Assembly: GCF_030816235.1 (NCBI RefSeq)
Contig: NZ_JAUSXT010000001.1
Span: 806,001 to 870,000, forward strand
Reading direction: 5' to 3'
Length of the DNA: 64,000 nucleotides
DNA from: Microbacterium sp. W4I4
GTDB lineage: Bacteria; Actinomycetota; Actinomycetes; Actinomycetales; Microbacteriaceae
The position numbers were made by a program, and so were the translations under genes. Below the pieces are notes generated by a model. It had not been told where the DNA came from, did no database searches, and saw only the letters and a list, made by a program, of their open reading frames with translations. Shown piece by piece: positions 1 through 64,000 of this stretch (positions within the stretch are counted from its first letter, which is position 1; every line of letters begins with the position of its first letter).

Positions 1-174
1 CTTGAAATGCACCCGTTTGGTGGTGATCAGCGGGAAGCTCTCGGCCAGGTCGAAGCGGATCTGCCGGCCGAAGACGCTCGTCGTCCCGGTGCCGGTGCGA
101 TCGTCCTTGTGCGTGCCGTTCTCGAGCACATCGCGGAGCAGGTCCTCATAGGGCGTGGGGATGGCGGCGCTCAT
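1..174 (-). CDS. thyA: Thymidylate synthase, N-terminal part (runs off window)
   Basis: Makes dTMP from dUMP using methylene-tetrahydrofolate in the cytoplasm. Only the first 58 residues are in the window; the rest lies to the left. They begin [17 protein letters not shown] and carry the ThyA signature DRTGTGT (residues 25-31, containing the phosphate-binding Arg) and TTKRVHFK (51-58), which is near invariant in ThyA. The ATG at 172-174 gives the usual family N-terminus. It is divergent from the thioredoxin gene. dapB lies a few genes away on the same strand, as in other actinobacteria. The catalytic Cys is outside the window. Confidence 0.93.
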
Positions 175-268
175 GCCTGCAACGATACCTGCGCAGAGCC
201 CGTGCGGGCGGAATGTCATGCTCCGTCACATCGGCCCCGCCCGCCGCATCCGGACTTATCGTGGACAC

Positions 269-694
269 ATGCCGCTCTCCTCCGCCCTGATCGCACTGGC
301 CGCGCTCGTGGCCGTCGCCGTCATCACGGGCGTGATCTGGCGCGTCCGCGACGGACGGCGCCGTTCCGGATCGGGCGCGATCGATCCGGCCGACCTCGGT
401 GTCACGTCCGGTCGCATCTCGCTCGTGCAGTTCAGCACCGAGACGTGCACCCGCTGCCCGCAGGTGCGACGGATGCTGCAGGGCATCGCCGCGGGCCATG
501 ACGGCGTCGACCACATCGATGTCGACCTCACCCATCGCCCTGATCTCGCCCGTCGCCACCGCGTGCTCAGCACCCCCACGACGTTTCTGATCGGCACGGA
601 CGACACCCTGATCGCACGCTTCAACGGCGCGCCCCGCCGCGCCGACATCGAATCCGCACTGACCGGACTTCCCGCATTTCAGGAGGCATCATGA
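269..694 (+). CDS. Membrane-anchored thioredoxin-like protein
   Basis: A 141-residue thiol-disulfide protein. Residues 3-24 form one hydrophobic segment (signal anchor), then a basic stretch, then a thioredoxin fold with redox motif CTRC at Cys60-Cys63 and the cis-proline region STPTTF. The catalytic domain is probably held at the membrane; which face cannot be fixed. I chose the ATG at 269 because upstream in-frame sequence overlaps the thyA promoter region and is not family-like. The gene shares an ATGA stop/start overlap with the DUF4395 gene, so the two are translationally coupled. Such thioredoxin plus DUF4395 pairs are common in actinobacteria; the substrate is unknown. Confidence 0.85.
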   Translation: MPLSSALIALAALVAVAVITGVIWRVRDGRRRSGSGAIDPADLGVTSGRISLVQFSTETCTRCPQVRRMLQGIAAGHDGVDHIDVDLTHRPDLARRHRVLSTPTTFLIGTDDTLIARFNGAPRRADIESALTGLPAFQEAS

Positions 695-1275
695 GCGACG
701 CCGCTCCCCCGCACGGCATCGACCCGCGCGGGCCGCGCTTCGGCGCGTGGATCACGTCGGTGCTGCTTCTGGTGGCGACGTTCCTCGGGCTGACCGGCAT
801 CGCGGCGCAGAGCGCGTCGGCGACATTCGGCTGGTTCGCCTACCAGCCGCTCGCGGATGCGACGTTCGTCGGCTCCGGCTGGGCGCTTCCCGCAGCATCC
901 TTCGGCCAGCGCATCGTCGACCCGGCCTTCCTGCTCACTCTCGTCGTCGCGCTGCTGTTCCTGTGGGGCGTGCTGTCCCCCACGACGCATCCGTGGAGCA
1001 CGCTGTTCCGACGCGTGGTGCGCCCGCGGCTCGCGCCGCCGACCGAGCTGGAGGATCCGCGTCCGCCGCGGTTCGCGCAGGGCGTGGGACTGTTCGTGGT
1101 CACGCTCGGCCTGGTGCTGCACCTGATCGGGGTTCCCCTGGCCCTGCCGATCGCGACCGCCGCTGCCTTCATCGCCGCCTTCCTCAATGCCGCCTTCGGC
1201 TTCTGCCTGGGCTGCCAGCTGTACCTGCTGCTGCAGCGCGCCGGCGTGCTCGGGCGCACCACACGCCCGGCCTGA
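691..1275 (+). CDS. DUF4395 integral membrane protein
   Basis: A 194-residue polytopic protein with about four hydrophobic segments (near residues 16-35, 75-95, 128-150 and 155-180). The C-terminal segment carries the DUF4395 signature FGFCLGCQLYLLL, with two cysteines three residues apart. Its ribosome site AGGAGG (681-686) sits inside the end of the thioredoxin gene and its ATG overlaps that stop. The paired cysteines and tight coupling suggest it passes electrons or disulfides to or from the adjacent thioredoxin-like protein. That role is inferred from context. Confidence 0.85.
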   Translation: MSDAAPPHGIDPRGPRFGAWITSVLLLVATFLGLTGIAAQSASATFGWFAYQPLADATFVGSGWALPAASFGQRIVDPAFLLTLVVALLFLWGVLSPTTHPWSTLFRRVVRPRLAPPTELEDPRPPRFAQGVGLFVVTLGLVLHLIGVPLALPIATAAAFIAAFLNAAFGFCLGCQLYLLLQRAGVLGRTTRPA

Positions 1276-1362
1276 CGACGGGTACCGGACGACCACCCGT
1301 CGTGGGTAGGCTGGCGGGACGACGCGACCCCGCGACGACGACCGCCCATCTCAGGAGGAAAC

Positions 1363-1788
1363 ATGTCCGTCACCAGCGAAGCCGCAGCCACGTGGACCGG
1401 TTCCCTGACCGAGGGCTCGGGAACCGTCGCGTTCTCGTCATCGAGCCTCGGCACCTTCCCCATCGACTGGAAGGCCCGCAGCGAGGGCTCCGACACCACG
1501 ACCACTCCTGAGGAGCTCATCGCCGCCGCGCACGCCTCGTGCTTCAGCATGGCTCTCTCGCACGCTCTGAGCGAGAACGGCACTCCTCCCGAGCGCGTCA
1601 ACGCCTCGGCATCCGTCACGTTCAAGCCCGGTACCGGCATCACCGGCAGCCACCTGAACGTGAACGCCACGGTCCCGGGCATCACCCCGGAGAAGTTCCA
1701 GGAGATCGCCGAAGGCGCCAAGACCGGCTGCCCCGTCTCTCAGGCTCTCGCCGGAATCGAGATCACCCTCGAGGCCAGCCTGGCCTGA
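1363..1788 (+). CDS. OsmC family peroxiredoxin
   Basis: A 141-residue OsmC/Ohr-fold protein, typical family length. These enzymes reduce organic hydroperoxides with a reactive Cys pair: here Cys60 in AAAHASCFSMAL and Cys123 in GCPVSQAL, at the family spacing. Residues 1-45 form the OsmC N-terminal sheet (ATWTGSLTEGSGTV). AGGAGG about seven bases before the ATG supports the start. It is followed by a strong hairpin (1799-1849) and appears monocistronic. OsmC fits slightly better than Ohr. Confidence 0.92.
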   Translation: MSVTSEAAATWTGSLTEGSGTVAFSSSSLGTFPIDWKARSEGSDTTTTPEELIAAAHASCFSMALSHALSENGTPPERVNASASVTFKPGTGITGSHLNVNATVPGITPEKFQEIAEGAKTGCPVSQALAGIEITLEASLA

Positions 1789-1798
1789 CGTCCCGCTG

Positions 1799-1849
1799 TA
1801 TGGCGCGAACCGCCCCTGATTCGAGAGAATCGGGGCGGTTCGTGCCATA
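1799..1849. terminator. Bidirectional hairpin terminator between convergent genes
   Basis: Inverted repeat with arms TATGGCGCGAACCGCCCC and GGGGCGGTTCGTGCCATA (one mismatch) around a short loop. It lies between the OsmC gene (plus) and the membrane/TPR-like gene (minus), so it can end both transcripts. Little T-tract follows, which is normal in high-GC genomes. Confidence 0.75.
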
Positions 1850-1860
1850 TAGACGGGTTC

Positions 1861-2298
1861 TCAGGGGCGGGCGAGGCGGATGGCCTCGCGGATGCTTGCT
1901 CTGGCGTCTTTGCGTCGGCCTGCGGCGTCCTGCACGACGCCGAGTCGATAGCGCGCCCGCCAGTCCTCGGCATCCGCCTCCACCGAGGTCGCGTACTGCG
2001 CGATCAGCGGCTCGACGTCCTCGCGGCGCAGACGCCCGCTGGGCGTGAGCTGCTCCGGAGCCTCCGGCATTCCGCCCTCGCCGTCGAGGATGCGGCCCAG
2101 CCTGTCGGCGGAGAAGCCGAACAGGAGCTCGCGCACCAGCGCCCAGGCGCCGATCGGCGCGATGATCACCAGTGCGACGCCCATCCCGATCGACAGCGCG
2201 GTGCCGACCGAGAAGAACATCACGCCGAGCCACACGGCGATGACGATGTACAGCAGCAGCGCGGCGCCCATCACGACGACGCCGATCCGAGAGGTCAC
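1861..2298 (-). CDS. Small membrane protein with TPR-like C-terminus
   Basis: A 145-residue protein of unknown function. Two hydrophobic segments (about residues 6-28 and 34-58) are followed by a soluble tail in which residues 105-143 (YRLGVVQDAAGRRKDARASIREAI) look like one or two degenerate tetratricopeptide helices. The GTG start at 2298 overlaps the dapB stop (GTGA), so it is translated from the dapB message. Linkage to dapB recurs in relatives as far as I recall, but no biochemical role is known to me. Confidence 0.7.
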   Translation of the reverse strand: MTSRIGVVVMGAALLLYIVIAVWLGVMFFSVGTALSIGMGVALVIIAPIGAWALVRELLFGFSADRLGRILDGEGGMPEAPEQLTPSGRLRREDVEPLIAQYATSVEADAEDWRARYRLGVVQDAAGRRKDARASIREAIRLARP

Positions 2299-3041
2299 GA
2301 GCGGGCCCGGATGCCGATGTCGATGATGTTCTCCAGACCGACGACGATCCCGCGGGCGTCGCGGGCGAAGGGAAGCGCCAGCCGGATTCCGGGTGTGTAC
2401 GCGGCTGCGGAATCGATCGTGTCGTGCACGATCGACAGCGATTCTCCCGCACCCGACAGGATCGCCTCCTGGCGGGCGATCACGCCCGGGCGCCGCAGCG
2501 AGTGCACGGGCACACCGGCGACCTGCTGCCCGCGTGCACGCTGATCGCCGTGCGGAGCCTCGAAGGGCCCCCTCTCATCACGGGCATCCGCCATCAGCTC
2601 GGCGGTGCGCACCGCGGTTCCGCTCGGCGAGTCGATCTTCGTGTCGCGGTGCGACTCCACGATCTCGGCGGACGGGAAGAAGGGTGCTGCTGCCGCCGCA
2701 AGTGCCGTCCCGAGGGCAGAGCCCAGCGAGAAGTTCGGGATGAACACCACCCCCATCTCGGCGTCCGCCACCAGGGGTCGCACCGGGGCGATGCGCTCCT
2801 GGGACCATCCCGATGTGCCGACGAGCACATTGATGCCGCGGTCGATCGCCGCGCGCACCACGTCGATGCTCACCGCCGGCGCCGACGCGTCGACCACCAG
2901 ATCGGCGCCGTCCAGCTCGCTGAGGTCGCTGGCCGAACCGAGCACGCTGCGCACCTCGAACCCGTCGAGCTCATCGATCACGTGATGGATGATGCGCCCG
3001 AGCTTGCCTGATCCGCCGACGAGGGCAACCTGAGTGGTCAT
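2295..3041 (-). CDS. dapB: 4-hydroxy-tetrahydrodipicolinate reductase
   Basis: Reduces 4-hydroxy-tetrahydrodipicolinate with NAD(P)H in the diaminopimelate/lysine pathway. At 248 residues it is the normal length. The N-terminal Rossmann motif GGSGKLGR is at 9-16. The catalytic and substrate block VESHRDTKIDSPSGTA (about 128-143) has the catalytic His and Lys and the family SPSGTA turn. The usual second His of ESHH is Arg here, as in many actinobacterial forms. The start ATG at 3041 needs no extension. It overlaps the downstream membrane gene by four bases. Confidence 0.95.
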   Translation of the reverse strand: MTTQVALVGGSGKLGRIIHHVIDELDGFEVRSVLGSASDLSELDGADLVVDASAPAVSIDVVRAAIDRGINVLVGTSGWSQERIAPVRPLVADAEMGVVFIPNFSLGSALGTALAAAAAPFFPSAEIVESHRDTKIDSPSGTAVRTAELMADARDERGPFEAPHGDQRARGQQVAGVPVHSLRRPGVIARQEAILSGAGESLSIVHDTIDSAAAYTPGIRLALPFARDARGIVVGLENIIDIGIRARS

Positions 3042-3104
3042 GACTCCAGTCTAGATTCGCCGGCCGGGCCCTCTTGCCGCGTGTCGTCCTCGACAGGCAC
3101 TCGC

Positions 3105-3719
3105 TCAGACGGTGATCGCGTCCGGAAGACCGGTGCGCAGCTCCATCGGCAGATGACCCAGGTCGTTGTGGCTCATCAGCGTCCACGGTCGGCCCTGCTT
3201 CTGCACGATCACGCTCAGGCCGCAATGCGCCTGGTTGAGCGTCATCCAGCGCCAGTCCGGAGCGCCCAGCACTTCGCGCACGAACCACGAGATCACGAAG
3301 TTGTGGGTGATGAGGACCTCGTGCACATCGCCGTTGCGTCGACGCAGGAACTCCCCCACCGCGTCCGACATCTGTGCGGCGCCCGCCTCGATCTCGGCGT
3401 CGCTGACCGAACCGAAGAACGGCTCGTAGGCGCTGGGAGTCTCCTCGGACATGCCGCTCGGCACGCAGTCGAAGAGCAGCGCCGAGGGCACCGGGTCCAC
3501 CGCGGGCAGTCGCGCGGCGATGGCACGGGCCGTCTCCGCCGCGCGCAGCAGCGGGGAATGCCAGACGGCATCGAGCGGAAGGCCCGAGAGCCGGTCTGCG
3601 ATGAGCTCTGCCTGACGTTGACCTCGAGGTGAGAGTGGTCCGTCGTCGATGCCGTGCTCGGCGTCGACATGCTCACCGTGTCTGACCAGATATATGTAGT
3701 GCGTCACAACCCTGCTCAC
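3105..3719 (-). CDS. Histidine phosphatase family protein (phosphoglycerate mutase-like)
   Basis: A 204-residue protein of the branch-1 histidine phosphatase superfamily. It has the phosphohistidine motif LVRHGE near residue 11, SPLLRAAETAR (the second Arg site) about residue 53, and the C-terminal catalytic ITHNF about residue 140 (His-Asn in place of the more usual Gly-His). The substrate cannot be told from sequence; the family covers phosphoglycerate mutases, sugar and cobalamin pathway phosphatases. The start is GTG at 3719; a second GTG four codons inside is possible. Confidence 0.85.
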   Translation of the reverse strand: MSRVVTHYIYLVRHGEHVDAEHGIDDGPLSPRGQRQAELIADRLSGLPLDAVWHSPLLRAAETARAIAARLPAVDPVPSALLFDCVPSGMSEETPSAYEPFFGSVSDAEIEAGAAQMSDAVGEFLRRRNGDVHEVLITHNFVISWFVREVLGAPDWRWMTLNQAHCGLSVIVQKQGRPWTLMSHNDLGHLPMELRTGLPDAITV

Positions 3720-3820
3720 TTCGTGCCACCGCGTCGGGGCGCTTCCAGCTTAGGTCACGCGTCCGACGCTCGGGCCCCGGAAGACGCCGGGGCTGGGTCC
3801 CGGCCGCAGAGCGCGGGCTT

Positions 3821-4846
3821 CTACTCCCCGGCGCGCGTGAGTTCGGCGACCTGCGTGCGCGTGAGCGTGATGCCCGCACCCTGCATGAGCTCGTCGACGT
3901 GCTCGAGGGCGAAGGCGTTCACGATCGGCGCGACGACCGTGCGCTGCGCGAGCAGCCATGCCATCGAGACGGCGGCGACGGGAACGGCGAGCTCGTCGGC
4001 GATCAGGTCGAGCGCCCTCAGCACGCGGATGCCCTTGCGGTTCAGGTGACTGCGCATCTGCTGTCCGCGCACGCCCACCGCCGACGACTTGCTGCGGTGC
4101 CGGCCGGAGAGGAATCCGTGTTCGAGAGCGTGCGAGGGCGTGACCGCCAGGCTCTGCGCCGCGGCGACCAGGCGCAGGTCGCCCTCGAACTCATCCCGGC
4201 GCACGAGGTTGTACGGCTCGTCGAGCACTTCCAGCCGCGGGTAGCCGGCCGCCGCGAGGATCCGCGCCTCCACGAGTCGCTCCGGCGCGAAGCGGAAACC
4301 GCCGACCACCGCGATCTTGCCCGCCTCGCGCAGCCACTCGACCGTCGCGAGGGTGTCCTCGAGGTTCGTGCTGCTGTCGAGCGAGGCATCCAGATAGAGC
4401 ACGTCGATGCGGTCGACCCCGAGCCGGGTGAGCGAACCCTCCACCGCACGCACGAGGTTGACGGAGCCCAGGCCGGGGTTGTCGGCATGGGAGCCGATCC
4501 TGGCGCTCAGGACGACCTGCTCGCGTCGCCCGCCCGAGGTCTTCAGCCACTGCCCGATGATGTACTCGCTGCGGCCCCCGGAGAAGCCGTCGGCCGTGTG
4601 CACGGCGTTGCCGCCGAATTCGAGGTAGCGATCCAGCAGAGCATGACTGGTCTTCTGGTCGACATTCCAGCCGAACTCGGCGGCTCCCAGCATCAGCGGG
4701 AAGATCGAATAGCCGGTCTCGCCGAGAGCGACGCGGATGCACTCCCCGACGCCGGGGCCGATGACGGGGATCGGGGCGGAGGGATGCGCATCAGGGGCAT
4801 CGGCGCGCGAGGGCTGATCGGCCGTCCCGATGCCGAAAAGCTTCAT
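3821..4846 (-). CDS. Aldo/keto reductase-like protein lacking the catalytic tetrad
   Basis: A 341-residue protein with the TIM-barrel layout of aldo/keto reductases: GGNAVHTADGFSGGRSE (79-94), RLGVDRIDVLYLD (141-153), GKIAVVGGF and LDEPYNLVRRDEF. The first 40 residues are a Pro/Asp-rich extension. By alignment from memory the tetrad Asp-Tyr-Lys-His is replaced by His83, Phe88, Arg116 and Asp153, and the cofactor-binding SN of GVSN is FR here. It should not be a normal NADPH-dependent reductase. Either it binds a ligand or partner without catalysis or its chemistry differs. The gene at 57070-58050 keeps all four residues and is a useful contrast. Confidence 0.8.
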   Translation of the reverse strand: MKLFGIGTADQPSRADAPDAHPSAPIPVIGPGVGECIRVALGETGYSIFPLMLGAAEFGWNVDQKTSHALLDRYLEFGGNAVHTADGFSGGRSEYIIGQWLKTSGGRREQVVLSARIGSHADNPGLGSVNLVRAVEGSLTRLGVDRIDVLYLDASLDSSTNLEDTLATVEWLREAGKIAVVGGFRFAPERLVEARILAAAGYPRLEVLDEPYNLVRRDEFEGDLRLVAAAQSLAVTPSHALEHGFLSGRHRSKSSAVGVRGQQMRSHLNRKGIRVLRALDLIADELAVPVAAVSMAWLLAQRTVVAPIVNAFALEHVDELMQGAGITLTRTQVAELTRAGE

Positions 4847-4992
4847 CTCCCACCCCCGCGGATCCTCGATCCGTCTTGCATCGCACCCCCCGGTGCGTAC
4901 TCACAGGCTAAGCGACGTCCCGCGCTGCGACGTCCACCATGACGAGGGTGCGCAGAAGTTCTCGTAACGATCCGATCACATCGGATACGACA

Positions 4993-5032
4993 AGACCCGG
5001 AATCCTGTGGCACTCCACAGGATTCCGGGTCT
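4993..5032 (-). terminator. Strong hairpin terminator after pnp
   Basis: Perfect 18-bp stem (4993-5010 with 5015-5032) and a CACT loop, arms AGACCCGGAATCCTGTGG and its complement. It lies 35 bp beyond the pnp stop. Confidence 0.85.
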
Positions 5033-5066
5033 TCGTCAGGGATGCCGACTCATCGGCATCCGTGGA

Positions 5067-7340
5067 TCACGCCTCGACGGTCTCCGGGGCCTTGTCGCCC
5101 TCGGCGGCGGCGTCGTCGAGCACGGGCTCGAGCGACAGCTTGCCGCGGTCATCGATCTTCGTGATCTTCACGAGGATCTTCTGGCCGACCGAGAGGACGT
5201 CATCGACGTTCTCGACGCGCTTGCCACCGGCGAGCTTGCGCACCTCGGTGACGTGCAGCAGTCCGTCCTTGCCCGGCAGCAGCGAGACGAAGGCGCCGAA
5301 CGTGGCGATCTTCACGACGGTGCCGAGGAACTGCTCGCCGACCTCCGGGTTGGTGGGGTTGGCGATCGCGTTGACCTGGGCGCGGGCGGCCTCGGCCGAC
5401 GGACCGTCGACGGCGCCGATGTAGACGGTGCCGTCCTCCTCGATGGAGATCTGCGCGCCGGTCTCGTCCTGGATCGCGTTGATCGTCTTGCCCTTCGGGC
5501 CGATCAGCTCGCCGATCTTGTCGACCGGGATCTGCACGCTGATGACGCGCGGCGCAGTGGGCGCCATCTCGTCGGGAGCGTCGATCGCGGCGTTCAGCAC
5601 GTTGAGGATCGTCAGACGCGCGTCGCGGGCCTGGGTCAGGGCACCGGCCAGCACCGACGACGGGATGCCGTCGAGCTTGGTGTCCAGCTGGATCGCGGTG
5701 ATGAACTCGCTGGTGCCTGCGACCTTGAAGTCCATGTCGCCCAGCGCGTCCTCGGCACCCAGGATGTCGGTCAGCGCCGCGTAGCGGGTCTCACCGTCGA
5801 CCTCGTCCGAGACCAGGCCCATGGCGATGCCGGCGACCGGCGCGCGCAGCGGCACACCGGCGTTCAGCAGCGACAGGGTCGAGGCGCAGACGGAGCCCAT
5901 CGAGGTGGAGCCGTTGGAGCTCAGCGCCTCGGAGACCTGACGGATCGCGTAGGGGAACTCCTCGCGGGTGGGCAGCACCGGCACGAGCGCGCGCTCGGCG
6001 AGGAAGCCGTGCCCGATCTCGCGACGCTTCGGCGAACCGACGCGACCGGTCTCACCGGTGGAGTACGGCGGGAAGTTGTAGTGGTGCATGTAGCGCTTGT
6101 GCGTCACCGGCGACAGCGAGTCGATCTGCTGCTCCATCTTGAGCATGTTCAGCGTGGTGACGCCCATGATCTGGGTCTCACCGCGCTGGAAGATCGCCGA
6201 GCCGTGCACGCGCGGGATGACCTGCACCTCTGCGTCCAGCGGACGGATGTCCGCCAGGCCACGACCGTCCATGCGCACGCCCTCGGCGAGGATGCGTCCG
6301 CGGACGATGTTCTTGGTGACCGACTTGTACGCACCGGAGACCTCGCCCGCGGCGGATGCCGGGAGCGTGCCGGCCTCGATGGCGGCGGCGACCTCGGCCT
6401 TGACGCGGTCCTTGACCTCGTCGTCGGCGTTCTGGCGCTCGACCTTGTCGGCGATCTGGTAGACCTTCTCGAGGTCTGCCGTCGCGGACGCGGACACGAA
6501 GTCGAACGTGGCCTGCTCGTACGCGGGGAAGACCGGGTAGACGCCGGGCTCCTTCGACGAGTGCTGAGCCATCTCGGCCTGAGCCTCGACGAGCTTCTTG
6601 AGGAACGGCTTGGCGGCCTCGAGGCCACCGGCGACGATCTCCTCGCTGGGCTTGACGGCGCCGGCCTTGATGAGGTTCCAGCTGTTCTCGGTGGCCTCGG
6701 CCTCGACCATCATGATGGCGACGTCTTCCGAGCCGTCGGCCTTCTTGACGACGCGACCGGCGACCATCAGGTCGAACACGGCCTCTTCGACCTGAGCCTG
6801 GTTCGGGAACGCGACCCACTGGTCGGCGTGCTCGCCCTGGCCCGGGATCAGCGCGAGGCGGACACCGGCGATCGGGCCCGAGAACGGCAGTCCCGAGATC
6901 TGGGTCGAGGCGGAGGCGGCGTTGATCGCCAGCGCGTCGTAGTACTCGCCGGGAGCGATCGACAGCACGGTGATGACGATCTGGACCTCGTTGCGCAGGC
7001 CGTCGACGAACGACGGACGCAGCGGGCGGTCGATCAGGCGGCACACCAGGATCGCCTCGGTGGAGGGGCGACCCTCGCGACGGAAGAACGAACCGGGGAT
7101 CTTGCCTGCGGCGTAGGACCGCTCCTCGACGTCGACCGTCAGCGGGAAGAAGTCGAAGCCCTCGCGCGGGTGCTTGCCCGCGCTGGTCGCCGACAGGATC
7201 ATGGTCTCTTCGTCGAGGTAGGCGGCGACAGCGCCCTGCGCCTGCTGGGCGAGGCGGCCGGTCTCGAAGCGGACGGTGCGGGTTCCGAAGCGTCCGTTGT
7301 CGAGGACGGCTTCGGCGGCAGTGATTTCAGGACCTTCCAA
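5067..7340 (-). CDS. pnp: Polyribonucleotide nucleotidyltransferase (PNPase)
   Basis: Phosphorolytic 3'-to-5' exoribonuclease that also adds RNA tails; forms trimers and joins RNA decay complexes. At 757 residues it has the full layout: first RNase PH domain (about 10-150, with [11 protein letters not shown] and RLIDRPLRP), helical linker, second RNase PH core (about 350-570, with [28 protein letters not shown]), a KH domain ([16 protein letters not shown], about 600-620) and an S1 domain (about 665-735, [24 protein letters not shown]). The Asp-rich active-site loop ([18 protein letters not shown]) is intact. GGAGAG precedes the ATG. rpsO, its usual neighbour, is about 10 kb away in the same orientation. 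Confidence 0.98.
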
Positions 7341-7601
7341 GAGGTCTCTCCTTCTTTGTTTAGGCTCGCGCGTCCGTATGACGGGCGAGTTCTCGCGAAG
7401 GAGCGGATGCGGACAGATATAGGCGCGCGGGCACTCCCGCGAATCTCGCCTGCACTGGCCACCAGTAGAAGATCACCCGGCGCCGTGTGCGACGAGGAAC
7501 CCACCACAGGGGACCAGCTTCTCAGCCGACCGCTCCGTACTAAGTCGATATGCAGTTGATGGATGCCACAGGCATCCGAGTCAAGCCTAGCAGGGCACCC
7601 A
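7341..7601 (-). promoter_or_regulatory. 261-bp intergenic region upstream of pnp
   Basis: No gene seen. It should hold the pnp promoter and 5' leader, whose ribosome site GGAGAG is next to the start. A short hairpin GGATGCC-ACA-GGCATCC (7561-7577) close to the end of the glycosyltransferase gene may be a weak terminator for it. I could not assign -35/-10 elements with confidence. Confidence 0.4.
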
Positions 7602-9542
7602 TCAGCTCACGCGTTCTCCCACGCGGGAGCTGTTGCGGGCGATGTACACGAGGTCGTCGTGCTTGGCCGACCGCCCGTCGCCGGCCGTGCGCCCGAGCAC
7701 CCGGCGTCCCGCCCAGGGCAGGGCGTGGTGCCGCCACCAGGCCCTGCGGGTTATGCGCTCGTGCTCGTGCAGCGACTCCTCGAGCAGGCCCAGCGCCTCG
7801 GCGTGCGGGACGCCCAGCGCCTCGGCCACTCGGTAGGCCAGGAAGCGGTGCCCCCGACGGGAGAGGTGCACGAGGTCCTCCGCCCAGTTCGGGCGCTCTC
7901 CGAGGGAGGCTTCCAGATCGGTGTCGATCAGGATGGCGCCGGTTCGCTGCGCCACCGCGGCGAGCGCGCTGGCGAAGGCGGAGAACCTGCGGGCGAAGCA
8001 GGCCGATGCCGCACGCCGGGGCAGGAAGGGGGTGATGAGCACGACATCCGCCCCGCTGCTCCGCAGCTGAGCCACGGTGTCCTCGACCTGTGCGGCGAGC
8101 GCTGCGACGTCGACGCGCAGCCGCACCAGGTCGTTGGCACCGACCAGCACGGTTGCCAGGTCGGGGCGCAGTTCGAGGGCTCGCTTCAGCTGCGGCCCGG
8201 AGACATCCGCGACGCGACGGGATCGGACGGCGAGATTGGCGTAGTGCAGTCCCCCTCGCGCGGCCAGCAGCAGCGCGAGCCGGTCGGCCCAGCCGCGCTC
8301 GAGACCGTCCGGCCCCAGGTCGCCGAGCCCTTCGGTCAGCGAGTCCCCCAGTGCGACGCAGCGCCGCCAGCGCCTGCCCTGCTGCGGCGCCGCGGGTTCG
8401 GGGCGTCGGGTGCGCGGCACCCGGAGCGTGCGATCGACGGCCTTGAGTTCTCGCGCCTCGTCGAAGTGCCCGACCAGCTGATCGCACACCGCCGCCCAGG
8501 AGCGCCCCTGTACGGCTTCTCGTCCGGCACGGCCGAACGCCTGTCGTTTGCGGGTGTCGCCGGCCAGATCCTTCACGCGCATGCGCAGGTCGTCGAGGTC
8601 GCCCGGGCGGTAAAGCCACCCGTCGATCCCCGATCGCACCAGATCGAGCGGGCCGCCCCGACCCGTCGCGATGACCGGCACCCCGCTGGCGTGCGCCTCC
8701 TGCAGGGTCTGGCCGAAGGTCTCGCTCTCCCCCGGGTGCACGAAGATGTCGAAGGACGCCACCGCTCGCGCCAGCTCGGCACCGGCGAGCTGCCCGAGGA
8801 ACACGGCGTCCGGCAGCAGCGTCTGCAGCCGAGTGCGGGCCGGCCCGTCCCCGACGATCACCAGCCGGATGCCGGGGATGCCGCGCAGCGCGTGCAGGTC
8901 CTCCACCTGCTTCTCCGGAGCGAGGCGCCCGAAATAGCCGACGATCACCTGTCCCGGCTCCCTGTTCACCCAGGACTCATCGCGTGCCCCCGGGTGGAAT
9001 CGCTCGGCGTCCACGCCCCGACCCCAGCGGCGCACCCGGTCTATCCCGAGACGTGCGAGCTGGTTCTCCGATTCCCGGGACGGCGCCAGCGTGAGCGTGG
9101 CGCGCCGATGCATCCGGGCAAGGTGCGCTTCGGCGAGCGAGGTGGTCACCGCGACGCCGTAGCGGGCGGCGTAGGCGGCGACGTCGGTCTGGTAGGCGGC
9201 GACGACGGGAAGGCCGAGCCGCTCGGCGGCGACTGTGCCCCGCCAGCCGAGGGCGAACGGTGAGGCCAGGTGCACGACATCGGGCTCGAAGCGCCGCAGC
9301 GAGTCCAGGACGCGCCCGGCGGTGGCGGTGCCCACCCGCACGTGCCGATATCCGGGCAGCGGCACCGATGCGACCCGGTCGACTCGCGCCGCTCCTGATC
9401 GCAGGGGGGTGCCCGGAGCGGACGGCGCGATGACGTGCGCGATGTGCCCCGTGCGCTCGAGGTGGCGGAGGATCTGCAGCACTGACCCGGTCACACCGTT
9501 CATGTGGGGAAGGAAGGATTCGGTGACGATCGCTACTCTCAC
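7602..9542 (-). CDS. Fusion: GT4 glycosyltransferase plus SGNH/GDSL hydrolase
   Basis: One uninterrupted frame joins two enzymes (646 residues from the GTG at 9542). The first ~370 residues are a GT4, GT-B-fold glycosyltransferase: N-terminal MRVAIVTESFLPHMNGVTGS, acceptor region GVTGSVLQILRHL, and donor site with VGYFGRLAPEKQ and PGESETFGQTLQEAHASG (the Glu-x7-Glu motif). It resembles actinobacterial GDP-mannose-dependent mannosyltransferases acting on lipids or glycans. After a basic, Pro-rich linker comes an SGNH hydrolase: GDSLTEG (Ser block), VLVGANDL (Asn block) and DLVHLSRRGH (Asp/His). A longer ATG start at 9617 is possible but has no ribosome site. The fusion suggests a mannosylated, acylated envelope glycan or lipid as substrate. 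Confidence 0.85.
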   Translation of the reverse strand: MRVAIVTESFLPHMNGVTGSVLQILRHLERTGHIAHVIAPSAPGTPLRSGAARVDRVASVPLPGYRHVRVGTATAGRVLDSLRRFEPDVVHLASPFALGWRGTVAAERLGLPVVAAYQTDVAAYAARYGVAVTTSLAEAHLARMHRRATLTLAPSRESENQLARLGIDRVRRWGRGVDAERFHPGARDESWVNREPGQVIVGYFGRLAPEKQVEDLHALRGIPGIRLVIVGDGPARTRLQTLLPDAVFLGQLAGAELARAVASFDIFVHPGESETFGQTLQEAHASGVPVIATGRGGPLDLVRSGIDGWLYRPGDLDDLRMRVKDLAGDTRKRQAFGRAGREAVQGRSWAAVCDQLVGHFDEARELKAVDRTLRVPRTRRPEPAAPQQGRRWRRCVALGDSLTEGLGDLGPDGLERGWADRLALLLAARGGLHYANLAVRSRRVADVSGPQLKRALELRPDLATVLVGANDLVRLRVDVAALAAQVEDTVAQLRSSGADVVLITPFLPRRAASACFARRFSAFASALAAVAQRTGAILIDTDLEASLGERPNWAEDLVHLSRRGHRFLAYRVAEALGVPHAEALGLLEESLHEHERITRRAWWRHHALPWAGRRVLGRTAGDGRSAKHDDLVYIARNSSRVGERVS

Positions 9543-9683
9543 AACGTCAGGATGGCCCGGTCGGAGCGCGTGACCGTCCCGAAACGGCCTCCGTCGTCGT
9601 GTGTTCACCGGATGCACGGATGCCGGTCATCTCCTCACCTTCCCGTCGTTCTCCGTTCACCCGGACCTGGGAGAGTCCTCTCC

Positions 9684-10292
9684 GTGATCCCGGAGCCCGT
9701 GCTGCAGATCCTGACCGGCCCGTGGGGAGTCCTGCTGATGGGCGCGCTCGTCGTCGGCGACGCCTTCCTGGTCGTCATTCCGGGAGAGATCGCCGTCACG
9801 GCGCTGGGCGCCATCGCCATGTCTCAGGGGACGCCGCCGCTGCCACTGATCATCGCGGTCGCGGCTGCGTCAGCCTGGTGCGGCGACGTCGCCTGCTACC
9901 TGATCGGTCGGCTCGTCGGGGTGGAGCGCTGGCGGTGGATGCGCGCGTCACGGATCCGATCGGCGCTGGCCTGGGCGGGACGGCGACTGAGCACCGGTAC
10001 GGCAACAGTCCTGTTCACCGCGCGCTTCGTTCCGTTCGCCCGCCTCGCGGTGAATCTCATGGCGGGTGCCACACGCATCCGTGCACCGCGGTATCTGACG
10101 CTCGCGGCGCTGGCGGCGACCGGCTGGGCCGCGTACCAGGCGGCCATCGGCGCGATCGTGGCCGCGATGCTGCCGTCGGCACCGCTCGTCGCCGTGGCCG
10201 TGTCCGTGGTGGTCGCCGTGGCGCTGGGGGCGGTCATCGATCTGGTCGTGGCTCGCTTCAGCTGCGTGCATGCGGCGGGGCCCAACGACTGA
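9684..10292 (+). CDS. DedA family membrane protein
   Basis: A 202-residue polytopic protein of the DedA/SNARE-associated family, thought to move undecaprenyl or other phospholipids across the membrane. It has the early LMGALVVGDAFLVVIPGE segment, then GDVACYLIGRLVG, and the family block FTARFVPFARLAVNLMAG, with the Arg-Phe-x-Pro-x-x-Arg signature. Five to six hydrophobic segments are seen. The GTG at 9684 leaves room for the divergent glycosyltransferase start. A link to the neighbouring envelope glycosyltransferase is plausible. Its stop codon lies inside a 17-bp tandem repeat. Confidence 0.88.
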   Translation: MIPEPVLQILTGPWGVLLMGALVVGDAFLVVIPGEIAVTALGAIAMSQGTPPLPLIIAVAAASAWCGDVACYLIGRLVGVERWRWMRASRIRSALAWAGRRLSTGTATVLFTARFVPFARLAVNLMAGATRIRAPRYLTLAALAATGWAAYQAAIGAIVAAMLPSAPLVAVAVSVVVAVALGAVIDLVVARFSCVHAAGPND

Positions 10293-10324
10293 ACCCACCT
10301 AACGACTGAACCCACCTAACGACT
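10284..10324 (+). repeat. 17-bp tandem repeat across the DedA stop codon
   Basis: Unit AACGACTGAACCCACCT occurs at 10284-10300 and 10301-10317, then a 7-base partial copy to 10324. The first unit contains the last codons and stop of the DedA gene; the array ends 13 bp before the DUF5302 start. Confidence 0.9.
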
Positions 10325-10336
10325 AGGCTGACCGAC

Positions 10337-10510
10337 ATGAGCGAAGACAAGGCAGTCTCCCCCGAGGAGATGAAACGCAAGTTCAAGGAAGCGCTCGACA
10401 GGAAGAACGCGAAGAGTCGCGGCGGTGAATCGCACCTCGACGGCGACTCCGCCGTGCACGCGACGAACGCCCCTCAGATGAAGCGCGAGTTCCGGCGCAA
10501 GAGCGGCTGA
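10337..10510 (+). CDS. DUF5302 small protein
   Basis: A 57-residue, highly charged, probably unfolded or helical protein starting MSEDKAVSPEEMKRKFKEAL and ending FRRKSG. The central MKRKFKEALDRKNAK helix and the C-terminal QMKREFRRKSG match actinobacterial DUF5302, which has no known function. It sits just after the DedA gene and ends before a bidirectional hairpin. Ala and Lys/Arg richness could fit nucleic acid or ribosome association, but this is a guess. Confidence 0.8.
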   Translation: MSEDKAVSPEEMKRKFKEALDRKNAKSRGGESHLDGDSAVHATNAPQMKREFRRKSG

Positions 10511-10530
10511 CCCGCTTCCGCATCCACCTG

Positions 10531-10567
10531 CTCTCGGCTCAACTCATCTCTCGGGTTGGGCCGAGAG
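10531..10567. terminator. Bidirectional hairpin between DUF5302 and SDR genes
   Basis: Arms CTCTCGGCTCAAC (10531-10543) and GTTGGGCCGAGAG (10555-10567) pair over 13 bp with one G-U. The stop codon of the minus-strand NAD(P)-binding protein lies in the loop, so the hairpin serves both convergent genes. Confidence 0.7.
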
Positions 10568-11293
10568 CCATTCTGCGAAGGTGATGCCCTTCAGGTCCGC
10601 ATCGTCCTGCGGCAGAAGCGCCCCCGAGCGCATCGCCCGGCCGAACGCACCGGGCAGACCGATCCTCGGCATCCAGCCGTCGTGTCCATGGTGCCTGGCC
10701 CAGGCCCGCATCATCTCGGCGAGTTCCTCCTCGCGCGGGCCTGCGATGTCTCTCGCCCTGCCGTGCGCCGGATGCTCCGCCAACTCGACCAGACGGGTGG
10801 CCACCTCACCCGCGTCGATCGGCTGCGTGCGCATCCGCACGGCCAGGTGCAGCGGTCCGACGGCGGCGCGCGAGTGCATCTGCGCCGCGAAGTCGTGGAA
10901 CTGCGTCGCCCGCAGGATCGTCCACGGCACATCCCCCGCCGTCACAGCATCCTCCTGCGCGAGCTTGCCCGCGTAGTAGCCGTACGGTGCGCGATCCACG
11001 CCGACGATCGACAGCGCGATGTGATGTCCGGTACCGTCCTGTCTCTGACCGGCGAGAAGGTTGGCAGTGGTCCGCGTGAAGAACTCGGCGGCTTTCTTCG
11101 CATCCGTGGTCGTGATGCTCAGCACGTCGATGACGGCGTCCGCGCCGCGCAGCGCGCTCTCCAGACCGACGCCGGCGAGGACATCCACGCCCGCGCCTCG
11201 GCTCAGCACTCGCACGGCATGGCCGCGCTCCTGAGCGACGCGGACCACGTGCGATCCGATGACTCCGGTGCCCCCGGCGATGGCGATGTCCAT
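10544..11293 (-). CDS. NAD(P)-binding protein, atypical SDR/NmrA-like
   Basis: A 249-residue Rossmann protein. MDIAIAGGTGVIGSHVVR carries GGTGxxG at 7-12. YYAGKLAQEDAV has the Tyr-x-x-x-Lys-like pair of extended SDRs, and VPWTILRATQFHDF is typical of NmrA-like / NAD(P)H-binding proteins. Members act as quinone or nucleotide-sugar reductases or as redox sensors. ATG at 11293 is the natural start. It is 31 bp downstream of the FMN reductase gene on the same strand and may be co-transcribed. Confidence 0.85.
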   Translation of the reverse strand: MDIAIAGGTGVIGSHVVRVAQERGHAVRVLSRGAGVDVLAGVGLESALRGADAVIDVLSITTTDAKKAAEFFTRTTANLLAGQRQDGTGHHIALSIVGVDRAPYGYYAGKLAQEDAVTAGDVPWTILRATQFHDFAAQMHSRAAVGPLHLAVRMRTQPIDAGEVATRLVELAEHPAHGRARDIAGPREEELAEMMRAWARHHGHDGWMPRIGLPGAFGRAMRSGALLPQDDADLKGITFAEWLSAQPER

Positions 11294-11324
11294 GCGTCCA
11301 TCCTCTACCGCCGGGGCGCTGGAG

Positions 11325-11969
11325 TCACTCCCCCGCGAGGCCGCCGAGAAGATGACCGAACGAACGGCCCTTGCCGAGGTACGTGTCCGGGTCGAACGGG
11401 TCGGCATCCGTGACGGCATCGCGGCGTGCGATCGCGTCGGCGAACTCCCGCGCACCGCGCTCCACGCGCGCGCTCAGCGGCGCCACATCGTCGGCGTTCG
11501 CGCCCCAGTCGCTGGACGCCGCGAAGACGCCCGTCGACACGGGCTCCGCGTGCAGATAGGTGAACAGCGGACGGATCGCGTAGTCGATCGCCAGCGAGTG
11601 CCGTGCGGTGCCCGCGTTCGCACCGATCAGCACCGGCTTGCCCGAGAGGGCGTCCGGGTCGAGCACGTCGATGAACGACTTGAACAGGCCCGCGTAGCTG
11701 GTGGAGAAGATCGGGGTGACGGCGATCACGGCATCCGCCGAGACCACCCGGTTGATCGCCTCCTCCAGCGGGGCGGGAGCGAAGCCCGTGAGCAGGTTGT
11801 TGGTGATGTCGTGCGCGAGGTCGCGCAGTTCGATCACGTCGGCCTGCGCCTCGATGCCGCGCTCACGCAGCGCCTTCACGGTCTCGGCGAGCAGGCGGTC
11901 CGCCAGCATCCGCGTGGAGGACGGGTTGGACAGGCCGGAGGAGATCACGGCGATACGACGCTCGCTCAT
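11325..11969 (-). CDS. NAD(P)H-dependent FMN reductase (CE1759-like)
   Basis: A 214-residue flavodoxin-fold reductase: ISSGLSNPSSTRMLAD at the start binds FMN phosphate, and AVTPIFSTSYAGLFKSFID is the flavin-contacting segment of the SsuE/CE1759 family. It supplies reduced FMN. It lies three bases after the stop of the LLM monooxygenase gene, so the two form a two-component flavin monooxygenase system in one transcript. The oxidised substrate is not evident. Confidence 0.9.
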   Translation of the reverse strand: MSERRIAVISSGLSNPSSTRMLADRLLAETVKALRERGIEAQADVIELRDLAHDITNNLLTGFAPAPLEEAINRVVSADAVIAVTPIFSTSYAGLFKSFIDVLDPDALSGKPVLIGANAGTARHSLAIDYAIRPLFTYLHAEPVSTGVFAASSDWGANADDVAPLSARVERGAREFADAIARRDAVTDADPFDPDTYLGKGRSFGHLLGGLAGE

Positions 11970-11972
11970 ATC

Positions 11973-13223
11973 TCACGCCTCCGTCCGGGTCAGTCCGAAT
12001 GCCGCACCGGCGGGAGCCGGCCCTTCGACAGGCTCAGGGACCCAGTCCTGGTAGGGCGAGCCCGTGGTGAGGTTGTCGCCGCGATTCGCACCCGGGCGCG
12101 CCTCGCGGGCGGGTCCGTCGCCGTACACGGCGCGCACGCGCGCCGCGTGGGTGGGCGCGTCGGGAGCCTCGGGCGCGCGGTTCTGCGCGAGTTCCTTGCG
12201 CAGCACGGGCACGACCTCACTGCCGAGCAGATCGATCTGCTCGAGCACCGTCTTCAACGGCAGACCGGCGTGGTCCATCAGGAACAGCTGGCGCTGGTAA
12301 TCGCCGAAGGTGTCGCGCATCGCCGCGTAGCGGTCGATGACCTGCTGCGGCGAGCCGACGGTCAGCGGAGTCATCTCGGTGAAGTCCTCCATCGAGGGAC
12401 CGTGACCGTAGACGGGGGCGTTGTCGAAGTACGGCCGGAACTCGTTCACGGCATCCTGCGACTTCGGGCGGATGAACGCCTGTCCACCGAGGCCCACGAT
12501 GGCCGTCTCCGGGGCGCCGTGGCCGTAGTGCGACCAGCGCTGACGGTACAGCTCGATCAGGCGCTGGTAGTGCTCCTTGGGCCAGAAGATGTTGTTCGCG
12601 AAGAAGCCGTCGCCGTAGTACGCGGCCTGCTCGGCGATCTCGGGGGTGCGGATCGAGCCGTGCCAGACGAACGGCGCGACGCCGTCCAGCGGACGCGGGG
12701 TGGCGGTGAAGCCCTGCAGCGACGTGCGGAACTTGCCCTCCCAGTCGACGACGTCCTTGGTCCACAGCTCGTGCAGGAGCGCGTAGCTCTCGATCGCCAG
12801 GGGCAGGCCCTGGCGGATGTCCTTGCCGAACCACGGGTACACCGGGCCGGTGTTGCCGCGGCCCATCATCAGGTCCATGCGACCGCCGGACAGGTGCTGC
12901 AGCATCGCGTACTCCTCTGCGATGCGCACAGGGTCGTTGGTGGTGATCAGCGTCGTGGAGGTCGAGACGATCAGCCGCTCGGTCTGCGCGGCGATGTACG
13001 CCAGCAGGGTCGTGGGGCTCGAGGAGAAGAACGGCGGGTTGTGGTGCTCACCGATCGCGAAGACGTCCAGTCCCGCGTCCTCGGCGTGCTTGGCCATGGT
13101 GACGGCGGCCTGGATGCGCTCCCGCTCGCTGGGCGTGACGCCCGTGGTGGGGTCCTGCGTGATGTCGCTGACCGACATGAGACCGAACTGCATGCCGGAC
13201 CGGTCGCTGCTCTGTGCGTCCAT
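11973..13223 (-). CDS. LLM class flavin-dependent monooxygenase (CE1758-like)
   Basis: A 416-residue luciferase-like TIM-barrel enzyme that uses reduced FMN and O2. Family marks: MQFGLMSVSDI (11-21), FAIGEHHNPPFFSSSP, STSTTLITTNDPVRIAEEYAMLQHLSGGR and MGRGNTGPVYPW. The partner reductase gene follows immediately. The last 25 residues (after PYQDW) contain VPEPVEG, encoded by a dispersed REP-like sequence (12021-12042), so the C-terminus looks like a recent extension. The start ATG at 13223 has a weak ribosome site; the inner Met at residue 11 is an alternative. Confidence 0.9.
   Translation of the reverse strand: MDAQSSDRSGMQFGLMSVSDITQDPTTGVTPSERERIQAAVTMAKHAEDAGLDVFAIGEHHNPPFFSSSPTTLLAYIAAQTERLIVSTSTTLITTNDPVRIAEEYAMLQHLSGGRMDLMMGRGNTGPVYPWFGKDIRQGLPLAIESYALLHELWTKDVVDWEGKFRTSLQGFTATPRPLDGVAPFVWHGSIRTPEIAEQAAYYGDGFFANNIFWPKEHYQRLIELYRQRWSHYGHGAPETAIVGLGGQAFIRPKSQDAVNEFRPYFDNAPVYGHGPSMEDFTEMTPLTVGSPQQVIDRYAAMRDTFGDYQRQLFLMDHAGLPLKTVLEQIDLLGSEVVPVLRKELAQNRAPEAPDAPTHAARVRAVYGDGPAREARPGANRGDNLTTGSPYQDWVPEPVEGPAPAGAAFGLTRTEA
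12021..12042. repeat. REP-like element inside the LLM gene (PEPVEG-type)
   Basis: CCCTTCGACAGGCTCAGGGA plus two further bases. This degenerate palindrome is a word I know as scattered through many high-GC genomes, where the six frames give peptides such as PEPVEG, LSLSKG and PSTGSG; all three are readable here. It encodes the tail of the monooxygenase in frame. Confidence 0.6.
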
Positions 13224-13254
13224 GTTCTTCTCCGCTCGGGATGCTGTGGCATCC

Positions 13255-13286
13255 GTTTGTATTCATTTGAATGTAGTTGATGCAAC
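13255..13286 (-). promoter_or_regulatory. Candidate promoter/operator of the LLM-FMN reductase operon
   Basis: AT-rich segment containing the inverted repeat ATTCA-TT-TGAAT (13261-13272). On the minus strand TTGCAT and TACAAA lie 18 bp apart and would form -35 and -10 around the palindrome, so a repressor bound there would block transcription. This is a typical size for MarR/TetR-type sites, but no regulator gene is adjacent. Confidence 0.4.
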
Positions 13287-13324
13287 GCCTCCACAGCAAA
13301 CTTATTCCCGGCCGGTAGCCTCGG

Positions 13325-14473
13325 ATGATGAGCAGTGCAGTGCAGCATCCGCCCACCGGTTCCACGGGCGCGATCCCCCGCCCGCGTCGACGGGTTCCGT
13401 TCTGGGACAACGCCCGCTTCGCCTGCATCGTGCTGGTGGTCCTCGGGCACGGCATCCAGCGTCTGATCTACGACTCCGACGTCTCCTACGCGTTCTACCT
13501 CTGGGTGTACGCGTTCCACATGCCCGCCTTCGCGCTGATCTCCGGCTACTTCTCCAAGGCGTCCAGCCCCACCAGACGGCAGATGGCGCGAGTCATCACC
13601 GACATCCTCGTGCCCTACCTGATCTTCGAGGGACTGTGGACGCTGACCAAGCTGCTCGTCGAAGGCCAGGCCGATCCGAACCTCACCCAGCCGTCGTGGA
13701 CGCTGTGGTTCCTGATCGCGCTCGGCATCTTCCGCCTCGTGCTGCCGTATCTGGCGCTGCTGCGCTGGCCGCTGGCGTGGGCGCTCGCCGTCTCGATCGG
13801 GGTCGGCTACCTCAGCAACGTCAACAGCACGTTCTCCCTCTCGCGCACCCTCGGACTGCTCTTCTTCTTCACGCTGGGCTGGTGGCTGCGCGAGCGCGAC
13901 CTGGTCCGCCGCTTCCAGTTGATCGACTTCCGCCCCTGGTGGCTGCGCGCCTCCGCGATCGTGGTGCTCGGCGTCTGGGCGTTCGTGTGCTGGCGCTGGC
14001 TGCCGATCTGGGATGCCGTGGACCTGCGCTACTGGTTCTTCTACGACGACTCCTACGCGGGCCTGTCCGCAGACCAGTGGTGGGCGGGCGGCGTCCGCCT
14101 GGGGCTGATGGCGCTGGCCCTGCTGCTGAGTGCGTCGTTCCTCGTGCTCATGCCGCGCCGGACGCACCGCTGGACGACGCTCGGGCAGTACACGATGTAC
14201 GTGTACCTGCTGCACTCCTTCGTGCTCTACCCGTTCCGCGAGTCCGGCGCGCTGCGCGGGCTCGACCCGACCTGGATCTGGCTGCCCCTGATCACGGTCC
14301 TCGCCGTGCTCATCGCCTTCGCACTCGCGTCGAAACCGGTGCGCCGCGTCTTCCGTCCCCTGATCGAGCCGCGCCCGCGCTGGATGTTCGGCGACCCGGC
14401 GCTGACATCCGATGCCGATCACCGCAACGATCCGACCGGATCCCGGCGCAGCAGAGAAGAGCCTTCGAAGTAA
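13325..14473 (+). CDS. Acyltransferase 3 family membrane protein
   Basis: A 382-residue integral membrane protein with about ten hydrophobic segments. The start FWDNARFACIVLVVLGHGI (26-44) holds the catalytic His of acyltransferase family 3, as in fucose 4-O-acetylase-like proteins. Further marks are FHMPAFALISGYFSK and VYLLHSFVLYP near the end. These enzymes move acetyl or other acyl groups onto envelope sugars. The C-terminal 30 residues are polar and probably cytoplasmic. The target glycan is unknown; the gene stands alone on the plus strand. Confidence 0.88.
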   Translation: MMSSAVQHPPTGSTGAIPRPRRRVPFWDNARFACIVLVVLGHGIQRLIYDSDVSYAFYLWVYAFHMPAFALISGYFSKASSPTRRQMARVITDILVPYLIFEGLWTLTKLLVEGQADPNLTQPSWTLWFLIALGIFRLVLPYLALLRWPLAWALAVSIGVGYLSNVNSTFSLSRTLGLLFFFTLGWWLRERDLVRRFQLIDFRPWWLRASAIVVLGVWAFVCWRWLPIWDAVDLRYWFFYDDSYAGLSADQWWAGGVRLGLMALALLLSASFLVLMPRRTHRWTTLGQYTMYVYLLHSFVLYPFRESGALRGLDPTWIWLPLITVLAVLIAFALASKPVRRVFRPLIEPRPRWMFGDPALTSDADHRNDPTGSRRSREEPSK

Positions 14474-14524
14474 TCGCGCGAAACAAATCCGGCGACCGGT
14501 CAGTCATGCGCCTACCGTCGATCC

Positions 14525-15529
14525 ATGGCAGATCTCACCCTTCCCGTCCTCGATCTCTCCCGGCTCGATCTCGGCCAGGAGGAAGCGGACGGCTTCCGCG
14601 CGGACCTGCGCGCCGCGACCCGCGATGTCGGCTTCTTCTACCTGACCGGAACAGGCATCCCCGCAGAGTTGGAGCAGCGACTGCACCGTGCCGCGCGCGA
14701 CTTCTTCGCCCTCCCCGAAGGCGACAAGCTCGCCATCGAGAACGTGAAGAGCCCGCACTTCCGCGGATACACCCGTGTCGGAGGCGAGCGCACGCAGGGC
14801 GCGGTCGACTGGCGCGAGCAGATCGACATCGGACCGGAGCGGGATGCCGTCGAAGGCGGCCCGGCCTTCACCCGGTTGATCGGCCCGAACCTGTGGCCGG
14901 CCGCACAGCCCGAGCTGCGCGAGGTGGTCGCGGAATGGCATGCCGCTCTGTCGGCGATCTCGCGTCGACTGCTGCGCGCGTGGGCGCTGTCGCTGGGTGC
15001 GGAGGAGAGCTACTTCGACGATCATTTCGGAGAGCCGTCGACACTGATCAAGATCGTGCGGTACCCCGGAACCGATCAGCCGCTCCCCCAGCAGGGCGTC
15101 GGGGCGCACAAGGACAGCGGCGTGCTGACCCTGCTGTGGGTGGAGCCCGGTCGCGGAGGCCTGCAGGTCGAGCGCGACGGCCAGTGGGTGGACGCCCCGC
15201 CCGTCGACGGCGCGTTCGTCGTGAACATCGGCGAGCTGCTGGAGTACGCCACCGGCGGCTATCTCAAGGCCACGAACCATCGCGTGATCTCGCCCAAGGC
15301 TCCGGGTGATCGCCTGTCGATCCCGTTCTTCTTCAACCCGGCGCTGGACACGCAGCTGCCCTTGATCGATCTGCCGCCGGAGTTGGCCGCGCAGGCCCGA
15401 GGGGTGACCGACGATCCGAACAATCCGATCCACAGTCTGTACGGCGAGAACGCCTTGAAGTCACGACTGCGCGCGCATCCGGACGTGGCGGCGATCCATC
15501 ACTCCGATCTCATCGCCGCTTCGGCGTAG
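14525..15529 (+). CDS. 2-oxoglutarate/Fe(II) dioxygenase, isopenicillin N synthase family
   Basis: A 334-residue jelly-roll dioxygenase. The N-terminal DIOX_N-like part (LPVLDLSRLD, DVGFFYLTGTGIP) is followed by the Fe(II) site HKD (in GVGAHKDSGVLTLL) and the distal His in ATNHRVISP, with the 2OG-binding Arg in GDRLSIPFFF. All ligands are present. The substrate is not predictable; such genes in actinobacteria are often standalone. It ends eight bases before the convergent regulator gene. Confidence 0.92.
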   Translation: MADLTLPVLDLSRLDLGQEEADGFRADLRAATRDVGFFYLTGTGIPAELEQRLHRAARDFFALPEGDKLAIENVKSPHFRGYTRVGGERTQGAVDWREQIDIGPERDAVEGGPAFTRLIGPNLWPAAQPELREVVAEWHAALSAISRRLLRAWALSLGAEESYFDDHFGEPSTLIKIVRYPGTDQPLPQQGVGAHKDSGVLTLLWVEPGRGGLQVERDGQWVDAPPVDGAFVVNIGELLEYATGGYLKATNHRVISPKAPGDRLSIPFFFNPALDTQLPLIDLPPELAAQARGVTDDPNNPIHSLYGENALKSRLRAHPDVAAIHHSDLIAASA

Positions 15530-15536
15530 CATCCGA

Positions 15537-15872
15537 TCACGGCGCGTCGGCACCACCGGCGCCGAAGTCGACGATCGCCTGCAGCGCGCGCACGTGCGCG
15601 TGGAAGGCCCGGCGGCCCACCGTCGTGCTGTGCACCCACGTGCGCGGGCGCGAACCGACCTGCCCTTTGCGCACTTGGACGTAGCCGGCATGCTCGAGCG
15701 CGGAGATCGCCTTGCTGAGGGCGGAGTCCGAGACCTGCAGGATGCCGCCGAGCGTGGCGAAGTCGAGCTCCAGGTCCTCCCCCATCGCGGCCATCAGCGA
15801 GAAGCGGATCGGGCTGGCGAAGCTGTCGTCCAGGCGCAGGCGCGGATGCTCCCGCCCGGGCGTCTCAGTCAC
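15537..15872 (-). CDS. Winged-helix transcriptional regulator
   Basis: A 111-residue MarR/ArsR-like winged-helix protein of the type found beside membrane proteins in actinobacteria. It has ASPIRFSLMAAMGE at the start, the helix-turn-helix LQVSDSALSKAISALEHAGYVQVRKG (about 46-71), then the wing. The gene overlaps the upstream membrane-protein gene by eight bases and is translated from the same message. It probably represses its own operon through the paired palindromes at 16731-16769. Confidence 0.85.
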   Translation of the reverse strand: MTETPGREHPRLRLDDSFASPIRFSLMAAMGEDLELDFATLGGILQVSDSALSKAISALEHAGYVQVRKGQVGSRPRTWVHSTTVGRRAFHAHVRALQAIVDFGAGGADAP

Positions 15873-16716
15873 GCTCCGGCTCCTTCAGCGCCCCGACGAC
15901 GAAGGCCAGGGCGATCAGCCCACCGGCGATGTACCCCGGGATGGACAACGACAGGCTCGTGAACTGCAGGAGCAGTACCAGCGCGACGGTCGTCGAGCCG
16001 GCGACGGCGAAGCAGACCCAGTGGAACGCTCCCCAGGCGGTGGCGACCGCTGTGCCTCCGGTGATCGTCGCGGTGAGCAACCAGGCCGACAGGGCGATCA
16101 TCACGACGACCATCGCGATGGCTGCGACCAGGGCAGTCGTCGCCACGCTGGCCACGGAGATCCCCAGCGCGACACCGATCCCGATGGTGGTGACCCGCAC
16201 GGTGCGGGTGAACGGAGTACGTTCGCGTCCGATCGACTCCGAGGCGGCATGACGCCATTCGCTTCGGGCCAGCAGGGCGTAGAGCGCGAAGGACAAGACC
16301 CCGGGGAGCAGGCGGACACCCCAGGGCAGGTCGGCCTGGAGGAAGAGCGTCGCCAGCGCTCCGACCACCATCACGGCGATGATGATCACGACCGCGGTGC
16401 GCAGCCGCTGCTCGCGGCCACGACGCTGATAGCCGTACTCCTCGCGGAGCGTGATCACGAGCTGGGTCCAGATCAGGAACGGCACGATGAGCACCACGAT
16501 GTTCAGTCCGGTGCCGGGCGGAAACGCGAACATCAACGCGACGAGGTAGACGCCGAACGCCGCCCCCTCGACGAGCAGCAGCCGGGCGGCGGCACGACGA
16601 TCGATGAACTGCTCGCGGCGCTGCGCCACGCGCGCGGACTCCTCGAGATACGCCTGCGCGATCGCCGCCGACGGCGGATCCAGCGGTGCCGCTCCGGACT
16701 CAGGTCGCTGCTCCAT
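15865..16716 (-). CDS. Integral membrane protein co-transcribed with a regulator
   Basis: A 283-residue protein of unknown function. A cytoplasmic helix-rich N-terminus (AAIAQAYLEESARVAQRR) is followed by two hydrophobic segments (about 50-95), a basic loop (EEYGYQRRGREQRL), then six more segments in two groups. There is no enzyme or transporter signature. First gene of the operon with the winged-helix regulator. Genes of this arrangement usually respond to stress or growth phase, but the signal is unknown here. Confidence 0.7.
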   Translation of the reverse strand: MEQRPESGAAPLDPPSAAIAQAYLEESARVAQRREQFIDRRAAARLLLVEGAAFGVYLVALMFAFPPGTGLNIVVLIVPFLIWTQLVITLREEYGYQRRGREQRLRTAVVIIIAVMVVGALATLFLQADLPWGVRLLPGVLSFALYALLARSEWRHAASESIGRERTPFTRTVRVTTIGIGVALGISVASVATTALVAAIAMVVVMIALSAWLLTATITGGTAVATAWGAFHWVCFAVAGSTTVALVLLLQFTSLSLSIPGYIAGGLIALAFVVGALKEPERD

Positions 16717-16730
16717 GGCATCCCCTCATA

Positions 16731-16770
16731 CTTTCCACTCGGAAACTCAGTTACTTTCCTAATGGAAAGC
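16731..16770 (-). promoter_or_regulatory. Paired palindromes, likely operator of the membrane protein-regulator operon
   Basis: Two similar inverted repeats: TTTCC-ACTC-GGAAA (16732-16745) and CTTTCC-TAAT-GGAAAG (16754-16769). Each has a four-base spacer and the centres are 23 bp apart, about two helical turns, so two dimers could bind side by side. They lie 15-53 bp before the start of the operon that ends with a winged-helix repressor-like gene. Confidence 0.6.
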
Positions 16771-16845
16771 GAGCGCGAGGTCAAGCCCGCATGCAGGATT
16801 CATCACGGCATCCAGCCCTCTCCCCGCGGCGAGACATCACTTCCC

Positions 16846-16895
16846 GCATGAGAAACCACGTGTGCGCGTGTGTCTCATGCAGAATGTGGTTTCTC
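16846..16895. other. Overlapping inverted repeats able to form alternative hairpins
   Basis: GCATGAGA (16846-16853) pairs with TCTCATGC (16873-16880), while GAGAAACCAC (16850-16859) pairs with GTGGTTTCTC (16886-16895). The two hairpins share bases and exclude each other. Located between the rpsO terminator and the upstream side of the membrane-protein operon. Confidence 0.5.
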
Positions 16896-16921
16896 GCGCT
16901 TGAACCCCGCCGGGAATGAGT

Positions 16922-16950
16922 GAAGGCCGCCCACACCGTGGGCGGCCTTC
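16922..16950 (-). terminator. Hairpin terminator after rpsO
   Basis: Perfect 13-bp stem GAAGGCCGCCCAC (16922-16934) with GTGGGCGGCCTTC (16938-16950), loop ACC, 36 bp beyond the rpsO stop. No clear T-tract follows. Confidence 0.75.
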
Positions 16951-16985
16951 TCAAGAATGTTCTGCGCGATTGAACGCTGGTGCGA

Positions 16986-17255
16986 TTAGCGACGCAGTCC
17001 GAGACGCTCGATGAGCGAGCGGTAACGGCTGATGTCGATGTCCTGCAGGTAACCCAGCAGGCGACGACGCTGACCGACGAGCAGGAACAGCCCACGACGC
17101 GAGTGGTGGTCGTGCTTGTGCTCCTTGAGGTGCTCGGTGAGGTCCTTGATGCGCTGCGTCAGCATCGCGACCTGCACCTCGGGGGATCCGGTGTCACCGG
17201 GGTGCGTCGCGTACTCTTCCATGATCGCCTTCTTGACGTCTGCTTCCAGTGCCAT
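16986..17255 (-). CDS. rpsO: 30S ribosomal protein S15
   Basis: Binds 16S rRNA at the three-way junction of helices 20-22 and starts assembly of the platform. The 89 residues run from [20 protein letters not shown] to the usual ERLGLRR, with the rRNA-contacting [22 protein letters not shown] block (about 48-69). I chose the ATG at 17255; longer in-frame sequence upstream is noncoding. It is detached from ribF and pnp, which flank it in most relatives, but keeps their orientation. Confidence 0.98.
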
Positions 17256-17409
17256 AGATTCGATCCCCTCTCGGTTCGTTGCGCGGCGCCCGACGTCTGA
17301 TACGTGGGCTCTCTTTATCCGCGGCCGATCAAACGGCAACCTGAACAGCCTACCAGCCTTCCCGCACGCTCTGCGCCTCGCAGGCGTCGGGGCCGGATAG
17401 CCTCGTCTG

Positions 17410-18702
17410 GTGCAGTTCTCCCGCGGTCTTCTCATCGACCTCACACCCGTTCGGACCAGTCCCGCCTTCGCGCGCATGTGGATCGGGTCGGCGCTGTCCG
17501 GCATCGGCGGCCAGCTGACCGTCGTCACCGTCATGCTCCACGTCTTCGAGCTGACGGGCAGCACGTTCGCCGTGTCGATGATCGCCGTCGCGGGTCTCGT
17601 GCCGATGATCCTGGCGGGGCTCTACGGCGGGATGCTGGCGGATGCGTTCGACCGCCGTCGGGTGGCCCTCATCTCCGCCACGGTCGCCTTCGCCGCCACC
17701 GCCCTTCTCGCCGTCCTCACCTGGACGCATGCGGAGACCATCTGGTGGCTGTACGCGCTGAGCATGATCATCGCGGCCGCGAACTCCGTGGGCATGGCCA
17801 CGCGCACGGCGATCGTGCCCCGGCTGATCCCGCTCGACCAGCTGGCGGCGGCATCCGCGCTGAACGGCATCTCCTTCGGGCTCACCGTGATGGTGGGTCC
17901 CGCGGTGGCCGGCATGCTGGTCGCGCTGACCGGATTCGGCTGGACCTACACGATCGATGTCATCCTCATGCTGTCGATGTTCCTCGGACTGTGGACGCTT
18001 CCCGCGCTGCTGCCGGAGGGCACGATCGTGCGACCGGGGCTGGCCTCCCTCGTCGACGGCTGGCAGTTCCTGCGTCGCGCGGGCAACATCCGGATGCAGT
18101 ACCTGCTCGACATCACGGCGATGACCTTCGGCCAGCCGCTGGTGCTCTTTCCTGCGCTCGGAACCGTGCTGCTCGGCGGCGGCGCGATCACCACCGGCAT
18201 CCTCACCGCCGCGGTCGCGGTCGGCACGTTCGCGTGCAGTCTCTTCTCGGGCAGGATCGTGCACTACCGCTGGCACGGACTCGGCATCGTGCGCGCTGTG
18301 CAGGCCTACGGTGCGGCGATCGCCCTGTTCGGGATCGTGCTGCTCGTGGGCGTCTTTCTGCCCTCGGCATCCGAGCACACGCCCCACGTCGTGCTCATCG
18401 TCGCGGCCTGCGTCGCACTCGCCCTGTCGGGAGCAGCCGACAATGTCAGCTCGATCTACCGCAACACCATGATGCAGGCGGCCGTGCCCGACACGATGCG
18501 CGGCCGACTGCAGGGCATCTTCGTGATCGTCGTCGCGGGTGGACCCCGCGTCGGCGCACTGTACGCCGGCGTGCTGGCCACGCTGACCACCCTGTGGTTC
18601 CCGCCGCTGCTGGGCGGGTTCCTCGTGATCGTCGTCGCGGCGATGCTGTCGCGGCTCAGCCCGCGCTTCCGCGTCTATGACGCACTGAGCCCCGCGGCCT
18701 GA
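17410..18702 (+). CDS. MFS transporter (EntS/drug-exporter type)
   Basis: A 430-residue transporter with about twelve membrane segments, starting at GTG 17410. It matches the EntS-like branch of the major facilitator superfamily: [25 protein letters not shown] at the start, the loop motif [13 protein letters not shown] (motif A-like, residues about 75-87), and the late [26 protein letters not shown]. These export siderophores or drugs; nothing nearby fixes the substrate. Confidence 0.88.
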
Positions 18703-18742
18703 CGCGGGCGGCGTCGGATCGCGGGGCTCGGGAGCGGTGGGC

Positions 18743-19291
18743 TCAGGCCTGCAGGGCACCCTGCAGCTCGAGGCCGATGGTGATCTCCTTGCCGACGAGC
18801 ACGCCGCCGGACTCGAGGGCGGCGTTCCAGGTCAGGCCGAAGTCCTCGCGGTTGATCACGGTCTTCGCCGAGGCGCCGGCCTTGTAGTTGCCGTACGGGT
18901 CCTGGCCGAAGCCGCCGAACTCGAACTCGAAGCTGACCGGCTTGGTGATGCCGCGGATCGTCAGGTCGCCGTCGACGAAGAAGTCGCCGTTCTCGACGCG
19001 CGCGCCGGTGGAGGCGAAGTCCATGGTCGGGAACGTGTCGGTGTCGAAGAAGTCGGCCGAGCGCAGGTGCGCGTCGCGGTTGTCGTCCTTGGTGTCGATC
19101 GAGGTCACGTCGACCTTGGCCGAGACCTGGGCCTCGAGCGGGTTCTCCGGGGCGACCAGGGTCGCCTCCTTCATCCCGAAGGTGCCGCGCACCTTGGAGA
19201 TCATCATGTGGCGCACGCTGAACGTGACCTCGCTGTGGGACGGGTCCAGGATCCAGGTGCCGGGACGGTAGCCGGGGATCTCGATCGACAT
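18743..19291 (-). CDS. YceI family lipocalin-like protein
   Basis: A 182-residue YceI-domain protein: GTWILDPSHSEVTFSVRHMM (11-30), SIDTKDDNRDAHLRSADFFD and the C-terminal NREDFGLTWN are family hallmarks. YceI proteins form a beta-barrel that binds isoprenoid or fatty-acid-like lipids. There is no signal peptide, so this one is cytoplasmic, as in many actinobacteria. GAGGAG before the ATG at 19291 fixes the start; the longer frame starts without a ribosome site. Confidence 0.92.
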   Translation of the reverse strand: MSIEIPGYRPGTWILDPSHSEVTFSVRHMMISKVRGTFGMKEATLVAPENPLEAQVSAKVDVTSIDTKDDNRDAHLRSADFFDTDTFPTMDFASTGARVENGDFFVDGDLTIRGITKPVSFEFEFGGFGQDPYGNYKAGASAKTVINREDFGLTWNAALESGGVLVGKEITIGLELQGALQA

Positions 19292-19382
19292 GTGGTTTCT
19301 CCTCAGGTTGATGGGGCCGCATCTCACGGCGTCGAAGGGAGAAACTTACATGCAGGTGAATCTATTCCCGAGAATGCGAAAA

Positions 19383-19419
19383 AGACCTCCGCTCGCGAAG
19401 AGATCGCGGGCGGAGGTCT
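19383..19419 (-). terminator. Intrinsic terminator after the FKBP gene
   Basis: 15-bp stem including one G-U, arms AGACCTCCGCTCGCG and CGCGGGCGGAGGTCT, followed on the minus strand by TTTTT. It lies 18 bp beyond the FKBP stop and is one of the few here with a clear T-tract. Confidence 0.85.
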
Positions 19420-19437
19420 GAATCGAAGGCGGTCGGA

Positions 19438-19806
19438 TCAGCCGACGGCGACCAGGTCGATGATGAAGATCAGGGTCTTGCCGGACAGGAAGTGTCCGGA
19501 GCCCGCCGGGCCGTAGGCCAGGTGGGGCGGGATGGTGAGCTCGCGGCGTCCGCCGACCTTCATGCCGGGGATGCCCTCCTGCCAGCCCTGGATCAGGCCG
19601 CGCAGCGGGAACTGGATGGTCTCTCCGCGACCCCAGGACGAGTCGAACTCCTCGCCGGAGTCGTGCTCGACACCGGCGTAGTGCACGGTGACGGTGTCGC
19701 CGGGCTTCGCCTCATCGCCGTCGCCGACGATGATGTCGCGGCTGACGAGCTCAGTCGGGGCGGGTCCGGTGGGGGCGTCGAACTCGGGCTTTGTGCGATC
19801 AGTCAT
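19438..19806 (-). CDS. FKBP-type peptidyl-prolyl cis-trans isomerase
   Basis: A 122-residue single-domain FKBP that speeds proline isomerisation in protein folding. It has VTVHYAGVEHDSGEEFDSSWGRG, QFPLRGLIQGWQEGIPGMKVGGRRELTIPPHLAYGP and a final LIFIIDLVAV, which are the FKBP core strands and active-site aromatic and hydrophobic residues. No signal peptide, so cytoplasmic. The ATG at 19806 was chosen over the longer frame, whose upstream part is not conserved. Confidence 0.93.
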   Translation of the reverse strand: MTDRTKPEFDAPTGPAPTELVSRDIIVGDGDEAKPGDTVTVHYAGVEHDSGEEFDSSWGRGETIQFPLRGLIQGWQEGIPGMKVGGRRELTIPPHLAYGPAGSGHFLSGKTLIFIIDLVAVG

Positions 19807-19890
19807 GAATACATCAAACCCCGGCCCATGCGCGCAGGTCAACGTGACGAGTCCGCTGAGCGCGAACTCCACTCAGGCGCCCGCCGCACA

Positions 19891-20703
19891 TCACCCGCGG
19901 TCGCCGATGTCGCGCGAGAGCCGCTGCGACACCCAGACGGGGATGAAGGATGCCAGGATCACCACCGTCGCGACCACGTTCACGACATTGGCCTCATTCG
20001 GCCTGGCCATCTGGTTCATGATCCACAGCGGCAGCGTGTCCACCCCGGGCGGGGCGGTGAAGATCGTCACGTACACCTCGTCGAAGCTCAACGCGAATGC
20101 GAGGATCGCCCCGACCACCAGCGCACTGCGGAACTGCGGGAAGGTCACCAGACGGAACGTCTGCCAGGGCGAGGCGCCGAGATCCTTCGACGCCTCCTCG
20201 AGGCCCGGGTTCATCCTGCGCAGCCGTGCGAGGACGTTGTTGAACACCATCACGATGCAGAAGGTGCCGTGGGCGATGATCATGCCCCAGAACCCCACCT
20301 GGATCCCGATCGGCTCCAGGATCTGGTTGTACGTGTTGTTCAGTGCGACACCGGTGACGATGCCAGGCAGAGCGATCGGCAGCACGACCAGCAGATTCAC
20401 CGCGCGCTGGCCGAAGAACCGATGGCGCTGAAGGGCGAACGAGACCAGTGTGCCCAGGACCAGTGCGATCACGGTCGCGCCGGTGGCGACCAGGACGGAG
20501 TTCAGCAGCGCGTCGCGCACCGGCTGGCTGGTGAACGCGCGACCCCACCACTGCAGCGAGAAGCCGGTGACCGGCCAGCTCGCGAGGCGCGTGGAGTTGA
20601 AGGAGTTCAGCACCACGAGCATCAGCGGGATGTACATGTACGCCAGGATGATCGCGACGATCACTCCGAGCACGATCCGCGCGGTGCGGGAGAGTCTCAG
20701 CAT
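19891..20703 (-). CDS. ABC transporter permease, spermidine/putrescine type (PotC-like)
   Basis: A 270-residue inner-membrane permease with six predicted segments. The EAA loop is EASKDLGASPWQTFRLVTFPQF (about 171-192), which docks the ATPase. SFDEVYVTIFTAPPGVDTLPLWIMNQ is typical of PotC and related polyamine importers. Last gene of the four-gene importer operon; eight bases separate it from the PotB-like gene. Confidence 0.92.
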   Translation of the reverse strand: MLRLSRTARIVLGVIVAIILAYMYIPLMLVVLNSFNSTRLASWPVTGFSLQWWGRAFTSQPVRDALLNSVLVATGATVIALVLGTLVSFALQRHRFFGQRAVNLLVVLPIALPGIVTGVALNNTYNQILEPIGIQVGFWGMIIAHGTFCIVMVFNNVLARLRRMNPGLEEASKDLGASPWQTFRLVTFPQFRSALVVGAILAFALSFDEVYVTIFTAPPGVDTLPLWIMNQMARPNEANVVNVVATVVILASFIPVWVSQRLSRDIGDRG

Positions 20704-20710
20704 GCTCTGC

Positions 20711-21538
20711 TCACATCCTTTCCAGAGCCCCGGTGCGCTGCACGCTCACCAGGTAGATGACGACGAACGCGATGGGGACGACGGAGAACGCCGCCGCCAG
20801 CGGCGGGTTCAGGTTGATGTTGGACGCGATGACGCTGCCGATCATCTGCGTGTCACCGCCGACGAACTTCGCCACCAGGTAGTCGCCGAGACTCAACGAG
20901 AACGTGAAGACGGATCCCGCGATGATGGCGGGCTTGATCAGCGGCAGCACGACCGTCCGGATGGTGCGCCAGGCACCTGCACCCAGGTCGGCGGACGCGT
21001 CGAAGAGGTTGGTGGGCAGCTGCCGGATCGCGGTGTACACCGGCACGGCCATGTAGGGCAGCCAGAGATAGGTGAGGGTCAGCACCACGGTGATCACCGC
21101 GAAACCCGGGCCCTCTATGCCGAAGGGCGCGAGCATCCAGTTCAGAAAGCCGTTCTGCGTGAACGTGATGCGCATCGCGATCACCTTCACCAGATAGCCC
21201 GCCCAGAGCGGCAGCGTGATCGACACCGCGAGGAAGGCGCGCAGACCCGGTGAGGCCACCTTCGCCATGAATATCCCCAGCGGCACGGAGATGAGGATCG
21301 CCAGGAGCGTGACGCTGAGCGCGATCCCCAGGGTGCGCAGCGAGGTGGACAGGTAGGCGGGATTCGTGACGAGCTGCTCGAAGTTGCGCAGGGTGAAGCC
21401 CGGCTTCACCTTGGACGTGAACGGGTCGGTCAGCCAGAACGCGGTGATGAGCAGCATCACCAGCGAGAAGATGTAGATGCCGATGAGCCAGGTCATCGGC
21501 AGAGCCAGCAGACCTGCGATCCGTGCGCGGCGCTTCAT
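20711..21538 (-). CDS. ABC transporter permease, spermidine/putrescine type (PotB-like)
   Basis: A 275-residue permease with six predicted membrane segments and EAA-like loop DASADLGAGAWRTIRTVVLPLIKP. LGDYLVAKFVGGDTQMIGSVIASN is the PotB/PotH hallmark. Pairs with the PotC-like protein to form the channel. Third gene of the operon, after the substrate-binding lipoprotein. Confidence 0.92.
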   Translation of the reverse strand: MKRRARIAGLLALPMTWLIGIYIFSLVMLLITAFWLTDPFTSKVKPGFTLRNFEQLVTNPAYLSTSLRTLGIALSVTLLAILISVPLGIFMAKVASPGLRAFLAVSITLPLWAGYLVKVIAMRITFTQNGFLNWMLAPFGIEGPGFAVITVVLTLTYLWLPYMAVPVYTAIRQLPTNLFDASADLGAGAWRTIRTVVLPLIKPAIIAGSVFTFSLSLGDYLVAKFVGGDTQMIGSVIASNINLNPPLAAAFSVVPIAFVVIYLVSVQRTGALERM

Positions 21539-21614
21539 TTCGATCCTGTCGTCGAGAGGGCGGTGCCGGGGCGGAGGATCACTCCCCCACCCCGGTGCCG
21601 GCGGGTGCCGAGGG

Positions 21615-22796
21615 TCAGCCCTTGACGGACGTCCAGGCGTCCGTCCACTGCTGGAAGTTGGTGCACTTCACCTCGGTGCGTCCGTCGATGCACTGCTCGA
21701 TCGGGGTGGTCCAGAACCACACCTTCTTGAAGTACTCCTCGTTGGTCGCGTTGTAGTACTCGCAGTGGGCCGCGGCCTCATCGCTCGTGTCGCAGAATGC
21801 CGCGTTCGCGGGCGCCATGCCGAAGTTCATCGCGATCGCGCCGTTCACCTCGGGCGAGGACGCGTAGTCCATCCACGCGTACGCGCAGTTCGGGTTCGCG
21901 GACTCCGCCGCCAGCATCCAGGCGTCCGACCATCCGGTCGAGCCCTCCTCGGGGAGCACGCTCTTGAACCTGTCATCCTCGGTGAGCTTGCGCAGCACCT
22001 CCCAGGACGTGCCGAGCACCGAGGTGCCACCGGCGAACGAGGTGATCTGCGCAGCAGGGTCCGCCCAGTACTCCGAGACGATGTCGCGCTGCTGCTTCAG
22101 CAGATCGACGGCCGCCTGAAGCTGCTTCTCGTCCAGAGCGTAGGGGTTCTCGATCCCGAGTTCGGGCTCGTGCGCCATCAGGTAGACGGCGGCGTCGGCG
22201 ATGTAGATCGGCGCGTCGTACGCGATGACCTTGCCCGCGTAGGGGCTGTCCTTCTCCCAGGCGACGTCCCAGCTGGTCGGCTCCTCGGTGACGACGGTGC
22301 TGTCGTACTGCAGGATGTTCGCGCCGCGGCCGATCGGGATGCCGTAGGACTTGCCGTTGATGGTGTCGTAGATCTGCCCCTTCATGCCCTCGACGATGTC
22401 GTCGCCGAAGTGCGGGATGAGCTCGAGGTTGAGCGGCTGCACGTCTCCTCCCGCGATCAGGCGCAGGCTCGCGTCGCCGGATGCCGAGACGAGGTCGTAA
22501 TCGCCCGTGCGCATCAGCTGCACCATCTCGTCGCTCGTGCCGGCGATGCGGCGGTTCACGGTGCACCCCGTCTGCGTGGTGAACGCGTCGGCCCATGCCG
22601 GCTCGACGAACCCGGACCACGCGACGATGTTCACCTCCTTCTCGTTGTCGCCGAGCTCCTTCAGCATCGGTACGTCCGGCACCTCGATGGACAGTCCGCC
22701 CGCGGCGGCACCGCCGTCGTCCGCTGCGGAGCAGCCGGTGAGCACGAGTGCCGCCGTCGCTGCGATGGCTGAGACAGCCAGAACCTTCTTCTTCAT
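21615..22796 (-). CDS. ABC transporter substrate-binding lipoprotein (PotD-like)
   Basis: A 393-residue extracellular binding protein. Signal peptide MKKKVLAVSAIAATAALVLTG ends in the lipobox LTGC (Cys22), so it is tethered to the outer face of the membrane. The mature part has the PotD-type type-II periplasmic binding fold (NIVAWSGFVEPAW, YDLVSASGDASLRL, YGIPIGRGANIL, SPEVNGAIAMNFG). The many acidic residues fit a cationic ligand such as a polyamine, but related proteins bind other amines. The ATG at 22796 is set by the signal peptide. Confidence 0.92.
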   Translation of the reverse strand: MKKKVLAVSAIAATAALVLTGCSAADDGGAAAGGLSIEVPDVPMLKELGDNEKEVNIVAWSGFVEPAWADAFTTQTGCTVNRRIAGTSDEMVQLMRTGDYDLVSASGDASLRLIAGGDVQPLNLELIPHFGDDIVEGMKGQIYDTINGKSYGIPIGRGANILQYDSTVVTEEPTSWDVAWEKDSPYAGKVIAYDAPIYIADAAVYLMAHEPELGIENPYALDEKQLQAAVDLLKQQRDIVSEYWADPAAQITSFAGGTSVLGTSWEVLRKLTEDDRFKSVLPEEGSTGWSDAWMLAAESANPNCAYAWMDYASSPEVNGAIAMNFGMAPANAAFCDTSDEAAAHCEYYNATNEEYFKKVWFWTTPIEQCIDGRTEVKCTNFQQWTDAWTSVKG

Positions 22797-22836
22797 GTGA
22801 TCGCTCCTTCGTGATCTCGGTATGTCGGGATTGTGG

Positions 22837-23907
22837 TCAGGGAAGTCGTGCGGCGTGAGCGGGGTTCCAGGCCACCTGCACCCGGTCGCCGCGCGCGGGC
22901 TCGGCCGCGCCCGTGAGGTCATGCGCGTTGGGCCGCTCGGCGATGATGTCGACACCGGCGTCGGTGCTGACCAGGCAGCGGGTGGCGGGCCCGGTGTACA
23001 CGGTCTCCGTCACGGTGCCGACCAGAGCGACCTCGCCTGCGCCCGGACCGGCATCCGCAGTCAGCACTCGCACCCGCTCCGGTCGGATGCTCATCGTCAG
23101 GCGGTCCCCGGTCAGCTGCTCAGCCAGGTCCGCCTCGATCAGGTTCGAGAGGCCGAGGAAGCGGGCCACGAACTCGGTGCGCGGCTGCTCGTAGACCTCG
23201 CGCGCGCTGCCGATCTGCTCGATCCGGCCGTCGTTGAAGACGGCGACCCGGTCGCTGAGGGTCAGTGCTTCCTCCTGATCGTGCGTGACGAAGATGAACG
23301 TGATGCCCACTTCGCGCTGGATCTGCTTCAGCTCGATCTGCATCTGCTCCCGCAGCTGCTTGTCCAGTGCACCGAGCGGCTCATCCAGCAGCAGAACCTG
23401 CGGACGCAGGATGAGCGCGCGCGCCAGCGCGATGCGCTGGCGCTGTCCGCCCGAGAGCTGGTGCGGCAGCCGGTCGGCGACGTGATCCAGGCGCACGCGG
23501 CGCAGCGATTCCTGCACCTGCTCGATCCGAGCGGACTTTCCGGCACCGCGCACGCGCAGCCCGTAGCCGACATTGTCGGCGATGGTCATGTGCGGGAACA
23601 GCGCATAGTCCTGGAACACCGTGTTGACGTCGCGTGCGTGCGGCGGCGTGCGCGTGACGTCGACGCCGGACAGTCGAACGGTGCCGGAGGTCGCGTCCTC
23701 GAAGCCGGCGATGATGCGCAGCACCGTCGTCTTGCCCGACCCGGACGGTCCGAGCATGGAGAGGAACTCCCCCGGTGCGACGTGCAGATCCAGATCGCGT
23801 ACAGCGGTGAACTCCCCGAAGGACTTGCTCAGCCCCTGCAGCGACACGCTGCCCCGATCTGTGAGATCGGTGCCGGTGTCCTGCGCCAGTGGTGCGGGCG
23901 TCGTCAT
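22837..23907 (-). CDS. ABC transporter ATP-binding protein (PotA-like)
   Basis: A 356-residue ATPase that powers the importer. Walker A GPSGSGKTT (about 54-62), Q-loop VFQDYALFPHM, signature LSGGQRQR, Walker B VLLLDEPLGALD and switch THDQEEA are intact. The last ~110 residues form a TOBE-type regulatory domain (MSIRPERVRV). GAGGAG lies seven bases before the ATG at 23907; a longer frame has no such site. First gene of the operon and divergent from the GntR regulator. Confidence 0.93.
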   Translation of the reverse strand: MTTPAPLAQDTGTDLTDRGSVSLQGLSKSFGEFTAVRDLDLHVAPGEFLSMLGPSGSGKTTVLRIIAGFEDATSGTVRLSGVDVTRTPPHARDVNTVFQDYALFPHMTIADNVGYGLRVRGAGKSARIEQVQESLRRVRLDHVADRLPHQLSGGQRQRIALARALILRPQVLLLDEPLGALDKQLREQMQIELKQIQREVGITFIFVTHDQEEALTLSDRVAVFNDGRIEQIGSAREVYEQPRTEFVARFLGLSNLIEADLAEQLTGDRLTMSIRPERVRVLTADAGPGAGEVALVGTVTETVYTGPATRCLVSTDAGVDIIAERPNAHDLTGAAEPARGDRVQVAWNPAHAARLP

Positions 23908-23944
23908 GTCGTGCTCCTCGGTCATCGTCGAAACGGGGAAGGTT

Positions 23945-23973
23945 CCGTAAACATATAAAACCGTAGGACATAT
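23945..23973. promoter_or_regulatory. Direct-repeat candidate operator in the potA-gntR divergent promoter
   Basis: CCGTAAACATAT (23945-23956) and CCGTAGGACATAT (23961-23973) are near-identical direct repeats with starts 16 bp apart, in the most AT-rich part of the 109-bp intergenic region. They may bind the GntR regulator or hold the paired promoters. Confidence 0.45.
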
Positions 23974-24016
23974 TTCAAGTCTTTCCTCTCGGCATCCGCC
24001 GTGCGAGAATCCAGAT

Positions 24017-24823
24017 ATGGATTCGCTGATGCCGTCGCCGCAGCTGCGATCCGACGCGCGTTCGGCGGACACCGCCCCGCCGCGGCAGCCGCACCGGCTG
24101 CAGGGGGCGCTCTTCCAGCCGATCGGCGACGAGGGCCGTGCCGAGCTCGTCGAGCGTCGACTCGTCGATGCCATCCAGCGCGGTCATCTGCGCGCCGGCG
24201 AGCGACTCCCCGCGGAATCCGAGCTCGCCCGCAGCTTCGGCGTGGCGCCGGTGACGGTTCGCGAGGCGCTCCTCGCCGTGCGCGGCCGCGGCCTCATCGT
24301 CACTCGACGCGGACGTAACGGCGGCAGCTTCGTGGCCGACGATGCCGACCCGCTCGCGTTCGCCCGCGTCGAGCTCTCCCGCACCTCTCGGATCACCCTG
24401 CGCGACATGGGCGCGCACTACGCCGCCATCACGGCGGCGGCCGTCCGCCTGGCCGCGCGCCGCGCCGACCCCAGCGAGACCCATCGGGTGCTGCACCGCC
24501 TGCAGAGCATCGGCGACCTCGAACTCGAGCAGCAGCGTCGCGTGCTCGATGATGTGCAGGTCGAGCTCGTCTCGCTCAGCCAGTCCGCACGACTCACCCG
24601 CGAGCAGATGCGGCTGCAGGCCGAGTTCTCGCCCTATCTGCGGCTTGTGGGTCCCGACGCGGAAGGCCTCGCCCGACAGACCACGAGCCTCGTTCAGATC
24701 ATCGAGGCTGTCGAGTCCGGTGACCCGGACGATGCCGCACGACGCACCGAGACCATGGTCGCCGACGTCATCGACGCCCTGATCCAGCTGCAGAGCTCGA
24801 CGCCGACCTCTGCCCTTCCCTGA
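24017..24823 (+). CDS. GntR family regulator (FadR subfamily)
   Basis: A 268-residue regulator. The winged-helix GntR domain occupies about residues 37-105: ELVERRLVDAIQRGHLRAGERLPAESELARSFGVAPVTVREALLAVRGRGL, with the recognition helix VAPVTVREAL. The C-terminal ~150 residues are all-helical, as in FadR/FCD ligand-binding domains, but I do not see a clear metal-binding His triad. It faces the importer operon and precedes the Cache gene by 31 bp, so it likely controls both in response to the transported amine or a metabolite. Confidence 0.88.
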   Translation: MDSLMPSPQLRSDARSADTAPPRQPHRLQGALFQPIGDEGRAELVERRLVDAIQRGHLRAGERLPAESELARSFGVAPVTVREALLAVRGRGLIVTRRGRNGGSFVADDADPLAFARVELSRTSRITLRDMGAHYAAITAAAVRLAARRADPSETHRVLHRLQSIGDLELEQQRRVLDDVQVELVSLSQSARLTREQMRLQAEFSPYLRLVGPDAEGLARQTTSLVQIIEAVESGDPDDAARRTETMVADVIDALIQLQSSTPTSALP

Positions 24824-24854
24824 TGATGACCATCGACGTGCACAGGAGGACGCG

Positions 24855-25565
24855 ATGAGCACCACTGCCACCACCACAGCCCCGACAGCGGCGGCGCGGA
24901 TCGTCGAGGACTACTTCGGCTCACCCATCCGCACACTGCTGGAGTGGTCGGACCCCTTCGCGATCGAGCTGTCCGCCCTGGCCGCCGTGGGCACGCTGAA
25001 CCGCGCGCGACTGGATGCCGCCGTCGAACCCCATGCGCTGCGCACCCTCGCCCTGCCGGGCGTGCCCGTGTACGGAGCGGGGTTCATCGCGGCGATCGAT
25101 CTGCTGTCCGACGCCCAGAGCCATCTCGCCTGGTGGCAGGGCGAAGACAGGCGCAAGCTGGTGCTGGCCTCGCAGTCGGTCAACAAGGAGCACATCGACT
25201 ACAGCGAGCTCGAGTGGTACCGCGTGCCGATGAGCACCCGGGTGCCGCACGTCGCGGGCCCCTACGTCGACTATCTGTGCAGCGATGAGTACACGATCAC
25301 GATCGCGGTGCCCGTCATCTCGGAGGGCGCGCCTCTCGGTGTCGCGGGCCTGGATCTGCTCGTCTCCGAGGTGGAGCGCGAGCTGACGCCGCGATTCGCC
25401 GCACTCGGGCAGCAGGTCACGCTCACCAACGGCGTCGGACGGGTCGTCGTCTCGACCGACCCGCGCTGCGCCACCGGAGATTCGGTGCGCGGCAGCCGAC
25501 TCGCGGATCTGCCTCGGATCGCGTGCGCCGGGGTCGCGCTGGATGTCATCGTCGAGGCGCTCTGA
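24855..25565 (+). CDS. Cache domain protein without membrane anchor
   Basis: A 236-residue protein with a PDC/dCache-like sensor fold: WYRVPMSTRVPHVAGPYVDYLCSDEYTITIAVPVISEGAPLGVAGLDL (about 121-169) matches the ligand-binding motif of bacterial Cache domains. These usually sit outside the cell between two membrane helices of chemoreceptors or kinases. Here there is no signal peptide, membrane segment or output domain. AGGAGG precedes the ATG. Next to a GntR regulator and a polyamine-type importer, it may be a soluble amine-binding or sensing protein. Confidence 0.8.
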   Translation: MSTTATTTAPTAAARIVEDYFGSPIRTLLEWSDPFAIELSALAAVGTLNRARLDAAVEPHALRTLALPGVPVYGAGFIAAIDLLSDAQSHLAWWQGEDRRKLVLASQSVNKEHIDYSELEWYRVPMSTRVPHVAGPYVDYLCSDEYTITIAVPVISEGAPLGVAGLDLLVSEVERELTPRFAALGQQVTLTNGVGRVVVSTDPRCATGDSVRGSRLADLPRIACAGVALDVIVEAL

Positions 25566-25625
25566 GCGGATCCCGCCGGACCTCTTGACTTCCACGCAGG
25601 TCGGAGGCACCCTGTCTGTAGGCCA

Positions 25626-25676
25626 ACTCAGCGCCCGGGAGACTAGCAGGCATCGCCGCAGCACCGGGCGCTGAGT
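25626..25676. terminator. Hairpin between convergent cache and prsW-like genes
   Basis: Arms ACTCAGCGCCCGG (25626-25638) and CCGGGCGCTGAGT (25664-25676), perfect 13-bp stem, 25-base loop. Placed to end transcription from both sides. Confidence 0.7.
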
Positions 25677-25698
25677 CTGTCCGCGCCGACCCTGCCGC

Positions 25699-26994
25699 TC
25701 AGTACGCCAGCAGCTGCATCCTGGTCGTGCGCGTCCTGGAGAGCAGGACGTGCTCGTCGGCGGCCGCATACGCGTCGTGCCCGTTGATCGCGCGCTGACG
25801 CACGGCCGCGAGGGCGGCCGCATCCTTGATGAATGAGCGCATCAGCACCCGGCGGTCACCGGGAAGCCCCGCCGCCCAGGCCAGACCGACCTTGCGTCCG
25901 GCGGGGGTGGCCAGCATGACCACCTCCTCGGGGGTGAACCAGCCGGCGGCAGCGTAGTCGCCCAGGCGCTGCTGGGTCAGTCTCGCCTCCTCCCGGCGCA
26001 GAGCGACGATCACGAAGATGAAGACGAGGAAGAGAGGCACCTGCGTGGTCAGGTACAGCACGGTGAAGTCGCCGAGCAGGGATGAGCCGTTCCAGAACGC
26101 GTGCAGAGCCACCGCGCCGAGCAGGCCCAGCGCGCCGGCGCCCAGTGCACCGGCGGTGCCGGCGCCTCGACGGGCTGCGAACCCGATGGCGAACCCGGTG
26201 AGCGCGGCGAACATCGCGTGGGCGAACGGCGAGACGAGGCCGCGCAGGATGAAGGTCAGCGTCAGCTCCCCCGCACCGCCGTTGATCAGGCTGATGCCGA
26301 AGTACTGGATGTTCTCGGTGAAGGCGAAGCCCGCACCCACCAGCGCACCGTACACGACGCCGTCCACCGGACCGTCGAAGGCTCGGCGTCCGATGACGAA
26401 CACGAGGAACACGCCCAGCCCCTTGGCGATCTCCTCGATGAAGGGCGCCTGGATGACTCCGGTGAAGAACGAGTTGCGCATGCCTGCCGTCATCGTGAGC
26501 AGCAGATCGAAAAGCAGTGCGATCCCGACGGCGGCCACCGCGCCCCATGCCAGGGCGAACACCACCAGGCTCTTGGGCTCCGGCTCCCACCGGTCGATGA
26601 GCCGGACGCCGAACAGCACGATCGCGAGCGGGACGAGAGCGAGGACGAGCCCCACGAGCGAGGCCCCGGTGCCGAGGAACATGGCGAAGTACGCGATGAG
26701 GGCCAGCAGCGCGAACCCGAGGATGCCGAACAGCCAGATGGACACGGAGCGGCCCTTGCGCACCGGCATCGGCAGCGCGGGCATCGTCGGCTCCGCCGTC
26801 GTCGGCTGCGGCGCAGACGGAGCCGCTGCCGCGGGCCGGGTTGCGACCGCCCGATCGAAGACGGACGCGAATCCGGCGGTGGGCTGCGGCGCGCTCAAGG
26901 CGGCTTCCGCGCGGACGTGGACCGGCTGCGGCGGCTGACCGTACACCGGCTGCGGCGGCTCACCGTACTGCGGGGGCTGTCCTCCAAAGCTCAT
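25699..26994 (-). CDS. PrsW family intramembrane metalloprotease
   Basis: A 431-residue membrane protein. About 75 N-terminal residues are Pro/Gln/Ala-rich and disordered (repeats of GQPPQPV). Then come eight or so membrane segments with the PrsW motifs: APFIEEIAKGLGV (Glu-Glu), DGVVYGALVGAGFAFTENI (Glu-Asn), RGLVSPFAHAMFAALTG (catalytic His) and ALHAFWN (His). PrsW proteases cut anti-sigma factors or other membrane proteins. The C-terminal ~80 residues are soluble. No sigma/anti-sigma pair is nearby, so the substrate is unknown. Confidence 0.9.
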   Translation of the reverse strand: MSFGGQPPQYGEPPQPVYGQPPQPVHVRAEAALSAPQPTAGFASVFDRAVATRPAAAAPSAPQPTTAEPTMPALPMPVRKGRSVSIWLFGILGFALLALIAYFAMFLGTGASLVGLVLALVPLAIVLFGVRLIDRWEPEPKSLVVFALAWGAVAAVGIALLFDLLLTMTAGMRNSFFTGVIQAPFIEEIAKGLGVFLVFVIGRRAFDGPVDGVVYGALVGAGFAFTENIQYFGISLINGGAGELTLTFILRGLVSPFAHAMFAALTGFAIGFAARRGAGTAGALGAGALGLLGAVALHAFWNGSSLLGDFTVLYLTTQVPLFLVFIFVIVALRREEARLTQQRLGDYAAAGWFTPEEVVMLATPAGRKVGLAWAAGLPGDRRVLMRSFIKDAAALAAVRQRAINGHDAYAAADEHVLLSRTRTTRMQLLAY

Positions 26995-27054
26995 ACGGAA
27001 AGCCTAGAGGGAGCCTCTGCTCTCCGATGCACCGCGCCGGGTAGCGTAGAGGAC

Positions 27055-27924
27055 ATGCGGTTTGCCCATCTGAGCGCTCACGACTCCGACACCCTCCATC
27101 TCGCCGTCATAGACGGAGACGAGGCAGTGCTCGTCAGTGACCTCCTCTCCCCCGGACCCCACACACTCCAGCAGCTCATCGCCGGCGGTGACGAGCTGCT
27201 CGACGATGTGCGCCGCGCATTCGCCGCGGGTGCGGCACCACGGCATCCGATCGCAGGATTCTCCTTCGATTCCGCGATCATCGACCCGCCGGCGATCCTG
27301 GCCGTGGGCCTGAACTACTCGGCGCACTCCAGTGAGCTGGGGCTGAAGACCGATGCGGCGCCCACGGTGTTCACGCTCTGGCCGAACTCCCTGACCGGAC
27401 ACCAGCAGACCACGTCGTGGCCGCGCACCCTCAGCGAGTCGATCGACTACGAGGCCGAGCTGGGCGTGATCATCGGCAAGCCGACCAAGAACATCTCCGC
27501 GGACGACGCCTTGAGCGCGGTGTGGGGGTACACGGTGGTCAACGACATCACGGCCCGCGACATCCAGTTCGCCGAGGCGCAGTGGTGCCGCTGCAAATCC
27601 TTCGACGGCTTCACCCCCACCGGTCCGGTGGTCGTGACGGCCGACGAGATCCCCGACCCGCAGGCGCTGCACATCTGGACCGTCGTCGACGGGCACACGG
27701 TGCAGGACTCGACCACCGGCCACATGGTCCGCACGGTCGCCGCTCTCGTCGCGCACCTCTCCTCGTCGGTCACCCTGCTGCCCGGCACGCTGATCTCGAC
27801 CGGCAGCCCGGGCGGCGCCGGCTACTCGCGCGACCCGCAGATCTTCCTGCGCGACCGTTCGACGGTCACGGTGGGCATCGACGGCATCGGCGAGCTCACC
27901 ACGCACTGCCGCATCCTCGACTGA
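27055..27924 (+). CDS. Fumarylacetoacetate hydrolase family protein
   Basis: A 289-residue FAH-fold enzyme. It has AVGLNYSAHSSELG (about 84-97), the metal-binding acidic cluster in ESIDYEAELGVIIGKP (about 127-142), VWGYTVVNDITARDIQ, the loop KSFDGFTPTGP and the C-terminal LPGTLISTGSPGG. Members hydrolyse or decarboxylate beta-diketo acids in aromatic and sugar catabolism. The gene stands alone, so the pathway is not clear. The start ATG at 27055 replaces a much longer frame that only shadows the opposite strand. Confidence 0.92.
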   Translation: MRFAHLSAHDSDTLHLAVIDGDEAVLVSDLLSPGPHTLQQLIAGGDELLDDVRRAFAAGAAPRHPIAGFSFDSAIIDPPAILAVGLNYSAHSSELGLKTDAAPTVFTLWPNSLTGHQQTTSWPRTLSESIDYEAELGVIIGKPTKNISADDALSAVWGYTVVNDITARDIQFAEAQWCRCKSFDGFTPTGPVVVTADEIPDPQALHIWTVVDGHTVQDSTTGHMVRTVAALVAHLSSSVTLLPGTLISTGSPGGAGYSRDPQIFLRDRSTVTVGIDGIGELTTHCRILD

Positions 27925-28020
27925 TCCCCCCGCCCACTCCGGACATCGCTGACGCACTGCCCGGAGCCTCGGGGCGCGTGGCCCCCTCGTTGCTGTTGCA
28001 CCTGTTCGCCAGATGCATCA

Positions 28021-28052
28021 GGGGCGGATGCTGTTCGTGCAGCATCCACCCC
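28021..28052 (+). terminator. Hairpin terminator downstream of the FAH gene
   Basis: GGGGCGGATGCTG (28021-28033) pairs with CAGCATCCACCCC (28040-28052) with one mismatch and a six-base loop, followed by TTCT. It lies between the convergent FAH gene and aspA. Confidence 0.65.
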
Positions 28053-28073
28053 TTCTCCGACATCCGTCGCGTG

Positions 28074-29534
28074 TCAGCTCAGCGGGAGGTCCTCCGCAGC
28101 GATCACCGGGATGGCCGAGGTGACGGTCTCCAGTCCCGAGAGTCGCGCCGGCGAGATCTGCTTCATGACCTCTTCGCGCGACATCAGACCCGCTTCGACG
28201 ACCAGATCGGCGATGTTGCGATTGGTCAGCAGTGCGGTCTTGGCGAGGGCGGCGGATGCCGCGTAGCCGATGAACGGGGTCAGCGCGGTGACCACGCCCA
28301 CGGACGCGCCGACCATCGCGCCGAGACGCTCACGGTTCGCGGTGATCCCATCGATGCAGTTGACGCGCAGCGTCCACATGGCCTGGCGCATCCAGGTGAT
28401 CGACTGGAAGATCGAGTGCGCGATGACGGGCTCGAACGCGTTCAGCTGCAGCTGACCGCCCTCCACCGCCATGGTGACGGTGACATCGGCGCCGACGACC
28501 GCGAACGCCACCTGGTTGACGGCCTCGGGGATCACCGGGTTCACCTTGCCTGGCATGATGCTGGAACCTGCCTGCATCGCCGGCAGGTTGATCTCGCCGA
28601 AACCGGCCTGCGGCCCGGACGAGAGCAGACGCAGGTCGTTGCAGATCTTGGAGAGTTTGATCGCGTTGCGCTTCAGCGAGGAGGAGAACGACATGAAGGC
28701 GCCCGTGTCGCTGGTCGCCTCGACCAGGTCGGTGGCCGTGCTGAGGTCGAGGCCGCTGATCTCGCGCAGGTGACGCAGCACGGTGGGTGCGTAACCGGCA
28801 TGCGTGGTGATGCCGGTGCCGATCGCCGTGGCGCCCATGTTGATCTCGGTGAGCAGCGAGGCGTTCTCGGTGAGACGGCTGTGGTCCTCACCGAGGGTCG
28901 TGGCGAAACCGTGGAACTCCTGGCCGAGCGTCATCGGCACGGCGTCCTGCAGCTGGGTGCGCCCCACCTTGAGGATGTCGTGGAACTCGCCCGCCTTGCC
29001 CAGGAACGACCGGCGCAGCAGGTCCAGCTCGTCGAGCAGCGAGAGCAGGTTGAGGGAGAGCCCGATCTTCACCGCGGTCGGGTACACGTCGTTGGTGGAC
29101 TGGCTGCGGTTGGTGTGATCGATCGGCGAGAGGTAGGCGTAGTCGCCCTTCTCGCGTCCGGCCATCTCGAGGGCGACGTTGGTGATGACCTCGTTCGCGT
29201 TCATGTTCGTGGAGGTACCGGCACCGCCCTGGATCACACCGACCGTGAACTGGTCGTGGAACTCTCCGTCGATGATGCGCTGCGCGGCGTGGTCGATCAG
29301 GTCCGCGCGCTCCGCATCCAGCACGCCGATCTCCTTGTTGGCGCGCGCGCTGGCCTGTTTGACCATCGCGAGCCCGCGGATCAGATCCGGATACACCGAG
29401 ATCGGCCGCTTGGTGATCGGGAAGTTCTGCTCGGCCCGCAGCGTGTGCACGCCGTAATAGGCGTCGGCGGGGATCTCGATGCTGCCGATGGAGTCGGTCT
29501 CTGTGCGGGTGAGGGCAGGCGCGTCAGCGGCCAT
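28074..29534 (-). CDS. aspA: Aspartate ammonia-lyase
   Basis: Reversibly splits L-aspartate into fumarate and ammonia. At 486 residues it matches the aspartase/fumarase superfamily, with TNMNANEVITNVA (substrate Thr/Asn region), SQSTNDVYPTA, KVGRTQLQDAVPMTLGQEF and the mobile signature loop GSSIMPGKVNPVIPEAVNQ (about 325-343) bearing the catalytic Ser. AspA is favoured over FumC because of the LTEINMGATAIGTG and NANEVITN sequences. It is cytoplasmic and lies 49 bp after the phosphodiesterase gene. Confidence 0.92.
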   Translation of the reverse strand: MAADAPALTRTETDSIGSIEIPADAYYGVHTLRAEQNFPITKRPISVYPDLIRGLAMVKQASARANKEIGVLDAERADLIDHAAQRIIDGEFHDQFTVGVIQGGAGTSTNMNANEVITNVALEMAGREKGDYAYLSPIDHTNRSQSTNDVYPTAVKIGLSLNLLSLLDELDLLRRSFLGKAGEFHDILKVGRTQLQDAVPMTLGQEFHGFATTLGEDHSRLTENASLLTEINMGATAIGTGITTHAGYAPTVLRHLREISGLDLSTATDLVEATSDTGAFMSFSSSLKRNAIKLSKICNDLRLLSSGPQAGFGEINLPAMQAGSSIMPGKVNPVIPEAVNQVAFAVVGADVTVTMAVEGGQLQLNAFEPVIAHSIFQSITWMRQAMWTLRVNCIDGITANRERLGAMVGASVGVVTALTPFIGYAASAALAKTALLTNRNIADLVVEAGLMSREEVMKQISPARLSGLETVTSAIPVIAAEDLPLS

Positions 29535-29583
29535 GTCACGTCCTTGTGGGTAGTGGCGGGTGGATGCGGGGGATGCCGCCAGT

Positions 29584-30501
29584 CTACGCCTTCGACCTCG
29601 GCGGCTTGCGTGAGAAGGCCCCCAGCCGCTCGTCGGCAGACAGCTCCGCCATCGCCTGAGTCCACTCCTCGCTGAAGTAGTCGCCCGTCGGCGCTTCCGC
29701 GACGGGGACGACCGTGTGGGTGATGACGTCGGGCCGCACGTGCACGAGCTGGAAGGCCTGCGCGGCATCCATCCCGTTGACCTCCGCGGCGGGCCGACCG
29801 AGGTTCATCGTGTAGCAGGTGGAGGAGGCCACGCTCACGGGGACGCCGGCGAACATGCCCGAGGAAGAGTAGTGCAGGTGGCCGGCGAGGATGCCGCGCA
29901 CATCGGTTCCTCGGATGACGTCGGCCAGCTCGTCCTGATGGCGCAGCTCGAGGATGTCGAACAGCGGCACGTGCGCGGGCAGCGGCGGGTGATGCATCGC
30001 GAGCAGCGTTCCGTGCGGCGCGGGATGCCGCAGCTGCTCCGCGAGCCAGTCCCGCTGCGCCGCGTCGATATCGCCGTGGTGCCAGCCGGGAATGCTGGAG
30101 TCGAGGGCGATGAGCCGCAGGCCATCGAGATCCCACACGCCGGTCACCGGTTCCTCGGTGGCCGGTGCGTCGAGCAGCTCCGCACGCAGCGCCGGGCGCT
30201 CGTCGTGATTGCCGGCCACCCAGACGATCGGGCAGCCCAGGTCGGCCGCGACCGGCTCCAGCATCGAGCGGAGCCGACGATACGCGTCCGGTTCGCCGAA
30301 ATCGGTCAGATCCCCGGTGATCACGATCGCCGAAGGATGCGGGTGCACCCGGCGAACGGTCTCGAGGGTGTGGGCCAGATTGCCCTGGCTGTCGGACCCG
30401 CCGGCATGTCGGACGCCGTCCGCGAGGAAGTGCGGATCACTGAGATGGATGATCGTGTGCGACGCGGGCTGATGGCGTCCGAACACGGGCGGATCGATCA
30501 T
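29584..30501 (-). CDS. Metallophosphoesterase, CpdA-like phosphodiesterase
   Basis: A 305-residue calcineurin-like phosphoesterase. The metal-binding motifs are in order: LSDPHF (about 20-25), ITGDLTDFGE, VAGNHDERP, LLAMHHPP and LAGHLHYSSSG. This matches class III cyclic-nucleotide phosphodiesterases such as CpdA and mycobacterial Rv0805. cAMP hydrolysis is the first guess, although many homologues act on other phosphodiesters. Same strand as and just upstream of aspA. Confidence 0.88.
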   Translation of the reverse strand: MIDPPVFGRHQPASHTIIHLSDPHFLADGVRHAGGSDSQGNLAHTLETVRRVHPHPSAIVITGDLTDFGEPDAYRRLRSMLEPVAADLGCPIVWVAGNHDERPALRAELLDAPATEEPVTGVWDLDGLRLIALDSSIPGWHHGDIDAAQRDWLAEQLRHPAPHGTLLAMHHPPLPAHVPLFDILELRHQDELADVIRGTDVRGILAGHLHYSSSGMFAGVPVSVASSTCYTMNLGRPAAEVNGMDAAQAFQLVHVRPDVITHTVVPVAEAPTGDYFSEEWTQAMAELSADERLGAFSRKPPRSKA

Positions 30502-30562
30502 CAGGCCAGCCTACGACCGGGAGGCGACATCCGGCGGGAATCCGACGGATACCGGGAGACGG

Positions 30563-30898
30563 TCAGTGTCCGATGACGATGATCAGGATGCCGCTGAGAA
30601 CGGCCGCGCCGCACAGCACGAAGCATCCGATCGCCGCGAGGAACGCGAGATTCTTCTGACCTGCGGTGAGCGGGCTCTTCCGGGCGGATTTCGCGGCCTG
30701 CTTCGCGGCGCGCTTGATCTCCTTCTCGGAGAACACCGTGATGGCATCCGTGAACTCCGCGGGAGAGACGACGGGCACGCGTCCGGCGCGCACCAGCATC
30801 CGCAGCCCGAGGGAGTAGAGCGACACCACCGCCACGGCGCCGACCAGGGCCGCGACGAACACGAGGAGGAACGCGCTCCAATCGATCACGACGGTCAT
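30563..30898 (-). CDS. Small membrane protein coupled to the phosphate transporter
   Basis: A 111-residue protein with hydrophobic segments at about 8-30 and 87-109 and a basic loop between them containing EKEIKRAAKQAAKSARKSP. I do not recognise a named family. Its start overlaps the end of the phosphate transporter gene by four bases, so it is translated from the same message and may be an accessory subunit of that transporter. Confidence 0.65.
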   Translation of the reverse strand: MTVVIDWSAFLLVFVAALVGAVAVVSLYSLGLRMLVRAGRVPVVSPAEFTDAITVFSEKEIKRAAKQAAKSARKSPLTAGQKNLAFLAAIGCFVLCGAAVLSGILIIVIGH

Positions 30899-32361
30899 CG
30901 TGCACCCTCCTGATCATCGATCGCCAGATCCCACTCGGCGAGCTTCGCTCGCGCACGGCGGCTGGCGCTGAGCGCCTCCCACTCCTGGCTCGCCTGCTCC
31001 GCCTCGGCGTACTTCTGCGCTGCGCGCTCCGCCGCCTTGCGTGCGGCCTTGACCTCAGCGGGCGTGCCGCCCGCCTTCTTGAGCTTCTTCGCACGACGTG
31101 CCGCGCGCTCGGCCTCGTCGGCCTTGCGCTCCGCCCGCTCAAGTGCGCGCATCAGCTCGATGCGGCTGGTGCGGCGGGTCGGACCGGGGACCTCGGGCAG
31201 CTCCACGACGTGCCCGGACTCGGCGACGTCGCTCATCGCGTTGGCGGAGGTCACCGCGTTCTTGCGCGAGCGCAGGAACAGGCCCACGATCACGACGAGC
31301 GCGATCACCGCGTCGATCAGAACGCCCCAGCCGTGGAACCACATCACGAACAGCGCGGCGAATGCGCCGACGGCACCGGCGGCGGGAAGGGTCAGCAGCC
31401 AGCCGATCGCGATGCGCCCGGCGGTGCGCCACCGCACCACCGATCCGCGACGACCCAGACCCGAGCCGATGACCGAGCCGGAGGCCACCTGCGTGGTGGA
31501 CAGTGCGAAGCCCAAGGCGCTCGAGGCGAGGATCGTGGCGGCGGTCGAGCTCTCCGCGGCGAAGCCCTGTGCGGGCTTGACCTCGGTGAGCCCCTTGCCG
31601 AGCGTGCGGATGATGCGCCAGCCGCCGAGATAGGTGCCCAGCGCGATGGTGAACGCACACGCCACGATGACCCAGAACTCCGGGTTGTGGAAGTGTTCGC
31701 TGTCGGGGTCGCCGGTCTGCCAGCCGACCGTGATCAGCGCCAGCGTGATGACGCCCATGGTCTTCTGCGCGTCGTTCGTGCCGTGCGCGAGGGCCACCAG
31801 CGAGGAGGTGAAGATCTGTCCCCAGCGGAAGCCGGAGCGTCCGTCGGGCTTGCCGTCGTAGCGGCGGGTCATGCCGTAGGCCACCTTGGTCGCGACGAAG
31901 GCGATGAGTCCGGCGGTCAGTGGTGCGATCAGCGCCGGGAGCACGACCTTGGACAGCACCACGCCGAAGTTGATTCCGGCGACGCCGAAGCCGACCAGGG
32001 TCGCCCCGATCAGGCCGCCGAACAGCGCATGCGACGAGCTGGAGGGAAGCCCCAGCAGCCAGGTCAGCATGTTCCAGGTGATCGCGCCGATCAGACCGGC
32101 GAAGATCAGCTGCGGCAGCAGGTCGTGCGGGATGTCGCCTTCATTCACGATGCCGCCCGACACGGTCTTGGCGACCTCTGTGGACAGGAATGCGCCGACG
32201 AGGTTCAGGAGTGCTGCCAGGAGCACCGCGGTCTTTGGCTTCAGTGCGCCGGTCGCGATCGGCGTCGCCATCGCGTTCGCGGTGTCGTGGAATCCGTTGG
32301 TGAAGTCGAAGAAGAGTGCCAGTGCTATGACCAGCACGACGACGAGGGCTGCGGTTTCCAC
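30895..32361 (-). CDS. Inorganic phosphate transporter, PiT family
   Basis: A 488-residue low-affinity phosphate carrier. The family signatures are GFHDTANAMA (about 23-32) and ALAHGTNDAQKTMG (about 192-205), marking the two inverted halves; about ten membrane segments. Residues 400-488 form a charged Ala/Lys/Glu-rich coiled coil that most PitA proteins lack. A PHO-box-like triple repeat lies about 60-95 bp upstream. The small membrane gene that follows is coupled by a four-base overlap. Confidence 0.93.
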   Translation of the reverse strand: METAALVVVLVIALALFFDFTNGFHDTANAMATPIATGALKPKTAVLLAALLNLVGAFLSTEVAKTVSGGIVNEGDIPHDLLPQLIFAGLIGAITWNMLTWLLGLPSSSSHALFGGLIGATLVGFGVAGINFGVVLSKVVLPALIAPLTAGLIAFVATKVAYGMTRRYDGKPDGRSGFRWGQIFTSSLVALAHGTNDAQKTMGVITLALITVGWQTGDPDSEHFHNPEFWVIVACAFTIALGTYLGGWRIIRTLGKGLTEVKPAQGFAAESSTAATILASSALGFALSTTQVASGSVIGSGLGRRGSVVRWRTAGRIAIGWLLTLPAAGAVGAFAALFVMWFHGWGVLIDAVIALVVIVGLFLRSRKNAVTSANAMSDVAESGHVVELPEVPGPTRRTSRIELMRALERAERKADEAERAARRAKKLKKAGGTPAEVKAARKAAERAAQKYAEAEQASQEWEALSASRRARAKLAEWDLAIDDQEGAR

Positions 32362-32423
32362 CGGTCTCTTTCGTTGGGATTGCCAAGGAGGGGATGCCGG
32401 GAATCCGGCGTGACGAACGAAGA

Positions 32424-32456
32424 GTTCACCGTGGGTTCAAAATCCGTTTACGGGCC
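32424..32456 (+). promoter_or_regulatory. PHO-box-like triple 11-bp direct repeat (PhoP site candidate)
   Basis: Three adjacent 11-base units read on the plus strand: GTTCACCGTGG (32424-32434), GTTCAAAATCC (32435-32445), GTTTACGGGCC (32446-32456). Period and consensus match the Streptomyces PHO box bound by PhoP. It lies in the divergent region between the phosphate transporter and oligopeptidase B. The repeats read toward the oligopeptidase, but the nearer and more logical target is the transporter. Confidence 0.65.
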
Positions 32457-32559
32457 CGCAAGAATCCTCCCACCCTCCTCCGCCGTGGTCAACTTGCCTC
32501 ACGGCGCACCGGTGCGGGCCGCCGCGCCCGGGGCGCACGCACCGCGCTAGCGTTGAGGC

Positions 32560-34665
32560 GTGAGCGATTCCCGCATTCAGCCGCCCGTCGCGGCCCGCCG
32601 CCCCATCACCCGCACCCACCACGGCGACTCCTTCGAGGACTCGTACGAGTGGCTCAGAGCCAAGGACGACCCCGAGGTCATCGCGCACCTCGAGGCGGAG
32701 AACGCCTACACCGAGGCACGTACGGCCGACCTCGAGCCGCTGCGAGAGCGACTGTTCCAGGAGGTGAAGTCGCGGGTGCTGGAGACCGATCTGTCGGTTC
32801 CGACCCGACGCGGCGACTGGTGGTACTACGGACGCACCGAGGAGGGCGCCCAGTACGGCATCCAGTGCCGCACCGCCGCCACGGGCGAGGACTGGACTCC
32901 CCCGGTGCTCGAGCCCGGCGTGCCCGTCCCAGGCGAAGAGGTGCTTCTCGACGGCAACGTCGAGGCCGAGGGCCACGAGTTCTTCTCGCTCGGCGCGTTC
33001 GACATCTCCGACGACGGCACGCGGATGCTGTGGTCGGTCGACGTCGAGGGCTCGGAGGTGTACACGGTCCACGTGCGCGACCTCGTGACCGGCGCACGGC
33101 TGGAGGATGTGATCGAGAACACCGGTCAGGCGTTCTTCACACCCGACGCGGAGTCGGTCGTCTACACGACGCGTGACGAGGCCTGGCGCCCTGACACGCT
33201 GTGGACCCACCGCCTGGGCTCCGCCGTCGCGGACGACACCAGGCTCTTCCACGAGCCCGATGAGCGCTTCTGGCTCGGTGCCGGCATCACGCGCAGCAAG
33301 AAGTACCTGGTGATCGGGCTCGGCTCGAAGATCACCAGCGAGGAGCTGCTGCTCGACCTGTCCGATCCGGACGCCGAGCCGCGAGTGGTCTGGCCGCGCC
33401 GCGACGGCGTGGAGTACTCGGTCGATCACGCCGTCGTCGACGGCGAGGATCGGCTTCTCATCCTGCACAACGACGGCGCCCTCGACTTCGAGCTGGTCTC
33501 GGTCGCGGCATCCGACCCGGAGGGCGAGCGGCAGGTGCTGCTGCCGCACATGCCGGGCCGCCGCCTGCTGGACGTGGACTGCTTCCGCGACTTCGCGACG
33601 GTCGAGTTCCGCTCCGAGGGGATGCCGCACGCGGCGCTTCTGGACCACCGAACCGGCGCCCTGGACGTGGTCGAGTTCGACGAGCCGCTGTACGAGGCGT
33701 ACTTCAGCGGCAACCCGGAGTGGCACGCGCCGTTCCTGCGGATGGGCTACACGTCGTTCGTGACGCCGTCGACCGTGCTGGAACTGGAGCTGGCCACGGG
33801 CGAGAAGCACGTGCGCAAGCAGACGACCGTGCTGGGCGGGTACGAGCCGGCCGACTACGGACAGCAGCGCGTCTGGGCGACCGCTCCGGACGGCGTGCAG
33901 GTGCCCGTCTCGCTGGTCTGGAATCGTTCCTTCGGCGAGCCCGGCGCCTCCGCGCGCCCCGTGCATCTGTACGGATACGGCTCGTACGAGCACTCGATCG
34001 ACCCCGGCTTCTCCGCGATGCGCCTGTCGCTGATGGACCGCGGGGTGATCTTCGCGGTGGCGCACGTGCGCGGCGGCGGCGAGATGGGCCGGCACTGGTA
34101 CGAGGACGGCAAGGAGCTGCGCAAGCGCAACACCTTCACGGACTTCATCGCCAGTGCGCAGCACCTGATCGACACCGGTGTCACGACGCCCGAGCGCATG
34201 GTCGCGGAGGGTGGCAGCGCGGGCGGTCTGCTGATGGGCGCCGTCGCGAACCTGGCTCCTGAGCTGTTCGCCGGCATCCTGGCCGGTGTCCCCTTCGTCG
34301 ATGCGCTGACCTCGATCCTGGACCCGTCGCTGCCGCTGACCGTGGTGGAGTGGGACGAGTGGGGCGACCCGCTGCACGACCCCGAGGTGTACTCCTACAT
34401 GAAGACGTACACGCCGTACGAGAACATCCTCACGGACGTCGCCTACCCGCGCATCCTCGCGATGACCTCGCTGAACGACACCCGTGTGCTCTACGTGGAG
34501 CCCGCGAAGTGGGTGTCCGCGCTGCGGCACTCCGGCGCGCAGGACGTGCTGCTCAAGTGCGAGATGACCGCCGGGCACGGCGGGGTCAGCGGACGCTACA
34601 ACGCCTGGCGCGACCGCGCGTTCGAGTTGGCGTGGATGCTGGACGTGCTCGGCCTCGCCGACTGA
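32560..34665 (+). CDS. ptrB: Oligopeptidase B (S9A family serine peptidase)
   Basis: A 701-residue cytoplasmic peptidase that cuts small peptides after basic residues. The N-terminal ~400 residues are the beta-propeller gate (YEWLRAKDDPEV near the start). The C-terminal alpha/beta-hydrolase domain has VAHVRGGGEMGRHWYEDG, nucleophile motif EGGSAGGLLMG (Ser about 549), the catalytic Asp region NDTRV and His in TAGHGG. The acidic DPEVYSYMKTYTPYENI segment is typical of OPB specificity. GTG start at 32560. Confidence 0.93.
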   Translation: MSDSRIQPPVAARRPITRTHHGDSFEDSYEWLRAKDDPEVIAHLEAENAYTEARTADLEPLRERLFQEVKSRVLETDLSVPTRRGDWWYYGRTEEGAQYGIQCRTAATGEDWTPPVLEPGVPVPGEEVLLDGNVEAEGHEFFSLGAFDISDDGTRMLWSVDVEGSEVYTVHVRDLVTGARLEDVIENTGQAFFTPDAESVVYTTRDEAWRPDTLWTHRLGSAVADDTRLFHEPDERFWLGAGITRSKKYLVIGLGSKITSEELLLDLSDPDAEPRVVWPRRDGVEYSVDHAVVDGEDRLLILHNDGALDFELVSVAASDPEGERQVLLPHMPGRRLLDVDCFRDFATVEFRSEGMPHAALLDHRTGALDVVEFDEPLYEAYFSGNPEWHAPFLRMGYTSFVTPSTVLELELATGEKHVRKQTTVLGGYEPADYGQQRVWATAPDGVQVPVSLVWNRSFGEPGASARPVHLYGYGSYEHSIDPGFSAMRLSLMDRGVIFAVAHVRGGGEMGRHWYEDGKELRKRNTFTDFIASAQHLIDTGVTTPERMVAEGGSAGGLLMGAVANLAPELFAGILAGVPFVDALTSILDPSLPLTVVEWDEWGDPLHDPEVYSYMKTYTPYENILTDVAYPRILAMTSLNDTRVLYVEPAKWVSALRHSGAQDVLLKCEMTAGHGGVSGRYNAWRDRAFELAWMLDVLGLAD

Positions 34666-34742
34666 TCCCGGGCGCGGATCGGGTCGCTGTACTCAGCCCT
34701 GTGTCCGCACCCGATTTTCCGCCCTGTCTCCCCCACCCCCAT

Positions 34743-34855
34743 GTCCCAGCAGTGGCGGCTGTGCGCACCCCGCACCCGCCACTGCTGACCCGCTCAACGC
34801 GTCGTGTCCCAGAACCGGCGAGTGGGTGGTCCCTTCAGCCACCACGACTGGGACA
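34743..34855. repeat. Palindromic repeat cluster 5' of the nuclease-like gene
   Basis: First element: GTCCCAGCAGTGGCGG (34743) with stem CAGCAGTGGCGG (34747-34758) pairing CCGCCACTGCTG (34776-34787); it can also end the ptrB transcript. Second element: TGTCCCAG (34805-34812) pairs with CTGGGACA (34848-34855), with a further GTGGT/ACCAC pair inside. The same half-site recurs after the gene at 35938-36049. Confidence 0.75.
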
Positions 34856-34956
34856 TGGAATCCGGGGCCGTTCGCTCTGCACATTCCGGCTGTCCGGCGG
34901 ATTGTGCACAGTTCCCGGGACCGGGCATCCTCCGATCTGTCCTGACCGGGTGAGAT

Positions 34957-35931
34957 ATGGGGATGACTCGCAGGCAGCCGCTTCCCGACGACCTCGTCCA
35001 CGGACCCTTCCACGTCTCCCAGGCGCGCGAGGCCGGCGTCGCGCGTTCGCGGCTGCGGGCCGCGGACCTGGCCTCGCCCACCCGTGGTGTCCGGCGGGTT
35101 CGCGGCGAGCAGCCCGAGGAAGAGGATGCCAAGCTCACACCGACGCAGCGGATGCAGCGTGTCTCAGCGCTGCTGCGCGAGGAGGTCGACGCGTTCGCCG
35201 TGGCGTTCACCCCGCATCAGTTCCTGAGTCACGAGACGGGGCTCGCGATCCTGGGCACCCCGCTGCCGTACACGACCGCGAACCGGCGCAAGGTGCATGT
35301 CTCGGTTCGACGCCCGCATCCGCTGCCGCGTCGGTGCGGCGTTCACGGGCATCGCCTGCAGGAGCGGAAGGCGGCCCGATGGCGAGCAGGCGGTCTGCCG
35401 ATCGAGCATCCGGCGCGGATGTGGCGTCAGGCGGCCTCTCACTGGGACTTGGATCACCTGATCATCGCAGGCGACTTCCTCATCCACCCGCGCCGCCGCC
35501 TCGTCACTCTCGACGACCTGCGCGAGGAGGTGGTGGAGGCAGGTGACGTGCGCGGCCTGCTGCGCGCTGCCCTGCAGGAGATCCGCGCCGGATCCGAGAG
35601 CTCCGAGGAGAGTCGCCTGCGCCTGCTGCTGACTCGCGCCGGCCTGCCGGAACCGGTGCTGAACATGAACCTGTTCGACAGCAGCGACCGATTCGTCGCG
35701 CGCCTCGACCTCGCCTACCCGCAATACAGGGTGGCTCCGGAGTTCGACGGCCGCGGGCACGCGGACGTCGATCAGTTCGCCAAGGACGCCGACCGCTGGG
35801 ATGCGATCCGGGCACAGGACTGGCGACACGTGCGCATCCTCAGCCACCACATGCGACCGAATCCGCAGATCGCCGTCGACAAGGTTGCCGCCGCGTTGTT
35901 CGACGCCGGGTGGCGGCCCGGACGCGGATGA
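34957..35931 (+). CDS. Nuclease-like protein with AbiEi-type N-terminus and DUF559/Vsr-like C-terminus
   Basis: A 324-residue protein of unknown role. Residues 1-50 (FHVSQAREAGVARSRLRAAD) resemble the winged-helix start of AbiEi-type antitoxins. FLSHETGLAILGTPLP (about 88-103) is the central motif seen in that group. The C-terminal 70 residues (ARLDLAYPQYRVAPEFDGRGH, then DADRWDAIRAQDWRHVRI) look like a restriction-endonuclease-fold DUF559/Vsr domain with acidic residues Asp and Glu-x-Asp-Gly. There is no adjacent toxin gene. Palindromic repeats lie on both sides, the 3' one starting seven bases after the stop. Confidence 0.7.
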   Translation: MGMTRRQPLPDDLVHGPFHVSQAREAGVARSRLRAADLASPTRGVRRVRGEQPEEEDAKLTPTQRMQRVSALLREEVDAFAVAFTPHQFLSHETGLAILGTPLPYTTANRRKVHVSVRRPHPLPRRCGVHGHRLQERKAARWRAGGLPIEHPARMWRQAASHWDLDHLIIAGDFLIHPRRRLVTLDDLREEVVEAGDVRGLLRAALQEIRAGSESSEESRLRLLLTRAGLPEPVLNMNLFDSSDRFVARLDLAYPQYRVAPEFDGRGHADVDQFAKDADRWDAIRAQDWRHVRILSHHMRPNPQIAVDKVAAALFDAGWRPGRG

Positions 35932-35937
35932 TTCTCC

Positions 35938-36049
35938 GTCCCAGAAGTGGCGGGTGCTGTGGCATCCGACCTACCTCTTCTGGGACGCGCCCTCGGATGC
36001 GGAGCAGCAAGGGTCGGTGAGCGACCCTGCCACCCGCCATTTCTGGGAC
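35938..36049. repeat. Palindromic repeat cluster 3' of the nuclease-like gene
   Basis: GTCCCAGAAGTGGCGGGTG (35938-35956) pairs with CACCCGCCATTTCTGGGAC (36031-36049) over 19 bp with one G-U. Nested between them are a third half-site CTTCTGGGAC (35977-35986) and a small hairpin GGGTCG...CGACCC (36011-36027). The region is strongly structured and shares its core with the 5' cluster. Confidence 0.8.
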
Positions 36050-36086
36050 ACGGAGGCGGCTCAGAGCGGGTACAACGAGCGGACGC

Positions 36087-37115
36087 TCAGCCGAAGAGCG
36101 CGGATGCCTCGTCGTAGCGTTCGCGCGGCACGGTGTTCAGCTCGCCGAGAGCCTCCTCGAAAGGCACCAGGACGATGTCCGTGCCGCGCATGGCGACCAT
36201 CTGGCCCCATGCGCCGCTCATGAGGGCGTCCGCGGCGTTCAGCCCGAGGCGCGTCGCGAGCACGCGGTCGAAGCCGGAGGGCGAGCCGCCGCGCTGGATG
36301 TGTCCGAGAACCGTGGACCGCGTCTCGACACCGGTGATCCGCTCGATCTCCGGTGCGAGCATCTCGCTGATCCCGCCGAGGCGCGGACGATTGAAGGCGT
36401 CCAGGCCCTTGTCGCTGTACGCCTCGTCCATGTCGGTGAGCGTGAAGCCCTCCGAGACGACGACAAGAGGAGCACGACCGCGATCGCGGGCGCGTGAGAC
36501 GAGCGCGCAGATCTCGTCCATCGACATCGGCACCTCAGGGATGCAGATGACATGCGCCCCCGCGGCCATGCCTGCATGCAGGGCGATCCATCCGACGTGG
36601 CGCCCCATGACCTCGGCCACCATGCAGCGCTGGTGCGAGTCTCCGGTGGTGCGCAGCCGGTCCATGGCGTCCGTCGCGATGTTCACGGCCGTGTCGAATC
36701 CGAACGAGTAGTCGGTCGCGCGCAGATCGTTGTCGATGGTCTTCGGCACGCCGAGGACGTTGATGCCGTCCTTGGCGAGACGGTCGGCAGCCGCCAGCGT
36801 GCCTTCGCCGCCGATGGCCACGATTCCGTCGATACCGTGCGCGGCGAGCGTCTTGGCGATGTTCTCGGCGCCGCCGCGCGATCCCTCGTAGGGATTGGTG
36901 CGGCTGGTGCCGAGGATGGTGCCTCCGACCTTGGACAGCCCCTTCACCTCGTGACGGGTGAGCGGGAAGAAGTCGCCGTCCACGACGCCGCGCCAGCCGT
37001 CGCGGATGCCGACGAACTCGAGGTCGTACGTGGTGGTGCCCTTGAGCACGATGCCGCGGATGACTGCGTTGAGGCCGGGGCAGTCGCCGCCGCTGGTGAG
37101 AATGCCGATCTTCAT
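36087..37115 (-). CDS. pfkA: 6-phosphofructokinase
   Basis: Phosphorylates fructose-6-phosphate in glycolysis. At 342 residues it has the motifs SGGDCPGLNAVIRG (8-21), GGEGT (about 101-105), PKTIDNDL (catalytic Asp), MGRHVGWIAL and GHIQRGGSPSGFDR. The Gly in GGEGT (rather than GGDDT) points to ATP as donor; the Lys of PKTIDND is shared with actinobacterial group III enzymes. The ATG at 37115 is the conserved MKIGILTSGG start. Confidence 0.93.
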   Translation of the reverse strand: MKIGILTSGGDCPGLNAVIRGIVLKGTTTYDLEFVGIRDGWRGVVDGDFFPLTRHEVKGLSKVGGTILGTSRTNPYEGSRGGAENIAKTLAAHGIDGIVAIGGEGTLAAADRLAKDGINVLGVPKTIDNDLRATDYSFGFDTAVNIATDAMDRLRTTGDSHQRCMVAEVMGRHVGWIALHAGMAAGAHVICIPEVPMSMDEICALVSRARDRGRAPLVVVSEGFTLTDMDEAYSDKGLDAFNRPRLGGISEMLAPEIERITGVETRSTVLGHIQRGGSPSGFDRVLATRLGLNAADALMSGAWGQMVAMRGTDIVLVPFEEALGELNTVPRERYDEASALFG

Positions 37116-37283
37116 GCTGCTGCCTTCATGATTCGGGGAAAGGGGTAAGGGCGACGCTGCCTGCATCCGACCCTAGTGGTGAACCCAGGTCGATGCCATT
37201 CCGCATCGCATGAAAAACGAGAATCTTGCCGAGCCGTTATGGCCATACGTCGATACTTTGCCGAATCGCATCCGAATCAACGA

Positions 37284-37321
37284 CAGAGGGCGCCAAGAAC
37301 TGTTGTTCTTAACGCCCTCTG
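37284..37321 (-). terminator. Hairpin terminator after the SNF2 helicase gene
   Basis: Outer stem CAGAGGGCG (37284-37292) with CGCCCTCTG (37313-37321), inner stem AAGAAC/GTTCTT and loop TGTT. It lies 16 bp beyond the helicase stop. Confidence 0.7.
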
Positions 37322-37336
37322 CGGAGTCGATGACGT

Positions 37337-39484
37337 TCAGTCGCCGCCCAGCGCCTCCCGCAGCAGGTGCATGAGCGCCGCCATCTGCACGGACTCGCTC
37401 GCGGTCTCCTCGACAGCCTCGCCATCCAGTGCACGGGCGGCCAGACCCTGCTTCTGATCGATGAGCTCCGCGATCTTCGTGTCGATCGTGTGCGCGGCGA
37501 TGATTCGCCACGCGGTGACGGGCTCGTCCTGGCCGATGCGGTGCACCCGGTCGATCGCCTGGGTCTGCTCCGCGGCCGTCCAGCTGAGCTCGGCCAGTAC
37601 GACGTTCGACGCCGCCTGCAGGTTCACGCCCACGCCGGCCGCCGTCAGCGAGCAGACCGCGATGCCGACCGAGGGGTCGGTGTTGAACGCGTCGATGGCC
37701 TGCTGGCGTGCGGGCGTGGACTGATCCCCACGGATCGAGACCGCTTTGATTCCGGATGCGGCGAAATGCGCCTCCGCCTGATCCATGACGTCGATGTGCT
37801 TCGCGAAGAACACGACCTTCGCGACCGAGCGCTGCAGCTGAGCGGCGTAGTCGGCGGCGAGTCCGGCCTTGGCCTGACCGATCCTGCGCACCATGGTGAA
37901 CACGTTGTCGCCCCCGGTGCCGGCAGCCTTGGATTCCTCGAGCTCGTTGTGCGCGACGAGGCGGACGATGTCGTCGTTGATCTCCCCGGGGGTCGCGGGA
38001 CCGTGCGCGGCCGCGCGGGCCTCGACGATGCGCCGGTACTTCGCGGCCATCCGCTCCCCGAGCTCGCGCTCGGCCTGACGGATGCTGCGTCCGAACTCGT
38101 CGTCGAGCTGCACGGGCAGGTCGGCGATGAGCTTGTCGGGCAGGTCGGCCGCGACGTCCTTCTTCTTCCGGCGCACGATTCCCATCGAGATCACGGCTTC
38201 GCGCGCTTCGGCGTAGAAGGACTTGTCCGCGGGGGTGAGCCCGGTTGCGTCCAGCTTCTCCATCAGCTGCGGAGTCGGCTTCTCGCCGTTGGTCCAGCCG
38301 AGGAACCGCCAGATCGCGTCGAAGTCCTCGACGTCGTTGATCAGCGGGGTTCCCGTCAGCGCGAGCAGGAGCGGGTCACGGGTGCGCTCGCGCACCCGTG
38401 CTGCCAGCGCCAGCACGTTCTGCGAGCGCTGCGAGGAGAGGTTCTTGATGAAGTGCGCCTCGTCGACGACGATGCCCTTCAGGCCGATCTCGCCGAGCCA
38501 CGACAGGTGACGGTCGAGGATCTCGTAGTTGACGATGAACACGTCGGCGAAGGCGTCGATGTCCGCGCCGTCGCCCTGGATGACGGTCGCGCGGCGCTGC
38601 GGGGTCCACAGTTCCACCTCGCGCGCCCAGTTCATCTTCACCACGTTGGGGACGACGACCAGCAGCGGGTATGCGTCGGCCACGGAGGCTGCGAGCACGG
38701 ACTGCGCGGTCTTTCCGAGACCCGGCTCGTCGGCCAGCAGGAAGCTGCGGTGACCGGCGCGGACGGCCTCGACGAAACGGGACTGGTGCACCATCACCTC
38801 GCGGCCCTTCGGCGAGAGGTGGTCGTACTCGGGGGTCGGAGGCAGCTCCATGGTGGCCGCTCCCCCGCCCGCACCCGACTCGAAGGCCTTGTAGAGCGGT
38901 CCCATGAGCTCCCAGCCGTCCAACCGGCGACGAGGCACGGAAGCCGCTCTCGGGGTGAGGTCCGGCTCGAGGAAGGGGTTGGCGAGCTGTCGCGACTCCA
39001 CGGACGGCGGGGTCACCTGCTTCTCGGCGAGGGCGGCGGGGACGACGTTCGTGACCCTGACGGGCGCCACGTCGGTGATGATGAGCTCCTCGGGCGCGAG
39101 TTCCGCACCGGACTCGAGGAGCCAGTCGCGTCGCATCCGCTTCGCCACCGGAGAGGTCGCCTGGTCTGCCTCGAGCAGCTGGATCAGCGAGGTGTCGCGT
39201 GCGGCCGTCTTCGCGAGGATCGTCGCAACGCCATCGAGTCGCTTGAGCAGTTCCGCACGTGCGGAGTCGATCAACTCGGCATCCGTCTTCACCCTGGCAC
39301 GCTCTTCGCGCACCAGGAACGCGATCACCTGGAACTTGACCCGATTCGTGGGTCCGAGCTTGGATCGCTGCGCCTTCGCCTCGATCTCGCGCACCTTGCG
39401 CGCGAGGATGGGGATCAGCGGTGCCTCTTCGTCGCGACGAGAGGTCTTCTTGCGCCGCGATGCGGCAGTCGCCGTGGTCGGCAT
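37337..39484 (-). CDS. SNF2-like DEAD/DEAH-box helicase
   Basis: A 715-residue SF2 ATPase of the SNF2/Rad54 type that moves along DNA. An N-terminal ~240-residue charged region precedes the ATPase core: LLADEPGLGKTAQS (motif I), VVDEAHF (motif II), ALTGTPLIND (motif III), then the second RecA lobe with VFFAKHIDVMDQAE, LTAAGVGVNLQAAS and QAIDRVHRIGQ (motif VI). AGGAGG before the ATG at 39484. No nuclease or methylase partner is adjacent, so repair or remodelling is more likely than a known defence system. Confidence 0.9.
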   Translation of the reverse strand: MPTTATAASRRKKTSRRDEEAPLIPILARKVREIEAKAQRSKLGPTNRVKFQVIAFLVREERARVKTDAELIDSARAELLKRLDGVATILAKTAARDTSLIQLLEADQATSPVAKRMRRDWLLESGAELAPEELIITDVAPVRVTNVVPAALAEKQVTPPSVESRQLANPFLEPDLTPRAASVPRRRLDGWELMGPLYKAFESGAGGGAATMELPPTPEYDHLSPKGREVMVHQSRFVEAVRAGHRSFLLADEPGLGKTAQSVLAASVADAYPLLVVVPNVVKMNWAREVELWTPQRRATVIQGDGADIDAFADVFIVNYEILDRHLSWLGEIGLKGIVVDEAHFIKNLSSQRSQNVLALAARVRERTRDPLLLALTGTPLINDVEDFDAIWRFLGWTNGEKPTPQLMEKLDATGLTPADKSFYAEAREAVISMGIVRRKKKDVAADLPDKLIADLPVQLDDEFGRSIRQAERELGERMAAKYRRIVEARAAAHGPATPGEINDDIVRLVAHNELEESKAAGTGGDNVFTMVRRIGQAKAGLAADYAAQLQRSVAKVVFFAKHIDVMDQAEAHFAASGIKAVSIRGDQSTPARQQAIDAFNTDPSVGIAVCSLTAAGVGVNLQAASNVVLAELSWTAAEQTQAIDRVHRIGQDEPVTAWRIIAAHTIDTKIAELIDQKQGLAARALDGEAVEETASESVQMAALMHLLREALGGD

Positions 39485-39656
39485 GCTCCTCCTGAGCGTG
39501 AGTGCCGAAGCGCCGAAGGGGCCTTCGGTTCGTACTGTGATCCGCGTGTGGCGCCAGCCAGGACCGTGCGGACGGCGACTCCGGTCTGCGCGCGTCGTAC
39601 GGCGGACATCGGATGCCAGGGCATAGTTTACGGCATCCCCGGCGTTGATGCGATCG

Positions 39657-40604
39657 TCAATCCTTTTCGAGGCGTGTCCGCGCTTCGGTGACATCCGCGG
39701 CCATCTGCGCGATGAGCGCGTCCATCCCGTCGAACGCGACCATCCCGCGCAGATGCGAGGTGAACTCCACGGTCACGTGGTGGCCGTACAGGTCCAGTCC
39801 GACCTCGTCGAGCACATGCGCCTCGACCTGACGACGATGCACGTCGTCGAAGGTCGGATTCGTCCCCACCGAGATCGCGGCCGGATGCCGGATGCCGGTG
39901 TCGTGGTCGTCCAGCCAGCCGGCGTAGACGCCGTCGGCGGGCGCGAGTGCATCGATGACCTCGGACAGGTTCGCGGTCGGGAAGCCGAGTTCGCGCCCTC
40001 GCTTGAGTCCGTGCACGACTTCGCCCGACACGGAGACCGGGCGTCCGAGCACCCTGGCGGCCTCGACGACGTCGCCTGCCGCCAGCAGCTCGCGGATCCA
40101 GGTGGAAGACACCCGTCGCTCGCCGCCGTCAGGATGCACGTCCTCGACGACGTCGACGGTGAATCCGTAGCGCGGGCCGAGTTCGCGCAGCAGCGCGACG
40201 TCTCCCCTGCCGCCGCTGCCGAAGCGGAAGTCCCGCCCGACCAGCACCGTCACGACGTGCAGCGCGTCGACGAGGATGTCGCTCACGAAGTCCTCTGCCG
40301 CCAGCGACGCCAGCGCGCGATCGAAGGTGAGCAGCAGCGTGGCATCCAGATCCAGCTCGCCCAGCAGGTCCAGCTTGCGATCGGTGACCACGACGTTCTC
40401 GGGGCACGACTCGGGCCGCAGGATCTCGAGCGGGTTGCGGTCGAACGTCACGGCCACGGCGCGCGCGTCCGCGGCCCGCGCGTCCTCGCGCATCCGCTCG
40501 ATGACCGCACGGTGGCCCAGGTGCACGCCGTCGAACTTGCCGATCGCGACCACGCTGGGACCGAAGTCCGCGGGCACCTCGGAGAGGTCGCGGAAGACGA
40601 TCAT
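39657..40604 (-). CDS. ribF: Bifunctional riboflavin kinase / FMN adenylyltransferase
   Basis: Makes FMN and FAD from riboflavin. In 315 residues the N-terminal nucleotidyltransferase has AIGKFDGVHLGHRAVIE (about 20-36, HxGH), VGRDFRFGSGGRGD and RRVSSTWIRELL. The C-terminal flavokinase (about 185-310) has RGRELGFPTANL, GVYAGW and TNPTFDD. The ATG at 40604 overlaps the preceding membrane gene stop by four bases. It belongs to the truB-ribF part of the conserved translation cluster. Confidence 0.96.
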   Translation of the reverse strand: MIVFRDLSEVPADFGPSVVAIGKFDGVHLGHRAVIERMREDARAADARAVAVTFDRNPLEILRPESCPENVVVTDRKLDLLGELDLDATLLLTFDRALASLAAEDFVSDILVDALHVVTVLVGRDFRFGSGGRGDVALLRELGPRYGFTVDVVEDVHPDGGERRVSSTWIRELLAAGDVVEAARVLGRPVSVSGEVVHGLKRGRELGFPTANLSEVIDALAPADGVYAGWLDDHDTGIRHPAAISVGTNPTFDDVHRRQVEAHVLDEVGLDLYGHHVTVEFTSHLRGMVAFDGMDALIAQMAADVTEARTRLEKD

Positions 40605-41038
40605 GCCTGCTCTCCCTTCGGCGGGTGCGTGCGCAGCCACCACAGGCCGAACACCGGCAGCACGAGCGGGATGAAGACGTAGCCCATGCCGAAGTACGAC
40701 CACACGCTGTCGTGTCCGAACAGCGCCGGCACGAGCAGGCTCAGCGCCCCCACGACGATCACGCCGGTGAGCTCGAAGACGATCGCGATCCAGGCGACCG
40801 TGTACCAGCCACGGCGGTGCGCGAGGATCAGCGCGAGAGTCGCGACGATGTACACGACGGCGGCCATCGCGGACAGCGAGTACGCCAAGGGTGCCTCGTC
40901 GAAGCGACGGACGATCTGCACGAAGCTGCGTCCGGTGGCGCCGAGAGCCATCACGGCGTAGACGATGACGAGAACCCGGCCGATACCCGTCATTCGGGTG
41001 CGCGAGTGGATCTGGGGCGATGCATCGGTGTGGGACAT
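40601..41038 (-). CDS. Four-helix membrane protein upstream of ribF
   Basis: A 145-residue protein with four hydrophobic segments (starting about residues 16, 50, 76 and 108) and no enzyme motif. I do not recognise a named family. It overlaps ribF by four bases (ATGA), so the pair is co-translated. Start ATG at 41038 was preferred; another start 12 bases upstream is possible. A second four-segment membrane gene lies just upstream, suggesting the two proteins may work together. Confidence 0.7.
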   Translation of the reverse strand: MSHTDASPQIHSRTRMTGIGRVLVIVYAVMALGATGRSFVQIVRRFDEAPLAYSLSAMAAVVYIVATLALILAHRRGWYTVAWIAIVFELTGVIVVGALSLLVPALFGHDSVWSYFGMGYVFIPLVLPVFGLWWLRTHPPKGEQA

Positions 41039-41065
41039 TGCGTCCACCATCCTAATCCGCTCGGA

Positions 41066-41434
41066 TCACGCGATCTGCACGGTCCAGATCGTCTGCATCC
41101 GCCACAGCATGATCGCCAGCGACAGGCCGACGACGCCGAGGACGACCGTGCTCCAACGCGTGCGATCCAGCAGAGCCCACACCACGCCGCCGGCGGGCAG
41201 CAGCAAGGCGCCGATCAGATAGACCCAGTACTCGAGAAGGTCGCCGGTGGGCGGATTTCCCGCCAGCGGTGAGATGATCGCGATGACGGCCTGCACGATC
41301 AGCAGCACCTCCATCAGCAGCACGCTGCCGACCGAGTAGTCGCTCGGGCGCCGCCCGGCGAAGCCGAGGATGAGGCAGAAGAGGCCCGCCGCGCACGCGA
41401 TGACGATCTGGACGATGGTGAACCACAGGATCAC
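41066..41434 (-). CDS. Four-helix membrane protein between truB and ribF
   Basis: A 122-residue, very hydrophobic protein with four membrane segments (MILWFTIVQIVIACAAGLF, VLLMEVLLIVQAVIAI, YWVYLIGALLLPAGGVVW, TVVLGVVGLSLAIML). No named family recognised. It overlaps the end of truB by four bases and so is part of the truB transcript. Confidence 0.75.
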   Translation of the reverse strand: MILWFTIVQIVIACAAGLFCLILGFAGRRPSDYSVGSVLLMEVLLIVQAVIAIISPLAGNPPTGDLLEYWVYLIGALLLPAGGVVWALLDRTRWSTVVLGVVGLSLAIMLWRMQTIWTVQIA

Positions 41435-42324
41435 GCCTGCACCTCCGGCATGTTCATGGCGCTCTTGATGTCCTTGCCGCGTGCCTCGAGGATGCCGACG
41501 AGCGCTCCGTCGGGGTCGAGGGCGGCCACCTCGGATGCCGTCAGCCGGTCGCGCTGACCGACCAGACGCTTCCCGTGGCGCAGATCGCGGGCTTCCTCGG
41601 CCGTGACCGGCAGCACCGGCATCACGCGCTCCGCAGCCGCTGCGGGGCTCAGGGTCGGCGCACCGTCGAGATCATCGATGCCCACGGCGTCCTCGACGTG
41701 GAAGCCGCCGACCCGGGTGCGACGCAGCGCCGTGAGGTGACCGCCCACGCCGAGCGCGTCACCGAGGTCGCGCGCCAGGGCGCGGATGTAGGTTCCCGAG
41801 GAGCAGTCCACGATCACATCCAGGTCGAGGAAGTCCGCCGTGCGCCGCTGGGCGATCAGGTCGAAGCGCGAGACCGTCACCTCTCGGGCGGCCAGCTCGA
41901 CGCTCTCCCCCGCGCGCACCAGATCGTAGGCGCGGCGACCGGCGACCTTGATGGCGGAGACGGAGCTCGGCACCTGCGAGATCGCACCGGTGAGGCTGCG
42001 GATGCCGTTCTGCACCGCCTCGTCGTCCACGCTCGCCCAGGCCCCGGCATCCGCGGTGTCGACGAGGTCGCCCTCGGCGTCGTCGGTCGTGGTGCGCGAG
42101 CCGAGGCGGATGGTGGCCGTGTAGGTCTTGTCGGCGCCGACGATGTACGTCAGCAGTCGGGTGGCGCCCTCGATGCCGATCACCAGCAGGCCGGTCGCCA
42201 TCGGGTCGAGGGTGCCGGCGTGCCCGACCTTGCGGGTGCCGAACGCCCGCCGGACGCGCGCGACCACGTCATGACTGGTCAGACCACCGGGCTTGTCTAC
42301 GAGGAGGATGCCATGCGATGCCAC
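41431..42324 (-). CDS. truB: tRNA pseudouridine(55) synthase
   Basis: Converts U55 in the T-loop of tRNAs to pseudouridine. At 297 residues it has GILLVDKPGGLTSHDVV (5-21), the catalytic block GHAGTLDPMATGLL with Asp41, KTYTATIRLGSRTTTDDAEGD, SAIKVAGRRAYDLVRAGE and CSSGTYIRALARDLG. A C-terminal PUA-like part follows. Part of the infB-rbfA-truB-ribF order, here split from rbfA by plus-strand mutY. Confidence 0.96.
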   Translation of the reverse strand: MASHGILLVDKPGGLTSHDVVARVRRAFGTRKVGHAGTLDPMATGLLVIGIEGATRLLTYIVGADKTYTATIRLGSRTTTDDAEGDLVDTADAGAWASVDDEAVQNGIRSLTGAISQVPSSVSAIKVAGRRAYDLVRAGESVELAAREVTVSRFDLIAQRRTADFLDLDVIVDCSSGTYIRALARDLGDALGVGGHLTALRRTRVGGFHVEDAVGIDDLDGAPTLSPAAAAERVMPVLPVTAEEARDLRHGKRLVGQRDRLTASEVAALDPDGALVGILEARGKDIKSAMNMPEVQA

Positions 42325-42367
42325 TCGTTCAGCCTACCGAGTCGCGGTGCTCGTCTAGGCTGGCGGG

Positions 42368-43255
42368 ATGCCGTCCGCAGCCCCCGATCCTCGCGTGCTC
42401 GCCGACTGGTACCGCCGCGAGGCGCGTGACCTCCCGTGGCGCCGGACCGAGTTCTCGGATCGTCATGGTGCGTGGGGAACGCTGGTCAGCGAGTTCATGC
42501 TGCAGCAGACGCCGGTCGCTCGGGTGATCCCGCATCTGACCGCGTGGCTGGAGCGATGGCCCTCACCGGATGCCATGTCCACGGCCACGCCGGCCGAGGT
42601 GGTGCACCAGTGGGCGAACCTGGGCTATCCGCGCCGCGCTCTCTGGCTGCACCGTGCCGCGGTGGAGACCGTCGAGCGCCACGGCGGAGTGGTCCCCCGT
42701 GATGTCGGAGCGCTGCTGGAGCTGTCGGGCATCGGCGATTACACGGCCCGCGCGGTGGCGGTGTTCCACTACGGCGACCGGCATCCCGTGGTCGACACCA
42801 ACACCCGTCGGGTGATCGCGCGCGCTGTGGACGGCCGTGCTCAGCCGGACCCGCCGTCGAAACGGGACCTTGAGCGTATGTCGGCTCTGATGCCCGAGGA
42901 CGTCGACGAGTCGGCGGTGTTCAACGCGGCGATGATGGAGCTGGGGGCGACCGTGTGCACGGCTCGGGCGCCGAAGTGCGAGGCCTGTCCGATAGCCGCG
43001 CAATGCGCCTGGCTCGCCGCGGGCCGGCCGGACACCGGTGACACCCGTCGCCGTCAGGCGCGGTACGAGGGTTCTGACCGTCAGGCCCGCGGCGGAGTGC
43101 TGCGGGCGCTGCGCGGCGCCGTCGACCATCGGATGCCGGCGGATGAGGTGCTCCCCGACTGGCCGGATGCCGTCCAGCGCGACCGCGCGATCGACTCGCT
43201 GATCGTCGACGGGCTGATCGAGGCGTCAGCGGGGATGCTGCTGCTCCCCCGCTGA
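42368..43255 (+). CDS. mutY: A/G-specific adenine glycosylase
   Basis: Removes adenine mispaired with 8-oxoguanine. The HhH-GPD domain has LPWRR, FMLQQTPVARV (catalytic Glu region), LSGIGDYTARAV (helix-hairpin-helix) and VDTNTRRVIAR with the catalytic Asp. The 4Fe-4S ligands are Cys197, Cys204, Cys207 and Cys213 (C-x6-C-x2-C-x5-C). At 295 residues it ends soon after and lacks the NUDIX-like 8-oxoG recognition domain of E. coli MutY, which is common in actinobacteria. Plus-strand insertion between rbfA and truB. Confidence 0.93.
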   Translation: MPSAAPDPRVLADWYRREARDLPWRRTEFSDRHGAWGTLVSEFMLQQTPVARVIPHLTAWLERWPSPDAMSTATPAEVVHQWANLGYPRRALWLHRAAVETVERHGGVVPRDVGALLELSGIGDYTARAVAVFHYGDRHPVVDTNTRRVIARAVDGRAQPDPPSKRDLERMSALMPEDVDESAVFNAAMMELGATVCTARAPKCEACPIAAQCAWLAAGRPDTGDTRRRQARYEGSDRQARGGVLRALRGAVDHRMPADEVLPDWPDAVQRDRAIDSLIVDGLIEASAGMLLLPR

Positions 43256-43266
43256 CGGCGCTCGAA

Positions 43267-43698
43267 TCAGTCCTCTTCGTCGTCCTCGTCGCGCACGTAC
43301 GGGTCGGCGTCGCCGGCGTGGGTCGCACCCACGGCGAGCTTCGCCACCTCTTCGTCGCGCTCACGCGCCTGCCGCAGCAGGTCGGCGATGTGCCCGGCGT
43401 TCTCGGGCAGGGCATCCGCGATGAACTCCAGCGTGGGCACGAGGCGCACGTTGAGCTGACGACCCACCTCCTTGCGCAGCAGCCCTGTGGCCGACGTCAG
43501 CGCAGCACCGCTGGCGACGCGCTCCTCGTCGGTCCCCAGCACCGTGTAGAACACGGAGGCATGCTGCAGGTCTCCGGACACGCGCACGTCGGTGATCGTC
43601 ACGAACCCGAGGCGCGGGTCGCGCAGTCCCTTCTCCAGACGCTCGGCGAGGATGACGCGGATGCGGTCCGCGAACCGTGCCTGTCGTTCTCCGGCCAT
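43267..43698 (-). CDS. rbfA: 30S ribosome-binding factor A
   Basis: Helps mature the 16S rRNA 5' end in late 30S assembly. The 143 residues contain the KH-like fold with RIRVILAERLEKGLRDPRLGFVTITDVRVSGDL (12-44), the HASVFYTVLG strand and VRLVPTLEFIAD. The acidic tail (VRDEDDEED) is common in actinobacteria. The ATG at 43698 with upstream GGGAG was preferred to a GTG nine bases earlier. Separated from infB by a hairpin, so partly independent expression is likely. Confidence 0.94.
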   Translation of the reverse strand: MAGERQARFADRIRVILAERLEKGLRDPRLGFVTITDVRVSGDLQHASVFYTVLGTDEERVASGAALTSATGLLRKEVGRQLNVRLVPTLEFIADALPENAGHIADLLRQARERDEEVAKLAVGATHAGDADPYVRDEDDEED

Positions 43699-43722
43699 GA
43701 TTCCCACTCCCTATGTGAAGAA

Positions 43723-43749
43723 TGAGGGGCGCCCAGCGGGCGCCCCTCA
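43723..43749 (-). terminator. Hairpin terminator between infB and rbfA
   Basis: Perfect 12-bp stem TGAGGGGCGCCC (43723-43734) and GGGCGCCCCTCA (43738-43749), loop AGC, 15 bp after the infB stop, then TTCTTC on the minus strand. Confidence 0.75.
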
Positions 43750-43763
43750 CCTGTCTGATCGGA

Positions 43764-46523
43764 TCAGCTGCGGGTCTTCTCGACCATCTCGATGGTCTCG
43801 ATCTCGTCGCCGATCTGGATGTCGTTGAACTTGCCCAGACCGATACCGGCCTCGAAGTCCGTGCGGACCTCGGTGACGTCGTCCTTGAAGCGACGCAGCG
43901 ACTCGATGGCGAGGCCATCTGCGAGGACGATGCCATCGCGGATGACACGGGCCTTCGCGTTGCGCGTGATCGTTCCCGAGCGGACGATGACACCGGCGAT
44001 GTTGCCGAACTTCGAGGAGCGGAACACCTCGCGGATCTCGGCGACACCCGACTGGACCTCTTCGAACTCCGGCTTGAGCATTCCCTTGAGGGAGTTCTCG
44101 ATCTCGTCGATCGCCGAGTAGATGACCGAGTAGAACCGGACATCCACGCCCTCGCGGGCCGCAGCCTCACGGGCCTTGGGGTCGGGGCGGACGTTGAAGC
44201 CCACGATGATCGCGTTGTCGATCGTCGCGAGGTTCACATCCGACTCCGTGACCGCACCCACACCACGGTGGATGATGCGCAGCTGCACGGTGTCGTCGAC
44301 CTCGATCTTGAGGAGCGACTCCTCCAGCGCCTCGACGGCACCGGACACGTCGCCCTTGATGATGAGGTTGAGCGTCTCGACCTTGCCCTCTTCGAGAGCA
44401 CGGGTGAAGTCCTCGAGCGAGATGCGCTTGCGGGCCTTGGCCAGCAGGGCGTTGCGCTCGACGGCCTCGCGCTTCTCAGCGATCTGACGCGCCATGCGGT
44501 CCTCGTCGGTGACGATGAAGACGTCACCGGCGCGGGGCACCGAGTTCAGACCCTGCACCTGCACGGGGCGGGACGGAGCTGCGTACTCGACCGAGTCGCC
44601 GTTCTCGTCGAGCATGGCGCGGACGCGGCCGTAAGCCGTTCCCGCCACGATCGAGTCGCCGACGTGCAGCGTTCCGGACTGGATCAGCACCGTCGCGACC
44701 GAACCGCGGCCCTTGTCGAGCTTCGCCTCGATGGCGACACCGCGAGCGGCCTTGTTCGGGTTGGCCGTGAGGTCCAGACCCGCGTCGGCGGTCAGCAGGA
44801 CGGCATCGACGAGCTCCTGGATGCCGGTGCCCGCACGGGCCGACACATCCACGAACAGCACGTCTCCGCCGTACTCCTCGGCGACCAGACCGTACTCGGT
44901 GAGCTGCTGACGGACCTTGGCCGGGTTGGCCTCGGGCTTGTCGACCTTGTTCACCGCGACCACGATCGGCACACCGGCCGCCTGGGCGTGGTTCAGGGCC
45001 TCCACCGTCTGCGGCATGATGCCGTCGTCGGCGGCGACCACGAGGATCGCGATGTCGGTGACCTGCGCACCACGGGCACGCATGGCGGTGAACGCCTCGT
45101 GACCCGGGGTGTCGATGAAGGTGACCGCACGCTCGATGCCGTCGTGCTCGGTCCAGATCTGGTACGCGCCGATGTGCTGGGTGATGCCACCGGCCTCGCC
45201 CTCGACGACATTGGACTTGCGGATCGCGTCGAGCAGTCGGGTCTTACCGTGGTCGACGTGACCCATGACGGTGACCACCGGGGGACGGATCTCGAGGTCA
45301 TCCTCGCTCTCCGCCTCCAGCTCGGCATCGAGGTCGAGACCGAAGCCCTCGAGGAGCTCCTTGTCCTCGTCCTCGGGCGAGACCATCTGGATCTTGTAGC
45401 CGAGCTCCTCGCCCAGCACCTCGAAGGTCGCCTCGTCCAGCGACTCGGTGGCCGTGGCCATCTCGCCGAGGTTGAAGAGGATGGTGACCAGCGTTCCGGG
45501 CTGAACGGTGTAACCGTTCAGTGCCTCGAGCTTGTCCGCGAAGTCCGCGATCGATGCGCCGCGGCGCAGGCGGATGATCTCGCCGTTGCCCTTGGAGACG
45601 TTGACGCCGCCGACGATCGGCGCCGACCGCATCTCGAATTCCTGGCGCTTCGCCCGCCGCGACTTGCGCTGCTTGCTCTTGCCGCCGCCCTTGCCGAAGG
45701 CACCTGCGGTACCGCCGCCGGGTCCACGACCACGACCGCCGCCACCACCGGGACGACCGGCGAATCCGCCGCCGCCACCGGGACGCGCGCCGGGACCTGC
45801 ACCGGGAGCGCCGGCGCCGCCAGGACGACCGGGGCCGCCGGAGCGCTGCTGGAACGGTGCGCCACCGGGACGACCGCCCTGACCGCCGCGTGCGCCACCG
45901 GGGCCGCCGGGGCCGCCGGGACGACCGGGACGCGGAGCGCCGATTCGCGGGGAGTCAGCGCGCGGAGCCTGCGGACGCGGGATGTTGCCGGGGGTAGGAC
46001 GCTGGCCCATGCCCTGTGCCGACGCGAACGGGTTGTTCCCGGGGCGAGGACCTGCGGGACGCGCGCCCATTCCCTGCGCCGAGGCGAAGGGGCTGTTGCC
46101 CGGGCGCGATGCGCCGGGCTTCGGTGCGCTGCCGCCGGGCTTGGGGCCGGCCGGCTGGGACTCAGCGGGCGTCGCCGCGGGCTTGTCCTCGACCGGTGCC
46201 GGGGTGCTCTCCGCCTGCGGCTCCGGAGTCTCCGGCTTCGCGGCGGGCTTCGGTCCGGGCTTGGGTCCGGGCACCGGAGCGCCGGACTTGACGCCGGAGG
46301 GCGCCGGAGCCTTCGCTGCGGGCTTCGCCTCAGCCTTGGGTGCCGCGGCCTTCGCCGCGGGATCGGCCTCGATGGCAGCGCGAAGCTTGCGCGCCACAGG
46401 GGGCTCGATGGTCGAAGAGGGACTCTTCACGAACTCGCCCAGCTCCTTGAGCTTCGCGAGTGCGAACTTGCTGTCGATGCCGAGTTCAGCGGCGATCTCG
46501 TGTACGCGTGGTTTACCAGCCAC
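43764..46523 (-). CDS. infB: Translation initiation factor IF-2
   Basis: GTPase that brings initiator tRNA to the 30S subunit. The 919 residues include an IF2_N motif ([24 protein letters not shown]), a ~250-residue Pro/Ala/Gly-rich linker with two copies of PFASAQGMG and long Gly-rich stretches, then a second IF2_N-like segment, the G domain with GHVDHGKT (about 420), DTPGHE and NKVDK, and the C-terminal domains binding fMet-tRNA. The linker length is typical for actinobacteria. Located between ylxR and rbfA as expected. Confidence 0.98.
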
Positions 46524-46617
46524 AATTCTCCTGTCGGGGTCGGTCCACCCTGACAGGGCAGACCACTAGTCGCGGACGGGTCTCATTTCGAGCCGTTCAC
46601 TTTGTTTCCATAGCCGT

Positions 46618-46890
46618 TCAGCCTTTGTTCTTCGAGCCGTACTGTTCGATGGTCTGCGCATCCTCCGCCTCGGGGAAACCGATGGCAGGTGAGACGCGAA
46701 GTGCTCGTGCAAAAGCCCGGCGCCGCAGAGCGGCAGCCAGACATTCGGATGTCGGATGCAGCCATGCGCCCCTCCCCGGCAGCACGCCTCGCTCGTCGAA
46801 GACGAGCTCGCCGTTGTGCTGGACCACTCTGATCAGAGTGGTTCGAGAGGCACGATCGCGGCAACCGACACACGTTCGTACAACATCCAT
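46618..46890 (-). CDS. ylxR: YlxR family RNA-binding protein
   Basis: A 90-residue DUF448 protein. MDVVRTCVGCRDRASRTTLIRV and GRGAWLHPTSECLAAALRR carry the YlxR signature TCVGCR and GRGAxLHxxxxC. It binds RNA, acts as a nucleoid or RNase P-related factor in some bacteria, and sits in the nusA-infB operon here as usual. The ATG at 46890 was chosen; the longer frame adds non-family residues. Confidence 0.92.
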   Translation of the reverse strand: MDVVRTCVGCRDRASRTTLIRVVQHNGELVFDERGVLPGRGAWLHPTSECLAAALRRRAFARALRVSPAIGFPEAEDAQTIEQYGSKNKG

Positions 46891-46942
46891 CTTACACCTC
46901 ACCGCACTGTCCGAAGCCCGGCGCACCGCGCCGGGGGGTCCG

Positions 46943-47926
46943 TCACTCCATCACGCTGTCGGGCTGGATGTCGATCTTCGCGCCGGTCAGCTTCGCCGCG
47001 AGGCGCGCATTCTGTCCTTCCTTGCCGATCGCCAGCGACAGCTGGTAATCGGGAACCAGTGCGCGGACCGCCTTGATGTTGGCGTCCAGCACGAAGGCCG
47101 AGGTCACCTTGGCGGGCGAGAGCGCGTTGGCGACGAAGGTCGCCAGGTCGGGGTGATGGTCGACGATGTCGATCTTCTCGCCCGACAGCTCCTCGGTGAC
47201 CGCGCGCACGCGGCGACCCATCTCACCGATGCACGCTCCCTTGGCGTTGACCGACGGGTCGTTCGCCTTGACCGCGATCTTGGTCCGGTGACCGGCCTCG
47301 CGGGCGAGAGAGACGATCTCGACCAGCCCGGCCGCGATCTCGGGGACCTCCAGGGCGAAGAGCTTGCGGACCAGGCCCGGGTGGGTGCGCGAGACCGTGA
47401 TCTGCGGACCCTTGGTTCCCTTGGCGACACTGGTCACGTACACGCGCAGGCGCGTGCCGTGCGTGTACTCCTCGCCGGGGACCTGCTCCTCGGGAGGGAG
47501 GATCGCCTCGACGGAACCGAGGTCGACGTGGATCATGCGGGGGTTCGGGCCCTGCTGGATGACGCCGGCGACGATGTCGCCCTCTTTGCCGCGGAACTCG
47601 CCGAGCACCGCGTCATCGGCGATGTCGCGCAGTCGCTGGCCGATGACCTGCTTGGCGGCGTAGGCGGCGATGCGCCCGAAGTCGTCAGGAGTGGTCTCCT
47701 CCTCGCCGATGATCGCGCCCTCTTCGTCCTTGACGGGCTGCAGCACGGCCACATGTCCGGTCTTGTCGTTGAGCTCGACACGCACGCCGTCGGGAATCGT
47801 GCCCTCTTCGGAGACGTGCTTGCCGTAGGCGGTGAGGATGGCCTGCTCGATGATCGACACGAGCTCGTCGAAGGGGATCCCCTTCTCCTTCTCGATTCCT
47901 CGCAGCAGTCCGAGTTCGATGTCCAT
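46943..47926 (-). CDS. nusA: Transcription termination/antitermination factor NusA
   Basis: Binds RNA polymerase and modulates pausing, termination and antitermination. The 327 residues comprise the N-terminal polymerase-binding domain (MDIELGLLRGIEKEKGIPFD), an S1 domain (about 110-180, GDIVAGVIQQGPNPRMIHVDLG), and two KH domains (NDPSVNAKGACIGEMGRRVRAV and LSLAIGKEGQNARLAAKLTGAKI). It lacks the E. coli-type acidic C-terminal repeats, as normal for actinobacteria. No rimP precedes it in this window. Confidence 0.97.
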   Translation of the reverse strand: MDIELGLLRGIEKEKGIPFDELVSIIEQAILTAYGKHVSEEGTIPDGVRVELNDKTGHVAVLQPVKDEEGAIIGEEETTPDDFGRIAAYAAKQVIGQRLRDIADDAVLGEFRGKEGDIVAGVIQQGPNPRMIHVDLGSVEAILPPEEQVPGEEYTHGTRLRVYVTSVAKGTKGPQITVSRTHPGLVRKLFALEVPEIAAGLVEIVSLAREAGHRTKIAVKANDPSVNAKGACIGEMGRRVRAVTEELSGEKIDIVDHHPDLATFVANALSPAKVTSAFVLDANIKAVRALVPDYQLSLAIGKEGQNARLAAKLTGAKIDIQPDSVME

Positions 47927-48024
47927 CAGCGGTCTCCTCTATTCAGCTCTCATCCGCGGAAAGACGCTCCGCGGGCATCCGTCCAGAATAGCCGAAACGG
48001 AGGGCGCCGGACGAGCCGCGCACG

Positions 48025-48056
48025 GCGACGCCCCCGGCACTCACCGGGGGCGTCGC
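48025..48056 (-). terminator. Hairpin terminator after the phoX-like gene
   Basis: Perfect 13-bp stem GCGACGCCCCCGG (48025-48037) and CCGGGGGCGTCGC (48044-48056), loop CACTCA, nine bases beyond the PhoX stop. It isolates PhoX from nusA. Confidence 0.8.
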
Positions 48057-48064
48057 GACGCGGG

Positions 48065-50119
48065 TCAGACCCGGTGCACCTGCACCACGGCCGGACGAGG
48101 AGCCGCGGCGACGTCGCCGGGCGCGTTCGACCCGTAGTCGGGGAACAGCGACCGCGGGACGTCGAACGTGCCGTCCTCGCCCGGGTGCTGGACAGCGACG
48201 AAGACCAGGCCCTCCTTGTCGTGGATGACCGGCCCGCACGTCTCGGCGTCGCGCGGCACTGCGAGGAACTGCTGGACGTGGCCGCGCTCCTGGCCCGTCA
48301 GCGGCACCTTGAACAGTCCGTCGGCGTAGCCGATCGTGCTCGGTGCGCCGTCGGTGGAGATCCACAGGTCGCCCGCCGAGTCGAACGCCACGTTGTCGGG
48401 ACAGGAGATCGGCGAGACGAGCTCCTTCGGGAAGCCCGCGAAGTACGCGCTGTCGAACGTGTTCGGATCGCCGCACAGCAGCAGGATGCTCCAGCCGAAC
48501 GTCGTGCCGCCCTGCCCCGCGGTCTCTGTCAGCTCGATGACGTGGCCGTAGCGGTTGCCGGTGACGGGGTTCGCCTCGTCGACCTCGGTGCGCTTGCTGT
48601 TGTTGGTGAGGGCGACGTACACCTTGCCGGTGACCGGGTTCGGCTCGACGTCTTCAGGGCGGTCCATCTTCGTCGGACCGACCGCGTCGGCGGCGAGGCG
48701 CGTGTGCACCAGCACCTGCTCGGTGGTGAAGCCGGGCACGACGCTGCGTCCGCGCTGAGTGAGCGGGATCCAGATCCCGGTGCCGTCGAACGCTCCGTCG
48801 GAGGGCAGTGCGCCCGAGCCGGTGACCTCGGCGACGGGCGAGTTGCCGCTGAACTTCGCGACGTACAGGTCGCCTTCGCTCAGCAGGGACAGGTTCTTGC
48901 GACGCGAGCCCGAGATGCGGTTCTTCGAGACGAACTTGTACAGGTAGTCGTTGCGCTCGTCATCGCCCATGTAGGCCACGACGTGTCCGTCCTCGGCGAC
49001 GCGCACGTTGGCGCCCTCGTGCTTGAACCGGCCCATGGCGGTGTGCTTGCGCGGCGTGGAGGTCGGGTCCTGCGGGTCGATCTCCACGATGTAACCGAAG
49101 CGGTTCGGCTCGTTGACGTACGCCGGGTCGTGCGCGTCGAAGCGGGGGTCGTACGCCTCCCAGCCCGTCGAGGTGCTGGTCGTGCTCGAGCCGCTGTAGC
49201 GCTGCTGCTCGGTGGTGTCGGCGGCCCAGGCGAAGTAGCCGTTGAAGTTCTCCTCACCGGAGAGGATCGTTCCCCACGGCGTGGTGCCGCCGGCGCAGTT
49301 GCCGAGAGTGCCGCGCACCCAGCGGCCCGCGGGGTCGGCCGCCGTCTTGACCAGGTCGGATCCCGCCGCCGGGCCGGTCAGCTCGAACTCGGTCTCGACG
49401 GTGATGCGACGGTTGCGTCGACCGCCGACGACGTACTCCCACGGGTCGCCGACCTTGCGGCGGCGGATCTCCACGACGGACATGCCCTGCGCGGCCTTGT
49501 AGATCTCGCCACGGCGACGCAGCTCTGCGGCATCCGTGGTGTCCGGGAACATGAGCTGGGGGTTGACGTACTCATGGTTGTTGACGAGTACGCCCGTCTT
49601 CCCGCTCGGGTCCGCGACGATGTCGAGGTAGTCGCTGTTGTAGCCGAACTGCTCGGCCTGCGCCTCGGGCGTCTGTGCGTCGATGTCGAACGCGGGGGTG
49701 CGCGAGAACAGCGGATCGCCCCAGCGGATGATCGGCTTCCAGGTGTAGCCCGCCGGCACGGTGAACGCATCGACTGCGGCGGGCACGGGCGCGATGGCGC
49801 CGAAGGAGAGCCCCGCACGGCCGGGACGGGCGAACGATGCGCCCGGGCCCGCGACACCGGCTGCGGAGGGCGAGGACACCGGAGCGCCCTTGCCGACGCC
49901 GACGGCCACGGCCACTGCGGCTGCGGCGCCGAGGCCGAACAGCGCACGACGCGAGAAGACGGCGGATGCGATCGAGCGGAAGTCCTCGTTGGCGGAGGTG
50001 TTGCACTCCGGCCCCATGCACGCGTTGGCGCATTTGAGCTCACACGTCACGGCCGAGCGCTTGCCCCGCACGTGGTCGAGCATGGGCAGGTTTCGTCGGG
50101 TGGGTTCGGTCAGGGTCAT
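48065..50119 (-). CDS. PhoX family alkaline phosphatase (DUF839)
   Basis: A 684-residue secreted phosphatase. PhoX enzymes release phosphate from organic esters and use Ca and Fe in a beta-propeller. A twin-arginine signal lies near residue 55: SRRALFGLGAAAAVAVAVG. The mature part has the DUF839 features NNHEYVNPQLMF, NCAGGTTPWGTILSGEENFNGYF, RFGYIVEIDPQDP, MDRPEDVEPNPVTGKVYVALTNN and SCPDNVAFDSAGDLWISTDG. Start ATG 50119 has GGAGG upstream. A PHO-box-like repeat lies about 55 bp upstream, so induction by phosphate limitation is likely. Confidence 0.92.
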   Translation of the reverse strand: MTLTEPTRRNLPMLDHVRGKRSAVTCELKCANACMGPECNTSANEDFRSIASAVFSRRALFGLGAAAAVAVAVGVGKGAPVSSPSAAGVAGPGASFARPGRAGLSFGAIAPVPAAVDAFTVPAGYTWKPIIRWGDPLFSRTPAFDIDAQTPEAQAEQFGYNSDYLDIVADPSGKTGVLVNNHEYVNPQLMFPDTTDAAELRRRGEIYKAAQGMSVVEIRRRKVGDPWEYVVGGRRNRRITVETEFELTGPAAGSDLVKTAADPAGRWVRGTLGNCAGGTTPWGTILSGEENFNGYFAWAADTTEQQRYSGSSTTSTSTGWEAYDPRFDAHDPAYVNEPNRFGYIVEIDPQDPTSTPRKHTAMGRFKHEGANVRVAEDGHVVAYMGDDERNDYLYKFVSKNRISGSRRKNLSLLSEGDLYVAKFSGNSPVAEVTGSGALPSDGAFDGTGIWIPLTQRGRSVVPGFTTEQVLVHTRLAADAVGPTKMDRPEDVEPNPVTGKVYVALTNNSKRTEVDEANPVTGNRYGHVIELTETAGQGGTTFGWSILLLCGDPNTFDSAYFAGFPKELVSPISCPDNVAFDSAGDLWISTDGAPSTIGYADGLFKVPLTGQERGHVQQFLAVPRDAETCGPVIHDKEGLVFVAVQHPGEDGTFDVPRSLFPDYGSNAPGDVAAAPRPAVVQVHRV

Positions 50120-50172
50120 CAGTCCTCCTGGTCGGATGGCGGCACCTGAAAGGATGCTCGGCCGGATCGACG

Positions 50173-50194
50173 CGGCGGTGAACAGACGTTGAAC
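50173..50194 (-). promoter_or_regulatory. PHO-box-like double 11-bp direct repeat before phoX
   Basis: On the minus strand two adjacent units: GTTCAACGTCT (50194-50184) and GTTCACCGCCG (50183-50173). They match the GTTCA-start, 11-bp-period PhoP site and the unit seen upstream of the phosphate transporter. Oriented toward phoX, 54 bp before its start. Confidence 0.65.
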
Positions 50195-50249
50195 CCTTCG
50201 TGCTCGGACCGCCCGCGTGCTCGGGCGGCCAGAACTCGGACGACCGGAT

Positions 50250-51284
50250 TCAGACGGCCGAGGGCAGCTCGTCGATCGCGCGGATGAGCGCGAACAGCGA
50301 CCCGACCGCACGCTGGCGGAGGTTGAGCACCAGGCGCGGCAGCTCCACCACGTCGCCGTCGGCGATCTCCGTCTCCAGCGCTCCGCTGCGCTCGATGCGC
50401 CCTTCGGCGCACATGTCGCCGAATCGTTCGTTCAGGCTCTGCACGTCGGCATCCGTGGGCTCGTGGACCAGCCGCAGGACGAGGCGGTCTCCCACCCAGC
50501 GCAGCGAGTCGTAGTTGCGCCAGAAGGCGGTGATGTCGGCGACCGCCTCCTCGACGGAGTCGGTGATGAGCACACGGTCGAGGTCCTGCGGAGAGATCAC
50601 GCCTGCGGGCACCAGATGCTCGTCGATGAAGGTCTTCAGGCCGGTCCAGAACGAGCCGCCCGGCTCATCGAGCAGCACGATCGGCATGGGTTCCGCTTTG
50701 CCGGTCTGCTGCAGGGTGAGCAGCTCGAACATCTCGTCCATCGTCCCGAATCCTCCGGGAAGGCAGATGAAGCCCCGCGACTCCTTGATGAGCATGAGCT
50801 TGCGGGTGAAGAAGTATTTCATCGACACGATCTGAGCGTCCTGCTCGACGATCGAGTTCGCGCGCTCCTCGAACGGCAGTCGGATCGAGACTCCCAGCGA
50901 CATCTTCGAGCCCGCTCCCTCGGCGGCGGCCTGCATGATGCCGGGCCCCGCGCCGGTGACCACCATCCACCCATCACCGGCCAGCGCCGCGGCGACATCG
51001 CGCGCCTGCACGTACAGCGGATCGTCGTGCAGCGTGCGCGCCGATCCGAAGACCGTCACCTTGGGGATGTTGTGGAAGGGCTGGAACAGGCGGAACGCAT
51101 CGCGCATCTCGCTGAGCGCCGACGATGCGATCTTGAGGTCGAGCCGGTCGGTGTTCTCCCTGCCGAGCAGGAGCGCGGTCTGCAGCATCCGCGTGATCAG
51201 CCCGCGCTCCGCACGGATACCGGCCCGCTCCAGAAGTCCGGTGAGCTCGTGTCGCAGATCGTCGTCCAGCATGCCATCCGTCAT
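50250..51284 (-). CDS. LOG family protein (Rossmann-fold nucleotide hydrolase)
   Basis: A 344-residue LOG-family protein. The motif PGGFGTMDEMFE (about 177-188) is the PGGxGTxxE signature that defines phosphoribohydrolases of the LONELY GUY group, and GSARTLHDDPLY plus GAGPGIMQAAAEGA bind the nucleotide. At 344 residues it has an N-terminal helix region and a ~100-residue C-terminal addition compared with minimal LOGs. Known members release cytokinin bases or split AMP-like nucleotides. Located 29 bp after proS and likely co-transcribed. Confidence 0.85.
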   Translation of the reverse strand: MTDGMLDDDLRHELTGLLERAGIRAERGLITRMLQTALLLGRENTDRLDLKIASSALSEMRDAFRLFQPFHNIPKVTVFGSARTLHDDPLYVQARDVAAALAGDGWMVVTGAGPGIMQAAAEGAGSKMSLGVSIRLPFEERANSIVEQDAQIVSMKYFFTRKLMLIKESRGFICLPGGFGTMDEMFELLTLQQTGKAEPMPIVLLDEPGGSFWTGLKTFIDEHLVPAGVISPQDLDRVLITDSVEEAVADITAFWRNYDSLRWVGDRLVLRLVHEPTDADVQSLNERFGDMCAEGRIERSGALETEIADGDVVELPRLVLNLRQRAVGSLFALIRAIDELPSAV

Positions 51285-51313
51285 GCCCTCAGCCTGTCAC
51301 AGCCTCCGCGGGC

Positions 51314-53068
51314 TCAGCGCGTCAGGCGCGCCACGGCATCCGCCGCCGAGATGGACTCGCGGTCTCCCGTGCTGCGATCCCAGAGCTCGACCTGACCCTC
51401 TGCTGCGCCGCGTCCGACGATCACGATCTTCGGCACGCCCACCAGCTCGGCGTCACCGAACTTCACACCGGGCGACACCTTCACGCGGTCGTCGTAGAGC
51501 ACGTCGAGTCGCGCGGACTCGAGCTGCTTCGCGATGTCCTCGGCCACGTCGAAGGCGACCTGGTCGCGTCCCGCCGCGACGACGTGCACGTCGAAGGGCG
51601 CGACGGACGCCGGCCAGATGAGGCCCTTGTCGTCGTTGTTGAGCTCGGCGATGATCGCGAGGATGCGGGTGACGCCGATGCCGTACGAGCCCATCGTGAC
51701 GGTGACGAGCTTGCCGTTCTCGTTGAGGACCTTCAGCCCGAGGGCCTCAGCGTACTTGCGGCCGAGCTGGAAGACGTGCCCGATCTCCATGCCGCGGGCG
51801 AGCGAGACCGGGCCGGAGCCGTCGGGGGCCGGGTCGCCGTCACGCACATTCGCGATCTCGACTGTGCCGTCCGCGACGAAGTCACGGCCGGCGACGACGC
51901 TGTGGGCGTGCTTCTGGTCGATGTTGGCGCCGGTGACCCAGCTGGTCCCGTCCGCGACGCGGGGATCGACCAGGTAGCGGATGCCGGTGGCCGACTCCTC
52001 GCCGAGGATCGCGCCGGTAGCCGACCAGGGGCCGATGTAGCCGCGCACGAGCAGCGGGTGCTTCTCGAAGTCGGAGTCCGTGGCGGGCTCGACCTCAGCA
52101 GGAGCGAAGGCGACCTCGGCGCGCTTCATGTCGACCTCGCGGTCACCGGGGATGCCGACGATGACGAGGTCGCGCGAGCCGTCGAGGTGCTGCAGCGCCA
52201 GCACGACGTTCTTCAGCGTGTCCGCGGCGGTGTACTCGCCGTCGAGCACGTCGTTGGCGTGCGCCACGAGGGTGTCGATAGTGGGCGTGTCCGGCGAGTC
52301 GAACACCGTCGCCTCGGCCGTCCCCTCCCAGCCCACGGCATCCGGAGGCATGGTCACGTATGCCTCGACGTTCGCGGCGTAGCCGCCCTCGCTGCGCACG
52401 AAGGTGTCCTCGCCCACGGGAGTCGGGTGCAGGAACTCCTCGCTGCGCGAGCCGCCCATGGCACCGGCGTCGGCCTGCACGATGGCGTACTCGAGGCCGA
52501 GGCGCTGGAAGATGCGCTCATAGGCGTCGCGCTGCGACATGTAGCTGACGTCCAGGCCCTCGTCGGACGCGTCGAAGGAGTAAGCGTCCTTCATGGTGAA
52601 CTCGCGACCGCGCAGCAGGCCGGCCCGCGGGCGGGCCTCGTCGCGGTACTTGTCCTGGATCTGATAGAGCGTCAGAGGCAGGTCCTTGTACGACGAGTAC
52701 AGATCCTTCACCAGCAGGGTGAAGGCCTCTTCGTGCGTCGGGGCGAGCAGATAGTCGCCGTCCTTGCGGTCCTGCAGGCGGAACAACAGGTCGCCGTACT
52801 CCTCCCAGCGCCCCGTGGCCTCGTATGCCTCGCGGGGCATCAGTGCGGGGAAGTGCACCTCCTGCGCGCCGGCCGCCTCCATCTCCTCGCGGACCACCTT
52901 CTCGATCTTCGCCTTGACGCGAAGGCCCAACGGCAGCCACGCGAAGATACCCGCCGCCTGCGGTCGGATGTACCCGGCGCGGATCAGCAGCTTGTGGCTG
53001 GCGACCTCGGCACCTGCCGGGTCTTCGCGGAGCGTACGGAGGAAGAAGTTCGATAGACGAGTGACCAC
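51314..53068 (-). CDS. proS: Prolyl-tRNA synthetase
   Basis: Charges tRNA-Pro. It is the bacterial form: 584 residues with class II motif 1 region ([27 protein letters not shown]), motif 2 ([26 protein letters not shown]), the inserted editing domain (about 225-385), motif 3 ([12 protein letters not shown]) and a C-terminal anticodon-binding domain ([14 protein letters not shown] onward). Start is GTG at 53068, inside one arm of a 14-bp inverted repeat. Confidence 0.97.
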
Positions 53069-53100
53069 CTCTCGATTGTACTGATCGTGGTCACTCGTCT
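53055..53100 (-). promoter_or_regulatory. Inverted repeat covering the proS start codon
   Basis: Perfect 14-bp arms AGACGAGTGACCAC (53055-53068) and GTGGTCACTCGTCT (53087-53100), 18-base loop. In the proS message the 3' arm begins exactly with the GTG start and includes the first codons, while the loop contains the ribosome-site region, so the folded form would hide the start. Confidence 0.55.
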
Positions 53101-53108
53101 TCGTCGCG

Positions 53109-53165
53109 GTGTCAGCTCAGGGCGCTGAGTGTCAGTTCAGGGCGCTGAGTGTCAGTTCAGCGCGC
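53109..53165. repeat. 20-bp tandem repeat overlapping a gene end
   Basis: GTGTCAGCTCAGGGCGCTGA (53109-53128), GTGTCAGTTCAGGGCGCTGA (53129-53148) and a partial third copy from 53149. The third copy holds the last codons and stop of the PEP-mutase-like gene. Confidence 0.85.
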
Positions 53166-53922
53166 GGGTGCTGGCGGGGATGACGCCGTCGGCGTACAGA
53201 TCCGTCGCGAGATCCTGCAGGGCGGTGAGCGCGACGCGCTGCACCATGGGTCCGTAGGAGATGCGGGCGACGCCGAGCGCCTCGTACTCCGCGGCGGTCA
53301 GAGCTCCGGGGAGGCCGATGACACTGACCTTGCCCGCGCCGATCCCCTCGACGAGGGTGCGGGTCGCGTCGGCATCGAGGATGCCGGGCACGAACACCGA
53401 GGTGGCCCCGGCGTCGAGGAAGGCGCGGCCGCGCTGCACGGCATCCGCCAGCTTGTCTGCGAGCGGCTTGTCGCCGCCGCGAACGATGGCGTCCGTCCGG
53501 GCGTTCAGGGCGAAGTCGACGCCCTCCGCCTGCCCGGCCTTCACGATCGCCTCGACCTGCGCGACGGACTCGGCGAACGGCCGCATCCGGTCTTCGATGT
53601 TCGCACCGACGATGCCGACGCCGATGGCGAGGCGAGTCGTCTCACCGGCATCCCCGTAGCCGTCGTCGAGGTCGGCGGAGACGGGAAGGTCGACGGCGGC
53701 CGCGATGCGGCCGACCATGTCGAGCATGAGCTCACGCGGGATCTGCCCGTCCGCGTAGCCGAAGGTCGCGGCGATCGAGTGGCCGGCGGTGGCGAGCGCG
53801 CGGGTCTCGGGAAGGGCGGCGATCGCCTTGGCTGAGACGACGTCCCAGATGTTGACGACGCGGAGGATCTCGGGGGCTTCGTAGAGACGGGTGAGGGTCT
53901 GAGCCTTGTCTGCGGTGGTCAT
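53152..53922 (-). CDS. Isocitrate lyase/PEP phosphonomutase family protein
   Basis: A 256-residue TIM-barrel enzyme of the isocitrate lyase/phosphoenolpyruvate mutase superfamily. It has VVNIWDVVSAKAIAA, GHSIAATFGYADGQ, PVSADLDDGYGDA (metal-binding Asp pair, about 88-100), GANIEDRM (Glu) and ALNARTDAIVRGG (Arg-Thr-Asp). Such short proteins are often 2-methylisocitrate lyase-like or oxaloacetate decarboxylases; the Cys of true isocitrate lyase (KKCGH) is missing. The substrate is unknown. Start ATG 53922. Confidence 0.88.
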   Translation of the reverse strand: MTTADKAQTLTRLYEAPEILRVVNIWDVVSAKAIAALPETRALATAGHSIAATFGYADGQIPRELMLDMVGRIAAAVDLPVSADLDDGYGDAGETTRLAIGVGIVGANIEDRMRPFAESVAQVEAIVKAGQAEGVDFALNARTDAIVRGGDKPLADKLADAVQRGRAFLDAGATSVFVPGILDADATRTLVEGIGAGKVSVIGLPGALTAAEYEALGVARISYGPMVQRVALTALQDLATDLYADGVIPASTRALN

Positions 53923-54029
53923 GTCTCTCACGCTACTGCCCGCCGTGGACCTCGGCGCCGGGATGGCCGAGAATGACGCGCGGGGCGGGCTCTCCACCTG
54001 CCTGGACCCCACCGGCATAGGCTGACGGC

Positions 54030-55451
54030 ATGCCTCAGCGTCGATCCCATGTCGCCCCATCCGCCGCTCAGAGCGATCTGGCAGCCGCCCTCGCGGCACT
54101 GCGAGCCGGAATCGAGGCGCCGATCGAATTCTCGAAGGAGGCGCTGGCGGAAGCCGAATCCGCGAAGCCGACCTCACCCGATCTGGATCTGCGCGACGTG
54201 CCGTTCGTCACGCTCGACCCGCTGGGTTCCAAGGACCTCGATCAGGCGCTGCACCTGGAGCGCGCCGGCAGCGGCTTCCAGGTGCGGTACGCGATAGCCG
54301 ACGTACCCGGGTTCGTGACCCCGGGCGGCGCCATCGACACGGAGGCGCGTCAGCGCGGACAGACGCTGTACCTCGCGGACGGGAACATCCCGTTGCATCC
54401 GCTCGCCCTCTCCACCGACCGCGCGTCGCTGCTGCCGGATCAGGAGCGACCCGCACTGGTGTGGACGTTCGCGCTGGACGACACCGGGAAGGTGAGCGAG
54501 TTCCGGCTGGAGCGGGCGCTGGTGCGCTCGCGTGCGCAGCTGGAGTACGTGTCGGCGCAGGCCTCCGTCGACCGCGGCGAAGCCGGCCCTCTGGCTCTGT
54601 TGCAGGAGATCGGCGAGCTGCGCCAGGCCCTGGAGCAGCAGCGCGGTGGCGCGAGCCTGAACCTGCCGGACGAGGAGGTCGTCCAGAAGCCGGACGGCAC
54701 CTACAGCATCGAGCGACGTCATCCGCTGGCCGTCGAGGAGTGGAACGCGCAGCTGTCGCTGATGACCGGCATGGCGGCCGCCGAGCTGATGACGGGCGCC
54801 AAGGTCGGAGTGCTGCGCACCATGCCGCAGCCCGACGAGAGCGCGTTCACCAGATTCCGCCGCCAGACCGAAGCGCTCGGCCGGCCCTGGAAGACGGGGC
54901 GCTACGGCGATTTCCTGCGCGATCTGGACAAGTCCGATCCGCTGACGCTTCCCGTGCTGGAGGCCGCCGCGTCGCTGTTCCGCGGTGCGGGGTATGTGAC
55001 CTTCGACGGCACCCTCCCGGACGGAGACCTGGAGCAGGCCGCGATCGGTGCGCCCTACGCGCATGCGACCGCTCCCCTGCGCCGGCTGGTCGACCGCTGG
55101 TCGCTTGCGATCTGTCTCACGATCTCACAGGGGCAGCCCGCTCCCGAGTGGGCGACGTCCTCGCTCGAGCAGCTGCCTGAGCTGATGGCGCAGTCCAGCC
55201 AGCGTGCGTCGCAGCTGAACGCCGACACGCTCAGCCGCGTCGAGGCCGCGCTGCTGCGACCGCTCATCGGACACGACGTGCAGGCGAGCGTGATCGAGTT
55301 GCGCGGTGAGGACCGTGCAGCGGTGCAGATCGCCGACCCCGCGGTGACCGCCTCGGCGCACGTGCCGGCGGGCACGACGCCCGGCGAGACCGTGACGCTG
55401 CATCTGGTGGGCACCGACGTCGCCAAGGGCGAGGTCGAGTTCGCCGCGTGA
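54030..55451 (+). CDS. RNB domain ribonuclease (RNase II-like, reduced)
   Basis: A 473-residue 3'-to-5' exoribonuclease of the RNase II family. The RNB core begins VTLDPLGSKDLDQALHL (about 60-76), giving three of the four usual metal-binding Asp; the fourth is Gln, as far as I recall a frequent variant in actinobacteria. RQRGQTLYLADGNIPLHP and YAHATAPLRRLVDRW are also typical. There are no N-terminal cold-shock domains, and the last ~70 residues form at most a short S1-like tail. The phosphotransferase gene overlaps its stop by four bases. Confidence 0.88.
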   Translation: MPQRRSHVAPSAAQSDLAAALAALRAGIEAPIEFSKEALAEAESAKPTSPDLDLRDVPFVTLDPLGSKDLDQALHLERAGSGFQVRYAIADVPGFVTPGGAIDTEARQRGQTLYLADGNIPLHPLALSTDRASLLPDQERPALVWTFALDDTGKVSEFRLERALVRSRAQLEYVSAQASVDRGEAGPLALLQEIGELRQALEQQRGGASLNLPDEEVVQKPDGTYSIERRHPLAVEEWNAQLSLMTGMAAAELMTGAKVGVLRTMPQPDESAFTRFRRQTEALGRPWKTGRYGDFLRDLDKSDPLTLPVLEAAASLFRGAGYVTFDGTLPDGDLEQAAIGAPYAHATAPLRRLVDRWSLAICLTISQGQPAPEWATSSLEQLPELMAQSSQRASQLNADTLSRVEAALLRPLIGHDVQASVIELRGEDRAAVQIADPAVTASAHVPAGTTPGETVTLHLVGTDVAKGEVEFAA

Positions 55452-56296
55452 GCGGGCGATTCGGCGGGCTTGACGCGGCTCAGCGGGCTTGGGTCGATGA
55501 ACGTCTGCCGGATGCCGAGCTGATCCGCGACATGTCGTGGGGCCTGGTCGACACCACGGTGCTGCACGTGCGCGTCGCCGGTGAGGAGTTCGTGGTGAAG
55601 GCCGCAGGCCCCGAGGACACGCACCTGCCCCGGGAGATCGCGGCGCACTCCTCCTGCACCGCTCCCCTGATCACCACCGGGCACGCGGCCCTGCTGCGGG
55701 ACTCCTCCGCGCCGCTGCGCGTCATCCTGCTGGATCATCTACCCGGTGAGCTGGTGCTGGGCACGGATGCCGAGTGGCAGTCCGACACGTACGTGCAGGC
55801 CGGAGAACTGCTGCGCCGCCTGCACGAGCAGGAGTCGCGCACGGATGCCGACTACGAGGCCCGCGCGACGGCCCGCGCGCTGTACTGGCTCGACCAGCCG
55901 CACCGCGTGGATCCGGCGGCTGCGGCTCGCGCTCGCGCCGTGCTGCAGGCGGCACCCGCTCCCGCCGTGACGCTCGTGCCCACCCACGGCGACTGGCATC
56001 CCCGCAACTGGCTGTTCGACCGGGGAACGGTGCGCGTGATCGACTTCGGGCGGTTCGCGTTCCGCCCGGCATCCAGCGATCTCACGCGCCTCGCCGCTCA
56101 GCAATGGCAGTCGCACCCGGCGCTCGAGCGGGCGTTCTTCGACGGCTACGGCGATGACCCGCGCGACCCGGACCTCTGGCGGCTCGAAGCCCTGCGCCAG
56201 GCGGTCGGCACGGCCTGCTGGGCGCACCAGGTCGGCGACGAGGCATTCGAGGCACAGGGCCACAGGATGCTGGGCGAAGCGCTGGCCGCGTACTGA
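55448..56296 (+). CDS. Phosphotransferase, aminoglycoside phosphotransferase fold
   Basis: A 282-residue APH/choline-kinase-fold protein. The catalytic loop HGDWHPRNWLFD (about 181-192) and metal-binding VIDFGRF (DFG-like) are intact. The N-lobe has EEFVVKAAG with a likely ATP-binding Lys. The family includes many metabolite kinases, and drug resistance cannot be inferred. The GTG start overlaps the RNB ribonuclease stop (GTGA), so the two are co-translated. Confidence 0.87.
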   Translation: MSGRFGGLDAAQRAWVDERLPDAELIRDMSWGLVDTTVLHVRVAGEEFVVKAAGPEDTHLPREIAAHSSCTAPLITTGHAALLRDSSAPLRVILLDHLPGELVLGTDAEWQSDTYVQAGELLRRLHEQESRTDADYEARATARALYWLDQPHRVDPAAAARARAVLQAAPAPAVTLVPTHGDWHPRNWLFDRGTVRVIDFGRFAFRPASSDLTRLAAQQWQSHPALERAFFDGYGDDPRDPDLWRLEALRQAVGTACWAHQVGDEAFEAQGHRMLGEALAAY

Positions 56297-56317
56297 GCAC
56301 ACCATCAGTGTTCTCGG

Positions 56318-57031
56318 TCAGGCGAACAGCTCCGGCAGCGTCGCGCAGAACTCGTCGAAGTGGCTGTACCAGACGGAGTGCGCAGCACCGGGGATGCCTC
56401 GCACGTCGACACCGTGGCTGCGGAAGCGCTCGGCGTCCGCGTCCGTGACGAAGCGGCTCGGCTCCGCTCGGACGAGGATCGATCCCGGCGCAGGCTCGTG
56501 CGCGACATCGGCGCCCGACGAGATCGACGCGGCCGTCATCGGGTGGAAGCGCTCGGCCGCGCGCGCCTCGACGACGGCATCCGTCTCGCTGTAGAACGGC
56601 CGACTGGCGCGCAGCCAGACGGGATCCGTCCGGCTGCGGCGATCGGCCTCGTATCGTGCGGCGAGGGCGAGCTGATCCTCACCGCCTGAGAACGCACACG
56701 CTGTGTCGACATAGACGGCGCGTCGGATCGGCATCCGCTCCGCGACAGCGGCCAGCACCGTTCCGCCGTAGGAGTGACCGATCGCGTCGAGCGGCGCGCC
56801 GGGCGCGATCGCCTGGACGCTCTCGATGACATCACCCGCGACGGATGCCACGGAGCACGCCTCATCCCGCGGCGAGAGTCCGTGCCCTGGGAGGTCGATC
56901 GCGATGACCCGGTAGCCGCTCCGCTGCAGCGCGGGCGCGATGCGCCACCAGCTCTCCGCGGAGCCCATCATGCCGTGCAGCAGCAGCACGACGCGGTCTC
57001 CGCTACCGGAGTCGATCGTGTTCAACAGCAT
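56318..57031 (-). CDS. Alpha/beta hydrolase
   Basis: A 237-residue alpha/beta hydrolase. LLLHGMMGSAESWWRIAPAL gives the oxyanion-hole HG motif (about residues 18-20), GHSYGGTVLAAVA is the nucleophile elbow (Ser about 92), and GIPGAAHSVWYSHFDEF supplies the late catalytic His. No lid domain of note and no signal peptide, so a cytoplasmic esterase-like enzyme of unknown substrate. ATG 57031 was chosen as the start. Confidence 0.87.
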   Translation of the reverse strand: MLLNTIDSGSGDRVVLLLHGMMGSAESWWRIAPALQRSGYRVIAIDLPGHGLSPRDEACSVASVAGDVIESVQAIAPGAPLDAIGHSYGGTVLAAVAERMPIRRAVYVDTACAFSGGEDQLALAARYEADRRSRTDPVWLRASRPFYSETDAVVEARAAERFHPMTAASISSGADVAHEPAPGSILVRAEPSRFVTDADAERFRSHGVDVRGIPGAAHSVWYSHFDEFCATLPELFA

Positions 57032-57069
57032 CCGGACAGTCAACCATCCTCGACGTGGGGATCCGCCGG

Positions 57070-58119
<1,050 letters not shown>

Positions 58120-58974
58120 TCAGGCGGGCGCGACCCTGGTCGTCATGACGAGCAGCTGCGGGTCGCTGAGGTCCAGCGACACCGTGATCGAGGCGAACTC
58201 GGCCAGCGAGCGCACATGCGTGCCACCGCAGAGGAACCCGACCTCGCCCTCGGGCAGCTCGCAGCGCCAGTGCCTCCGGTCCGCGATGCTCGGGCCGTCG
58301 ACGTCGATGCGGCTGGCCCCGCCGGATGTCACCCAACCCGCCAGGAGTTCGTTGATCCGCGCCTCCCGCTCGGCGAGAGAGCCCTCGAAACCCTCGGAGT
58401 CGAAGCCGGCCTTGCGCAGGCTCTTGCCGAGGCGATACTCGTCGACGCTGCCATCGTCGTGGATGCGGCTGGTCTGATTGGCGCGACCCTCGAAATCGGG
58501 GTTGCCTAGCGGGTCCGTGCCGATCTCCTTGCGCCACAGATCCGCGAGCGCGGCATCCAGCGCGAGGGATGCCAGGTGACAGGCGGTGTGCCCGCGGCTG
58601 AGGGATGCACGGCGATCCGCATCCACGTCGAGCACGACGCGTGCTCCCGCTGCGACATCGGCGGGAATCGCCCCGTCGATCCGATGCGCGACCAGCCACG
58701 ACCATCCCTCGGCTCCGCGCTTCACGGGGATGTCGACCCCCACGAAGAGCGACCCTTCCTCGTCGACGGCGGCCATCACGGCCTCGGAGACCTCCAGGCG
58801 GGTGCCGCCGAGAGTGATCGTGCCGGAGTCACCCGGCTGATCCGGCCAGGTGTGATCGACCGGGTGGAATGGCGTGGCGTCGACGACGATCACCGAGGAG
58901 CCGCGGTCGACGATCAGCACCTCACCGTCGCCGGTGAGGGAGCCGTCGGGGAACGATACGCGCGTGGGCTGCAT
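58120..58974 (-). CDS. AlaX-like alanyl-tRNA editing protein / metal-dependent hydrolase
   Basis: A 284-residue protein related to the editing domain of alanyl-tRNA synthetase, which removes wrongly attached Ser or Gly from tRNA-Ala. Zinc ligands are in [11 protein letters not shown] (His-x3-His, about 132-142) and [12 protein letters not shown] (Cys and His, about 248-259). The N-terminal ~110 residues form the beta-barrel-like first part ([19 protein letters not shown]). Full-length AlaX-type rather than the short form. Confidence 0.87.
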
Positions 58975-58980
58975 GGCGAA

Positions 58981-60133
58981 TCAGCTGGTGACGACCTGCG
59001 CGGTGCCGAGCGGGGCATCCGCACCCATCTCGGCGGCGATGCGGTTCGCCTCTTCGATCAGGGTCGCGACGATGTCGGCCTCGGGCACGGTCTTGATGAC
59101 CTCGCCCTTGACGAAGATCTGCCCCTTGCCGTTGCCAGATGCCACGCCGAGGTCCGCCTCGCGCGCCTCGCCCGGACCGTTGACGACGCAGCCCATGACG
59201 GCCACGCGCAGCGGGACGGTCATGTCCTTGAGACCCTCGGTGACGGCATCCGCCAGCGAGTACACGTCGACCTGCGCGCGTCCGCAGGAGGGGCACGACA
59301 CGATCTCGAGCTTGCGCTCGCGCAGGTTCAACGACTGCAGGATCTGGTGGCCGACCTTGACCTCTTCGGCGGGGGGTGCCGACAGCGATACGCGGATCGT
59401 GTCGCCGATGCCCTCGCCGAGCAGGATGCCGAACGCTGTGGCGCTCTTGATGGTGCCCTGGAAAGCCGGACCCGCCTCTGTCACGCCGAGGTGCAGCGGG
59501 CCAGTCGCCCCGCTCCGCGAGCTGACGGTAGGCCTTGACCATGACGACAGGGTCGTTGTGCTTGACCGAGATCTTGAAGTCGTGGAAGTCGTGCTCCTCG
59601 AACAGCGAGGCCTCCCACACGGCGCTCTCCACGAGCGCCTCCGGGGTCGCCTTGCCGTACTTCTCCAGCAGTCGCGGGTCGAGCGACCCGGCGTTCACGC
59701 CGATGCGCAGCGACACACCGGCGGCTTGCGCGGCCTTCGCGATGGCCCCGACCTGATCGTCGAACTTGCGGATGTTGCCCGGATTCACCCGGACCGCAGC
59801 GCAGCCGGCATCGATCGCCTGGAACACGTACTTCGGCTGGAAGTGAATGTCGGCGATCACCGGGATCTGGCTCTTCCCCGCGATGATGTGCAGCACATCC
59901 GCGTCGTCCTGCGACGGCACGGCGACCCGCACGATCTCGCAGCCGGATGCCGTCAGCTCGGCGATCTGCTGCAGCGTCCCGTTGATGTCGGTGGTCTTCG
60001 TCGTGGTCATCGACTGCACACTGACGGGGGCATTGCCGCCGACGAGCACCTTGCCGACCTTGATCTGGCGGGACTTGCGACGGGGCGCGAGGACTTCGGG
60101 GACGCGTGGCATCCCAAGATTCACTGCTGGCAC
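58981..60133 (-). pseudogene. ispG: (E)-4-hydroxy-3-methylbut-2-enyl-diphosphate synthase, interrupted by a 1-nt frameshift
   Basis: MEP-pathway enzyme that makes HMBPP with a 4Fe-4S cluster. The first part, starting [13 protein letters not shown] and including [27 protein letters not shown] and [13 protein letters not shown], is in frame to LAERGDWP. The rest ([43 protein letters not shown], with the cluster Cys residues) continues in another frame from about 59490. The span is 1153 bp, three times 384 plus one, so a single extra base explains it, most likely in the GGG at 59498-59500. Start GTG 60133; a GTG three codons inside is possible. A sequencing error is quite possible, since this gene is normally essential. 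Confidence 0.88.
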
Positions 60134-60302
60134 TCCTCCAGGCTACCGCCGCTGCATCCACGGGGGCTGGATGCCGGCGCGGCCGCGGTGCGCGTCGCCG
60201 GATGCGCGCGATGATCGCCGAGCATGCCCCGGGTGCCGTGCTGGCGACGGGCCTCGCCGGCAGCATCCGGTGATGTCACACCCACGGGCCGGGCATCCTC
60301 GA

Positions 60303-60319
60303 TGTGATACTTTCGCGGT
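60303..60319 (+). promoter_or_regulatory. Candidate promoter of the trp leader
   Basis: TACTTT at 60308-60313 fits the actinobacterial -10 consensus TAnnnT, and TGTGATAC suggests an extended element. Transcription would start at about the leader ATG (60320), giving a leaderless peptide. No convincing -35 element was found. Confidence 0.4.
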
Positions 60320-60355
60320 ATGTCCGCGACCCGCACCTGGTGGCCCGCCTTCTAG
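60320..60355 (+). CDS. trp leader peptide
   Basis: Short open frame reading MSATRTWWPAF, with two adjacent Trp codons (TGG TGG) and a TAG stop. Ribosomes stalling on the Trp codons at low tryptophan would cover the first hairpin arm of the attenuator. No ribosome site precedes the ATG, in line with leaderless translation. Confidence 0.8.
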   Translation: MSATRTWWPAF

Positions 60356-60415
60356 GCGGTGATTCGCGTACCCACGAGATCACGACCGCCTTCCGGGGCG
60401 GTCTTCTTGTTCTCC
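60343..60415 (+). promoter_or_regulatory. Tryptophan transcription attenuator
   Basis: Four complementary segments in classic order: 1, CCGCC (60345-60349) at the end of the leader peptide; 2, GGCGGT (60355-60360); 3, GACCGCC (60384-60390); 4, GGCGGTC (60397-60403), followed by TTCTTGTTCTC. Pairing 1:2 with 3:4 gives the terminator; stalling at the Trp codons frees 2 to pair with 3 (antiterminator). It controls the fused anthranilate synthase gene that starts at 60445. Confidence 0.8.
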
Positions 60416-60444
60416 GCACCGGATTCCCCAACCTGGAGACACCG

Positions 60445-62322
60445 ATGACCGCTCTGCCCGCTCGCATCCGAGACCTCGCCGCCGATCCGTCGGCATCGTT
60501 CGTGCTGATCGCACGCGATGGCGAGGTCGAGCTGCTCACCGGCGACATCGCCGACGTCGAGATGCTCGCGGACATCCCTCTCGACGGGCCGGACGGCGCC
60601 CGCGAGGTGTTCGCGATGGTCCCGTATCACCAGGTGCGCGAGCGCGGTTTCGCCGCGCAGGACGACGGCACGCCGCTGCGCTGCCTGCTGGTCGACGAAC
60701 ACGAGAAGCTGGATGCCGCAGAGCTGATGGCCTCCCTCCCCTCCGACTCCATCGCTCTCACCGACGGCGGGTTCGACATCTCCGACGAGGACTACGCCGC
60801 GGTCGTGGAGCGCGTCATCGCCGAGGAGATCGGCCGGGGCGAGGGCGCGAACTTCGTCATCCGGCGCGACTACCGCGCCTCTTTCGACGCGGATGACCGC
60901 ACGGCGGCGCTGACGTGGTTCCGGGCGCTGCTCGAGCACGAGCGGGGCGCGTACTGGACGTTCGCGGTGATCACCCCGGGGCAGATCGCGGTCGGCGCGA
61001 GTCCCGAGGCGCACGTCGTCGCCCGCGAGGGCATCGTCACGATGAACCCCATCTCGGGTACCTTCCGCCACCCCGCCGGCGGCGCCACCGCCGAGTCACT
61101 GACCGAGTTCCTCTCCTCCACGAAGGAGACCGAGGAACTGTTCATGGTCGTCGACGAGGAACTGAAGATGATGAGCCAGGTGTGCTCCGACGGCGGGCGC
61201 ATCACGGGCCCGCATCTGAAGGAGATGTCCCGCCTCACCCACACCGAGTACATGCTGCGCGGGCGCAGCCGTCTCGACCCGCGCGACATCCTGCGCGAGA
61301 CGATGTTCGCCCCCACCGTGACCGGTTCGCCGATGCAGAACGCGTGCACCGTGATCGCCCGTCACGAGCGCGAGCCCCGCGGCTACTACTCCGGCGTCGC
61401 CGCACTGTTCACTCCCAATGACGAGGGCGGGCACGACCTGGACGCCCCCATCCTCATCCGCACGGTCTATCTCGACGAGGGTCGCCTGCGCGTGCCCGTC
61501 GGCGCCACCCTCGTGCGGCATTCCGACCCGGCCGGCGAGGTCAGCGAGACCCACGGCAAAGCGGCCGGCGTGCTCGGCGCGATCGGCGCGATCGAGCGCG
61601 ACCATGTCGCCGAGTCGCGCGATGACGACGCCCCCGCTCCAGCGAGGCTCGCGGACGATCCGGCCATCGCGGAGCTGCTGGCCTCCCGGAACACCCGTCT
61701 GGCCGATTTCTGGATGCAGCCGCAGGATTCCGCAGCCGCCGACCGCTTCCGCGGCACGCAGGCGCTGGTCGTCGACGCGGAGGACCGCTTCACGACAATG
61801 CTCGCCCACCAGCTGCGTCATCTCGGGCTCGACGTGCAGATCGTCGGGTGGAATGCGGTGACCGACGCGGCCATCGACGCCGCGGATCTCGTCGTCTCGG
61901 GTCCCGGCCCCGGCGACCCGAGGGATGCCTCATCCGCACGCATCGCACGCATGCAGCAGGTCGTCGCTCGGCGCCGCAGCGCCGGAGCACCCCTGCTGGC
62001 CGTATGTCTGAGCCACCAGATTCTCGCCGACGAGCTCGGCATCGACCTGGTGCCGCTGGACTCCCCGCATCAGGGCGTGCAGAAGGTGGTCACCGTGTTC
62101 GAGAACGACGCGTCGATCGGCTTCTACAACACCTTCACCGCCCGTGTCGCGCCCGGCACGACGCAGGTCGGCGACGCCGAGGTCTCGGCTGATGCCGCCA
62201 GCGGTGACGTGTACGCGCTCCGCGGCGAGCGCTTCGCATCGATCCAGGGCCACCTGGAATCGATCCTGTCGCGCGACGGCATCGCCACGCTGGAGCGGCT
62301 GACGGCGCACGCGCTGAGCTGA
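60445..62322 (+). CDS. Fused anthranilate synthase (TrpE-TrpG / PhzE-like)
   Basis: A 625-residue fusion. Residues 1-410 are the chorismate-binding component with MNPISGTFRHPAGG, ELFMVVDEELKMMSQVCSDGGRI and LKEMSRLTHTEYML, and GVAALF near the end. Residues 430-625 are a class I glutamine amidotransferase with the Cys in AVCLSHQILADELG and the His-Glu pair in IQGHLES. These motifs are closer to PhzE (aminodeoxyisochorismate synthase) than to standard TrpE. The Trp attenuator argues for anthranilate synthesis, as in the attenuated fused enzyme I recall from Streptomyces. It stands alone, away from other trp genes. Confidence 0.87.
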   Translation: MTALPARIRDLAADPSASFVLIARDGEVELLTGDIADVEMLADIPLDGPDGAREVFAMVPYHQVRERGFAAQDDGTPLRCLLVDEHEKLDAAELMASLPSDSIALTDGGFDISDEDYAAVVERVIAEEIGRGEGANFVIRRDYRASFDADDRTAALTWFRALLEHERGAYWTFAVITPGQIAVGASPEAHVVAREGIVTMNPISGTFRHPAGGATAESLTEFLSSTKETEELFMVVDEELKMMSQVCSDGGRITGPHLKEMSRLTHTEYMLRGRSRLDPRDILRETMFAPTVTGSPMQNACTVIARHEREPRGYYSGVAALFTPNDEGGHDLDAPILIRTVYLDEGRLRVPVGATLVRHSDPAGEVSETHGKAAGVLGAIGAIERDHVAESRDDDAPAPARLADDPAIAELLASRNTRLADFWMQPQDSAAADRFRGTQALVVDAEDRFTTMLAHQLRHLGLDVQIVGWNAVTDAAIDAADLVVSGPGPGDPRDASSARIARMQQVVARRRSAGAPLLAVCLSHQILADELGIDLVPLDSPHQGVQKVVTVFENDASIGFYNTFTARVAPGTTQVGDAEVSADAASGDVYALRGERFASIQGHLESILSRDGIATLERLTAHALS

Positions 62323-62336
62323 GGGCGGGTCGTGTG

Positions 62337-62356
62337 CGGCTGACCGGCGTCAGCCG
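62337..62356. terminator. Small hairpin between convergent trp and rseP genes
   Basis: CGGCTGAC (62337-62344), loop CGGC, GTCAGCCG (62349-62356). Short but perfectly paired; the rseP stop lies within its second arm. Confidence 0.5.
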
Positions 62357-63663
62357 AGCAGGTTCATGGGCTTGACGAGGTCGGCGATGATCAGCAGCGC
62401 CCCCATCGCGATCAGGAGCACGGCGACGACCACGGTGATCGGCACGAGCCGGGTGGCGTCGACGGGGGCGGGCTCCGGGCGTCCGGTGAGCTTGGCCCAC
62501 ATCCGCTTGATCCCCTCCCACAGCGCGACCACGACATGCCCGCCGTCGAGCGGAAGCAGCGGAATCAGGTTGAACACGAACAGCGCCACGTTCAGCGCCG
62601 CCAGCAGGTTCAGCAGCACCGCCACACGGTTCAGCACCGGAGCGTCCGCCGCCGCGACCTCACCGGCGATCCGGCCCACCCCGACGACGCTGAGCGGCCC
62701 GTTCGGGTCGCGTTCGGCCCCGGTCACCAGCGAGACGCCGACGTTCCACAGCTTGACGGGCAGGTTGATGATCAGCGAGGTCACTCCCCCGACCTGCTGC
62801 ATCGTCATCTCGGCGCCGGTGCCCAGCGGCTGCCTGGCGTACTCGTACTGCGCCGTGATTCCGGCGTAGCCCACGCTGTGCGTGACGGGTGCACCCGCCT
62901 TGTCCAGCACTGCCCTGCCGTTCGCATCGACCTCGCCGCGCTGGGCGACCACAGGCGTCAGGTGCAGGGTGACGTCCTGGCCGTCGCGGCCGACCACGAC
63001 GTCCAGACTGCGCCCGGGCGAGTCCTGGATGATCTGCGATGCCTCGGCGAACGTGGTGACAGCGGTGCCGCCCACACTGATCAGCGTGTCGCCCGGCTTG
63101 AAGCCGGCCTCGGCGGCCGGTGCGACCGGATCCGACGGGGTGCAGTCGTTCTGGGTCACGCCGGCCGGCACCACGCAGGCGCTGACCGAGGAGATGGTGG
63201 TGCTGGCCTGCTGGATGCCGATGCCCGAGGCCATCAGCGTGAACAGCAGCAGCGCCAGGACGAGGTTCATCACCGGGCCGCCGAGCATCACGATGATGCG
63301 CTTGTACACCGGCAGCCGGTAGAAGACCCGCTCCTCGGCGCCTTCGGCGATGGTCTCGTCGTTCGCGGTTCGGGCGTCCTGCACCAGCGAGGCGAAGACT
63401 CCGGTGGCGGGACCGGTGCGACTCGAGGGCGGGTACATGCCCGACATGGAGATGAAACCGCCGACCGGGAGCGCCTTGAACCCGTACTCGGTCTCTCCGA
63501 TGCGCTTGGACCACAGCCGGGGGCCGAAGCCGATCATGTACTGGCCGACGCGCACGCCGAACAGCTTGGCCGGCACCAGATGGCCCACCTCGTGCAACCC
63601 GATCGACACGCCGAGCCCGACGAGCATGAACAGGATGCCGCCCACGTACAGCAGAATCTCCAC
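62350..63663 (-). CDS. rseP: Site-2 protease, M50 family (RseP/RIP)
   Basis: A 437-residue intramembrane zinc metalloprotease that cuts anti-sigma factors and other membrane proteins. The HExxH motif is in GLHEVGHLVPAK (about 22-33), the third ligand Asp in LIPLLPLDGGHV near the C-terminus, and a PDZ domain lies between (GFKPGDTLISVGGTAVTTF, about 190-208). Four membrane segments. GTG start at 63663. In related genomes it sits between dxr and ispG; here the fused anthranilate synthase gene is inserted on the opposite strand. Confidence 0.94.
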   Translation of the reverse strand: MEILLYVGGILFMLVGLGVSIGLHEVGHLVPAKLFGVRVGQYMIGFGPRLWSKRIGETEYGFKALPVGGFISMSGMYPPSSRTGPATGVFASLVQDARTANDETIAEGAEERVFYRLPVYKRIIVMLGGPVMNLVLALLLFTLMASGIGIQQASTTISSVSACVVPAGVTQNDCTPSDPVAPAAEAGFKPGDTLISVGGTAVTTFAEASQIIQDSPGRSLDVVVGRDGQDVTLHLTPVVAQRGEVDANGRAVLDKAGAPVTHSVGYAGITAQYEYARQPLGTGAEMTMQQVGGVTSLIINLPVKLWNVGVSLVTGAERDPNGPLSVVGVGRIAGEVAAADAPVLNRVAVLLNLLAALNVALFVFNLIPLLPLDGGHVVVALWEGIKRMWAKLTGRPEPAPVDATRLVPITVVVAVLLIAMGALLIIADLVKPMNLLG

Positions 63664-63723
63664 CCGATCACGCTAGTGCCTGCTCCTACGAATCCGCCGT
63701 CCGCCCCCGATAGGCTGGGAAGC

Positions 63724-64000
63724 GTGTCGATCCGCCAGCTGCGTCTCCTGCGCGGCGCCTCGGCATCCACCGTCGCCACGATGATCGCCGCGCTGTCGCA
63801 CACCTTCGGCGGCGGCTCCGTTCCGCATCCGCTGCTCATGCTCACCGTGTCTGTGCTGCTGACTCCGGTCGCCGCTCTCCTGGTGGGCGCCCGCGTGCGA
63901 CTGCCGGGGCTTGCCGCAGCGGTCACCGCGACACAGGTGGTCTTCCACGGCCTCTTCGAGGTGGTGGGCGGGATCACTCCCACCGGCCAGGCCCTGGGGC
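63724..64000 (+). CDS. Membrane protein, N-terminal part (runs off window)
   Basis: Starts GTG at 63724, reading MSIRQLRLLRGASASTVATM, and stays open to the window end (92 codons). Two or three hydrophobic segments are visible (LLMLTVSVLLTPVAALLVGA; the LPGLAAAVTATQVVFHGLFEV stretch). I know similar short membrane proteins in actinobacteria without function. It is divergent from rseP by 60 bp. Confidence 0.6.
   Translation, partial: MSIRQLRLLRGASASTVATMIAALSHTFGGGSVPHPLLMLTVSVLLTPVAALLVGARVRLPGLAAAVTATQVVFHGLFEVVGGITPTGQALG

What the first reader, a model, noticed from the sequence alone, without database searches (positions are those of the whole stretch)
34743..36049. Nuclease-like gene bracketed by six GTCCCAG half-sites, three in each orientation
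The half-site GTCCCAG(A/C)A appears forward at 34743, 34806 and 35938 and reversed at 34848, 35977 and 36041. I noticed no other full copies in this window. They bracket one gene with an AbiEi-like helix-turn-helix start and a DUF559/Vsr-like nuclease end, and the 3' cluster begins seven bases after its stop. This layout is like REP palindromes with their RAYT enzyme but with a different protein type. It could be a palindrome processed or moved by the nuclease-like protein, or operators for autoregulation.
Basis: partly seen in the sequence, partly recalled or inferred. Interest (0 to 1): 0.7.

Follow-up and report, generated by a model that had tools for sequence, protein, structure and literature searches.

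The report
Nuclease gene with matching scattered palindromes
A nuclease gene in this Microbacterium chromosome is bracketed by palindromes that also lie scattered round the genome, and many of its relatives have palindromes of their own, which looks like an unrecorded counterpart of the known REP-repeat systems although what the protein does to the DNA is not yet shown.

Summary
The layout is real and general. A 324-aa gene (34957-35931) lies between two 112-bp doublets of 49-nt imperfect palindromes, inverted copies of each other in layout. The model joins an AbiEi-antitoxin fold (residues 5-210) to a Vsr/I-Bth0305I (EDxHD-type) nuclease domain with conserved active-site-like residues.

In 41 of 61 Microbacterium homologue loci both flanks share a palindrome arm, against 1 of 1,029 control window pairs; in other genera 15 of 22. 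Sequences differ between loci; arms track protein similarity, loops and spacers do not. Half-site spacings cluster at multiples of ~10.5 bp. The palindromes recur without the gene: five sites for this gene, 13 clusters for a paralogue with its own palindrome.

Best reading: a REPtron-like pairing in which an AbiEi-type domain binds palindromes as double-stranded DNA and brings a nuclease to them, helping them spread. Binding and spreading are inferred. No RAYT-type transposase was found in this genome. Autoregulation alone does not explain the 3' and dispersed copies. Ten searches of an open-licence library listed no earlier description.

The parts
34957..35931 (+). Gene for a 324-aa AbiEi-like / EDxHD-Vsr-like nuclease fusion protein
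   Evidence: ORF; homologues in 139 of 149 same-genus genomes; AlphaFold2 model pLDDT 92.5
34969..35586 (+). AbiEi-antitoxin-like part, residues 5-210 (winged helix plus C-terminal antitoxin-type fold)
35593..35913 (+). Vsr/EDxHD homing-endonuclease-like catalytic domain, residues 213-319; conserved E218, D251, E262, H268, D277
34743..34854 (-). 5' palindrome doublet (49-nt palindromes 34743-34791 and 34806-34854); layout is that of the 3' doublet read backwards
35938..36049 (+). 3' palindrome doublet (49-nt palindromes 35938-35986 and 36001-36049), six bases behind the stop codon
34743..34749 (+). half-site GTCCCAG
34806..34812 (+). half-site GTCCCAG, 63 bp from the previous
34848..34854 (-). 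half-site GTCCCAG (continues TC, not MA)
35938..35944 (+). half-site GTCCCAG
35980..35986 (-). half-site GTCCCAG
36043..36049 (-). half-site GTCCCAG, 63 bp from the previous
32560..34665 (+). left neighbour: prolyl oligopeptidase (context; convergent with PFK)
   Evidence: Pfam PF02897 and PF00326
36087..37166 (-). right neighbour: phosphofructokinase (context)
   Evidence: Pfam PF00365

Best explanation
The gene and the palindromes are partners. SHOWN by comparison: homologues usually carry on both sides a palindrome peculiar to their own lineage; among the more similar proteins the palindrome arms are kept while neighbouring DNA is not; copies without the gene lie elsewhere in the same genome, nearly all of those read between genes; and paralogues in this genome have different palindromes. 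INFERRED: the AbiEi-like part binds each palindrome as double-stranded DNA (two inverted sites, about 49-63 bp in all, further sites on the same face of the helix) and so places the Vsr/EDxHD nuclease at the palindrome. Cutting or nicking there starts repair or recombination that copies the palindrome, alone or with the gene between two inverted copies, into homologous or new intergenic places. The gene is mostly inherited vertically while the palindromes multiply, as is said of RAYT genes and REPs.
For: Shared arm on both flanks (score >= 12): 41 of 61 genus loci against 1 of 1,029 control pairs; other genera 15 of 22, second subfamily 8 of 21, against 0 of 230 controls. Flank-to-flank similarity beats every other window pair of its region (21 to 46 pairs) in 39 of 61 loci. 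TGTCCCA/TGGGACA: 123 in 48.8 kb near the genes, 51 in 1,033 kb elsewhere. Arms stay alike between proteins 52-75% identical while loops and upstream spacers are at background. Half-site spacings phased at 10.5 bp, one per locus, n=53 of 81 loci given, R 0.71. Dispersed copies: a paralogue's palindrome has 60 sites at one mismatch against 0 for the reversed pattern; five gene-less sites for this gene (no homologue there). 22 of 23 clusters read lie between predicted genes. 5 or more model hits in 16 of 37 genomes with a close homologue and 4 of 62 without. Active-site-like residues kept, all five in 58 of 61. AbiEi is reported to bind two 23-bp inverted repeats 3 bp apart, i.e. 49 bp (PMC7319586, passages); I-Bth0305I to dimerise on nearly 60 bp (PMC3943268, passages).
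Against: 20 of 61 genus loci, 7 of 22 other-genus loci, 13 of 21 of the second subfamily and one of three full-length own paralogues (L182) show no shared palindrome at that threshold. Below 45% protein identity arms are no more alike than loops. Palindromes occur without a close gene (for example G042), and 21 of 37 genomes with a close homologue have under 5 hits. No junction of an empty and a filled site could be aligned, so no insertion or duplication is seen. The gene's orientation at the PFK site changes only once on the tree and the two copies held by three genomes are old, 57-62% identical, so the gene itself is not hopping. Palindrome similarity correlates weakly with the winged-helix part (rho 0.14) and better with the rest (0.45-0.52). 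For the second paralogue's palindrome the count at up to 3 mismatches (142) does not exceed the control (151). In other genomes the first paralogue's pattern has 0-9 matches where the reversed control has 0-2, so the control understates the background.
Confidence: 0.55

Rival explanations
1. The palindromes are operators: the AbiEi-like part autoregulates the gene by binding inverted repeats, as AbiEi does, and the dispersed copies are a regulon or decoys.
For: AbiEi fold and the reported 23+3+23 bp operator geometry (PMC7319586, passages) match the 49-bp unit; the 5' array lies about 100-215 bp before the start codon; sites are helically phased.
Against: An equal array lies right behind the stop codon here and 3' of many homologues; gene-less copies of this gene's palindrome lie between convergent genes at 3 of 5 sites; a nuclease domain with conserved active-site-like residues is unexplained.
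Confidence: 0.2
2. Gene plus flanking inverted arrays form one mobile unit, a transposon or homing cassette in which the nuclease acts as transposase or homing enzyme on the ends.
For: Inverted ends; six groups of loci with shared flanks plus ten loci whose flanks match no other; POP and PFK matches only 29-128 bp apart in 13 of 30 PFK loci; one orientation switch at the same site; the fold of a homing endonuclease.
Against: 32 of 61 loci fall in one group, at PFK, orientation changes once, no recent duplicate copies in the three genomes tested, only 3 of 72,556 plasmid records hold a relative; no target duplication could be examined.
Confidence: 0.15
3. A host function: the protein is a chromosome-maintenance, repair or defence nuclease and the palindromes are its loading or recognition sites, kept by selection and not selfish.
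For: Class-wide spread (153 of 197 genomes), vertical inheritance at the PFK site, Vsr-like fold.
Against: Palindrome sequence turns over between orthologues; model hits vary from 0 to 33 (both strands counted) between species; no match of the query beside PFK in 23 of 30 PFK loci read.
Confidence: 0.08
4. The palindromes are ordinary bidirectional terminators between convergent genes.
For: Several lie between convergent genes and form stems.
Against: Terminators need no shared sequence on the two sides of one gene; control windows of the same regions almost never show it (1 of 1,029); half-site phasing at 10.5 bp is not expected of RNA hairpins.
Confidence: 0.02

Closest known systems
REPtron: REP palindromes with a RAYT / TnpA-REP (Y1 HUH) transposase
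   Same: Gene bracketed by palindromes in inverted orientation; gene-less, mostly intergenic copies of the same palindromes; lineage-specific palindromes; a stable low-copy gene beside multiplying repeats.
   Different: No Y1 transposase found in this genome; protein is an AbiEi-Vsr/EDxHD fusion; palindromes of about 49-63 bp, none of the 16 units ending in GTAG; helical phasing points to double-stranded DNA.
AbiEi antitoxins of type IV toxin-antitoxin systems (S. agalactiae AbiEi, Rv2827c)
   Same: Fold of residues 5-210 and the 49-bp pair-of-inverted-repeats geometry (PMC7319586, passages).
   Different: No toxin gene next to it; extra nuclease domain; repeats also behind the gene and dispersed.
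EDxHD homing endonuclease I-Bth0305I and Vsr repair endonuclease
   Different: Different DNA-binding part; free-standing bacterial gene flanked by palindromes; homing not shown.
Pfam PF18741 (REase_MTES_1575) and PF04480 (DUF559)
   Same: 24 of 33 relatives match PF18741 and 10 of 33 match DUF559 at E <= 0.001.
   Different: The query itself stays below both curated cut-offs (18.1 of 38.2 and 12.3 of 20.6 bits); the namesake is a multidomain protein with HEPN, transglutaminase, Vsr and wHTH parts (PMC3710099, passages).

Membership tests
REPtron (REP + RAYT) | Y1 (HUH) transposase PF01797 | tested here: not met
   No match in the whole own genome, while 5 of 14 control genomes ring; fold of the protein is AbiEi + Vsr/EDxHD
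REPtron (REP + RAYT) | gene flanked by palindromes in inverted orientation | tested here: met
REPtron (REP + RAYT) | same palindromes dispersed without the gene | tested here: met
REPtron (REP + RAYT) | GTAG tag at one end of a 20-40 bp palindrome (definition from PMC3733652, abstract and passages) | tested here: not met
   none of the 16 units begins or ends in GTAG and all are 49 nt; other loci were not scanned for a tag, and the family also has untested CGTC-tagged kinds
AbiE type IV antitoxin | AbiEi fold with N-terminal winged helix | tested here: met
AbiE type IV antitoxin | toxin gene (DUF1814 nucleotidyltransferase) in the same operon | tested here: not met
   neighbours here are prolyl oligopeptidase and PFK
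AbiE type IV antitoxin | binds inverted repeats in its own promoter | tested here: inconclusive
   matching geometry 5' of the gene; binding not testable here
EDxHD homing endonuclease | EDxHD catalytic fold | tested here: met
EDxHD homing endonuclease | conserved E, D, H, D residues | tested here: met
   E218, D251, E262, H268, D277 all kept in 58 of 61; the match of these to the motif letters is my reading, not a computed superposition
EDxHD homing endonuclease | homing into a cleaved allele | not testable with these tools
   needs a cleavage assay and crosses
Transposon with terminal inverted repeats | inverted repeats at both ends | tested here: met
   5' and 3' doublets have mirrored layouts
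Transposon with terminal inverted repeats | precise insertion with target duplication at empty sites | tested here: inconclusive
   short POP-PFK junctions exist but cannot be aligned to filled ones
Transposon with terminal inverted repeats | recent near-identical gene copies in one genome | tested here: not met
   three genomes with two copies of one subfamily: 57-62% identical; own paralogues score far below the query gene; other multi-copy genomes were not examined
Pfam MTES_1575 / DUF559 | score above curated cut-off | tested here: not met
   18.1 of 38.2 bits and 12.3 of 20.6 bits for the query

The most novel reading that the evidence does not exclude
A class-wide palindrome-spreading system of actinobacteria with no HUH transposase: an AbiEi-type DNA-binding part fused to a Vsr/EDxHD nuclease, each lineage with its own 49-63 bp palindrome as ends and as dispersed offspring, arisen independently of RAYT/REP.
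Probability: 0.45. Interest if true: 0.9.

Novelty: new variant of a known kind. Interest (0 to 1): 0.8.

Why it matters
Dispersed palindromes in these high-GC genomes would get a partner enzyme, and REP-like repeats would no longer be tied to one enzyme superfamily. The protein family has a match in 153 of 197 sampled genomes of the class, often several, and many copies have their own palindrome, which makes a natural set of protein-DNA pairs for reading out specificity and for testing how a domesticated nuclease and a selfish repeat coexist. The open question of how palindromes without genes spread becomes testable with an enzyme of a different chemistry.

Tried and rejected
Rejected: chance clustering; RAYT; a known RNA family (in 34400-36400 one Rfam match, E 0.77 and far below its cut-off); a plasmid-borne gene (3 of 72,556 records); a simply hopping gene.

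Led nowhere: NCBIfam (0 of 33 matched); aligning empty and filled POP-PFK or lldD-HAD junctions; the control column, useless because its control windows overlap (it reads 100 throughout), replaced; the covariation control (random non-homologous pieces), replaced by loops and the -85 to -20 spacer; the pattern for the second paralogue's palindrome at 3 mismatches, no excess over control.

Dropped or limited before counts: one search skipped L203, L211 and L224 for short flanks and left five same-genus loci out of the class-level set, which itself is the best match of each of the best-scoring genomes, not a random draw; the 20 extra loci had been chosen because stems were visible and are not used there as statistics, but they are among the 81 loci given to the spacing test, in which a few motifs picked are plainly low-complexity (for example L056, L057); searches used 44 loci with a shared arm of at least 10. 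The Rayleigh values treat loci as independent, which they are not. Of the 30 PFK loci (the best PFK matches, not a random draw) 7 have the gene, 13 a short POP-PFK junction and 10 something else or a longer junction that I did not resolve. In one search the gene finder is my own, trained on four window ORFs; two GATGGAAAACG clusters (in L252) fell outside its central filter and were not classed; an isolated site near 1579707 counts there as a cluster but not; three clusters (L247, L251, L254) overlap the predicted start end of a neighbour by some tens of bases; further 'clusters' of the looser GTCNCAG motif in L011, L012, L014 and L016, most of them inside ORFs, are single chance half-sites and were left out of the 5. 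One search lists 57 places at up to one mismatch where one search counts 60; I have not explained the difference. Literature: ten searches of an open-licence PMC library; subscription papers and bioRxiv not covered. The class name and the match of G000 to Microbacterium rest's named relatives and general knowledge.

Full report
WHAT IS THERE. The gene at 34957-35931 (+) lies between a prolyl oligopeptidase gene (32560-34665, +) and a phosphofructokinase gene (36087-37166, -) that point towards each other. On either side is a doublet of 49-nt imperfect palindromes, 63 bp apart: 34743-34854 and 35938-36049. In each doublet one of the four half-sites is altered, so that three clean GTCCCAG half-sites show per side; the 5' doublet has the layout of the 3' doublet read backwards. 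Five of the six half-sites fit GTCCCAG(A/C)A; the sixth (34848) does not, and one lone further 9-mer lies at 13400.

THE ASSOCIATION IS GENERAL. Homologues were found in 139 of 149 genomes of the genus, Microbacterium by the named records. I took 60 homologue regions, nearly all of 19 kb (one of 9.9 kb), 40 of the higher-scoring and 20 of the lower, plus this one. TGTCCCA/TGGGACA occurs 123 times within 400 bp of the gene ends (48.8 kb) and 51 times in the other 1,033 kb, often as F F R - gene - F R R; 21 of 61 loci have two or more. Many homologues without that word have another palindrome. Tests that know no sequence: the similarity between the 5' and 3' flank exceeds every other window pair of the same region (21 to 46 pairs) in 39 of 61 loci, 27 of 41 at 43% identity or more and 12 of 20 below; a palindrome arm is shared by both flanks (score >= 12) in 41 of 61 loci against 1 of 1,029 control pairs. 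In other genera and families of the class, not picked by palindrome, 15 of 22; in a second subfamily of the genus 8 of 21 (9 at score >= 10); full-length own paralogues 2 of 3; controls 0 of 230. The family has a match in 153 of 197 genomes of the class.

PALINDROME AND PROTEIN CHANGE TOGETHER. Among 44 loci, arms are alike (14-nt arm score >= 9) in 3-4% of locus pairs whose proteins are under 45% identical, 26% at 45-52%, 68% at 52-60%, 85% at 60-75% and 100% (14 pairs) above 75%. Hairpin loops are at 2-3%, 1%, 1%, 0% and 14%, and the spacer between palindrome and start codon at 5-10%, 8%, 6%, 4% and 36%. So between moderately similar proteins the arms are kept while the DNA beside them is lost, and between distant ones the arms differ too. 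The rank correlation with protein identity is 0.52 (Mantel p 0.001), but lower for the first 55 residues (0.14) than for residues 60-210 (0.52) and the nuclease (0.45), which does not fit a picture in which the winged helix alone reads the site.

DOUBLE-STRANDED RECOGNITION. Same-orientation half-sites lie at spacings such as 21, 31, 63, 73 and 84 bp. With one spacing per locus (53 of 81 loci given) phase coherence is highest at 10.5 bp (R = 0.71; 0.59 on unique values); loci are related, so the nominal p values are too small. AbiEi is reported to bind two 23-bp inverted repeats 3 bp apart, and Rv2827c pairs 13 bp apart (PMC7319586, abstract and passages): 49 and 59 bp, the size of the units here. 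I-Bth0305I is reported to dimerise on a target of nearly 60 bp (PMC3943268, passages). That the present protein binds so is inference.

DISPERSED COPIES. In the own genome the unit recurs at five sites, none of which holds a homologue. A model of the 49-nt unit finds hits in 46 of 99 genomes; 5 or more hits, both strands counted, occur in 16 of 37 genomes with a close homologue (best E 1e-45 or better) and 4 of 62 without (Fisher p 1.8e-5). G042 has 12 hits but no close gene. The paralogue at C1:3067849-3068769 is flanked by another palindrome, GATGGAAAACG, with 60 sites at up to one mismatch in this genome against none for the reversed pattern (at two mismatches 138 against 12). By the places listed they form 13 multi-site clusters away from that gene, often 31 or 62-63 bp apart within a cluster. 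Of 149 genomes only G000 (60), G115 (32) and G064 (18) have more than 9; the others have 0-9, which is more than the reversed control (0-2) and so partly chance words. All three rich genomes hold a member of that subfamily. A third palindrome, CAGGTCGCA, flanks the paralogue at C1:2858982 and has 17 listed sites at up to one mismatch, two of them beside that gene, but at the threshold used (3) there is no excess over control. By a simple codon-based gene finder, 12 of 12 clusters read of the second family, 6 of 6 of the third and 4 of 5 gene-less sites of the first lie between genes, a few overlapping a predicted start; the fifth of the first family lies in an ORF that joins ABC-ATPase and CbiQ-like parts, at their junction.

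MOBILITY. The 61 loci fall into six groups with shared flanks (32, 8, 5, 2, 2, 2) and ten single loci. Of 30 PFK loci read, 7 have the gene beside PFK, 13 have POP and PFK matches 29-128 bp apart, and 10 hold something else or a longer junction. At the PFK site the gene points either way (17 and 15), with one change on a quick tree. Three genomes with two copies of the second subfamily hold old, diverged copies with different palindromes. The gene therefore behaves as a long-lived resident while the palindromes vary in number. A palindrome doublet between lldD and a HAD gene is shared by G000 and G042 and was not found by the model at the other 28 HAD loci read, several of which have other neighbours. 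No junction was resolved.

COMPARISON. REPtrons (PMC3733652, abstract and passages; the other REP papers seen as search listings only) share the plan but have a Y1 transposase, not found in this genome, and 20-40 bp palindromes tagged GTAG or CGTC. AbiE systems share the fold and the repeat geometry but have a toxin gene alongside. EDxHD enzymes share the catalytic fold. None that I know of has this combination. Ten literature searches listed no paper that describes it; the library lacks most subscription papers.

VERDICT. The pairing of gene family and palindromes is close to certain; specific binding is likely; the nuclease acting at the palindromes to spread them is the best of several readings (0.55), with autoregulation alone the main rival (0.2).

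Noticed in passing
L016:3886-3998 (G000:C1:1997885-1997997): A gene-less palindrome doublet sits inside an 839-aa ORF, between its ABC-ATPase part and its CbiQ-like part, perhaps having fused two adjacent genes or lying at their junction.
   Followed up: partly
G000:C1:895958-896918 (L184, L185, L188): A homologue of the gene in several pieces and frames, which suggests turnover of the family in this genome; described only.
   Followed up: no
L116, L120, L130, L131 (POP-PFK junctions) and L153 (lldD-HAD site): A different palindrome (GATCAGG / GAACAGG ...) occupies some junctions that lack the gene; its partner gene, if any, was not sought.
   Followed up: no
window:28012-28061: Another imperfect palindrome between two convergent ORF ends, with only weak arm similarity to the GTCCCAG family.
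   Followed up: no
whole window: GGATGC/GCATCC is the most over-represented hexamer (99 and 94 against about 65 expected each); eleven CGGATGC copies stand in the flanks of L063.
   Followed up: partly
L198, L199, L200, L206, L207 (one other family of the class, code f23): Homologues in five genomes share a long, nearly perfect palindrome with GATCATGG near its start on both flanks, a good candidate for experiments.
   Followed up: partly
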